From contig DATMES010000047.1 in assembly GCA_035556555.1 (NCBI GenBank), positions 1-37,100 of the forward strand: a stretch of DNA of 37,100 bases. Reading direction: 5' to 3'. The position numbers and the translations under genes were made by a program. Origin of the DNA: Frankiaceae bacterium. GTDB lineage: Bacteria > Actinomycetota > Actinomycetes > BP-191. This document shows positions 1 through 37,100 of the stretch, piece after piece. The notes beneath the pieces were generated by a model. The model was given only the letters and a program-made list of their open reading frames with translations. It was not told the origin of the DNA and made no database searches. Position 1 is the stretch's first letter. Each line of letters begins with the position of its first letter.

Positions 1-784
1 AGGACGCTCCAGCACGCTGCGCCGCAGGCATCTCAGCGCTGGAGCGCAGTAAGGGGGCTCGTGCACCCAGTTGACGCACCGGCACGCGCTGCCGCGCGGC
101 CGATCCGGCCGCTGCTGCGCACTCAGGATGGAAAAGGCTCCCGGTTGCGTTCTCGACGGGGGCCGGCGTGAGCGCGGCGAGCGCGCGGCCGAGCCAGTCG
201 CCGACCTCCTCGGGGGCGAGGAGCGCGTCGACCAGCCCGGCGTCGTACGCCGACTCCGCCGTGTGGCTCCCCGGCGGCAGCGGCTCGCCGAGCACGACCT
301 CCGCGACGCGCGGCCCCGCGAAGCCGATCGTCGCCCCGCGCACGGCCGCCCGCAGGTCCGCGCGGGTGACGACGGAGATGAACACGCCGCCCGTCGTCGG
401 CTGGTCGGCGATCGCGACGTGCGGCACCCCGGCGTCGGCGAGGCGGCGCAGCGCCAGCTGCGCGCGGGGCATGCCGACGAGCGCGGCCATGCCCTCCTGG
501 AGCCGTACGCCACCCGACCGCACGAACGACACGAGCGGCTCGCGGTACCGCGCCGCGCGTTCGGCCGCCTCGACGAACGCCCCCGCGTCCAGCTCCCCGA
601 ACGACCCCCCGAAGACGGAGAAGTCCCAGACGGCGGCGACGACGTTGACGCCGGAGAGCCGGCCGATGCCGAAGCGGACGACCTCGGCGGGCGCGTAGTC
701 GGGCCAGGCCGTGGGGTTGCGGCCGATGCGCTCGTACCCGGGGAAGGAGAAGCGCTTCAGCACTCCGGCGCGCCAGTCGGACAC
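1..784 (-). CDS. Acyl-CoA carboxylase carboxyltransferase (AccD beta-type domain), truncated at the window edge
   Basis: Carboxyltransferase of a biotin-dependent acyl-CoA carboxylase, which moves the carboxyl group from carboxybiotin to acetyl- or propionyl-CoA. About 260 codons are visible and the 3' end lies outside the window. The AccD-type signature is clear: SGGVRLQEGM at residues 90-99, PTTGGV at 129-134, IGFAGPRV at 153-160 and LPPG at 169-172. The four-Cys zinc finger of the E. coli subunit is absent. GTG at 784 is the first plausible start before strong coding bias; no good Shine-Dalgarno is visible, so the start is tentative. The gene diverges from the B12-subunit gene at 824, which fits a propionyl-CoA to methylmalonyl-CoA context, but the substrate cannot be read from sequence. 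Odd: from about base 150 to the edge the third codon positions become A/T-rich and the family pattern is lost. Confidence 0.85.
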   Translation of the reverse strand, partial: MSDWRAGVLKRFSFPGYERIGRNPTAWPDYAPAEVVRFGIGRLSGVNVVAAVWDFSVFGGSFGELDAGAFVEAAERAARYREPLVSFVRSGGVRLQEGMAALVGMPRAQLALRRLADAGVPHVAIADQPTTGGVFISVVTRADLRAAVRGATIGFAGPRVAEVVLGEPLPPGSHTAESAYDAGLVDALLAPEEVGDWLGRALAALTPAPVENATGSLFHPECAAAAGSAARQRVPVRQLGARAPLLRSSAEMPAAQRAGAS

Positions 785-790
785 GCTCGG

Positions 791-796
791 TAGTCT
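791..796 (+). promoter_or_regulatory. Candidate -10 element for the B12-binding subunit gene
   Basis: TAGTCT fits the actinobacterial TANNNT -10 consensus and lies 27 bases upstream of the ATG at 824. A ribosome-binding site (AAGGGAG, 813-819) follows. No convincing -35 box is visible. Confidence 0.35.
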
Positions 797-823
797 GTCA
801 TCGAGCTCACCGAAGGGAGTCCG

Positions 824-1231
824 ATGGCCGGCCGCATCCGCGTCGTCGTCGCGAAGCCGGGCCTCGACGGCCACGACCGCGGGGCCAAGGTCGTCGCGCG
901 CGCGCTGCGCGACGCCGGCATGGAGGTCATCTACACGGGCCTGCACCAGACGCCCGAGCAGATCGTCGAGACCGCAGTGCAGGAGGACGCCGACTGCGTC
1001 GGCCTGTCCGTGCTGTCGGGGGCGCACATGGCGCTGTTCCCGCGCGTCATCGAGCTGCTCAAGGAGCGCGACGCCGGCGACATCGTCGTGTTCGGCGGCG
1101 GGATCATCCCGGCGGCCGACATCCCCGAGCTGCAGGCGATGGGCGTGGCCAAGATCTTCACGCCGGGCGCGACCACCACCGAGATCATCGAGTGGGTACG
1201 CGGCAACGTCGGCTCCCCCTCGGCCGCCTGA
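824..1231 (+). CDS. Cobalamin-binding small subunit of an acyl-CoA (methylmalonyl-CoA) mutase
   Basis: A stand-alone 135-residue B12-binding subunit of a methylmalonyl-CoA-type mutase. With the large catalytic subunit it interconverts methylmalonyl-CoA and succinyl-CoA by adenosylcobalamin radical chemistry. The DxHxxG cobalamin motif is at residues 15-20 (LDGHDRGAK), where His is the lower axial ligand; SVLSGAH and FGGGIIP are the usual nucleotide-tail contacts. The length equals the C-terminal domain of fused mutases, so this is a split-subunit enzyme. A strong AAGGGAG precedes the ATG. The stop overlaps the next start (TGATG), so it is coupled to the aminotransferase gene. A matching large-subunit gene starts at 36840, about 36 kb away. 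The exact acyl-CoA substrate could differ, for example isobutyryl-CoA or ethylmalonyl-CoA. Confidence 0.9.
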
Positions 1232-2340
1232 TGCTCGGCGACCAGCGGCACCTGTTCGCGATGCCGGACGGCGTGACGTACCTCAACTGCGCCTACCTCG
1301 CCCCCCAGCTCCGTTCCGTCTCCGAGGCCGGCCTTGCCGCGGTGACGCTCAAGGAGCTGCCGTGGGACGTGACGCCGGACAAGTTCTTCTCCGGGAGCGA
1401 GGCGCTGCGGACGACGTTCGCCCGGCTCGCGGGCGTCGATGCCGAGGGTGTGGCGTTCGTCCCCAGCGTGTCGTACGGCGTCGGCGTCGCGGCGGCGAAC
1501 CTGCCGTTGAACGGCCGCTCCGTGCTCATGCTCGCGGAGGACTTCCCGAGCGACGTGTACGGCTGGCAAGCGGCAGGCACCGTCGTCACCGTCGAGCGGC
1601 CTGACGACGACGACTGGACGCGCGCGGTGCTCGACCGCATCGACTCGTCCATCGGCGTCGTCGCGGTGCCGCACGTGCACTGGACCGATGGCGGGCTGGT
1701 CGACCTCGTCCGCGTCGGCGCGGCGGCGCGCTCGGTGGGCGCGGCACTGGTCGTGGACGCGACGCAGTCGCTCGGCGCGCTGCCCCTCGACCTCGACGCC
1801 GTACGCCCCGACTTCCTCATCGCGGCCGGCTACAAGTGGCTGCTCGGGCCGTACTCCCTCGGCTACCTCTGGGTCGCGCCCGAGCACCGCTCTGGCGTGC
1901 CCCTCGAGGCCAACTGGATCAACCGCGAGGCCAGCGACGACTTCGCGCGGCTCATCGACTACCGCGAGGGCTACCAGCCGGGCGCGCGTCGCTACGACGT
2001 CGGCGAGCGTTCCAACTTCGTGCTCGTCCCGATGGCGCAGGCCGCGCTGACGCAGCTCGTCGAGTGGACCGTGCCGGAGATCGCGTCGACGACGGCCGCG
2101 CTGACGTCGTACCTCGCGAACGGCGCCGACAAGCTCGGGCTGCGTACGGCGCCCGAGCACCTCCGCGGGCCGCACCTCATGGGCATCCGCTTTCCCGCGG
2201 GCCTGCCGGACGGCATCTACGACACCCTCGCGGCGCAGCGGATCTATGTCAGCGTCCGCGGCGACTCCGTGCGGGTGGCACCGCACGTCTACAACACGAC
2301 CGACGACTGCGACCGCCTCCTCGAAGCGTTGGGCGGCTGA
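1231..2340 (+). CDS. Class V aminotransferase / cysteine desulfurase-like PLP enzyme
   Basis: A fold-type I PLP enzyme of the class V aminotransferase superfamily, 369 residues. The cofactor-contact segment VVDATQSLG (Asp176) and the Schiff-base lysine K202 in AAGYKWLLGPYS are both present. YLNCAYLAP near the N-terminus is the usual substrate-side loop. The ATG at 1231 overlaps the preceding TGA by one base, indicating translational coupling to the B12 subunit; an in-frame upstream start at 1192 would overlap that gene and is less likely. The family includes kynureninases, desulfurases and isopenicillin epimerase-like proteins; the substrate cannot be assigned. Why such an enzyme is coupled to a mutase subunit is not evident. 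Confidence 0.85.
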   Translation: MLGDQRHLFAMPDGVTYLNCAYLAPQLRSVSEAGLAAVTLKELPWDVTPDKFFSGSEALRTTFARLAGVDAEGVAFVPSVSYGVGVAAANLPLNGRSVLMLAEDFPSDVYGWQAAGTVVTVERPDDDDWTRAVLDRIDSSIGVVAVPHVHWTDGGLVDLVRVGAAARSVGAALVVDATQSLGALPLDLDAVRPDFLIAAGYKWLLGPYSLGYLWVAPEHRSGVPLEANWINREASDDFARLIDYREGYQPGARRYDVGERSNFVLVPMAQAALTQLVEWTVPEIASTTAALTSYLANGADKLGLRTAPEHLRGPHLMGIRFPAGLPDGIYDTLAAQRIYVSVRGDSVRVAPHVYNTTDDCDRLLEALGG

Positions 2341-2353
2341 GCCGGGGGCGCCT

Positions 2354-2432
2354 CGGAAGTGACCGGTGAGTACGGACTGAGGCTCGTGCTCGAGCGGTGA
2401 CTTTGGCAGTCCGTACTCACCGGTAACTTCCG
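2354..2432. repeat. Hairpin repeat family A, copy 1 (A1)
   Basis: Two 24-base arms (2356-2379 and 2407-2430) are inverted complements with one mismatch, and the stem extends two more pairs outward. The core is ACCGGTGAGTACGGACT. The 27-base loop ends in CGGTGACTTTGG, which is also present in the loop of copy A3. It lies between the aminotransferase stop and the convergent Cys/His-rich gene, so it could serve as a bidirectional terminator, but it has no U-tract. Confidence 0.8.
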
Positions 2433-2442
2433 GGCCGCTTGG

Positions 2443-3015
2443 CTAGCCCGGCGGGACGCAGCAGCCGTCGCACTCCTCGGCGTGTCCCAGGGCGCGCGAC
2501 CAGCGGCGGTCGTCGGGGTCGGGGTGCAGCATCCCGTGGGGGCACTCGCGCACGGTGAGCCGCATCGTGTCGCCGTGGAACTGCGGCCAGCCCCGCATGT
2601 GGTGGTCCGTCGGGTCGTGGAGCGGGCAGGCGCCGTCGCCGTCGCAGTGGCGCGCGCTGTGCGCGACGACACCGACCAGCAGCAGGCCGAGCTCGGCACC
2701 GCCCACCACGGTCCAGCCGTCCCCCGGCGCGTGCTCGCCGGTGGGCACCGTGCAGCAGCCGTCGCACTCCTCCGCGTGCTCCCGTGACGAGTGCGGCAGC
2801 CACCGCGGTGTTGTCCGGGTCCGGGTGGTACGGCCCGTGCGGGCAGGCGCGCACGGTGAGGTTCGTCCGCTGCCCGTGCCACTGCATCCACGTCCGCATG
2901 TGGTGACGGGTCTGGGAGTGCTGGGGGCAGGGGCCCCCGTCACAGAGCTTCGGACGTGGTCCGAGGCGCCGGGCTTCAGCGCGTCCAGCCGCACCCCGCC
3001 GACGATCGCGTCCAC
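2443..3015 (-). pseudogene. Cys/His-rich tandem-domain protein with two offsetting frameshifts
   Basis: Function unknown. The reverse strand from GTG 3015 to TAG 2443 encodes about 190 residues only if two shifts are allowed. Residues 1 to about 22 ([16 protein letters not shown]...) are in one frame. The first Cys/His unit (CDGG...[14 protein letters not shown]...) is one frame over, and the rest returns to the first frame, so the changes (near 2945-2960 and 2775-2790) cancel. The two units, about 62 residues each, share CDGxxCPxHxxTxHHMRxW, LTVRxCPHGxxHPDPD and HAEECDGCC. That is roughly a dozen conserved Cys/His per unit, suggesting zinc binding (inference). A linker of about 35 residues with a hydrophobic patch joins them. 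The gene is bracketed by repeats A1 and A2. It may be a decaying gene, a sequencing artefact, or a recoded gene. Confidence 0.6.
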
Positions 3016-3049
3016 GCCCGCATTCTGCCCGGCCCGTGGCGCCGCCCTC

Positions 3050-3126
3050 CGCGGTTACTGGTGAGTAGCGCCGGGCGCCGAGCACGAACTGGTGAACGGC
3101 GACGTCGCTACTCACCAGTAACCGCG
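3050..3126. repeat. Hairpin repeat family A, copy 2 (A2)
   Basis: Perfect 20-base arms at 3051-3070 and 3106-3125 (GCGGTTACTGGTGAGTAGCG and its complement) extend by one more pair. The loop is 35 bases. Its core TTACTGGTGAGTA matches A1 and A3 (TTACCGGTGAGTA), but the loop differs. It lies between the divergent Cys/His-rich gene and sucC, so it cannot be a simple terminator for both. Confidence 0.75.
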
Positions 3127-3143
3127 CTCAGCGCGGGACGGGT

Positions 3144-3149
3144 TAGGCT
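3144..3149 (+). promoter_or_regulatory. Candidate -10 element for sucCD
   Basis: TAGGCT matches TANNNT, 32 bases before the sucC GTG. GGAGG at 3173-3177 is the ribosome-binding site that fixes the start at 3182. The -35 region would fall inside the right arm of hairpin A2. Confidence 0.4.
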
Positions 3150-3181
3150 TCGCGGCGCCGCGAGACGACACCGGAGGACGC

Positions 3182-4351
3182 GTGGACCTGTTCGAGTACC
3201 AGGCAAGGGACCTGTTCGCCCAGTACGGCGTTCCGGTCACCCAGGGGCAGGTCGCCACGACCCCCGAGGAGGCCCGGGTCGCCGCCGAACGCATCGGCGG
3301 CCAGACGGTCGTCAAGGCGCAGGTCAAGACCGGCGGCCGCGGCAAGGCGGGCGGCGTCAAGCTCGCCGACGACCCCGCCGACGCGCAGGCGAAGGCCGAG
3401 CAGATCCTCGGCATGGACATCAAGGGCCACACGGTGCACCGGGTCCTCGTGGCCGAGGCGAGCGACATCGCCGAGGAGTACTACTTCTCCTTCCTGCTCG
3501 ACCGGTCCAACAGGACGTTCCTCGCGATGTGCTCCTCCGAGGGCGGCATGGACATCGAGGAGGTCGCGCGCACCAAGCCCGAGATGCTCGCGAAGATCCC
3601 GGTCGACGCGACCAAAGGCGTCGACGTGGCGTTCGCCAAGGAGATCGTCACCGCCGGCCACCTGCCGGAGGACGTACGAGACCAGGCCGCCGAGCTCGTC
3701 GCCAAGCTGTGGACCTGCTTCAAGAACGAGGACGCCACGCTCGTCGAGGTCAACCCGATGGTGAAGACCCCCGACGGCCGCGTCCTCGCGCTCGACGGCA
3801 AGGTCACGCTCGACGGCAACGCCGACTTCCGCCACCCCGGGCACGAGGCGCTGGTCGACCGCGCCGCGGAGGACCCGCTCGAGGCGCGCGCCAAGGAGAA
3901 GGACCTCAACTACGTCAAGCTCGACGACGGCACCGTCGGCATCATCGGCAACGGTGCCGGCCTCGTCATGAGCACGCTGGACGTCGTGGCGTACGCCGGC
4001 GAGGAGTTCGGCGGGCAGCGCCCGGCCAACTTCCTCGACATCGGCGGCGGCGCCTCCGCGCAGGTCATGGCCGACGGCCTGTCGATCGTGCTCAGCGACC
4101 CCGACGTGAAGAGCGTGTTCGTCAACGTGTTCGGCGGCATCACCGCCTGCGACGCGGTGGCCGACGGCATCGTGCAGGCGATCGGCCTGCTCGGCGGCGT
4201 GGACAAGCCGATCGTCGTACGACTCGACGGCAACAACGCCGAGGAGGGCAGGCGCATCCTCGACGGCGCCGGCATCAGCACCCTGACCAGGGTGGACACC
4301 ATGGACGGCGCCGCCAAGCTCGCCGCCGAGCTCGCTTCGAAGGGCGCGTAA
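3182..4351 (+). CDS. sucC: Succinyl-CoA synthetase beta subunit (ADP-forming type)
   Basis: Nucleotide- and succinate-binding subunit of succinyl-CoA synthetase, the TCA step that makes ATP or GTP from succinyl-CoA. At 389 residues it is full length. The N-terminal ATP-grasp domain begins with [19 protein letters not shown] and carries the lysine-glycine loop [15 protein letters not shown]. The C-terminal CoA-ligase domain contains [15 protein letters not shown] and [13 protein letters not shown]. The GTG start is set by GGAGG five bases upstream. sucD follows after five bases. In this window the product of the methylmalonyl-CoA mutase, succinyl-CoA, is the natural substrate of SucCD. Confidence 0.97.
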
Positions 4352-4356
4352 CCGAC

Positions 4357-5232
4357 ATGGCCATCTTCATCGACGAGAGCACGAAGGTCCTCGTCCAGGG
4401 CATCACCGGCTCCGAGGGCACCAAGCACACGCGCCGCATGGTCGCGAGCGGCACCCGCATCGTCGCGGGCGTGACGCCCGGCAAGGGCGGCCAGGACGTC
4501 GACGGCATCCCCGTCTTCAACTCCGTCGGCGAGGCCGTCGCGGAGACCGGCGCCGACGCGGCGGTGGTGTTCGTGCCGCCGAAGTTCGTCAAGGCCGCGG
4601 TCATCGAGACGATCGACGCCGCCGTACCCCTCTGCGTCGTCATCACCGAGGGCATCCCCGTCCACGACACGACGGAGTTCTGGGCGTACAACCAGCTCGT
4701 CGGCACGGGCACGCGCATCGTCGGCCCCAACTGCCCCGGCGTCATCAGCCCCGGCAGGAGCAACATCGGCATCATCCCCGCCGACATCACCAAGCAGGGC
4801 CGCATCGGGCTCGTCAGCAAGTCGGGCACGCTGACGTACCAGATGATGTACGAGCTCCGCGACATCGGGTTCTCGACCTGCGTCGGCATCGGCGGCGACC
4901 CGGTCATCGGGACGACGCACATCGACTGCCTCGACGCGTTCGAGAACGACCCCGACACCGACGCCATCGTCATGATCGGCGAGATCGGCGGCGACGCCGA
5001 GGAGCGCGCGGCCGCGCACATCAAGGCGAACATCACCAAGCCGGTCGTCGGCTACATCGCCGGCTTCACCGCCCCCGAGGGCAAGACGATGGGCCACGCC
5101 GGCGCGATCGTCTCCGGCTCGTCCGGCACCGCCGAGGCGAAGAAGGAGGCCCTCGAGGCCGTCGGCGTCCGCGTCGGCAAGACCCCGAGCGAGGCCGCGC
5201 GGCTCATGGCCGAGGTCGTCAAGAGCCTGTGA
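4357..5232 (+). CDS. sucD: Succinyl-CoA synthetase alpha subunit
   Basis: CoA-binding subunit that carries the phosphohistidine intermediate. It has 291 residues, normal for the family. The N-terminal Rossmann-type CoA domain has [24 protein letters not shown] follows at about 123-133. The active-site histidine is H247 in [14 protein letters not shown]. The ATG at 4357 sits five bases after the sucC stop. The end overlaps the next gene by GTGA, so three genes are probably translated as a unit. Confidence 0.97.
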
Positions 5233-5663
5233 CCGAGGCCGAGGGAGACGCCGCGCCGAAGCGCTCCTGGAGCGCCGACGAGCGCGGCATCCTCGGCGCG
5301 GGCGTGGCGTTCTTCGGGGTCGCGTGGCTGCCCTGGTACGACGCCAGCGTCGTCGGCACGCGCGTGCGCTTCCGCGCGTGGGATCTCGGCGTCGTCGCCG
5401 TCGTGGCCGTCCTCCTCGCGCTGTACGCCGCCGGGCGCGTGCTCTGGCTGCGCCGCCACCCGCTCGGCCCCGAGGTGCCGCTGGCGCCGACGGTGGAGCC
5501 GTTCGCGGCGTCGTTCGCGGCGACGGTGCTGACGATCTACCGCTCGCTCGACGTGCCGTTCGGCGCGCAGCGCACGGTGTGGCTCTCGGTGGCGCTGGCC
5601 GCCGTGGTGCTGCAGACGCTGTTCGCGACGCGGGCCATGGCGCGCACGGGTTTCCGCGCGTAG
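5229..5663 (+). CDS. Small integral membrane protein downstream of sucD
   Basis: Unknown function. The 144-residue protein has about four predicted membrane segments: around 20-38, 50-70, 90-105 and 118-135. The GTG start overlaps the sucD stop in the typical GTGA arrangement, which supports both the start and co-translation. A small membrane protein between sucD and perM recurs in actinomycetes. No catalytic motif is visible. Confidence 0.75.
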
Positions 5664-5698
5664 TTCCCCTGCGTCGCGGACGCGGCGTGCGACAGTCG

Positions 5699-6913
5699 AT
5701 GCCAGTGACCACCGCCATCCGTGACCCCCGTACGCGGCGTACGCCGGCCCGCCCGGTACGCCGCGGCCCCGCCCCCTCCGCCATCGCGCTCACCGTCGCG
5801 AAGGCGGCCACGCGCGCGTTCGCGACGGGGCTCGTCGTCGTCGAGCTGCTCGCGGTGTTCGCGTGGGCGACCGACGGGCGTTCGGGCGCCGGCTCCGGCG
5901 AGGCGCTGCGTTCCGGCGCGCTCGCCTGGCTGGTTTCGCACGGCGCGACCATCGCCGTCGAGGGCGGCCGCTTCGGCATCGCGCCGCTGACGCTGACGCT
6001 GCTGCTCGCGGTGTTCCCGCTGCGCGCGGGCGCGAGCGTCGTCCGCGCGCTCGAGCCGCGCCCGCTCGGCACCGCCGCCGCGCTCGGGGCGGCCGTCGGC
6101 GTGCCGTACGCCGTGCTCGCCGCCCTCCTCACAGGCCTCGCCCGGACGTCGGCCGCGCGGCCCTCGCCGTGGCGCGGCTTCCTGCTCGCGGGGCTGCTCG
6201 CCGCCGTCGCCGGCGCGATCGGGGCCGTCCGCGAGCGGGGCTGGCGGGAGTACGCCGCGCTCCTCCCCGAGCGCGCCCGCCTCGTCGGCAACGGCACCGC
6301 CGCCGCGCTCGTCACGCTCGTCGCGGGCGGCGCGCTCGGCATGGCCGCCGCGCTGGCCTGGCACCTGCCGCGCGCCGCGAGCCTCACGGAGGCGCTGAAG
6401 CCGGGTGTGTTCGGGCTGCTGCTGATCACGCTGCTCGGGATCGGGTACCTCCCGAACGCCGTCGTCTGGTGCGTCGCGTACGCCGTCGGCACCGGCTTCG
6501 CGGTCGGCGCCGACACCGCCGTCGCGCCGACCGGGATCACGCTGGGTCCGCTGCCGGCGTTCCCCCTGCTGTCGGTCCTGCCCGGCTCGGGCAGCGCGCC
6601 CGCGCCGTCGCTCCTGCTCCTGGTCGTGCCGGTCACCGCGGGCATCGTCGCGGGGCTCGTGGTCGCGCGCCGCGCCACCGGACTGTCGGCCACGAAGGCC
6701 GCCGGCTGGGCGGCGCTGACAGGCCCCGCTGTCGGCCTCGCCGTCGTCGTCGCGTCGATCCTGTCGTCGGGCCCCGCGGGACCTGGGCGGCTCTCCACGA
6801 CCGGCCCGTCGCCGTTCCTCACGGGGCTCGCGGCGGCCGAGTGGGTGGCGTTCACGGCGGCGGGCGCCGCGTGGATCGCGGCCCGCCGCAACGCGAACGG
6901 CCCCCGCCCGTAG
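5699..6913 (+). CDS. perM: PerM/DUF6350-family polytopic membrane protein
   Basis: A 404-residue membrane protein with about nine hydrophobic segments after an Arg/Pro-rich N-terminal tail of about 30 residues. Position (after sucCD, before purN-purH), length and composition match the actinobacterial DUF6350 family, whose M. tuberculosis member PerM (Rv0955) is linked to cell-division integrity. The ATG at 5699 gives a short positive tail before the first segment; GTG at 5705 is an alternative. The family has weak sequence conservation, so the call relies on synteny and topology. It ends in a hairpin shared with the convergent RDD gene. Confidence 0.75.
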   Translation: MPVTTAIRDPRTRRTPARPVRRGPAPSAIALTVAKAATRAFATGLVVVELLAVFAWATDGRSGAGSGEALRSGALAWLVSHGATIAVEGGRFGIAPLTLTLLLAVFPLRAGASVVRALEPRPLGTAAALGAAVGVPYAVLAALLTGLARTSAARPSPWRGFLLAGLLAAVAGAIGAVRERGWREYAALLPERARLVGNGTAAALVTLVAGGALGMAAALAWHLPRAASLTEALKPGVFGLLLITLLGIGYLPNAVVWCVAYAVGTGFAVGADTAVAPTGITLGPLPAFPLLSVLPGSGSAPAPSLLLLVVPVTAGIVAGLVVARRATGLSATKAAGWAALTGPAVGLAVVVASILSSGPAGPGRLSTTGPSPFLTGLAAAEWVAFTAAGAAWIAARRNANGPRP

Positions 6914-6924
6914 GCGGAGGCCGT
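6897..6924. terminator. Bidirectional hairpin terminator between perM and the RDD gene
   Basis: Stem ACGGCC / GGCCGT followed inward by CCGCC / GGCGG, with one internal mismatch and the four-base loop CGTA. The perM stop codon lies in the loop. Located at a convergent junction; no U-tract, as is common in high-GC actinobacteria. Confidence 0.6.
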
Positions 6925-6941
6925 CCGGTGGCGCTGGTGCG

Positions 6942-7466
6942 TCAGGCCTTGACGACGACCGTGTGCAGGATCTTGTCGGCGAACGTCTGCTTCTTCGCGT
7001 CCCACAGCGGCCACAGGTAGCCGACGAAGCACGGGATCGCGTCGAGGAAGTGCACGAAGTACCGGCCGATCGACAGGCCCGGGCCGACCACCTGGCCGTC
7101 CGCCTCGCGGAGCAGCTTGATGCTCATGACCTTCTTGCCGATCGACTGCCCGGTCGTGCCCTGGATGTAGAGCAGGTAGCCGAGAATGGCGATCTGGACC
7201 AGGTAGGCCAGCGGCTTCGACGCGGCGCCGACGATCGCGCCGGGGATACCGGCGATCAACCCGTCGATGATGATCGCGACCAGGCGCTGGCCCCACGAGG
7301 CGAGCGGCGGGCCTGCCCACACTCCGGGCGCCGACGGCATGCCGCCGCCGGGCGCGCCGTAGCCGGGCGGAGCCGGCGGGTAGCCGGCGTTGGGGTCGTA
7401 CGACGGCGGCGGTGCGCCGTAGCCGGGGGCTCCGCCCTGGGGCGGTTCTGGCGGGGTGGTCGTCAT
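6942..7466 (-). CDS. RDD-family membrane protein with a proline/glycine-rich N-terminus
   Basis: Unknown function, 174 residues. The first 50 or so residues are a Pro/Gly/Tyr-rich cytoplasmic tail with YGAP repeats. The RDD domain follows: SWGQRLVAIIIDGLI at about 58-72 (the Arg and Asp that name the family), a second hydrophobic segment around 78-103 (pairing inferred), the typical TGQSIGKKVMSIKLL loop and a C-terminal DKILHTVVV segment. It is the last gene of a reverse cluster of small membrane proteins starting at 8919 and ends at the shared terminator with perM. Confidence 0.85.
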   Translation of the reverse strand: MTTTPPEPPQGGAPGYGAPPPSYDPNAGYPPAPPGYGAPGGGMPSAPGVWAGPPLASWGQRLVAIIIDGLIAGIPGAIVGAASKPLAYLVQIAILGYLLYIQGTTGQSIGKKVMSIKLLREADGQVVGPGLSIGRYFVHFLDAIPCFVGYLWPLWDAKKQTFADKILHTVVVKA

Positions 7467-7484
7467 ACGCGATCTCCTCGGGTC

Positions 7485-7889
7485 TCAGATCGGCAACCGG
7501 TCGAAGCGGACGAGCTGCCACGTCCACGCGAACACGGCCGCACCAGTCAACAACCACGGCCTGGCGCGGTGTGGGACGTGGACATGTCGGACGAGCAACG
7601 GCGCCAGGATCAAGGCGACGCCGGCGGCAACGGTGGCGGGGTTGGCGGCCAGGGCGGCGAGCACGTCGCCACGGCCGAGGCGTACGGCTGCGGTGGTCGT
7701 ACCGCAGATCGGGCACGGGATCCCGGTCAGCGCCCGCAGCGGGCAGAGGGTGGGCGGGCGGTGCAGGCGTACGGCACCCAGCGCGAGCGCGGCCGACGCC
7801 GCGACGCCCGCGCGGAACGCCGTCGCGGCCAGCGCGGACCGCAGCGGCGCGTCGGCCGCGACGGGGGAGCGCAGGGCGAGGACGGTCAC
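7485..7889 (-). CDS. DUF2752 membrane protein
   Basis: A 134-residue membrane protein of the DUF2752 family. The diagnostic motif is present at about residues 48-65: LCPLRALTGIPCPICGTT, with three cysteines in the CPxxxxTGxxCPxCG pattern. It is flanked by hydrophobic segments (about 24-41, 75-97 and 111-126). The function of the family is unknown. The GTG start at 7889 overlaps the stop of the upstream DUF4190-like gene by four bases (GTGA), and 18 bases separate it from the RDD gene downstream. Confidence 0.85.
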   Translation of the reverse strand: MTVLALRSPVAADAPLRSALAATAFRAGVAASAALALGAVRLHRPPTLCPLRALTGIPCPICGTTTAAVRLGRGDVLAALAANPATVAAGVALILAPLLVRHVHVPHRARPWLLTGAAVFAWTWQLVRFDRLPI

Positions 7890-8362
7890 GGGTCCGCCGG
7901 GTCGAACTCGTCGACGCACTGCGCCTTGTCGATGCCGGCCCGCCGGCAGGCGTCGTAGTCCTCCTGGGCGCGGTTCGCGCCGATCGTGGTGAACACGCCC
8001 CAGACGATCCCCAGCACGACGGCGACGATGCCGAGGATGAGACCCGTCGTCGCGACGCCGCTCGCGTCGGCCTCGTGCCGCTTGACCCGCCCGAGGCCGA
8101 TGAGGCCGAGCGCGACGGCGAGGGCGCCGATCAGGACGCCCGGGACGACGAAGAGCACCGCGGGCAGCGCGAGCAGACCGAGGAAGAACGACGCGATGCC
8201 GGGGCCGTTGCGCCGCGGCGGTGACCAGCCGGGGGCGCTCCAGTCGCCCGGCGGGTGCTGCTGCGGCCAGCCCGGCGGCGGAGCGGGTGCCGGCGGCGGG
8301 GGAGCCTGCGGTGTCCAGCCCGACCCCGGCGCGCCGGTCGGCGCTGGAGGCTCGGCGCTCAC
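7886..8362 (-). CDS. DUF4190-like membrane protein with proline-rich N-terminus (copy 1)
   Basis: A 158-residue protein with a Pro/Trp-rich N-terminal tail (to about residue 53), two DUF4190-like hydrophobic segments (GIASFFLGLLALP... and GVATTGLILGIVAVVLGI...) and a polar C-terminus with two cysteines (DACRRAGIDKAQC). GAAGGAG upstream fixes the GTG start. It resembles the next gene (8449-8919) in architecture and C-terminal Cys spacing, so the two are likely paralogues. Function unknown. Confidence 0.8.
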   Translation of the reverse strand: MSAEPPAPTGAPGSGWTPQAPPPPAPAPPPGWPQQHPPGDWSAPGWSPPRRNGPGIASFFLGLLALPAVLFVVPGVLIGALAVALGLIGLGRVKRHEADASGVATTGLILGIVAVVLGIVWGVFTTIGANRAQEDYDACRRAGIDKAQCVDEFDPADP

Positions 8363-8448
8363 GCTGGCTCCTTCGGGCACGGGGCCGCCCCGCGCGGCCG
8401 CGCCCATCGTTTCGGGGTGGCCGCGCTCGGCGCAAGCACCGTGTCCGC

Positions 8449-8919
8449 TCAGAGCCGGGTGTCCTCCTCGTATCTCCGGTTGCACGCGTCCCTCGCCTCC
8501 TGCACCTGGCCCGCCTCCTCCAGGCACTGCGCGAGGTCGCCGATCTCGTCGGTGTGGCTCGCGACGAACGCGATCATCACCACCGCGACGAGCGAGGCGA
8601 GCACGCCGGCGACGATGCCGACGACCGGCAGGACGCGGCTCGACGCCTCGCCGCGGCCGGCGCGCTTGAGGCCCACGATGCCGAGGACGATGGCGAGCAC
8701 GCCGGGGATGACCCCGACGAGGATGAACGCGAACGGCAGCGCGATCAGCCCGAGCACGAGTGACGCGATGCCCATGCCGTTGCGCGGCTGCTGCTGGCCG
8801 TACTGGCCGTAGCCGGGCTGCGCGCCGTACCCCGGGGGCGGCATGGCGTAGCCGGGCTGCGCACCGTAGGCAGGCGGAGGGGGCGGGGGAGGGGGAGGCA
8901 TCTCGGGGGGCGTCGTCAC
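8449..8919 (-). CDS. DUF4190-like membrane protein with proline-rich N-terminus (copy 2)
   Basis: A 156-residue protein. A run of prolines and repeated YGAQPGY units make up the first 45 or so residues; two hydrophobic segments follow (about 50-77 and 89-113), then a charged C-terminus with two cysteines (AQCLEEAGQVQEARDAC). GGAGGTG six bases before GTG fixes the start. It is the first gene of the reverse cluster and diverges from purN. Function unknown; DUF4190 proteins are small actinobacterial membrane proteins. Confidence 0.8.
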   Translation of the reverse strand: MTTPPEMPPPPPPPPPAYGAQPGYAMPPPGYGAQPGYGQYGQQQPRNGMGIASLVLGLIALPFAFILVGVIPGVLAIVLGIVGLKRAGRGEASSRVLPVVGIVAGVLASLVAVVMIAFVASHTDEIGDLAQCLEEAGQVQEARDACNRRYEEDTRL

Positions 8920-8940
8920 GCTGCACCTCCAACGCTCGCC

Positions 8941-8957
8941 GGGTCCCGTACGGACCC
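8941..8957. other. Inverted repeat in the purN divergent promoter region
   Basis: GGGTCC and GGACCC flank a five-base centre (CGTAC). It lies between the divergent DUF4190-like gene and purN, next to a TATCGT -10-like element (8965-8970). An operator or a small hairpin; which one is unknown. Confidence 0.35.
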
Positions 8958-9021
8958 GCTTCGCTATCGTTGCCCTCTCCCGCCCGGTGCAAGCACCCGA
9001 CCTGCTAGGAGCCTCGCCCGC

Positions 9022-9621
9022 GTGACCGCCAGGCTCGTCGTCCTCGTCTCGGGCGGCGGCAGCAACCTCCAGGCCCTCCTCGACGCCTGCGCCGATCCGG
9101 CGTACGGCGCCCGCGTCGTCGCCGTCGGCAGCGATCGAGACGGCATCCGCGGGCTCGAGCGGGCGGAGGCGGCCGACGTGCCGACGTTCGTCATCAGCAT
9201 CAAGGACTGCCGCGACCGCGCGGACTTCGACGACCGGGTGCTCGCGGCGATCGAGTCGTACGAGCCCGACCTCGTCGTCCTCGCCGGCTACATGAAGATC
9301 CTCGGCGCTCACGTCGTCGGGCGCTTCCCCACGGTCAACACGCACCCCGCGCTGCTGCCGTCGTTCCCCGGGGCGTACGCCGTGCGCGACGCCCTGTCGT
9401 ACGGCGTCAAGGTCACCGGCGTCACCGTCCACTTCGCCGACGCGGACGTCGACAGCGGCGCGATCCTCGCCCAGGAGGCGGTGACCGTCCGCGAGGACGA
9501 CGACGAGGAGTCGTTGCACGAACGCATCAAGGTCGTCGAGCGCAGGCTGCTCGCCGACACCGTCGGCCGCGTCGTCCGCGGCGGCTACCGCATCGAGGGA
9601 AGAAAGGTCGTCCTGCCGTGA
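9022..9621 (+). CDS. purN: Phosphoribosylglycinamide formyltransferase
   Basis: Third step of purine synthesis: transfers the formyl group from 10-formyl-THF to GAR. 199 residues, full length. The phosphate-binding loop [12 protein letters not shown] is at 10-21. Catalytic Asn106 and His108 lie in [15 protein letters not shown], and Asp144 lies in [10 protein letters not shown], matching the E. coli enzyme. The GTG start follows TAGGAG at a longish distance. The stop overlaps the purH start by four bases. Confidence 0.96.
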
Positions 9622-11162
9622 CGCAGCGCCCCGTCCGTCGCGCCCTGGTCAGCGTCTACGACAAGACCGGGCTGCTCGACCTGGCCCGCGGTCTCGTCGA
9701 GGCCGGCGTGGAGATCGTCTCGACCGGCTCGACGGCGTCCCAGATCGCCGCCGATGGCCTCCCTGTCACGTCGGTCAGCGACGTCACCGGCTTCCCCGAG
9801 TGCCTCGACGGGCGCGTGAAGACGCTGCACCCCAAGGTGCACGCGGGCATCCTCGCCGACCTGCGCCTGCCGTCCCACGAGACGCAGCTCGCGGAGCTCG
9901 GCGTGGCGCCGTTCGAGCTGGTGGTCGTCAACCTGTACCCGTTCCGCGACACCGTCGCCTCCGGAGCGGCGCCCGACGAGTGCGTCGAGCAGATCGACAT
10001 CGGCGGCCCGACCATGGTCCGCGCGGCGGCCAAGAACCACCCGTCCGTCGCGGTCGTCGTCTCGCCGTCGCGGTACGGCGCCGTCCTCGACGCGGTGCGC
10101 GGCGGGGGGTTCACGCTCGAGCAGCGGCAGGAGCTGGCGGCGGAGGCGTTCGCGCACACGGCGTCGTACGACCTCGCCGTCGCGTCGTGGTTCGCGCAGG
10201 AGATCGTGGGCGGGCCGTGGCCGGCGTTCGCCGGTCAGGCGCTGACCCGCGCCGACGTGCTGCGCTACGGCGAGAACCCGCACCAGCAGGCCGCCCTCTA
10301 CGTCGACCCCGACGTCGCCCCCGGCCTCGCCCAGGCGGTGCAGCTGCACGGCAAGCAGATGTCGTACAACAACTACGTCGACACCGACGCGGCCCGCCGC
10401 GCGGCGTACGACTTCGCCGAGCCGTGCGTCGCGATCGTCAAGCACGCCAACCCGTGCGGCATCGCGGTCGGCGCCGACGTCGCGGAGGCGCATCGCAAGG
10501 CGCACGCCTGCGACCCGGTGTCGGCGTTCGGCGGGGTCATCGCCGTCAACCGGCCCGTCTCCGTCGAGATGGCCAGGCAGGTCGCGGAGATCTTCACCGA
10601 GGTCGTCGTCGCGCCGTCGTACGAGGACGGCGCCGTCGAGGTGCTCGCCGCCAAGCCGTCCATCCGCGTGCTCTCGGCGCCCGACCCCGGGGCGCAGGAC
10701 GTCGACTGGCGGCAGGTCACCGGCGGCGTGCTCGTGCAGACCCGTGACGCCCTCGACGCCCCCGGCGACGACCCGGCGACGTGGGTCGAGCAGACCGGCC
10801 TGTCCGTGGACTCCGACGTGCTGGAGGACCTCGCGTTCGCGTGGCGGGCCTGCCGCGCCGTGAAGTCCAACGCGATCCTGCTCGCCTCCGGCGGCGCCAC
10901 CGTCGGCGTCGGCATGGGCCAGGTCAACCGCGTCGACGCCGCGCGCCTCGCCGTCTCCCGCGCGGGCGACAGGGCGAAGGGCTCCGTGGCTGCGTCGGAC
11001 GCGTTCTTCCCGTTCGCCGACGGCTTCGAGGTGCTGGCCGAGGCCGGCGTCCGGGCCGTCGTGGAGCCGGGTGGGTCGGTGCGCGACGGCGAGGTCGTGG
11101 AGGCGGCGCGGGCCGCGGGTGTGGCGCTGCTGTTCACGGGGACGCGCCATTTCTTCCACTGA
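9618..11162 (+). CDS. purH: Bifunctional AICAR transformylase / IMP cyclohydrolase
   Basis: Last two steps of IMP synthesis. 514 residues, normal length. The N-terminal cyclohydrolase domain (MGS-like) has [20 protein letters not shown] and [12 protein letters not shown]. The C-terminal transformylase domain has RYGENPHQ, the catalytic KHANPCG and FFPFADG. The GTG start overlaps purN. The pentapeptide-repeat gene appears to begin inside its last codons, so purN-purH-pentapeptide-folD looks like one operon. Confidence 0.97.
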
Positions 11163-11670
11163 CTTCGTCGAGGCCGACCTCATCGAGTGGGAGACGTCGG
11201 GGGAGACGTTCGAGGAGGCCGACTTCTCGAACGCCCGCCTCAACGCGTCGCTGCACACGCGGACGGCGTTCCTGCGCTGCGTGTTCCGGCGTACCAACCT
11301 GTTCGACGCGACGTTCGTCCAGTGCAAGATGACCGGCTCCGTCTTCGAGTCCGCCGAGCTGCGGCCGCTCACCGTGGACGGCGGCGACTGGTCGTACGTC
11401 CGGCTGCGCGGCGCCGACCTGCGCGGGGTGTCGTTCCGCGGCGTACGGCTCTCCGAGGCCGACCTCACCGACGCGGACCTCACCGACTGCGACCTGCGCG
11501 AGTCGGACCTGTCGTACGCCACCCTGCGCGGCGCCACCCTGACCGGCGCCGACCTGCGCGGCGCGAACGTCACCGGCGTCGACCTCTCCGAGCTGCGCCT
11601 CGCCGGCGCGGTGCTCGACGTCGCCCAGGCCATGCAGGTCGCGCGCGGCCTCGGTGCCGTGGTGGAGTGA
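11119..11670 (+). CDS. Pentapeptide-repeat protein
   Basis: A right-handed beta-helix protein built of A(D/N)LxX pentapeptides, dense from about residue 90 to the end ([37 protein letters not shown]), with an irregular N-terminal part (FVEADLIEW...). The start is uncertain: no ATG or GTG lies between the purH stop and the first repeat, so GTG 11119, inside purH, is chosen; an ATT at 11149 is a weaker option. Some pentapeptide proteins mimic DNA and protect gyrase; nothing here proves that role. It sits between purH and folD, four bases before the folD ATG. Confidence 0.75.
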
Positions 11671-11674
11671 CCGT

Positions 11675-12535
11675 ATGACCGCTCGCCTGCTGCCGGGTGC
11701 CCCTGTCGCGGAGGCCGTGTACGCGGACCTCGCGCCCCGCATCGAGAAGCTCGCCGCCAACGGCCGTCCGCCCGGCCTCGGCACGATCCTCGTCGGCGAC
11801 GACTCCGCGAGCGCCGGCTACATCCGCATGAAGATGGACAAGGCGGCCTCGCTCGGCATCGCGTCGCCGCACGAGCACCTCGGTGCGGACGCGACGCAGG
11901 CCGACCTCGTCGCGGCGATCCGGCGCATGAACGACGCGGCCGAGGTCGACGCGATGCTCGTCCAGCACCCGACGCCGCCGCAGATCGACTTCGAGGCCGC
12001 GCTGCTGCAGATGGACCCCGACAAGGACGTCGACGGCCTCCACCCGGTCAACATGGGCCGCCTCGCGCTGGGGCTGTCCGGCCCGGTGCCCTGTACGCCC
12101 GCCGGCATCGAGGCGCTGCTCGCGCACTACGACATTCCCGTGTCGGGCCGCGAGGTCTGCATCCTCGGCCGCGGCACGACGCTCGGCCGCCCGCTGGCGT
12201 TGCTGCTGTCGCAGAAGCGCCCCACCGCGAACGCCGCCGTCACCGTCGTGCACACCGGCGTCCCCGACTGGGGGCGCTACACCCGCCGCGCGGAGATCGT
12301 CGTCGCGGCGGCGGGCGTACCCGGGATCCTGCAGCCCGAGCACGTCTCGCCGGGCGCGACCGTCGTGGGGGGCGGGGTGCGCTACGAGGGGAAGCGCCTG
12401 CTCCCCGACGTGGACGAGTCGTGCGAGGCGGTCGCGGGCGCGATCACGCCGCGCGTCGGCGGCGTAGGCCCGACGACTGTGGCGATGCTGTTCAAGAACT
12501 GCGTCGAGGCCGCGGAGCGCCGCGCCTCAGCCTGA
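11675..12535 (+). CDS. folD: Methylenetetrahydrofolate dehydrogenase / cyclohydrolase
   Basis: Interconverts 5,10-methylene-, methenyl- and 10-formyl-THF, supplying the formyl donor used by PurN and PurH just upstream. 286 residues. Catalytic Lys53 (YIRMK), Gln97 and Asp118 (DPDKDVDG) are in the expected places; PCTPAG and GRGTTLGRP are the dinucleotide-domain motifs. Divergent points: the usual VQLPLP is VQHPTP, and the LDVG motif of the last strand is VVGGGV. All three catalytic residues remain, so it is probably active. ATG 11675 follows GGTGGAG. Confidence 0.92.
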   Translation: MTARLLPGAPVAEAVYADLAPRIEKLAANGRPPGLGTILVGDDSASAGYIRMKMDKAASLGIASPHEHLGADATQADLVAAIRRMNDAAEVDAMLVQHPTPPQIDFEAALLQMDPDKDVDGLHPVNMGRLALGLSGPVPCTPAGIEALLAHYDIPVSGREVCILGRGTTLGRPLALLLSQKRPTANAAVTVVHTGVPDWGRYTRRAEIVVAAAGVPGILQPEHVSPGATVVGGGVRYEGKRLLPDVDESCEAVAGAITPRVGGVGPTTVAMLFKNCVEAAERRASA

Positions 12536-12540
12536 CCCGC

Positions 12541-12617
12541 CCCCACAGAAATGATCACCTGTGTCCCCTGGGCGACCCGCGTACGCGGGCCCCGGGGACA
12601 CAGGTGATCGTTGTGGG
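12541..12617. repeat. Hairpin repeat family B, copy 1 (B1)
   Basis: Sixteen-base perfect arms: GATCACCTGTGTCCCC at 12553-12568 and its complement at 12594-12609. An inner 14-base palindrome CCCGCGTACGCGGG sits at 12576-12589, and an outer CCCACA/TGTGGG pair extends the structure. It lies just after folD at a convergent junction. The same arm sequence recurs at 27668-27742. Confidence 0.8.
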
Positions 12618-12645
12618 CTTCGGGCCGGCGCCGCGACGGCGCGAG

Positions 12646-12698
12646 CGTTCGGGGTGCGTTTTGCGCTTTTTCGCCGCACGAGGCGCAACCCGGTTGCG
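12646..12698 (+). repeat. Dispersed repeat family C, copy 1 (C1)
   Basis: A 53-base element that matches the reverse complement of 15546-15598 at 48 positions by eye. It contains the hairpin pair GTGCG/CGCAC around CTTTTTCGC and a near-palindrome CGCAACCCGGTTGCG. Both copies lie at convergent gene junctions, suggesting a terminator role. Confidence 0.8.
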
Positions 12699-12742
12699 TC
12701 GGTCGCGCACAGGGTGATCGTCGAGCCAGGGGTGAAGCGGAC

Positions 12743-13438
12743 CTAGCCGGAGCGGCGCTCGCCGGCGCCGGCGCCGGCGGACACCGCGTGGCCGTTGTTG
12801 CCGGGCTGGGGCTGCTGCGGCACCGCGGGGGCGGGGGGCGTGTCGGGGAGGGGGCGTACGACGCCGGCGGCGATGACCTCGTTGGCCAGCTTGGCGCGGC
12901 GGTTGGTGCCCTCCGGGATGCGGAACTTCTGGTACAGCCGCAGCAGGTGTTGCTTGACCGCGGCCTCGGTGACGACGAGCTCCTCGGCGATCTCCCGCGC
13001 GGAGGCGGGCGCCACGAACGCGTCCTGGCGCAGCGCCGGCCGGCACAGCGCCGTGAGGACCTCCAGCTCGCGGCGGGTGAGGTCGGGGGCGGTGATGCGG
13101 CGCAGCTCCATCGTGTCGGAGGCGGCCACGGCCACGCCGTCGTCCAGCTCCTCGATGCCGCCGACGCGGGCCCGCGCGGTGCCGAACGACACGACGTCGC
13201 CGTCGCGCAGGATGCGGCGGCCGACGGGGCGGCCGTTGACGCGCGTGCCGTTGGTCGACAGGCCCAGGTCGGCGATGTAGACGTGCGGCCCGCGGCGGAC
13301 GAGCTCGGCGTGCAGCCGGGAGACCGTCGGGTCCTCGAGCGCGATGTCGACTCCCGCGCCACGGCCGACCGTGGTCACGTCGTCCTTCAGGTCGAAGACG
13401 GAACCGTTGTCTTCGATACGCAGGAACGGAGCGGGCAC
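12743..13438 (-). CDS. FHA-domain protein with C-terminal LuxR-like helix-turn-helix
   Basis: Putative phospho-dependent DNA-binding regulator, 231 residues. The FHA domain spans about 5-90 with the phosphothreonine-binding residues Arg26 (TVGRG), Ser40/His43 (SRLH) and Asn63 (STNGT). A GerE/LuxR-like helix-turn-helix follows at about 120-190 (LTRRELEVL, AREIAEELVVTEAAVKQHLLRLY). The tail is Pro/Gln-rich. The GTG at 13438 is fixed by AGGAGG (13447-13452) eight bases upstream. It diverges from citrate synthase, so it may act on the shared control region and be governed by a Ser/Thr kinase (inference). Confidence 0.85.
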   Translation of the reverse strand: MPAPFLRIEDNGSVFDLKDDVTTVGRGAGVDIALEDPTVSRLHAELVRRGPHVYIADLGLSTNGTRVNGRPVGRRILRDGDVVSFGTARARVGGIEELDDGVAVAASDTMELRRITAPDLTRRELEVLTALCRPALRQDAFVAPASAREIAEELVVTEAAVKQHLLRLYQKFRIPEGTNRRAKLANEVIAAGVVRPLPDTPPAPAVPQQPQPGNNGHAVSAGAGAGERRSG

Positions 13439-13527
13439 GACGACGACCTCCTGAGCGAGTCTGACCGCGCGGTGATGCGCGACTCCCCCCATCGGTACCC
13501 CGTCACGACGTGCGGCACACCCGCGCG

Positions 13528-13540
13528 TTTCGCGGCGAAA
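13528..13540. promoter_or_regulatory. Palindrome upstream of citrate synthase
   Basis: TTTCGC-G-GCGAAA, a perfect 6+6 inverted repeat, 12 bases upstream of the candidate -10 of citrate synthase and in the divergent region shared with the FHA-HTH gene. It is a plausible operator; no experimental link is known to me. Confidence 0.4.
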
Positions 13541-13552
13541 ACACGCCGGTCG

Positions 13553-13558
13553 TAGACT
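13553..13558 (+). promoter_or_regulatory. Candidate -10 element for citrate synthase
   Basis: TAGACT fits TANNNT and lies 26 bases before the chosen ATG. No clear -35 box. Confidence 0.4.
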
Positions 13559-13584
13559 CCCCCGGACCGGGAAGGGTGAGGGAG

Positions 13585-14718
13585 ATGGTGGACAAGCCCG
13601 CGAAGGGCCTGGCTGACGTCGTCGCCGCGTCGACGGCGCTCTCGGACATCGACGGCCGCGCCGGGCGGCTCTTCTACCGCGGCTACGACATCCACGACCT
13701 CGCGGGGCGGATCTCGTTCGAGGAGTGCGTCCACCTCCTGCTGCGCGGCACGCTGCCGACGCGCGAAGAGCTGTCGGCGCTGGAGGAGGAGCTGGCGGCG
13801 GCCCGTACGCTGCCCGCGCTCGTCGACGACGTGGCGTCCCGCCTCGGCGACGCCACGCCGATGGAGGCGCTCCGTACGCTGCTCTCCCTCGTCGGTCACA
13901 GCGACACCGACCGCGACTCCAACGACGCCGACGCCAACCAGCGCAAGGCCGTACGCCTCGTCGCCCAGATGCCGCTGCTGGTGGCGAGGTTCGAGCACGC
14001 CCGGCGCGGCACGCAGATGCCGCCCGCCGACCCGGCGCTGGGCACCGCGGGCAACTTCCTGCTGCAGATCACCGGCCGGATGCCGTCGGAGCGCGCGGTT
14101 GCGGCGTTCGACGAGTGCCTGGTGCTCCACGCCGACCACACGATGAACGCCTCGACGTTCGCCGCCCGCGTCTGCGCGGCGACGCTGTCCGACATGCACT
14201 CCGCGGTCGTCGCCGCGATCGGCACCCTCAAAGGCCCGCTGCACGGCGGCGCCAACGAGGCCGTCATGAAGTCGCTCCAGCAGATCGGCGACCCGGCGAA
14301 GGTCGAGGAGTTCGTCCGCGCCGAGCTCGCCGCGGGCAAGAAGCTCATGGGCTTCGGACACCGCGTCTACAAGACCGAGGACCCGCGCGCCACGCACCTG
14401 CGCCGGCTCTCGAAGGAACTCGCGGAGGAGTCGGGCGACGACACGTACTACCGGATGTCGCTCGACATGGAGCGCATCGTGCTGGAGGTCAAGGGCCTCT
14501 ACCCCAACGTCGACTTCTTCGCCGCGTCGGTCTACGCGGCGCTCGGCATCCCGACCGACCTGTTCACGCCGGTCTTCGCGGTGTCGCGCATGTCGGGCTG
14601 GACGGCGCACGTCGTCGAGCAGCACGCCGACAACCGCCTGATCCGCCCCGACAGCGAGTACGTCGGCCCGCGCGACCAGAAGTGGGTCCCGATCGACGAG
14701 CGCACGTCATCAACGTGA
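13585..14718 (+). CDS. Citrate synthase (type II fold, short actinobacterial/methylcitrate-synthase-like form)
   Basis: Condenses oxaloacetate with acetyl-CoA (or propionyl-CoA) to citrate (or 2-methylcitrate). 377 residues, the length of the short citrate/methylcitrate synthase group. Key residues: His185 (LHADHTMNAS), His220 (GPLHGGANEAV), His259 (GFGHRVYKTEDPRA) and the C-terminal SRMSGWTAHVVEQ. ATG 13585 follows a purine-rich GAAGGGTGAGGGAG; GTG 13588 is an alternative. The stop overlaps the ACT gene by GTGA. Whether it prefers acetyl- or propionyl-CoA cannot be told; the B12 mutase context makes the question real. Confidence 0.93.
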   Translation: MVDKPAKGLADVVAASTALSDIDGRAGRLFYRGYDIHDLAGRISFEECVHLLLRGTLPTREELSALEEELAAARTLPALVDDVASRLGDATPMEALRTLLSLVGHSDTDRDSNDADANQRKAVRLVAQMPLLVARFEHARRGTQMPPADPALGTAGNFLLQITGRMPSERAVAAFDECLVLHADHTMNASTFAARVCAATLSDMHSAVVAAIGTLKGPLHGGANEAVMKSLQQIGDPAKVEEFVRAELAAGKKLMGFGHRVYKTEDPRATHLRRLSKELAEESGDDTYYRMSLDMERIVLEVKGLYPNVDFFAASVYAALGIPTDLFTPVFAVSRMSGWTAHVVEQHADNRLIRPDSEYVGPRDQKWVPIDERTSST

Positions 14719-15209
14719 CCGACGAGGTGACCGAGCCGGTCGACCTGACGGTCGAGTCGACGCCGCTCGTCCCCGAGGGCAGCTCGGTCTACGTCGTCGA
14801 CTGGGAGTCCGCTCCCGACCTCGGGCCGATCCTCGACAACACCCACCTCGCCGTGGCGGCGTACCCCGCGGGCTTCACGCCGCCGCCGCTGGAGGGGTTC
14901 TCGGTCGTCATCCGCGCCGACGACGAGACGACGGTCGTCTGCGCGGAGTCCGAGCTCGAACACCTCGACACCCCGGTGTCGTACGAGGGGAGCTGGCGGC
15001 GGATCACGTTCCCCGGGCCGCTGCCGTGGGAGCTCGTCGGCTTCCTCGCCGACGTCGCCGGGCGCCTCGCCTCGGCGGGCATCCCGCTCGCCGCGATGGC
15101 CGGCTTCTCGACCGACCACGTGCTCGTCCGCGCCGCCCACGCCGACCTCGCCGTCGAGGTGCTGCGCGGCCACTCGCCGCCCGCGCGCCGCCCCGGCACC
15201 ACCCCATGA
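14715..15209 (+). CDS. ACT-domain protein (CASTOR/COG3602-like) coupled to citrate synthase
   Basis: A 164-residue putative amino-acid-sensing protein. The C-terminal two thirds resemble the COG3602/CASTOR-type ACT family: FSVVIRADDETTVVC, then WRRITFPGPLPWELVGFL, then LASAGIPLAAMAGFSTDHVLV. The N-terminal part (LTVESTPLVPEGSSVY...) is unlike the textbook family. The GTG overlaps the citrate synthase stop by four bases, so its expression is tied to that enzyme. A regulatory ligand-binding role is inferred, not shown. Confidence 0.7.
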   Translation: MTDEVTEPVDLTVESTPLVPEGSSVYVVDWESAPDLGPILDNTHLAVAAYPAGFTPPPLEGFSVVIRADDETTVVCAESELEHLDTPVSYEGSWRRITFPGPLPWELVGFLADVAGRLASAGIPLAAMAGFSTDHVLVRAAHADLAVEVLRGHSPPARRPGTTP

Positions 15210-15265
15210 GCTCACCCCGCGACGCCGCTCGCTGCGCTCACGCCGCCGCGGGGGCCCCGAAGTGA
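15206..15265 (+). CDS. Possible 19-codon coupling ORF between the ACT and DUF3017 genes
   Basis: ATG at 15206 overlaps the ACT gene stop (ATGA). Its TGA (15263-15265) overlaps the GTG of the DUF3017 gene (GTGA). The 19-residue product MSSPRDAARCAHAAAGAPK has no recognisable function, and the DNA forms a strong GC-rich hairpin. It may simply carry ribosomes to the next gene, which has no ribosome-binding site of its own. Confidence 0.3.
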   Translation: MSSPRDAARCAHAAAGAPK

Positions 15266-15534
15266 GTCGTACGGCCCGCATCGCGAACGAGCTGCCCGCC
15301 CTCGCCGTCGTCGCGCTGGGCCTCGGCGGGATCGTGTACGCCGCGGCGTTCCACTACTGGCGGCGCGGCCTCTACGTCGTCGCCGCCGCCTGCGTCGTCG
15401 GCGCGCTGCTGCGCCTCGCGCTGCCCGCCCGCCGCGTCGGCTCGCTCGCCGTCCGCAGCAAGGGCGTGGACGTCGTCACGCTGCTCGTGCTGGGCGCCGC
15501 GCTGGCGTTCCTCGCGGGCGCCGTACCGGCCTGA
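15262..15534 (+). CDS. DUF3017 small membrane protein
   Basis: A 90-residue membrane protein with three hydrophobic segments (about 13-28, 36-54 and 69-88) and a basic loop, typical of the actinobacterial DUF3017 family, which commonly lies close to folD and mdh. The GTG start has no good Shine-Dalgarno and depends on coupling to the preceding short frame. Function unknown. Confidence 0.75.
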   Translation: MSRTARIANELPALAVVALGLGGIVYAAAFHYWRRGLYVVAAACVVGALLRLALPARRVGSLAVRSKGVDVVTLLVLGAALAFLAGAVPA

Positions 15535-15545
15535 CCCGTCACCTG

Positions 15546-15598
15546 CGCAACCCGGTTGCGGCCCGTGCGGCGAAAAAGCGCACAACGCAGCCCGAACG
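15546..15598 (-). repeat. Dispersed repeat family C, copy 2 (C2)
   Basis: Reverse-oriented copy of C1 (48 of 53 positions by eye), 12 bases after the DUF3017 stop and convergent with the M14 peptidase gene. The GTGCG-GCGAAAAAG-CGCAC hairpin with its A-rich loop is intact. Confidence 0.8.
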
Positions 15599-15644
15599 GC
15601 TCGGGGCCTGCCTACGCCCGTCCGGACACGTGGCCAACCTTGAC

Positions 15645-15685
15645 GCTCACCCGCCGGGCTCGAGCGTGGTGATCTTCAAAGAACG
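15645..15685 (-). repeat. Dispersed repeat family D, copy 1 (D1)
   Basis: A 41-base element on the reverse strand that matches 25539-25579 at 37 positions by eye. It contains TGAAGATCACCACGCTCGAG and a short ACGCTC/GAGCGT hairpin. Read on the reverse strand it lies 36 bases after the M14 peptidase stop; its sister copy also lies downstream of a stop in the same sense. Confidence 0.75.
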
Positions 15686-15721
15686 CGCGGTTCTGGCGCT
15701 GGTCCCGGCGGCCGTACCCGG

Positions 15722-17215
15722 CTAGGAAGCGCTGCGCCGCAGCGCTGCCGCGACACCGGTCGCCAGCGCCGCCACGACCGCGAGCGAGCCGGGCAGGCCC
15801 GTCGCCGGCAGCCCTGACCCGCCCGCCCCGGTCCGCGGTGGTGCCTGGCGGGGCTCCTTCGGCGGGGTCTTCGTGTCGGGTGCGGCGGAGGTGCACGTCT
15901 CCCGGGCCGTCGCGTCGGTCTCCGCGCGGTCGTTGCGCTCGTCCAGCAGCAGCGGGATCACCGGCTCGGCGGGCTGCGCCATGAGCACTCGCGCGCCGCT
16001 GCCGAGCGGCACCTTGGCGATGCCGTGCAGGTCGAGGATCTCGTCCACCGCCTCGAGCTGCGTGGCGTCGAGGTCGTACGCGCACGGGGGGTCGATGGTC
16101 TCCTCGGCGTCGCCGTTCCCGGTGACGGTGGTGTCCTCGTCCTGCCCCGCGAGGTAGACCGGCGTGTCCTGGCGCTTGCCCTCCGCGGTCTTGCGCAACG
16201 GCGCGCCCGCGGTGGCCGCGGTGAGAGCGGCGGCGGTGTCGGCGACGTACCCCAGCGTGCAGTCGATCGTCGCGACCTGGCTGGCGACGCGGCGTAGCTG
16301 GACGCCGGGGGTCGTGGCCTCGTCGGGACCGTTCGTGAGGTTCATCGTCACGGCGCTCTCGACGAGGATGCCGACGACGTGCCGCAGGCCGGCGGCGTTG
16401 CGCAGGATGCCCTCGTCGCCGCCGCCCGCGGTCTGCTGCAGGTCCGTCGAGCCGACGGCGTCGATGCCGTACTCGTCGGAGGTGAAGCCCTTCTCCGCCA
16501 GGCACGGCGCGAGGACCTCCTTGCTGAACGTCACGCCGAGGTCGTGCACCGCCTCGTCGACGTTGAGGTTGCGTGGCCAGAGGTAGAGGACCTCGTCGTC
16601 GTAGAGGATCGGCTCCCCGGGGCCGTACTCGTGGTGGTCGATCGAGATGTCGGGCTGCCAGTCGCGGATGACCTTCGCCATCGCCTGCGCCTCGAGCGAG
16701 CCGAGGTTGAGGTGGTCGCGGTTGACGTCGACGCCCTCGCTGTTCTCGCGGGAGTTGCTCGCGCGGCCGTCCGGGTTGGCCGTCGGGACGAACAGGATCG
16801 TCTGCTCGGTGAGCTGCTCGATCACCGCGGGGTCCTCGGCGAACGCGAGGTCGCGCAGCTTCTGCAGGCACGCCTCGCGCCCGGCGGGCTCGTTGCCGTG
16901 CTGCGTGCAGATGTGCAGCTCCACCGGCTCCGTACGGCCCTGCGCGGCGTTCCGCGGCGCCGGCGCGCCGAGCGTGACGAGGTGGATCGGGCGGTCCTCC
17001 AGCGTCGTGCCGATGACCTCGACGGTGGCGTACGGGCTCCCCGCGTCGACCGCCTCGAGGAACTCGACCTCCTCCTCGTGCGTGGTCCAGGTGGCCCCGT
17101 CGCTCTCCTCGAAGCCCGTGCGCGGCGGGTCGGCCGCGTCGGCGGCGGGCGTCAGCGCGACGGAGCCGAGCAGCGCGGCGGCGAGGAGCAGGTGGCGTAC
17201 GCGGAGGGCGCCCAT
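15722..17215 (-). CDS. Secreted M14-family zinc carboxypeptidase with LPATG-type C-terminal anchor
   Basis: 497 residues with a signal peptide (about 1-27, ending AADA-A). The peptidase domain has the M14 zinc and active-site set: HxxE at His106/Glu109 (QHGNEPAG), Asn165-Arg166 (VDVNRD), zinc His at 194/195 (DHHEYGPG) and the catalytic Glu286 (LVESAVT). The C-terminus has LPATG at about 469-473, then a hydrophobic stretch and a short Arg tail, the layout of a sortase substrate. It probably trims peptides at the cell surface. It lies nine bases downstream of the phosphoesterase gene. No sortase gene is in the window. The exact specificity is unknown. Confidence 0.9.
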   Translation of the reverse strand: MGALRVRHLLLAAALLGSVALTPAADAADPPRTGFEESDGATWTTHEEEVEFLEAVDAGSPYATVEVIGTTLEDRPIHLVTLGAPAPRNAAQGRTEPVELHICTQHGNEPAGREACLQKLRDLAFAEDPAVIEQLTEQTILFVPTANPDGRASNSRENSEGVDVNRDHLNLGSLEAQAMAKVIRDWQPDISIDHHEYGPGEPILYDDEVLYLWPRNLNVDEAVHDLGVTFSKEVLAPCLAEKGFTSDEYGIDAVGSTDLQQTAGGGDEGILRNAAGLRHVVGILVESAVTMNLTNGPDEATTPGVQLRRVASQVATIDCTLGYVADTAAALTAATAGAPLRKTAEGKRQDTPVYLAGQDEDTTVTGNGDAEETIDPPCAYDLDATQLEAVDEILDLHGIAKVPLGSGARVLMAQPAEPVIPLLLDERNDRAETDATARETCTSAAPDTKTPPKEPRQAPPRTGAGGSGLPATGLPGSLAVVAALATGVAAALRRSAS

Positions 17216-17224
17216 ACCGGGACC

Positions 17225-18169
17225 TTACGTCCGCGGCCGGACGACCCGGGAGTCGAAGACCACGCCGTTGACGCCGATCGCGTCCAGCCGCAGCGTCGCG
17301 TCGGTGGCCGTGAGGCGTACGGCGTGGTGCGCGGTCTTGAGGTACGCCAGCTTGCCCGACCCCCGGCACGCGACCGCGGCCGACGAGTACAGCGGCGCGC
17401 CGCCTCCCCCGGTCGTGACGTAGGGCGTGCCGCTGCCCGACGTGAAGCGCTCGTACGTGTGGTTGTGCCCGGCGAGCACCATGTCGACCTTCGTGCCGAA
17501 CAGCGGCAGCCAGTGCTTGACGACGTTCGCGTCCGGCGGGTGCGCCGAGCAGGCCCAGCCCGGGTGGTGGAACACCACGACGCGGAACGACCCAGGGCGC
17601 GGCTTGGCGAGCACCGACTTGACGTACGTGAGCTGCGTCGCGTCGGTCACGCGGGTCGAGTCGAGGAAGAGGAACTGCACCGGCCCGACCTCGACGGTGT
17701 ACCAGCGCTTCGCCATCCGGAACTGCTTCATGAACGGCGCGCCGTCGCCCGTACGGATGTCGTGGTTGCCCAGCGCCGGGTAGATCGGCGTGCCCGCGAG
17801 GCGCAGCGGCGAGAGCATCCGCCACGCGAACGCCGCCTGCTCCGCCGTGCCGCAGCAGTACGCGTTGTCGCCCGTCGTGACGACGGCGTCGAGCGGGCGG
17901 CCGCTGTTGAACTTGCCCATCGCCTTGACGACCTGGCGGACGGGGTTGGCATCGACGCCGTAGTCGCCGATGACGCCGATGACGTACGGCCGCGCGGCCG
18001 ACGGGTCGGTCCGCGGCTCCACCGCCGTGCTCGGGGCGCTCGTCGTCGGGGTCGCCGCGGGGCTGCTCGCGCGCGGCTCCCCGGCAGGCCCGCAGGCCAC
18101 CGCGAGCAGCGTGAACGCGAGCGCCGCCAGCCCTCCTGCCCGCTGCGGTTCGCGGCGTCGCCCAGCCAT
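17225..18169 (-). CDS. Lipoprotein metallophosphoesterase (purple acid phosphatase-like)
   Basis: A calcineurin-like phosphoesterase, 314 residues. Residues 1-26 form a lipoprotein signal with Cys26 in LLAVAC, followed by a Pro/Ser/Thr linker. The metal motifs appear in order: GDYG (68-71), TGDNAY (100-105), GNHD (134-137), HH (201-202) and GHNH (234-237). It should be an extracytoplasmic, dimetal phosphatase or phosphodiesterase; the substrate is unknown. The ATG at 18169 is supported by the signal peptide. It diverges from icd and probably shares a transcript with the M14 peptidase. Confidence 0.9.
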   Translation of the reverse strand: MAGRRREPQRAGGLAALAFTLLAVACGPAGEPRASSPAATPTTSAPSTAVEPRTDPSAARPYVIGVIGDYGVDANPVRQVVKAMGKFNSGRPLDAVVTTGDNAYCCGTAEQAAFAWRMLSPLRLAGTPIYPALGNHDIRTGDGAPFMKQFRMAKRWYTVEVGPVQFLFLDSTRVTDATQLTYVKSVLAKPRPGSFRVVVFHHPGWACSAHPPDANVVKHWLPLFGTKVDMVLAGHNHTYERFTSGSGTPYVTTGGGGAPLYSSAAVACRGSGKLAYLKTAHHAVRLTATDATLRLDAIGVNGVVFDSRVVRPRT

Positions 18170-18173
18170 TCGA

Positions 18174-18179
18174 TAGCCT
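18174..18179 (+). promoter_or_regulatory. Candidate -10 element for icd-mdh
   Basis: TAGCCT fits TANNNT and lies 35 bases before the icd ATG, in the short gap to the divergent phosphoesterase gene. Confidence 0.35.
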
Positions 18180-18214
18180 CGCTTCCTCAATTTCCCGTGA
18201 CTTCGAGGACATCC

Positions 18215-19315
18215 ATGCCCACGACGCATCGCGTCACCCTGATTCCGGGTGACGGCACCGGACCCGAGCTGACCGAGGCCACCCGCCGGGTGCTCGAAGC
18301 TGCCGTCGCCACGAGCGGCAGCAGCTTCGACTGGGACGTCCAGCAGGCCGGCGTCGACATCATGGAGGAGGCGGGCACGCCCCTGCCGCCGCAGACGCTG
18401 GAGTCGGTGAAGCGCAACAAGGTGGCCATCAAGGGCCCGATCACCACTCCCATCGGCACCGGCTTCCGTTCCGTCAACGTAGCGCTCCGCGCCGAGCTCG
18501 AGCTGTACGCGTGCCTGCGTCCCTGCAAGACGTACCCCGGCGTGCGTTCGCGCTTCGAGCAGGTCGACGTCGTCATCGTCCGCGAGAACACCGAGGACCT
18601 CTACGCCGGCATCGAGTACGAGTCCGGCACGCCCGAGGCCGAGGAGGTCAGGGCGTTCCTCAACACCAAGCAGAAGAAGCAGATCCGCGAGGGCTCCGGC
18701 ATCTCCATCAAGCCGATCAGCGAGTTCGGCGCGGAGCGGATCGCGCGGTACGCGTTCGAGTACGCGAAGGCCAAGGGCCGCAAGCGCGTCCACTGCATCA
18801 CCAAGTCGAACATCATGAAGTTCACCGACGGGCTGTTCCTGTCGACGTTCCGCGAGGTCGCGAAGGACTACCCGGACATCGAGCCGTGGGAGAACCTCGT
18901 CGACGCCACCTGCATGGGCCTCGTGCAGCGGCCCGAGGAGTGGGACGTCCTCGTCCTCCCCAACCTCTACGGCGACATCCTCTCCGACCTCACGGCCGGC
19001 ATGGTCGGCGGGCTCGGCGTCGCGCCCGGCGCCAACATCGGCACCGACTCCGCGGTCTTCGAGGCCACGCACGGCAGCGCCCCCAAGTACAAGGGCCAGA
19101 ACAAGGTCAACCCGACCGCCATGATCCTCTCCGGCAAGCTCATGCTGGAGCACCTCGGCGAGCTCGACGCCGCCGCCAAGCTGGAGGCGGCCGTCGCCGC
19201 GGTCATCGCGCGCGGCGAGAAGGTCACGTACGACATGAAGCCCGTCCGCACCGACCCGACCGCCGTCGGGACCGCCGAGTACGCCGACGCCATCATCGAG
19301 GAGCTCAACAAGTGA
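18215..19315 (+). CDS. icd: Isocitrate dehydrogenase, short dimeric-type
   Basis: Oxidative decarboxylation of isocitrate to 2-oxoglutarate. 366 residues, in the isocitrate/isopropylmalate dehydrogenase family. Substrate site: Ser86 and the arginines in RSVNVALRAEL and CLRPCKTYPG, Arg124 (VREN), Tyr130 (EDLYAG) and Lys197. Metal ligands are Asp254 and Asp258 in YGDILSD. Next to the nucleotide site it reads HGSAPKYKGQNKVNP; the Lys-Tyr pair corresponds to the NADP-selecting pair of E. coli Icd, so NADP use is likely (inference). GAGGAC precedes the ATG. The stop overlaps mdh by GTGA. Many actinomycetes instead use the unrelated monomeric 80-kDa enzyme. Confidence 0.9.
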   Translation: MPTTHRVTLIPGDGTGPELTEATRRVLEAAVATSGSSFDWDVQQAGVDIMEEAGTPLPPQTLESVKRNKVAIKGPITTPIGTGFRSVNVALRAELELYACLRPCKTYPGVRSRFEQVDVVIVRENTEDLYAGIEYESGTPEAEEVRAFLNTKQKKQIREGSGISIKPISEFGAERIARYAFEYAKAKGRKRVHCITKSNIMKFTDGLFLSTFREVAKDYPDIEPWENLVDATCMGLVQRPEEWDVLVLPNLYGDILSDLTAGMVGGLGVAPGANIGTDSAVFEATHGSAPKYKGQNKVNPTAMILSGKLMLEHLGELDAAAKLEAAVAAVIARGEKVTYDMKPVRTDPTAVGTAEYADAIIEELNK

Positions 19316-20256
19316 AGGTCACCGTCGTAGGCGCCGGCTTCTACGGCTCCACCACCGTCCAGCGCCTCGCGGCGTACGACATCTTCGACGAGGTCGTCAT
19401 GACCGACGTCGTCGAGGGCAAGGCCGAGGGCCTCGCGCTGGACATGAACCAGTCGCGGCCCATCGAGGGGTACGAGACCCGCGTCGTGGGTGCCACGACG
19501 GGCATGGACGGCAGCGGGTACGAGGTCACCGGCGGCTCCGACATCGTCGTCGTCACGGCCGGCCTCCCGCGCAAGCCGGGCATGAGCCGGATGGACCTCA
19601 TCGAGGTCAACGCCAAGATCGTCCGCCAGGTCAGCGAGAACGTCGCCAAGCACTCGCCCGACGCCGTCGTCATCGTCGTGTCCAACCCGCTCGACGAGAT
19701 GACCGCGCTGGCCGCCAACGTCACCGGCTTCCCCAAGGAGCGCGTGATGGGGCAGGCGGGCATGCTCGACACCGCCCGCTTCTCGCACTTCGTCGCGGAG
19801 ACGCTGTCCGTGCCGGTCGCGTCGGTGAAGACGCTGACGCTCGGCTCGCACGGCGACACGATGGTGCCCGTGCCGTCGCACTGCACCGTCAACGGCCAGC
19901 CGCTCTCGACGCTGCTCCCCGCCGACAAGGTCGAGGAGCTCGTCACGCGGACCCGCAACGGCGGCGCCGAGGTCGTGGCGCTGCTCAAGACCGGGTCGGC
20001 GTACTACGCGCCGTCCGCCGCCGCCGCGCGCATGGTCGAGGCGGTCGCCAAGGACACCGGCGCGTCGATGCCCGTCTGCGCGTGGGTCACGGGCGAGTTC
20101 GGGATCAGCGACGTGTACCTCGGCGTACCCGCCAAGCTCGGCCGTGGCGGCGTGCTCGCGGTCGACGAGATCCCGCTGGAGGACGGCGAGCTGGCGGCGC
20201 TCAAGGAGGCGGCGGAGGCCGTCCGCGCCAAGCAGGCGGACGTCGCCAACCTCTGA
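19312..20256 (+). CDS. mdh: Malate dehydrogenase (LDH-like type 3)
   Basis: NAD-dependent oxidation of malate to oxaloacetate. 314 residues. The nucleotide loop GAGFYG is at 7-12 and the acidic Asp32 that favours NAD follows the second strand (VMTDV). Substrate residues: Arg87 and Arg93 in GLPRKPGMSR (Arg rather than Gln marks a malate enzyme), Asn125 (SNPLD), Arg156 and catalytic His180 (GSHGDTM). The GTG start overlaps the icd stop by four bases, so icd and mdh are co-translated. Confidence 0.95.
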   Translation: MKVTVVGAGFYGSTTVQRLAAYDIFDEVVMTDVVEGKAEGLALDMNQSRPIEGYETRVVGATTGMDGSGYEVTGGSDIVVVTAGLPRKPGMSRMDLIEVNAKIVRQVSENVAKHSPDAVVIVVSNPLDEMTALAANVTGFPKERVMGQAGMLDTARFSHFVAETLSVPVASVKTLTLGSHGDTMVPVPSHCTVNGQPLSTLLPADKVEELVTRTRNGGAEVVALLKTGSAYYAPSAAAARMVEAVAKDTGASMPVCAWVTGEFGISDVYLGVPAKLGRGGVLAVDEIPLEDGELAALKEAAEAVRAKQADVANL

Positions 20257-20289
20257 CATGACAGACGGCTGTAGTACCAGGAGCAGGCG

Positions 20290-21576
20290 ATGGCGACCCT
20301 GCTGAACGTCGCCGTCGTCCTGCTGCTGATCCTCGTCGCGGCGCTGTTCGTCGCGGCGGAGACGGCGCTGGTCTCGCTGCGCGAGGGTCAGGTCAAGTCG
20401 CTGGCCGCGCAGGGCCGCCGCGGCGCCGCCGTGTCGCGCCTGTCGGAGAACCCCAACCGCTGGCTCGCCGCCGTGCAGATCGGCGTGACGCTGACCGCGC
20501 TGCTGTCGTCGGCGTTCGGCGCGGTGACGCTGTCCGAGACCGCCGCCGACGGGCTCATGGACCTCGGCCTCGGCGAGACCGCCGCGGACGTCCTCAGCGT
20601 CGTCGGCGTGACGCTGGTCATCGGGTTCGTCTCGCTCGTCATCGGCGAGCTGGTGCCCAAGCGCATCGCGCTGCAACGCCCCGAGGGCGTCGCGCGGACG
20701 TTCGCGCCCGTCCTCGAACGCGTCGCCGCGGGTGCCCGCCCCGTCATCTGGCTGCTGTCCAAGTCGACCAACGCGGTCGTACGCATGCTCGGTAGTGACC
20801 CCGACGCCGGCCGCGACACGATCTCCGAGGAGGAGCTGCGCGGGCTCGTCGCCGCGCACGAGTCGCTGTCGAAGGAGGAGCGCAGGCTCATCGACGAGGT
20901 CTTCGCGGCCGGCGAGCGCCAGCTCCGCGAGGTGCTCGTACCGCGGACCGAGGTGGAGTTCATCGACGCCGGCACGACCGTCGCGAAGGCGCTCAGGGAG
21001 ACGCGGGCGCAGTCGCACTCGCGGTACCCCGTCATCCGCGGCTCCGCCGACGACGTGGTCGGCTTCGTGCACATCCGCGACCTCATCGGCGCCGGGCGCG
21101 GCACGCCGAAGGTCGGCGACGTCGTACGCGAGGTCATGCAGCTCCCCGACACCAAGCGCGTGCTGACGGCGCTGTCGGAGATGCGGCGCGAGGGCCACCA
21201 CCTCGCCGTCGTCGTGGACGAGTACGGCGGCACCGCCGGCATCGTCACGCTCGAGGACCTCATCGAGGAGGTCATCGGCGACATCCGCGACGAGTACGAC
21301 CCCGCCACGACCGTCGCGCGGACGCTGCGCGGCGGCGACGTCGAGGTCGACGGCCTGCTCAACCTCGACGAGTTCACCGAGCAGACCGGCGTCGAGCTGC
21401 CCGACGGCCCGTACGAGACCGTCGCCGGCTACGTGATGAGCGCGCTGGGCCACGTACCCAAGGTGGGGGAGGCCGTCGAGGGCCCCGGCGTACGGCTCAA
21501 GATCACGACCATGGACGGCCGCCGCATCGAACGTGTCCGCGTCACCCAGCTCAACCGCGGCGACGACGACGGCTGA
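20290..21576 (+). CDS. CNNM/CorC-HlyC-type membrane protein with CBS pair
   Basis: Probable divalent-cation (Mg/Co) transport or homeostasis protein, 428 residues. An N-terminal DUF21 membrane domain (about 1-180, with AAETALVSLREGQ and VIGELVPKR) is followed by two CBS domains (about 205-325, with VPRTEVEFIDAG and VVDEYGGTAGIVTLEDLIEE) and a C-terminal CorC/HlyC domain ending about 425. Earlier annotation of such proteins as haemolysins is not supported. It starts 33 bases after mdh and may be read through from it. Confidence 0.92.
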   Translation: MATLLNVAVVLLLILVAALFVAAETALVSLREGQVKSLAAQGRRGAAVSRLSENPNRWLAAVQIGVTLTALLSSAFGAVTLSETAADGLMDLGLGETAADVLSVVGVTLVIGFVSLVIGELVPKRIALQRPEGVARTFAPVLERVAAGARPVIWLLSKSTNAVVRMLGSDPDAGRDTISEEELRGLVAAHESLSKEERRLIDEVFAAGERQLREVLVPRTEVEFIDAGTTVAKALRETRAQSHSRYPVIRGSADDVVGFVHIRDLIGAGRGTPKVGDVVREVMQLPDTKRVLTALSEMRREGHHLAVVVDEYGGTAGIVTLEDLIEEVIGDIRDEYDPATTVARTLRGGDVEVDGLLNLDEFTEQTGVELPDGPYETVAGYVMSALGHVPKVGEAVEGPGVRLKITTMDGRRIERVRVTQLNRGDDDG

Positions 21577-21605
21577 CCCCGCCCGCACCGCCGGTGCCGC
21601 GCCGG

Positions 21606-21680
21606 GATGTTACCGGTGAGTACGGACTGGCGGCCGTGCGGCAACGGTGACTTTGGCGGTCCGTACCCACCGGTAACATC
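21606..21680. repeat. Hairpin repeat family A, copy 3 (A3)
   Basis: Arms 21606-21629 and 21657-21680 pair over 24 positions with two imperfect pairs (one of them a G-T wobble). The core TTACCGGTGAGTACGGACT is that of A1. The loop is again 27 bases and ends in CGGTGACTTTGG as in A1. It lies between two genes on the same strand, just after the CorC-type gene. Confidence 0.8.
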
Positions 21681-21757
21681 GCGCCGCCGCGGGGCCGGCC
21701 TCGCTCGGCGAGGGGTGACTTCGCACCCGGCCGGGCGGGTGTAGGAGACTCCACGGC

Positions 21758-22771
21758 ATGAGCGGACCCAGACCGCGGGTGCTGTCCGGCATGCAGCCCA
21801 CCGCCGACTCGTTCCACCTCGGCAACTACCTGGGTGCGCTGCGCCACTGGGTCGCCATCCAGGACGACTACGAGGCGTTCTACTGCGTGGTGGACCTCCA
21901 CGCGATCACCGTGCCGCACGACCCGGAGACGCTGCGCCGCCGGACGCGCATCGCCGCTGCTCAGTACCTCGCCGGCGGCCTGGACCCGCAGCGCTCGACG
22001 CTGTTCGTGCAGTCGCACGTACGCGAGCACGCCGAGCTGGGCTGGATCATGCAGTGCCTCACCGGCATGGGCGAGGCCGGCCGGATGACGCAGTACAAGG
22101 ACAAGGCGCAGAAGGGCGGCGGCGACTCGGCGAGCGTGGGGCTGTTCGCGTACCCGATCCTCCAGGCCGCCGACATCGTCATCTACCAGGCCGACAAGGT
22201 GCCGGTGGGGGAGGACCAGCGCCAGCACATCGAGCTGACGAGGGACCTCGCGCAGCGCTTCAACACGCGCTTCGGCGACACGTTCGTCGTGCCCGAGCCG
22301 CTCATCGTGAAGAGCTCCGGCAAGATCCTCGACCTGCAGGACCCGACGTCGAAGATGAGCAAGTCGGCGGAGTCGCAGGCGGGCGTCATCGACCTGCTCG
22401 AGGACCCGGCGAGCATCGCGAAGAAGGTCAAGCGCGCGGTCACCGACACCGACACGGTCGTGCGCTACGACGAGGACGCCAAGCCCGGCATCACCAACCT
22501 GCTCACGATCCACGCGGCGTTCAGCGGCAAGACGGTGGAGAAGCTCGAGGACGAGTACGCGGGCCGCGGCTACGGCGACTTCAAGAAGGACACCGCGGAC
22601 GTGGTGGTGGCGGCGCTGACGCCGTTCCAGGAGCGGTACCGCCGCTGGGCCGACGACCCCGAGGGGCTCGACACGATCCTCGCCGAGGGCGCCGAACGCG
22701 CCCGCGCGGTCGCCCAGCAGACGATGGCCGTGGTCCGCGACCGGGTCGGCTTCCTGCCGGCGAAGGGCTGA
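21758..22771 (+). CDS. trpS: Tryptophanyl-tRNA synthetase
   Basis: Class I synthetase that charges tRNA-Trp. 337 residues, normal length. HLGN at 20-23 (the HIGH motif) and KMSKS at 199-203 are both present. Nothing resembling a Trp leader or T-box is visible in the 181 bases upstream, which hold hairpin A3 instead. A 2H phosphoesterase gene follows after seven bases. Confidence 0.96.
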
Positions 22772-22778
22772 CCCCCGC

Positions 22779-23321
22779 GTGGCCCGTCGCAACATCGGGG
22801 TCGCCATCGAGGTGCCGCAGCCGTACGGCGGCCACCTCCAGCGCTGGCGCCAGCGCCTCGGCGACCCGCTCGCCCTGCGCGTGCCGCCGCACGTCACGCT
22901 CCTGCCGCCGACGGGCATCCCCGCCGAACGCCTCGAGGTCGTCGAGGAGCACCTGCGCCGGATCGCGGCGGAGGAGAGCGCGTTCGCGATCACGCTGCGG
23001 GGGACAGGGACGTTCCGGCCGGTGTCGCCGGTGACGTTCGTGCAGCTGGCGGCGGGGATCTCGGCCTGCGAACGCCTCGAGGCGCGCGTGCGGAGCGGCC
23101 CGCTGTTCCGCGAGCTGAAGTTCAACTACCACCCGCACGTCACCGTCGCGCAGGACGTCGACGAGGCGGCGCTGGAACGCGGCTTCGCCGAGCTGGCGAC
23201 GTACACCGCGACGTTCGACGTCTGGGGCTTCACGCTGTTCGAGGAGGGCCCGGACAAGGTCTGGCGGCCCCAGCGCGACTTCCCGTTCGGCCACGGAGTG
23301 CCGGGACCGGCCAGCGGGTAG
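22779..23321 (+). CDS. 2'-5' RNA ligase-like 2H phosphoesterase
   Basis: A 180-residue protein of the 2H superfamily. The two HxT motifs are His38-Val-Thr40 (PPHVTLLPP) and His120-Val-Thr122 (YHPHVTVAQ), spaced as in bacterial 2'-5' RNA ligase/cyclic phosphodiesterase (ThpR-like) proteins. The RNA or nucleotide substrate is unknown. The GTG start lies seven bases after trpS, and YihY follows after nine bases, an order seen in other actinomycetes. Confidence 0.87.
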   Translation: MARRNIGVAIEVPQPYGGHLQRWRQRLGDPLALRVPPHVTLLPPTGIPAERLEVVEEHLRRIAAEESAFAITLRGTGTFRPVSPVTFVQLAAGISACERLEARVRSGPLFRELKFNYHPHVTVAQDVDEAALERGFAELATYTATFDVWGFTLFEEGPDKVWRPQRDFPFGHGVPGPASG

Positions 23322-23330
23322 ATCATCCGC

Positions 23331-24527
23331 ATGAAGAACCTGCTCAACGGCGCCAAGACGGCGTTCCAGCACCGCCGCGACGCCTGGGGGTGGTTCGACC
23401 ACCTGATCCGCGCCGGGCAGCGCTACAAGGCCGACCACGGCGACCGGCTGGCCGCCTCGCTGACGATGTACCTCATCCTCGCGCTGCTGCCGTTGATGCT
23501 GCTGGCGACGTCCGTGCTCGGCTACGTCCTCGCGAACGACCCCGATAAGCAGGCCGAGATCTTCGCCAAGATCACCGACGTGATCCCCGGCATCGGCGTC
23601 CAGCTCTCCGAGGCGCTCGGCACGGTGAAGGACAAGCGCGGCACGCTCGGCCTCGTCGGTCTCGGCGGTCTGCTGTTCTCCGGGCTGGGCGGCATCGACG
23701 CCCTGCGCGACGCGCTGCGGCTCATGTGGCACCACAACGTCGACGCGGGCAACTTCTTCAAGAAGAAGGCCACCGACGTCGTCACGGTGTTCGTGCTGGC
23801 AGGGGCGCTGGCGGTGTCGTTCGTCGTCTCGGCGCTCGCCACGGGCGGCGCCGGCGCCCTGCTCGACCGCGTGGGCGTCGAGGGCTCGTGGGCCAAGGGC
23901 ATCCTCAGCGTCCTCTCGTTCCTCCTCGGCGTCGGCGTGGACGCCGTGCTGTTCCTCGTGCTCTTCAAGTGGCTGCCGCGCGTGGACTGGCCGCTGCGCA
24001 GGCTGGTCCGCGGCGCGGTGTTCGGCGGCGTGCTGTTCGGCGTGCTGAAGATCGCCGGGGCCTGGTACGTCGGCCGCACCGCCACCAAGTCCTCCGCCCT
24101 GTACGGCTCCATCGGCACCGCCGTGGCCGTCCTCGTCGGCCTGTACCTCGTCAGCCGCGCGATCCTCTTCACCGCCGCCTGGACCGTGACCGCGGCCGGG
24201 TGGGACGACGTCGAGCCCTCAGGTACGGCGTCCCCTGAGGCCGCGCGCGAGGCGGACATCCCCGTGGAGGCGGCGCGCCAGCCGGGCAAGGCGCACGACC
24301 CGCACAGGCTCGACCCGCTCAGCGGCTCAGGCTCGGACCGGCGCGACGGCGAGGACCGGCGCAAGGAGCCCGTCGGCGCGGCTCCCGCCGTGCCGAAGAG
24401 CGACCCGGTCGAGGCGCGGCAGACGCGCCGCGAGGCGGGGCTGGCGGGGCGCGCGGCGACGGGCTTCGTCATGACGCTGGTCGCGGTGCTCGGCCTCTAC
24501 GGGCTGCGGTCGCTGCGCCGCGGCTGA
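23331..24527 (+). CDS. YihY/BrkB-family inner membrane protein with long cytoplasmic tail
   Basis: A 398-residue protein. The YihY domain (about 20-285) has around six membrane segments and family pieces such as ADHGDRLAASLTMYLILALLPL and LYGSIGTAVAVLVGLYL. A charged, disordered tail of about 90 residues follows (GSGSDRRDGEDRRKEP...). It closes with an extra hydrophobic segment (AATGFVMTLVAVLGLYG) and an Arg tail. The family function is unresolved; it is not ribonuclease BN. The tail is longer than in E. coli YihY. Confidence 0.88.
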   Translation: MKNLLNGAKTAFQHRRDAWGWFDHLIRAGQRYKADHGDRLAASLTMYLILALLPLMLLATSVLGYVLANDPDKQAEIFAKITDVIPGIGVQLSEALGTVKDKRGTLGLVGLGGLLFSGLGGIDALRDALRLMWHHNVDAGNFFKKKATDVVTVFVLAGALAVSFVVSALATGGAGALLDRVGVEGSWAKGILSVLSFLLGVGVDAVLFLVLFKWLPRVDWPLRRLVRGAVFGGVLFGVLKIAGAWYVGRTATKSSALYGSIGTAVAVLVGLYLVSRAILFTAAWTVTAAGWDDVEPSGTASPEAAREADIPVEAARQPGKAHDPHRLDPLSGSGSDRRDGEDRRKEPVGAAPAVPKSDPVEARQTRREAGLAGRAATGFVMTLVAVLGLYGLRSLRRG

Positions 24528-24579
24528 GTCCTGGCAGAATCGCCGCGACACCCGCGTACGAAGTCGAAAGGCGTTCTCC

Positions 24580-25479
24580 ATGATCCTCGTTGCCGGCGGC
24601 ACCGGCTTCCTCGGCCGGGCCATCGTCGCGGCGCTGCGCCACGAAGGCCACGAGGTCCGTGTTCTCTCCCGCGGCGGCAAGGCCAACCCGTGGCTGAACG
24701 ACCGCGGCGTCAGCCTCGTCGAGGGCGACGTCCGCGAGGCCGCGACGCTCAACGACGCGATGACCGGCTGCGACACCGTCGTCATCGCGGTGCAGTTCCC
24801 CGGGCACCCCGTCGAGGTGCCGGCCAAGGGGCTGACGTACGACGAGTTCGACCGCAAGGGCACCGAGAACCTCGTCGCCGCCGCCAAGAAGGCCGGCGTG
24901 ACGCGCCTCGTCTACATGTCGGGCGTCAACGTGGGGCAGGGGCGCAGCGAGGAGTGGTTCGTCGCGAAGGACCGCGCCGAGGCGGCGGTGCAGGGCAGCG
25001 GGATCGCGTACACGATCATCCGTCCGTCCTGGGTCTACGGGCCGCGCGACAAGTCGCTGAACAGGTTCGCGCTGTTCGCGCGGACGCTGCCGTTCGTGCC
25101 GCTGCCGGGGCCCGGCACCGCGAAGGTGCAGCCGGTCCACGTCGACGACGTCGGCCTCACGGTCGCGGCGGCGCTGCGCACGCCCGCCGCGGAGAACCAG
25201 GTCATCGAGATCGGCGGGCCGCAGCTGCTGTCGTTCCGCCAGATCGTGCGCGTCATGCTCGGAGTCATGGGCAAGAAGCGCGCGCTGCTGCCCACGCCGA
25301 CGCCGGTCGTGAAGATGGGCGCCGCGCTGCTCTACCGGCTGCCGGGGAAGGTGCTGTCGCCGCGCGCGGTCGACTTCGTCAACGCCGACGGGCCGGCCGA
25401 CTGCCGCGCGCTGAAGGAACTGCTGGGGATCACGCCGCGGCCGCTGGCCGAGGGGATCTCGTACCTGAACCGCCGTTAG
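24580..25479 (+). CDS. Atypical short-chain dehydrogenase-like NAD(P)-binding protein (NDUFA9-like)
   Basis: A 299-residue extended or atypical SDR. The nucleotide motif GGTGFLG lies at 6-12; VYMSGVNVG, then VAKDRAE and TIIRPSWVYGP follow as in NmrA/NDUFA9-type proteins. The classical YxxxK pair is not obvious, so it may bind nucleotide without classic dehydrogenase activity. Partner or substrate unknown. It has its own 52-base upstream gap and is followed by a hairpin terminator at a convergent junction. Confidence 0.82.
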   Translation: MILVAGGTGFLGRAIVAALRHEGHEVRVLSRGGKANPWLNDRGVSLVEGDVREAATLNDAMTGCDTVVIAVQFPGHPVEVPAKGLTYDEFDRKGTENLVAAAKKAGVTRLVYMSGVNVGQGRSEEWFVAKDRAEAAVQGSGIAYTIIRPSWVYGPRDKSLNRFALFARTLPFVPLPGPGTAKVQPVHVDDVGLTVAAALRTPAAENQVIEIGGPQLLSFRQIVRVMLGVMGKKRALLPTPTPVVKMGAALLYRLPGKVLSPRAVDFVNADGPADCRALKELLGITPRPLAEGISYLNRR

Positions 25480-25483
25480 TCGC

Positions 25484-25510
25484 GTGTCCGACCGGCGGCC
25501 CGGCCGGCAC
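25484..25510. terminator. Hairpin terminator after the SDR gene
   Basis: GTG-T-CCG-A-CCGG pairs with CCGG-C-CGG-CAC across a four-base loop, with one bulge and one mismatch, starting five bases after the stop. No U-tract. Convergent with dacA. Confidence 0.5.
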
Positions 25511-25538
25511 GCCGACATCCGGCCCCCGCTCCCTCAGC

Positions 25539-25579
25539 CGTTCTTGGAAGATCACCACGCTCGAGACCGGCGCGCGAGC
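25539..25579 (+). repeat. Dispersed repeat family D, copy 2 (D2)
   Basis: Sister of D1, with 37 of 41 positions identical by eye. It includes GAAGATCACCACGCTCGAG, a GCTCG/CGAGC stem, and an outer CGTTCT/AGAACG pair that closes at 25590. It lies 59 bases after the SDR stop, in the same sense as that gene. Confidence 0.75.
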
Positions 25580-25599
25580 TGCAGAGAACGAGTGGCTGC

Positions 25600-26757
25600 C
25601 TAGCGGACGGGCAGCTTGAGCTTGGGGGCGCCGCCGCCGGCGCGGTAGCCGTAACGACGCCGGACCGCCCTGCGGCGCAGCACGACGAGCCCGCCCGCGG
25701 CTGCGATGCCGCCGGCGAGGGGGACGTAGCCACGGCCCGTACGCCCGCCGCTCGCCCGGAGCACCGGCGCGGGGGTGGCGGGGGCGGCGTTGGGGACGAG
25801 GCGCGAACGGTCGGCCCGCTCCTCCTCCGGCACGACCGGATCGACGAGGCGCCCGACCGGCGCGGCCTTGGCGCCTGCCTGGAAGCCCCAGTCGAGCAGC
25901 GCGATCGCGTCGGGGTACATCGTCTCGGTCTTGAGCAGCGTGACGATGAGCGTGCGGCCGCCGCGGGTCGCCGCGCCGACGTACGTGTGCCGCGCCGCGA
26001 TCGTGTAGCCGGTCTTGACGCCGACGGCGCCGCGGTAGCGGGTGAGCAGCTTGTTGTGGTTGTAGATCTCGAAGCGCTTGCCGCCCGGCGCCGGCATGTG
26101 GCTGCGCAGCGTCGTGGAGTACTTCCTGAACGTCGCGTTCTTGAACCCCTCACGCGCGATGAGCGCCAGGTCGTACGCGCTCGTCAGCTGGCCGTCGGCG
26201 TCGAGGCCGCTGGTGTTGCGCGCCACGGTGTCGTACGCCTGCAGGCGCTTGGCGGTGGCGTTCATCTGCGCGACGGTCTTGGTCATGCCGCCGTTGGCGC
26301 CGGCGAGGGCGTGCGCGGCGTCGTTGCCGGAGACGACGAGCATCGCCTCCATGAGCTTGCCGACGCTGTACTTCGTGCCCGCGACGAGGCCGACCTTGCT
26401 GCCTTCGATGTTGGCGTCGGTCTGCGTGGCGGCGTACTTCCTGGTCAGGTCGATGCCGGAGTCGAGCAGCGCCACGGCGGTCAGCGTCTTCATGGTGCTG
26501 GCGGGGAGGTAGCGGCCGTGCGCGTTGCGGGCCGCGAGCACCGCGCCCGTGTCGGCGTCGGCCACGACCCAGCCCTGCGCGGTGACCCGCGGCAGCTGCG
26601 GCGCGCTCGCCGCGCGGACCGTGCTCTTGCTGGCGAGCATGGAGCCGCCGACGACGTCGGGCTCCTCGGCGTACGCCGCGTGCCCTGGTCCGAGGAACGC
26701 GGCAGCCGCGGCCACCGCGACGGCGGCCGCGCGCAGGCGAACGCCGGCCGCACCCAT
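25600..26757 (-). CDS. D-alanyl-D-alanine carboxypeptidase (penicillin-binding protein, S11)
   Basis: Secreted, membrane-anchored peptidoglycan carboxypeptidase, 385 residues. Signal peptide about 1-30. The three serine-peptidase motifs are SxxK (Ser87-Lys90, PASTMK), SxN (Ser143-Asn145, SGND) and KTG (248-250, GVKTGYT). A Pro/Ala-rich linker, a hydrophobic segment (GGIAAAGGLVVL) and a strongly basic tail end the protein. It removes the terminal D-Ala of stem peptides. The neighbouring SCO4848-like gene diverges from it, an order conserved in Streptomyces. Confidence 0.94.
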   Translation of the reverse strand: MGAAGVRLRAAAVAVAAAAAFLGPGHAAYAEEPDVVGGSMLASKSTVRAASAPQLPRVTAQGWVVADADTGAVLAARNAHGRYLPASTMKTLTAVALLDSGIDLTRKYAATQTDANIEGSKVGLVAGTKYSVGKLMEAMLVVSGNDAAHALAGANGGMTKTVAQMNATAKRLQAYDTVARNTSGLDADGQLTSAYDLALIAREGFKNATFRKYSTTLRSHMPAPGGKRFEIYNHNKLLTRYRGAVGVKTGYTIAARHTYVGAATRGGRTLIVTLLKTETMYPDAIALLDWGFQAGAKAAPVGRLVDPVVPEEERADRSRLVPNAAPATPAPVLRASGGRTGRGYVPLAGGIAAAGGLVVLRRRAVRRRYGYRAGGGAPKLKLPVR

Positions 26758-26765
26758 GGCAACCG

Positions 26766-26771
26766 AGGATA
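26766..26771 (-). promoter_or_regulatory. Candidate -10 element for the D-Ala-D-Ala carboxypeptidase gene
   Basis: Reverse-strand TATCCT ends eight bases before the ATG. The message would be leaderless or nearly so, as is common in actinobacteria; no Shine-Dalgarno is visible. Confidence 0.4.
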
Positions 26772-26825
26772 CCGGGTCGAACGCCGCGTTCCGAGCCTTT
26801 GGGGGCGGCGTGCGAGGATCAGGGC

Positions 26826-27098
26826 GTGGTGATGACCCGTCGCGTGTCCGCGTTCCTGCTCGCCGTCGGCGTCTGGACGTGGCTGATCTGGCCGAACTTC
26901 CTCAAGAACATCTGGAAGGACGACCGCTCCTTCGACGACGGCGCGACGTCGTTCTTCCTCATCCATCTGGTGCTGGTCGTGACGTCGCTGCTCATCGGCA
27001 CGATCGTCGGCGCGATCGGGTGGCGTGGCCTGCGCGCGAGCCGCCGGGCCTCCGGTGCGGCCCGCGCGCAGCGCCAGTACGTCGCCAGCAGGGACTAG
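26826..27098 (+). CDS. SCO4848-like small membrane protein
   Basis: A 90-residue protein with two hydrophobic segments (about 8-25 and 45-68) and a basic C-terminus. Length, topology and position beside the D-Ala-D-Ala carboxypeptidase match the actinobacterial SCO4848 family of unknown function. GAGGATC (26814-26820) supports GTG 26826; GTG 26829 and ATG 26832 are close alternatives. Confidence 0.75.
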   Translation: MVMTRRVSAFLLAVGVWTWLIWPNFLKNIWKDDRSFDDGATSFFLIHLVLVVTSLLIGTIVGAIGWRGLRASRRASGAARAQRQYVASRD

Positions 27099-27112
27099 CA
27101 GATCCCTCCTGG

Positions 27113-27553
27113 CTACACCGGCACGCAGGGCGTCGCCGCGTTGGCGGTCCACGTCTGTGTGGTGCCGTGCAGGTACCACGTCGTCGTGCCGTCGGAGAAC
27201 TGCGAGCACAGGTATCGCTGCGTCGACGCCGGCCAGACGTACGTGAAGTGCTGCGGCGGCATGAACGTCGAGCCGGTCGTGCCGGTGGCCGTGGCCCAGC
27301 CGCCGTTGAGGACGGCGTCGGAGTGCAACGCGGAACCGACCTTCAGCGTGCAGCGAAGCGTGCCGTTCTGGGCGATCGGGCCTCCGGACAGGGTGCCGAT
27401 CATGCTGTCGGCCGGCGCCTCGGGGTTGAGGAGGTCCGGCCACGACACCTGCGAGCACGGCACGTCGAGCGCGGTGGGTGCCGACGCGGCGGCGTCGGTG
27501 GCGGGCAGGCTGAGCGCGGCGCACGCGAGCACGCCGACGAGGACACGGTTCAT
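27113..27553 (-). CDS. Secreted protein of unknown function, paralogue of 27787-28725
   Basis: 146 residues with a clear signal peptide (about 1-24, ending DAAAS-A). The mature part has four cysteines and GTLSGGPIAQNGTLRC, which closely matches GTLAGGPVFQNGTLAC in the next secreted protein. The C-terminal LCSQF/TTWY...PC segment also aligns with it. I recognise no known family. Its upstream region shares an 11-base element with the paralogue. Confidence 0.75.
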   Translation of the reverse strand: MNRVLVGVLACAALSLPATDAAASAPTALDVPCSQVSWPDLLNPEAPADSMIGTLSGGPIAQNGTLRCTLKVGSALHSDAVLNGGWATATGTTGSTFMPPQHFTYVWPASTQRYLCSQFSDGTTTWYLHGTTQTWTANAATPCVPV

Positions 27554-27599
27554 GCGGGTACCCCCTGTCGCCCGCGCGACGGAACCCGCGACCGCGGGT

Positions 27600-27610
27600 G
27601 TAGGGACCGT
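27600..27610 (-). promoter_or_regulatory. Shared 11-base element upstream of secreted paralogue 1
   Basis: GTAGGGACCGT (reverse strand ACGGTCCCTAC) lies 47 bases upstream of the start. The identical word lies 44 bases upstream of the paralogue (28769-28779). It is a possible common promoter or operator part. Confidence 0.45.
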
Positions 27611-27667
27611 GCGCCGAGCGCGGCCAGGGTACCGCCGTCGGACCGGGCGGGAGAGCCCCGCCCCGAG

Positions 27668-27742
27668 CGATCACCTGTGTCCCTTCACATGCGGGCGAAA
27701 GGCAGTGCGGGCGAAAGGCCGGTAGACGGACACAGGTGATCG
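27668..27742. repeat. Hairpin repeat family B, copy 2 (B2), with an internal 16-base tandem repeat
   Basis: Perfect 15-base arms: CGATCACCTGTGTCC at 27668-27682 and its complement at 27728-27742. The arm sequence is shared with B1. The loop holds a 16-base tandem duplication, 27690-27705 and 27706-27721 (unit TGCGGGCGAAAGGCAG, one mismatch). It lies between the two secreted paralogues, downstream of the second. Confidence 0.8.
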
Positions 27743-27786
27743 TCGGCGGTGGCGCTGCGCGGACGGGCGCTACGTGAACGAGCCCG

Positions 27787-28725
27787 TCACGGGTCGACCG
27801 GGGCGCACCGCACGGACCAGGACGACGTCACTGCGGCGTTCGCGAAGTCGGCCTCGCAGACCAGTGGCACGTCGTGCGGCGGCAGCGCCCAGTCCGAGCA
27901 GAGGCCGGCCGGGGTGAGCTCGGACGTTGTCGCGGTGCACGTCGCCTCGCTGGTCCCGCACGCGCTGCGCCCATCGACGCCGTTCGCCCCGGTGCCGACG
28001 GGGCTGACGACGTGCACGTTGACGAACGGGTCGTAGCAGGCCCACCCCGTCGTGCCCGGGTCCTCCTGGCCGGGCAGCGGGACGCACTCGGCCCTGGCGC
28101 TGGTGCTGCTCGGGAACGACGTGGCGCACGACCAGTTCGCCGGCCGGCTCGCCGCCGGGATCGGCGGAGTGAACACCAGGCCCTGGCCGGGCGCGTACGA
28201 CCACGCGACACCGGTCACGGCGAAGCCGGCCGGCGGGAACGACGGACCCCACGTCGTGACGTCGCGCAGCGGCGTGACGACCGGCTCCAGCGCGTCGGTC
28301 GCGGGGGCGGTCGCGGGTTCGACGTCGCAGCCGGCGGTGGGGTCGGTGGACCAGGCCGGACCGGCCGCCGAGTAGTGGTACGTCACGCCGGTCTGGTCGG
28401 TGAACCGCGAGCAGACCAGTGCGGGCTCCCCGATGTACGACACGGTCGTCGGCGCGACCGTCGTCATGCCGTTGGTGCCGTTCACCGCAGCCGACGCGAC
28501 GACCTGCGCGCCGACGACGACGACACAGGCGAGCGTGCCGTTCTGGAACACCGGGCCGCCGGCGAGAGTGCCGGTGTACGTCCCGTCCGGCGCTTCCGGA
28601 GTCGGGTCGAGGGCCGAGCTCAGCGCGCAGGGCCTGTCGAGCAGCGGGTCGGGCGGGGCGGCGTTCGCCGCCACCGGCGTGAGGAGCGTCGCGACGGCGA
28701 GCGCCGCGAGGACATGCCTTCTCAT
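27787..28725 (-). CDS. Secreted Cys-rich protein of unknown function (two-part)
   Basis: 312 residues with a signal peptide (about 1-22, ANA-A). The N-terminal 110 or so mature residues are homologous to the whole mature protein of 27113-27553 (RPCALSS..., GGPVFQNGTLAC, LVCSRF). The C-terminal half has more cysteine pairs (WSCATSF, ECVPLPG, WACYDPF, ACGTSEATC) and no clear match. Secreted; disulfides are likely. GGAGGGGG precedes the ATG. A TTGATC-N17-TACGGT promoter lies upstream. Confidence 0.75.
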   Translation of the reverse strand: MRRHVLAALAVATLLTPVAANAAPPDPLLDRPCALSSALDPTPEAPDGTYTGTLAGGPVFQNGTLACVVVVGAQVVASAAVNGTNGMTTVAPTTVSYIGEPALVCSRFTDQTGVTYHYSAAGPAWSTDPTAGCDVEPATAPATDALEPVVTPLRDVTTWGPSFPPAGFAVTGVAWSYAPGQGLVFTPPIPAASRPANWSCATSFPSSTSARAECVPLPGQEDPGTTGWACYDPFVNVHVVSPVGTGANGVDGRSACGTSEATCTATTSELTPAGLCSDWALPPHDVPLVCEADFANAAVTSSWSVRCAPVDP

Positions 28726-28732
28726 GGGAACC

Positions 28733-28746
28733 CCCTCCCCGGAGGG
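28733..28746 (-). promoter_or_regulatory. Hairpin that can cover the ribosome-binding site of the 28725 gene
   Basis: CCCTCC-GG-GGAGGG on the reverse strand, immediately upstream of the start. The second arm is the Shine-Dalgarno itself. It could modulate translation; the loop is very short, so this is weak. Confidence 0.25.
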
Positions 28747-28768
28747 ACGGGACGCGGCTGTGTGCGCG

Positions 28769-28779
28769 GTAGGGACCGT
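28769..28779 (-). promoter_or_regulatory. Shared 11-base element upstream of secreted paralogue 2
   Basis: Same GTAGGGACCGT word as at 27600-27610, 44 bases upstream of the start and downstream of the candidate -10 (28796-28801). Confidence 0.45.
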
Positions 28780-28795
28780 CTCCCGGTGGACGCCG

Positions 28796-28824
28796 ACCGT
28801 AACGACGGCCCGCGCCATGATCAA
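28796..28824 (-). promoter_or_regulatory. Candidate promoter of the 28725 secreted-protein gene
   Basis: Reverse strand: TTGATC (-35, 28824-28819), 17-base spacer, TACGGT (-10, 28801-28796). Both boxes fit the housekeeping sigma pattern. Confidence 0.5.
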
Positions 28825-28863
28825 CCGCGAGAGGGAAACTGCTCGCGAAGGGATGCCGCGGCG

Positions 28864-29561
28864 TCAGACGCGGCGGAAGAGCAGGGCGCGCTTCACTTCC
28901 TGGATCGCCTTGGTGACCTCGATGCCGCGCGGGCACGCCTCGGTGCAGTTGAACGTCGTCCGGCAGCGCCAGACGCCTTCCTTGTCGTTGAGGATGTCCA
29001 GCCGCTCCTCGGCGCCGTCGTCGCGGCTGTCGAAGATGAAGCGGTGCGCGTTGACGATCGCGGCGGGCCCGAAGTACGCCTCGTCGGTCCAGTAGATCGG
29101 GCACGACGTCGTGCAGGCGGCGCAGAGGATGCACTTGGTGGTGTCGTCGAAGCGCTCGCGGTTCTCGGCGGTCTGGAGCCGCTCGCGGGTCGGCTCGGCG
29201 TCGCGGGTGATGAGGAACGGCTTCACCGACCGGTACGCCTCGAAGAACGGCTCCATGTCGACGAGCAGGTCCTTCTCGACCGGCAGGCCCTTGATCGGCT
29301 CGACCATGACGGTGTCGGGGAGGTCCTTGACGAGCACCTTGCAGGCGAGCCGGTTGACGCCGTTGATGCGCATCGCGTCGGAGCCGCAGATGCCGTGCGC
29401 GCAGGAACGGCGGAACGTCAGCGTGCCGTCGATCTGCCACTTCACGTAGTGCAGGAGGTCGAGGAGCCGGTCGGTCGGCTCGGCCGGGACGACGTACTCC
29501 TCCCAGTGCGGGTCGGCGTCGGTCTCCGGGTTGAAGCGACGGAGCTTGAGGGTGACGTCCA

Positions 29562-29562
<1 letters not shown>
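28864..29562 (-). CDS. sdhB: Succinate dehydrogenase iron-sulfur subunit
   Basis: Electron-transfer subunit of respiratory complex II, 232 residues. The 2Fe-2S ligands are Cys54, Cys59 and Cys74 (SCAHGICGSD, with Asp in place of the fourth Cys as in E. coli). The 4Fe-4S ligands are Cys144, 147, 150 and 154 (CILCAACTTSCP). The 3Fe-4S ligands are Cys154/200/206/210-type (CRTTFNCTEACPRG). The ATG overlaps the sdhA stop (TGATG). It is the last gene of the sdhCDAB operon. Confidence 0.97.
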
Positions 29563-31289
<1,727 letters not shown>

Positions 31290-31302
31290 GCTGGTCGCCT
31301 GC

Positions 31303-31728
31303 CTAGTCCGTGATCGCGGGGTCGAAGGTGAAGATGACGAGGGTCCCGAGCATCACCACGAGGAACGTGCTGACGTACAGGATCATCTTGAGCCAGAAGC
31401 GCGTCTGGTCGCGCTCGGCGTAGTCGTTGATGATCGTGCGCAGGCCGTTGGTGCCGTGCAGCTCGGCGAGCCAGAGCATCGCGAGGTCCCACGTACGCCA
31501 GAACGGCGACGACCACCGGCCGGCGACGAACGCGAAGTTCACGCGCTCCACCCCGCCGTCGACGATGTGCATGACGAACAGGTGGCCGAGCACGAGGAAC
31601 ACGAGCAGCAGGCCGGACACGCGCATGAACACCCACGAGTAGAGCTCGAAGTTCGTGGCGCGGGAGGCGCGGCGGGTGCGCGAGCGCGGCTTCTCGATGA
31701 CGGTGGCGCGGGAGTCGGTGACGGTCAT
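31303..31728 (-). CDS. sdhD: Succinate dehydrogenase membrane anchor subunit D
   Basis: 141 residues with three membrane segments (about 38-58, 78-98, 112-134). Histidines 49, 54 and 91 are candidate heme or quinone-site residues. FWRTWDLAMLWLAELHGTNGLR is typical of actinobacterial SdhD. Its ATG has no good Shine-Dalgarno and overlaps the stop (ATGA) of a short open frame that fills the sdhC-sdhD gap. Confidence 0.92.
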   Translation of the reverse strand: MTVTDSRATVIEKPRSRTRRASRATNFELYSWVFMRVSGLLLVFLVLGHLFVMHIVDGGVERVNFAFVAGRWSSPFWRTWDLAMLWLAELHGTNGLRTIINDYAERDQTRFWLKMILYVSTFLVVMLGTLVIFTFDPAITD

Positions 31729-31880
31729 CGAGGTGTCTCTCGTGGGTCACGGCCGTCGCGAGCGGCGAGCCGGTGCGGCGTATCGCAAGGCGGAGGAGGA
31801 GCCGATAGCAGCGCTGTCGGCGACGACGAGAACGCAGCGAGGCGTCGTGCCGGGCGCCGCGCAGCAGGCCGGTGATCCAC
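31725..31880 (-). CDS. Possible 51-codon coupling ORF inside the sdhC-sdhD inverted repeat
   Basis: GTG at 31880 is preceded by AAGGTG six bases upstream, right at the sdhC stop. The frame runs 51 codons and its TGA overlaps the sdhD ATG (ATGA). The product is Arg/Ala/Pro-rich (VDHRPAARRPARR...) with codon use unlike real genes here. It probably only transmits ribosomes from sdhC to sdhD, but it could be translated. Confidence 0.3.
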   Translation of the reverse strand: MDHRPAARRPARRLAAFSSSPTALLSAPPPPCDTPHRLAARDGRDPRETPR

Positions 31881-31891
31881 GAGAGACACCT
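31731..31891. repeat. 161-bp block with 20-bp inverted ends between sdhC and sdhD
   Basis: Left arm 31731-31750 (AGGTGTCTCTCGTGGGTCAC) and right arm 31872-31891 are inverted complements at 19 of 20 positions, separated by 121 bases. The block begins directly after the sdhC stop and ends two bases before the sdhD ATG. sdhC and sdhD normally lie only a few bases apart, so an inserted MITE-like element is likely. Confidence 0.75.
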
Positions 31892-32272
31892 TCACTTCCC
31901 GAGGTAGCGCTCGGCGACGGGCAGGAGCATGAAGTACGTCGCCGGCCCCATGAGGATCGCGAACAGCGTCAGCTCGGCGTAGAGCATCTGGCGCTGGAGG
32001 CGCACGCCCTTGTCCCAGAAGTCGACGAGCATCACCCGGATGCCGTTGAGCGCGTGGAAGAGCACGGCCCCGACGAGGCCGACCTCCATGAGCGTGACGA
32101 ACGGGTGCTTGTACGTGTCGACGACGAGGTCGTAGTCGTTCGGGCTGACCCGTACGAGCGCCGTGTCGAGCACGTGCGCGAAGAGGAAGAAGAAGACGAG
32201 GACGCCGGTGACGCGGTGCGCCACCCACGACCACATGCCTTCGCGGCCGCGGTACAGCGTGCCTCTGGGCAC
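31892..32272 (-). CDS. sdhC: Succinate dehydrogenase cytochrome b subunit
   Basis: 126 residues with three membrane segments (about 15-36, 62-81, 98-118). WVAHRVTGVLVFFFLFAHVLD carries His33, and His73 (LFHALNGIR) is the likely second heme ligand. GGAGGGG five bases before GTG 32272 fixes the start. It is the first gene of sdhCDAB. The FG-GAP gene ends 57 bases upstream on the same strand. Confidence 0.93.
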   Translation of the reverse strand: MPRGTLYRGREGMWSWVAHRVTGVLVFFFLFAHVLDTALVRVSPNDYDLVVDTYKHPFVTLMEVGLVGAVLFHALNGIRVMLVDFWDKGVRLQRQMLYAELTLFAILMGPATYFMLLPVAERYLGK

Positions 32273-32329
32273 AGTGCCCCTCCGGTCAGAGCGGATGGAG
32301 ATTGCGCGTACGACTCTACCGCCGCGCGC

Positions 32330-34171
32330 TCACGCCCCGCGCATCGGCGCCTCCGCCGTGCCGGCTGCGGCGCGACGGTGGAGACGCAGCGCGCACGCCG
32401 CGGCGGCGGCGAGCACCGCCGCGGGCCACGCGCCGAGACCGCCCGTCGCCGGCACGAACGGCACGCGGGGCGACGACGGGGGCGCGGCGGCCGCGGCGCA
32501 CAGTGGCAAGGCCCGGTCGAGGACGCGCGTGGCTCCCGCGGGAGGAACGCTCCACACCACACGGCCCGTCGCCCCCGACACCGCGAGCAGGCGGGAGTTG
32601 GCAGGCCCGTCGCCGGTCACGACCAGAAGGTCGGGGCAGCGGTCGCGATCGAGGCGGGTCGCGAGCATCGCGGGCACGGGCGACGGGCCCTGCCATCTCG
32701 CGGCGAGCGCGGTTCCGTCGCCGGACGTGATCGTGTAGGGAGCGAGTCGCGTCCACGCGTCGTCACCCCGGCCGTCGACCGATCCGGACCCCGACGGCCA
32801 GCCGTTGGGCAACAGGGCGGAGACGTCGACGTCGCGCATCGCGCCGGTGCGGCCGGAGACCACCACGTCGACCCGACGGACCGTGTCGTCCTGGTACGCC
32901 GCGTACACGTGGTACGCCACGTCGAGGACGCCGTCCGCGTCCACGTCACCGAGCACGTCGTCGGCGTAGGACAGCAGCCCCGCGTCCGCGACCGGCCCGA
33001 TCCGCCGCCGCGTGCGATATCGCTCCTTGCCCGTCGCGTCCACTGCGGTGACGGTGAGCCAGTACGACGAGGAGGCGATCTCGAGCCCCGCCAGCCTGAG
33101 CCAGTCGGCGGGCCTGCCGAGTGCCAGCGCCATCGGGTATCCGACGTCGCGCTCCCACAGGACCTCGCCAGCCGCCCCGTCCACCAGCGCCGAGGCGCGG
33201 CTCTCACCCGAGGGGCTCGCCAGGACGACCTCGGTGACGCCGTCCCCTGTGGTGTCACCGGCAGCGAACGTCCAGTCCACGAGGTCGCCGGGCGTCGCCA
33301 CCGACCACAGCGGCGATCCGTCGTCCATGGAGTACGCCTCGAACCGATCGGTGCGCTCGACGCCGGTCATCGGCCGTGTCCATACCGAGTAGGCGTAGTC
33401 ACCGAGTCCGTCGCCGGTGACGTCCGGCAGGCCCACGAGAGTGGGGTACTCGTCCAGGAATGCGCGCGGCTCCGACCCGAACAGCGTCGCTCCGTCGTCA
33501 CCCGACAGCACCGTGACCGTGCTTTCGGGCCTGTTCGGCGACACGTTGGTCAGGTGGCTCACCTGCTCGACGAGCACTGCCCTGCGGCCGCGTGCGTCGA
33601 GTGTGCCCTTCAGCGCGGGCACCAATGTCGCAGGGGCGCCGCCCGGGCCGTAGATCCTGCCCTGGAACGTGCGGGTCCACCTCTCGGCGCATCGTTCGAC
33701 CCACGACACGGTGAGCCGTACGTCCTCCGGCGGGCTGGTGGGCCCGGGCCGGACCTGGACGAGCGTGACGAGGAGCACCGCGGTCCAGCCGGGATCGGCC
33801 GGCAGCGCGTAGCCCTCTGCCGGTACCGGCAGGGAGGCCAGCACGGTCCCGTCGGTCCCGCGACGGCACGTCAGCGTCGCGGTCTCGCCGTCCGTCGTCG
33901 TGAACGCGAGGACGTCGGGGAGCCCGTCGGCGTCGAGATCCGCGACCGGCCTGCTGATCCCGGGTCGTTCGACCGCGCTGACCGCGCCGGGCGGGACGGC
34001 CTGCTCCCGCCACGCCGCGACGCGTTCGGGCAAGGTGCCGGTCAGCGACGAGACGTACGAGGAGCGCGGTCGCGAGGTACCCCCGATGTGGTCCGGCTCG
34101 TCGGCGCCGGCGGCGGTGGCCGATGCGAACGTCAACGCCAGCGCGACGAAGACGCGGAGCACCGCGCGCAC
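32330..34171 (-). CDS. Secreted FG-GAP/VCBS-repeat protein with VPATG-type anchor
   Basis: 613 residues with a signal peptide (about 1-23). Calcium-binding-loop repeats typical of FG-GAP/integrin-like beta-propellers appear along the protein: DLDADGLPDVL, DVTGDGLGDY, DTTGDGVTEVV, DVDADGVLDV and a degenerate DRDRCPDLLV. The C-terminus reads VPATGG at about 573-578, then a hydrophobic segment and an RLHRR tail, like a variant sortase signal. Probably a cell-wall surface protein; ligand unknown. It is separated from the upstream gene by a strong terminator. Confidence 0.8.
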   Translation of the reverse strand: MRAVLRVFVALALTFASATAAGADEPDHIGGTSRPRSSYVSSLTGTLPERVAAWREQAVPPGAVSAVERPGISRPVADLDADGLPDVLAFTTTDGETATLTCRRGTDGTVLASLPVPAEGYALPADPGWTAVLLVTLVQVRPGPTSPPEDVRLTVSWVERCAERWTRTFQGRIYGPGGAPATLVPALKGTLDARGRRAVLVEQVSHLTNVSPNRPESTVTVLSGDDGATLFGSEPRAFLDEYPTLVGLPDVTGDGLGDYAYSVWTRPMTGVERTDRFEAYSMDDGSPLWSVATPGDLVDWTFAAGDTTGDGVTEVVLASPSGESRASALVDGAAGEVLWERDVGYPMALALGRPADWLRLAGLEIASSSYWLTVTAVDATGKERYRTRRRIGPVADAGLLSYADDVLGDVDADGVLDVAYHVYAAYQDDTVRRVDVVVSGRTGAMRDVDVSALLPNGWPSGSGSVDGRGDDAWTRLAPYTITSGDGTALAARWQGPSPVPAMLATRLDRDRCPDLLVVTGDGPANSRLLAVSGATGRVVWSVPPAGATRVLDRALPLCAAAAAPPSSPRVPFVPATGGLGAWPAAVLAAAAACALRLHRRAAAGTAEAPMRGA

Positions 34172-34191
34172 GTCGGCCTCCCCAGGGAACG

Positions 34192-34228
34192 GAGCGCCGG
34201 GGGCGAGACAGGCCCGCCCCCGGTGCTC
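34192..34228. terminator. Strong hairpin terminator after the 34235-34792 gene
   Basis: Thirteen-base arms (34192-34204 and 34216-34228) pair at 12 positions (GAGCGCCGGGGGC with its complement) around an 11-base loop. On the reverse strand it begins six bases after the TGA of the 34235 gene. Confidence 0.65.
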
Positions 34229-34234
34229 GCATGC

Positions 34235-34792
34235 TCAGTACAGAACGCGCCCGACGTTCGGAACGCGCTTGTCACACTTCGTGCCGCCGAAATCGAACTG
34301 AGCGTAACCGGTGCCGATGGCGCCGGTGCCCATGTCGACGTACTGCGTTCCGACCGCGTGCACGCTCGCCTCGTCGATCACGGCGCGCATGTTGCGGAAC
34401 TCGTAGATCTGCGCGCCGCTTGGAAGGAACACGACGAACGTCCCCGTGCTCACGGCCTCGCCCGTGCAGTACCAGACGTCGTTCGGCACGAAGCTGCCCT
34501 TGTAGAAGAACGAGCAGCGAACGACCTCCGGCCCCTCTACGCCGACCGCGATGACGGCGCTGCACTCATCGTCGTTGATGGCCGGGTTGTACGAGTCGAC
34601 CTGGACGAAGGGCAGGCGCGTCTGCCCGTCGGCGGGCAGGTCGACGATGCCGACCCCGTTGAACGTCGCGCTGTACAGCCGCACGACGGCGGCATCGTCC
34701 GCGGCGTGTCCCGCCGCCGGCGCGCCCAGGGTCAACGCCGTCACCGCGCCGAGGAGGGCGATGGCGCGGGTGATCGGCCGGCGGGCGCTCAC
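34235..34792 (-). CDS. Secreted protein of unknown function
   Basis: 185 residues with a signal peptide (about 1-30, GHA-A). The mature protein is beta-rich with four cysteines (DECSA, VRCSF, WYCTG, TKCDK) and no recognisable domain. The GTG start overlaps the stop of the upstream gene by four bases (GTGA), so the pair is co-translated and may act together. It ends at a strong hairpin. Confidence 0.75.
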   Translation of the reverse strand: MSARRPITRAIALLGAVTALTLGAPAAGHAADDAAVVRLYSATFNGVGIVDLPADGQTRLPFVQVDSYNPAINDDECSAVIAVGVEGPEVVRCSFFYKGSFVPNDVWYCTGEAVSTGTFVVFLPSGAQIYEFRNMRAVIDEASVHAVGTQYVDMGTGAIGTGYAQFDFGGTKCDKRVPNVGRVLY

Positions 34793-35319
34793 AGGACCTC
34801 ACCGCCATAGGTGCCGGAACCGCCGCACGCGTTGGTGTACGTGCCGGTCACGACGGCGACGCTCGCCCCCAGCGCGTGCACGCCGGAGAACGTGGCGGTC
34901 GTGGCCGTGACGCTGACCGTCACAGGGATGTCCCTGAACGGGGACGTCGGCGAGGGCCGGTAGCGGAAGGTGCCGGTGCCGGCACCGAAGCAGAGGGTCT
35001 GCACGGCGTCCTGCTCCCGCGGGCGGATCTTGACGAAGAACGGCGCGGTCGTCGCGGTCAGGTTGCCCACGCACTGCGTGAGGATCGAACCCTCGGAGGT
35101 GCTGACCGACGTCTGGCAGAACGACGACGCGGCCGTCGTCTCGCAGGTCCCGTTGCCCTGGCTCGTGCCCTGGCCGGGGTCGCTCGGCGCGTCGCAGGTG
35201 GTGGTGGACGACCCGGTGAACGTCGACAGGGCAGCGTGCGCCGACTGGGTCGGCAGCAGCAGTGCCGCTGCCGCGGCCCCGCCGACGACAGCCGTACGGA
35301 TGGTCTTTCGGTACGTCAT
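34789..35319 (-). CDS. Secreted Ser/Thr- and Cys-containing protein of unknown function
   Basis: 176 residues with a signal peptide (about 1-29, SAHA-A). The mature part is rich in Ser, Thr and Gly and has six cysteines, including TTTCDAP, GTCETT, SFCQTS and NACGGSG; paired disulfides are likely. No family recognised. GAAGGAG lies 11 bases before the ATG. It is co-translated with the following secreted protein. Confidence 0.75.
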   Translation of the reverse strand: MTYRKTIRTAVVGGAAAAALLLPTQSAHAALSTFTGSSTTTCDAPSDPGQGTSQGNGTCETTAASSFCQTSVSTSEGSILTQCVGNLTATTAPFFVKIRPREQDAVQTLCFGAGTGTFRYRPSPTSPFRDIPVTVSVTATTATFSGVHALGASVAVVTGTYTNACGGSGTYGGEVL

Positions 35320-35480
35320 TTCCCATCGTCTCCTTCTCGTGGCCGGTCCATTGCCGGCGTTATCGAGCAAGAGGGTCGCGGCCGCGAGTTTCCCCCTACG
35401 GCGATCGGCGTCCGCTGCGCGGAACCGATCGGGTCGAAGGGTACGTTTCGTCTCAGGGGGGTCTATGGGGGTTGCGCCGT

Positions 35481-36738
35481 TTACGGCAAGAATTCCGAAC
35501 GCGCCCACGTCCGCCCCCCGTCGGCTGAGACGTAGACGCCGAAGAAAGTCGGGAACTTCGCGGCCATGGTCACGAGGCGCCCGCTGGGCAGCAGCTCCAA
35601 CGCACCGGCTGCCGCCCGCGACCCGATCCCTTCGCTGTTCCAGGGCAGGGTGCCGGCCCGCCCGCGCTGACCGAAGGCGAGGCCGGACGCGATCCGGCGC
35701 CATGACCGCCCGCCGTCGTGGCTCCGCAGGATCTGCTCGCCCGGGGGTGCGGGGGGCGACGCCGTGAGGGGACCCGAACGCGGGAACGGGTCGTAGCTGA
35801 CGCGGGCGTACATGGTCCGTTCGCCGGGCCGCGAGGCGAGTGACACGAGGGGCCAGTAGGCATTGACCAGCGGCGCCAGGAACGCGTCGAGCGCGGTCCA
35901 GCGATGGAAGGTGCGCCCGCGGTCCGAGGACTGCCACGCGCTCACCCGGGACTGCTGGTCGGCCAGGACCGCGAAGAGCCGGCCGCTCGTCGCGAAGTCC
36001 GGCGCGAACCAGCCTTCCTGCCAGTCGAGCCCCGCGGGGAACGCGAACAGCGCGCGCGCACGCGAGCCCGGCATCGCACTCGTAGAGGCGGGTCCTCGCA
36101 CCGAGCAGCGCGCCCGGGTCGGTCTCCAGCGACGCCACGAACGCTGACCCGGGCGCCGACAGGAACTGCAGCTCGGTGCCGGGGGAGCCCGCCACAGGGA
36201 CGTGCGCGGGCGGGCTCACCAGCGCAGGGACCTGGTCGGCGAACGCGAGCGCCGCCGGGACCGGCGTGCCCGGTACGACGGCATCGCCGGCGTAGGGGGT
36301 GAGGTTCCTGTGCGTCGTGGCGGAGTCGGTCAGCGGCGCGAGAGGGAGCCAGGTGTCGCCCCCGTCGGTCGTGCGCAGCAGGCCGCGGCCCGCGGCGTGC
36401 AGGTAGATCGCGCCGTCAGCGGCGTACGCCGGCGAGAACACGACCTGCTTGAGCGACTGGCTCGCGATCGGGCTGAGGCCGGTGCCACGCATCTTGCGCC
36501 ACGTCCGCCCCGCGTCGACGGTCCGGTAGACGGACGCGTTCCCGTTCGGGGTCACGGTGCCGGTCTCGTAGTCGAGCGTCGCACAGAGGCCGGTCCGGTC
36601 GGCGGCGACGAAGGGCGAGAACGCCATCACCTGGCACCGGAACGCGCCGGGCCCGGGGACCGTCGCGTCCGCCGCGGGACCCGGCAACGCCGCCGCCGCG
36701 ACCAGCGTCAGGACAGTCAGCAGCCCTCGAAGGCGCAC
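35481..36738 (-). pseudogene. Secreted BNR/Asp-box repeat protein, frameshifted in a GC tract
   Basis: A sialidase-like beta-propeller protein of about 418 residues if one frameshift is repaired. The signal peptide follows GTG 36738 ([20 protein letters not shown]); GGGAGGGG upstream sets the start. Five Asp-boxes (SxDxGxTW type) lie along it: TVDAGRTW and TTDGGDTW in the first frame, SSDRGRTF, SHDGGRSW and SADGGRTW in the second. The frames switch at the (GC)n run 36050-36064. Gain of one GC unit would restore LACARALFAFPAGLDW. It could be an assembly error or a slippage-prone switch. No catalytic sialidase Arg/Tyr set is evident; the ligand is unknown. Confidence 0.7.
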
Positions 36739-36766
36739 GTTGTCCCCCTCCCGCCGGTCCGCTCCC

Positions 36767-36795
36767 ATGTCAGGGCGTCTCTCCCAATTCGTCAA
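36767..36795 (-). promoter_or_regulatory. Candidate promoter of the BNR-repeat gene
   Basis: Reverse strand: TTGACG (-35, 36795-36790), 17-base spacer, TGACAT (-10, 36772-36767), about 30 bases before the GTG. Confidence 0.45.
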
Positions 36796-36826
36796 GGGGG
36801 GCGGCAGTCCTGGCACGGGGCGTCGG

Positions 36827-36832
36827 TAGCAT
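36827..36832 (+). promoter_or_regulatory. Candidate -10 element of a leaderless mutase transcript
   Basis: TAGCAT (TANNNT) ends seven bases before the mutase ATG at 36840, and no Shine-Dalgarno is present. This is the spacing expected of a leaderless actinobacterial mRNA. Confidence 0.45.
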
Positions 36833-36839
36833 CGGCGGC

Positions 36840-37100
36840 ATGACAGACGGGCGTACGTCGGAGTCGGGGCTGCCCATCCAGCCGGTGTACGCACCGGCCG
36901 ACCTCGACGGGTTCGACCCGGCGGCGGCGCTGGGGGAGCCGGGCGCGTACCCGTTCACGCGCGGCGTCTATCCGACGATGTACACCGGCAAGCCGTGGAC
37001 GATGCGGCAGTACGCCGGCTTCGGCACCGCCAAGGAGTCGAACGAGCGCTACCACGCGCTGCTGAACGCCGGCACGACCGGCCTCTCCGTGGCGTTCGAC
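36840..37100 (+). CDS. Acyl-CoA (methylmalonyl-CoA) mutase large subunit, 5' part
   Basis: The first 87 residues of the catalytic TIM-barrel subunit of a B12-dependent acyl-CoA mutase, running off the right edge. [42 protein letters not shown] and [10 protein letters not shown] are the classic N-terminal blocks (substrate tunnel and the Tyr/Arg active-site strand). It probably pairs with the small B12 subunit at 824-1231 if the protein lacks its own C-terminal B12 domain, which cannot be seen here. The gene appears leaderless. Confidence 0.92.

Follow-up and report, generated by a model that had tools for sequence, protein, structure and literature searches.

The open reading frame (ORF) at 2443..3015 of the DNA analysed here, a stretch of 37,100 nucleotides from a Frankiaceae bacterium which we refer to as the window, contains two copies of one Cys/His domain, one of them intact and the other interrupted by two frame switches. 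Judged from the sequences that we compared, this domain belongs mainly to phages, and it appears undescribed in Pfam-A, NCBIfam, PHROGs v4 and the PDB as searched. We give about an even chance to the explanation, taken as a whole, that a phage domain was captured and duplicated in tandem, and that unit 1 was then lost while unit 2 stayed usable.

Two units of a Cys/His domain in one open reading frame

The order along the ORF is the start of unit 1, an out-of-frame part, the end of unit 1 and then unit 2. The parts, with the evidence used to delimit them in brackets, are as follows.

2443..3015, minus strand: ORF of 190 aa with a GTG start at 3015, open throughout
2951..3015 (border approximate), minus strand: N-terminal part of unit 1, in the ORF frame (third-position GC, alignment)
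2945..2960, minus strand: first frame switch, a few bases from a GGGGGCCCC run (third-position GC, codon-usage model)
2789..2950, minus strand: core of unit 1, readable solely in another frame than that of the ORF (third-position GC, homology to unit 2)
2775..2790, minus strand: second frame switch, which cancels the first (third-position GC, codon-usage model)
2752..2778, minus strand: C-terminal tail of unit 1, HAEECDGCC, again in the ORF frame (third-position GC, DNA comparison)
2446..2718, minus strand: unit 2, an intact Cys/His domain of 91 aa in the ORF frame

On searching the genome itself with a query of 112 aa, made up of unit 2 plus the tail of unit 1, the core of unit 1 (2789-2950) was recovered with an E value of 1.8e-15 and 57% identity, and the HAEECDGCC tails of the two units were 96% identical at the DNA level. 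The resemblance of the units is not due to chance, and the proposal of the initial annotation that 2443-3015 holds two copies of one Cys/His domain is thereby borne out. It had also placed unit 1 in a frame different from that of the protein start and of unit 2, and indeed the core is found only in the frame of an overlapping ORF, 2417..3115. The length of about 62 residues given there for each unit was too short, the units being about 80-90 residues long. Unit 2 alone is a family member of normal size. In an alignment of 113 sequences, in which both window units are counted, 24 columns are conserved at 90% or more; unit 2 retains 20 of these, and unit 1, when an X is put at each junction, retains 19.

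Comparison of unit 1 with unit 2 in their own frames gave a dN/dS of 0.61-0.65, and shifted readings of the same block gave 0.91 and 1.07. By this measure, the constraint between the two units appears to be weak.

Position of the frame switches

When determined in windows of 90 bases, the third-position GC was high first in the ORF frame (0.90 at 3030-2941), then in the other frame (0.97 for the two windows covering 2940-2821), and returned to the ORF frame in the windows from 2790 to 2431 (0.93-1.00), in agreement with the earlier statement that each piece has coding-type third positions in its respective frame. A codon-usage model with a switch penalty of 8 placed the switches at 2952 and 2782, each inside the interval (2945-2960 and 2775-2790) in which a one-base slip, cancelled by the other, had been proposed. 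Since the two slips cancel, the reading frame continues without a stop into unit 2. At penalties of 10 and above, the coding call was limited to the part with unit 2:

2446..2748, minus strand: unit 2 from an internal GTG, predicted as coding from codon usage

No well-placed ribosome site was seen by eye for this internal GTG.

Occurrence of the domain in phages and bacteria

Searches that started from the two units, as had been suggested at the outset for a profile, yielded relatives in phages, viral contigs and genome assemblies. With the 112-aa query, tblastn returned 27 phage records, the best with an E value of 1e-5 and all annotated as 'hypothetical protein'; by host these were Gordonia (19), Streptomyces (4), Mycobacterium (3) and Stenotrophomonas (1). 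Scanning of viral contigs with the family profile showed that 373 of 388 candidate stretches encode relatives, and the best 80 of the 373 loci, some of them from the same phages as the tblastn records, were kept for study. The window pair alone gave 7 relatives among 17 stretches in a viral scan. From genome assemblies, a profile scan identified 36 relative loci among 327 candidate stretches, mostly in Actinomycetota, with a few in MAGs of other bacteria and in two archaeal lineages, and with some lying on phage or prophage contigs; when genome contigs were scanned with unit 2 alone, no relative was found among 37 candidate stretches. Plasmids searched by tblastn with a phage member gave no match. 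In scans of the class and the phylum, the two-unit profile matched 11 of 393 genomes at an E value of 0.01, the convincing ones being the own genome and G274 and the remaining nine (0.004-0.009) being unconvincing, while the phage profile matched one of 396 genomes, the own one, and a larger profile matched one of 393, G274. Against the phage profile A3 (14 rows, one of them unit 2 itself) the E value was 4.2e-27 for unit 2, and 9.4e-13 for the core of unit 1; the similarity of both to the family is significant across the domain, and the tblastn match to phages (best E value 1e-5) bears this out independently of A3.

All 93 ORFs inspected (93/93) carry one domain each, in 92 of them with its whole length in one frame, and in 32 of the 36 genome loci the domain lies within one ORF (four Modestobacter loci among these have its second part alone). 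No second unit was found in the 93 ORFs or in the 36 genome loci examined. In two loci, L166 and L171, a second short piece was the tail of the same domain, and both had seemed to lack the C-terminal Cys because the best segment ended there. Four copies are damaged, one among the 80 viral loci (L062) and three among the 36 genome loci (L178, L184 and L185), by an in-frame stop, a frame break or an internal loss that differs in each case; given these differently broken copies, decay of the domain does not seem to be rare.

By sequence and alignment, the same domain makes up hypothetical proteins of several actinophages, namely Gordonia phages Sixama (gp186), Daredevil (gp8), Bantam (gp80) and Neville (gp67), Mycobacterium phage Phrappuccino (gp110) and Streptomyces phage BRock (gp106). 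These are single in-frame units located mostly near replication genes, whereas the window has two units, one of which is scrambled. The Geodermatophilus and Modestobacter genes are chromosomal like the window gene, but have one intact unit. Three of the Geodermatophilus loci (L163, L173 and L174) share a common synteny, and phage genes were not noticed beside L173. Four comparisons of the Geodermatophilus single-unit forms, in which L175 was also used, gave a dN/dS of 0.23-0.37, and these chromosomal forms are under purifying selection; for three Modestobacter pairs the values were 0.23, 0.41 and about 1.1, the last on very few changes.

Phage neighbourhoods and a fusion to ThyX

A replication, repair, DNA-modification or nucleotide gene lies at most 1.5 kb away in 10 of 12 annotated phage regions, the exceptions being Sixama and Skog, and four of the ten being related Streptomyces phages. 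Among 127 ORFs adjoining distinct viral copies, Pfam and PHROG searches gave matches to DnaB, Prim-Pol, DNA polymerase, RNA polymerase, PNK and AAA families, each in no more than 4 of the 127, and no constant phage partner was found among these ORFs. Such neighbourhoods are consistent with a role in DNA replication and nucleotide metabolism.

In G274, which is of the same class, the domain forms the N-terminus of ThyX in a single ORF (L004, 685-1863; two-unit profile, E value 4.8e-9), the ThyX part of which matches PF02511 with an E value of 3.1e-46; the window gene differs in having no enzyme part. A 298-aa ORF near this fusion resembles, by eye, a Cas4-type nuclease.

Absence from family libraries and known folds

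The suggestion that the domain might be undescribed held up in every library searched. In Pfam-A the window ORFs matched no family above the curated cut-off, and 64 members gave weak stray matches, of which the best was 0.0035 (DGC, 5 members); in NCBIfam, judged by its curated cut-off as well, there was no match for the window ORFs and one stray (0.014) for the 64 members. The best match of the domain segment in PHROGs v4, at 0.021, was not convincing; a match to phrog_16060 (0.0013) falls outside the domain, and the ThyX PHROGs match the enzyme part. No solved structure was found in the PDB by sequence, and a profile search of it gave no match up to an E value of 10. By fold, the best PDB match with Foldseek had an E value of 6.3, and none of 16 chains reached a Z of at least 2 with VIA-align. 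The HPDPD and CDGCC motifs yielded no mention of the domain in the full text searched, a coverage outside which most subscription papers and preprints lie. Small metal-binding domains in phages are of a known kind. The present domain is a new one of that kind, with the window copy as a divergent branch that has been duplicated.

Conserved residues, putative metal sites and predicted structure

The alignment of 113 sequences comprises 111 relatives and both window units, unit 1 being read with X at the junctions; its rows are distinct and score at least 70 bits, and L062, L178, L184, L185 and L186 lie outside it (alignments A4/A5 used 63/69 distinct viral segments). H39, R57, C59, H65 and D67 are invariant throughout and present in both window units. 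The presumed ligand columns are largely kept in both, in line with the dense, metal-binding-like Cys/His pattern that had been described for them. The phage family is conserved at R49, E56, G64 and H81, and it is at these positions that both window units depart from it. They do so in a like manner, with V at 56 and E at 81, the latter against H in 111 of 111 relatives, and both have H at 79.

H20, C31 and H34 are missing solely in four Modestobacter rows (L179, L181, L182 and L183), which likewise lack C25 and retain H39, C59, H65 and C83-C87. Thus four of the five Modestobacter loci are without the first four Cys/His ligands, and the fifth, from Modestobacter lapidis (L168), retains H20, C25, C31 and H34; the four losses amount to a single event. 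Four phage rows, too, have C25 shifted or lacking. At position 61 a ligand-type exchange is seen, 110 of the 113 rows having H and the other 3 having C. A Woesearchaeota locus (E value 3.8e-6, outside the 113) has the second half alone, without the PDPD part. This pattern of conservation suggests two separable metal sites.

Structure prediction for a phage member gave a confident model with a pLDDT of 89.9, a pTM of 0.76 and five short strands, and that of unit 2 of the window was mediocre (pLDDT 69.8). When compared with BFVD, the phage model had six matches with E values below 0.001 and TM scores of 0.72-0.83 on the query, all to its own relatives; the BFVD models of the Sixama, Daredevil, BRock and Neville proteins superpose on it with TM scores of 0.72-0.82. 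The absence of a structural match elsewhere is no proof of a new fold.

The chromosomal slot

The gene lies between two neighbours that are kept in both congeners, G001 and G002, and is flanked by palindromic repeats:

1192..2340, plus strand: class-V aminotransferase gene, left neighbour kept in both congeners (synteny)
3182..4351, plus strand: sucC-like succinyl-CoA ligase beta gene, right neighbour kept in both congeners (synteny)
2348..2438, no strand: palindromic repeat of the TACCGG subfamily, downstream of the gene (repeat search)
3050..3126, no strand: palindromic repeat of the TACTGG subfamily, upstream of the gene (repeat search)
21611-21675: further copy of the palindromic repeat family in the window

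The aminotransferase and sucC genes are syntenic in G001 and G002, and each congener has another ORF between them; that of G002 is a short secreted-looking peptide. No match to the domain was found in either genome. Because of these two observations the gene is probably a lineage-specific insertion, a loss in both congeners being less likely. The slot holds a different small gene in each species (window 2341-3181, L127 9628-10359, L128 3504-3780).

Exact-ended copies of the palindrome numbered 40 in G000 (all of 65 bp), 10 in G001 and 3 in G002, none was found in 37 other genomes of the class, and a reversed-pattern control gave 0. Among the genomes searched, the family occurs in this genus alone. 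Its two subfamilies are absent from Rfam, and nothing relevant was found in the literature among the matches listed. Of the 31 intergenic copies, 15 lie between convergent genes, against 48 convergent gaps among 245 overall, both sets being drawn from stretches that were chosen around copies.

A proposed capture of the domain with decay of one unit

The course of events that we favour would start from a metal-binding domain of about 80 residues, of an undescribed family, with its main home in the early or replication region of tailed phages. It would have reached this lineage recently, landing between the aminotransferase and sucC genes. The tandem duplication probably came after the domain had left the phage family, because the two units depart alike at 56 and 81 and both have H79. 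Two small cancelling indels, present in the assembled sequence and presumably real, would then have put unit 1 out of frame with unit 2 still being reached, and the likeliest working product would be unit 2 by itself or, within the 190-aa protein, the C-terminal half. Site 1 would consist of H20, C25, C31 and H34, and site 2 of C59, H61 and the C-terminal H-x-C-x2-C-C, with H65 and D67 beside it. In phages, the domain may act as a small zinc-dependent partner that binds DNA or replication and nucleotide enzymes. Most of the presumed metal ligands are present in the chromosomal copy, which differs from the family at R49, E56 and G64, positions that lie between these ligands; this copy may retain the fold and yet have lost the phage activity.

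That both slips are instead errors of assembly or sequencing, the true gene encoding two intact units, is a real if minority possibility in our judgement. The assembly is a draft of 71 contigs, the window has a GC content of about 73%, the first junction is a few bases from the GGGGGCCCC run and the third-position GC of unit 1 is still pristine. Furthermore, the same contig has another apparent frame break:

34789-36894, minus strand: BNR/Asp-box-like repeat gene (label by eye) with a break near 36078 (frame survey)

The gene continues in another frame as ORF 35481..36101. Its paralogue (G000:C26) is in one long open frame of 582 aa, with a match that covers the downstream part alone. We surveyed 435 kb of the own genome for frame changes using the codon-usage model at a penalty of 12, and obtained 92 switches, 23 overlap-like and 69 other. 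For 16 of the 69 the upstream stop was more than 60 bases off or there was none, and among the 13 of these that were read by eye the break at 36078 was the only true-looking one; of the 12 candidates read from the remaining 398 kb, none was a clear break. Against a background of one other clear break among 13 candidates, it would be unusual for two independent errors to fall within 180 bases of each other; the count is weak for short cancelled pairs, since the survey is blind to many of them and called the pair in 2443..3015 at a penalty of 8 only. On balance we lean towards a real, decaying unit 1 over an assembly error.

It is unlikely that neither unit is in use and that the gene as a whole is a dead phage relic. 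The lack of a congener match, the several broken relatives, the dN/dS between the units and the loss of R49, E56, G64 and H81 in both would fit such a relic, but unit 2 can still be reached in an open frame and has kept its 20 columns and a near-perfect third-position GC. Programmed frameshifting (-1, then +1) yielding a two-domain protein is highly implausible, even though few gaps are needed to align unit 1, its junctions filled by X, with unit 2 and the family: no frame change is needed in 92 of the 93 ORFs or in 32 of the 36 genome loci, the damaged relatives are broken in different ways, and no slippery heptamer of the common type was seen by eye. Recoding, one of the readings first offered for this gene, is thus without support. 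Equally hard to credit is a 190-aa protein that is functional as it stands, with the scrambled stretch as a linker ahead of unit 2. The ORF has no stop along its length, but the scrambled stretch abounds in T, R, S, P and G and by eye lacks HHMR, CPHG and HPDPD.

Along with capture followed by decay of unit 1, a broader reading may be put forward, which as a whole we consider doubtful. The family would be an undescribed, widespread phage metalloprotein in which the invariant H39, R57, H65 and D67 would make up an active site, or one that binds nucleotides, for the metabolism of phage DNA or thymidylate, the latter being proposed because of the ThyX fusion. Bacteria would have acquired the domain on more than one occasion, and the capture in the window would have been caught while duplicating and losing one copy. 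The interest lies in the domain, which is compact, very strongly conserved and common to many phages, the slips being ordinary decay or assembly noise. A family model would give a name to hundreds of unnamed phage proteins and would provide a tractable target for phage biochemistry.
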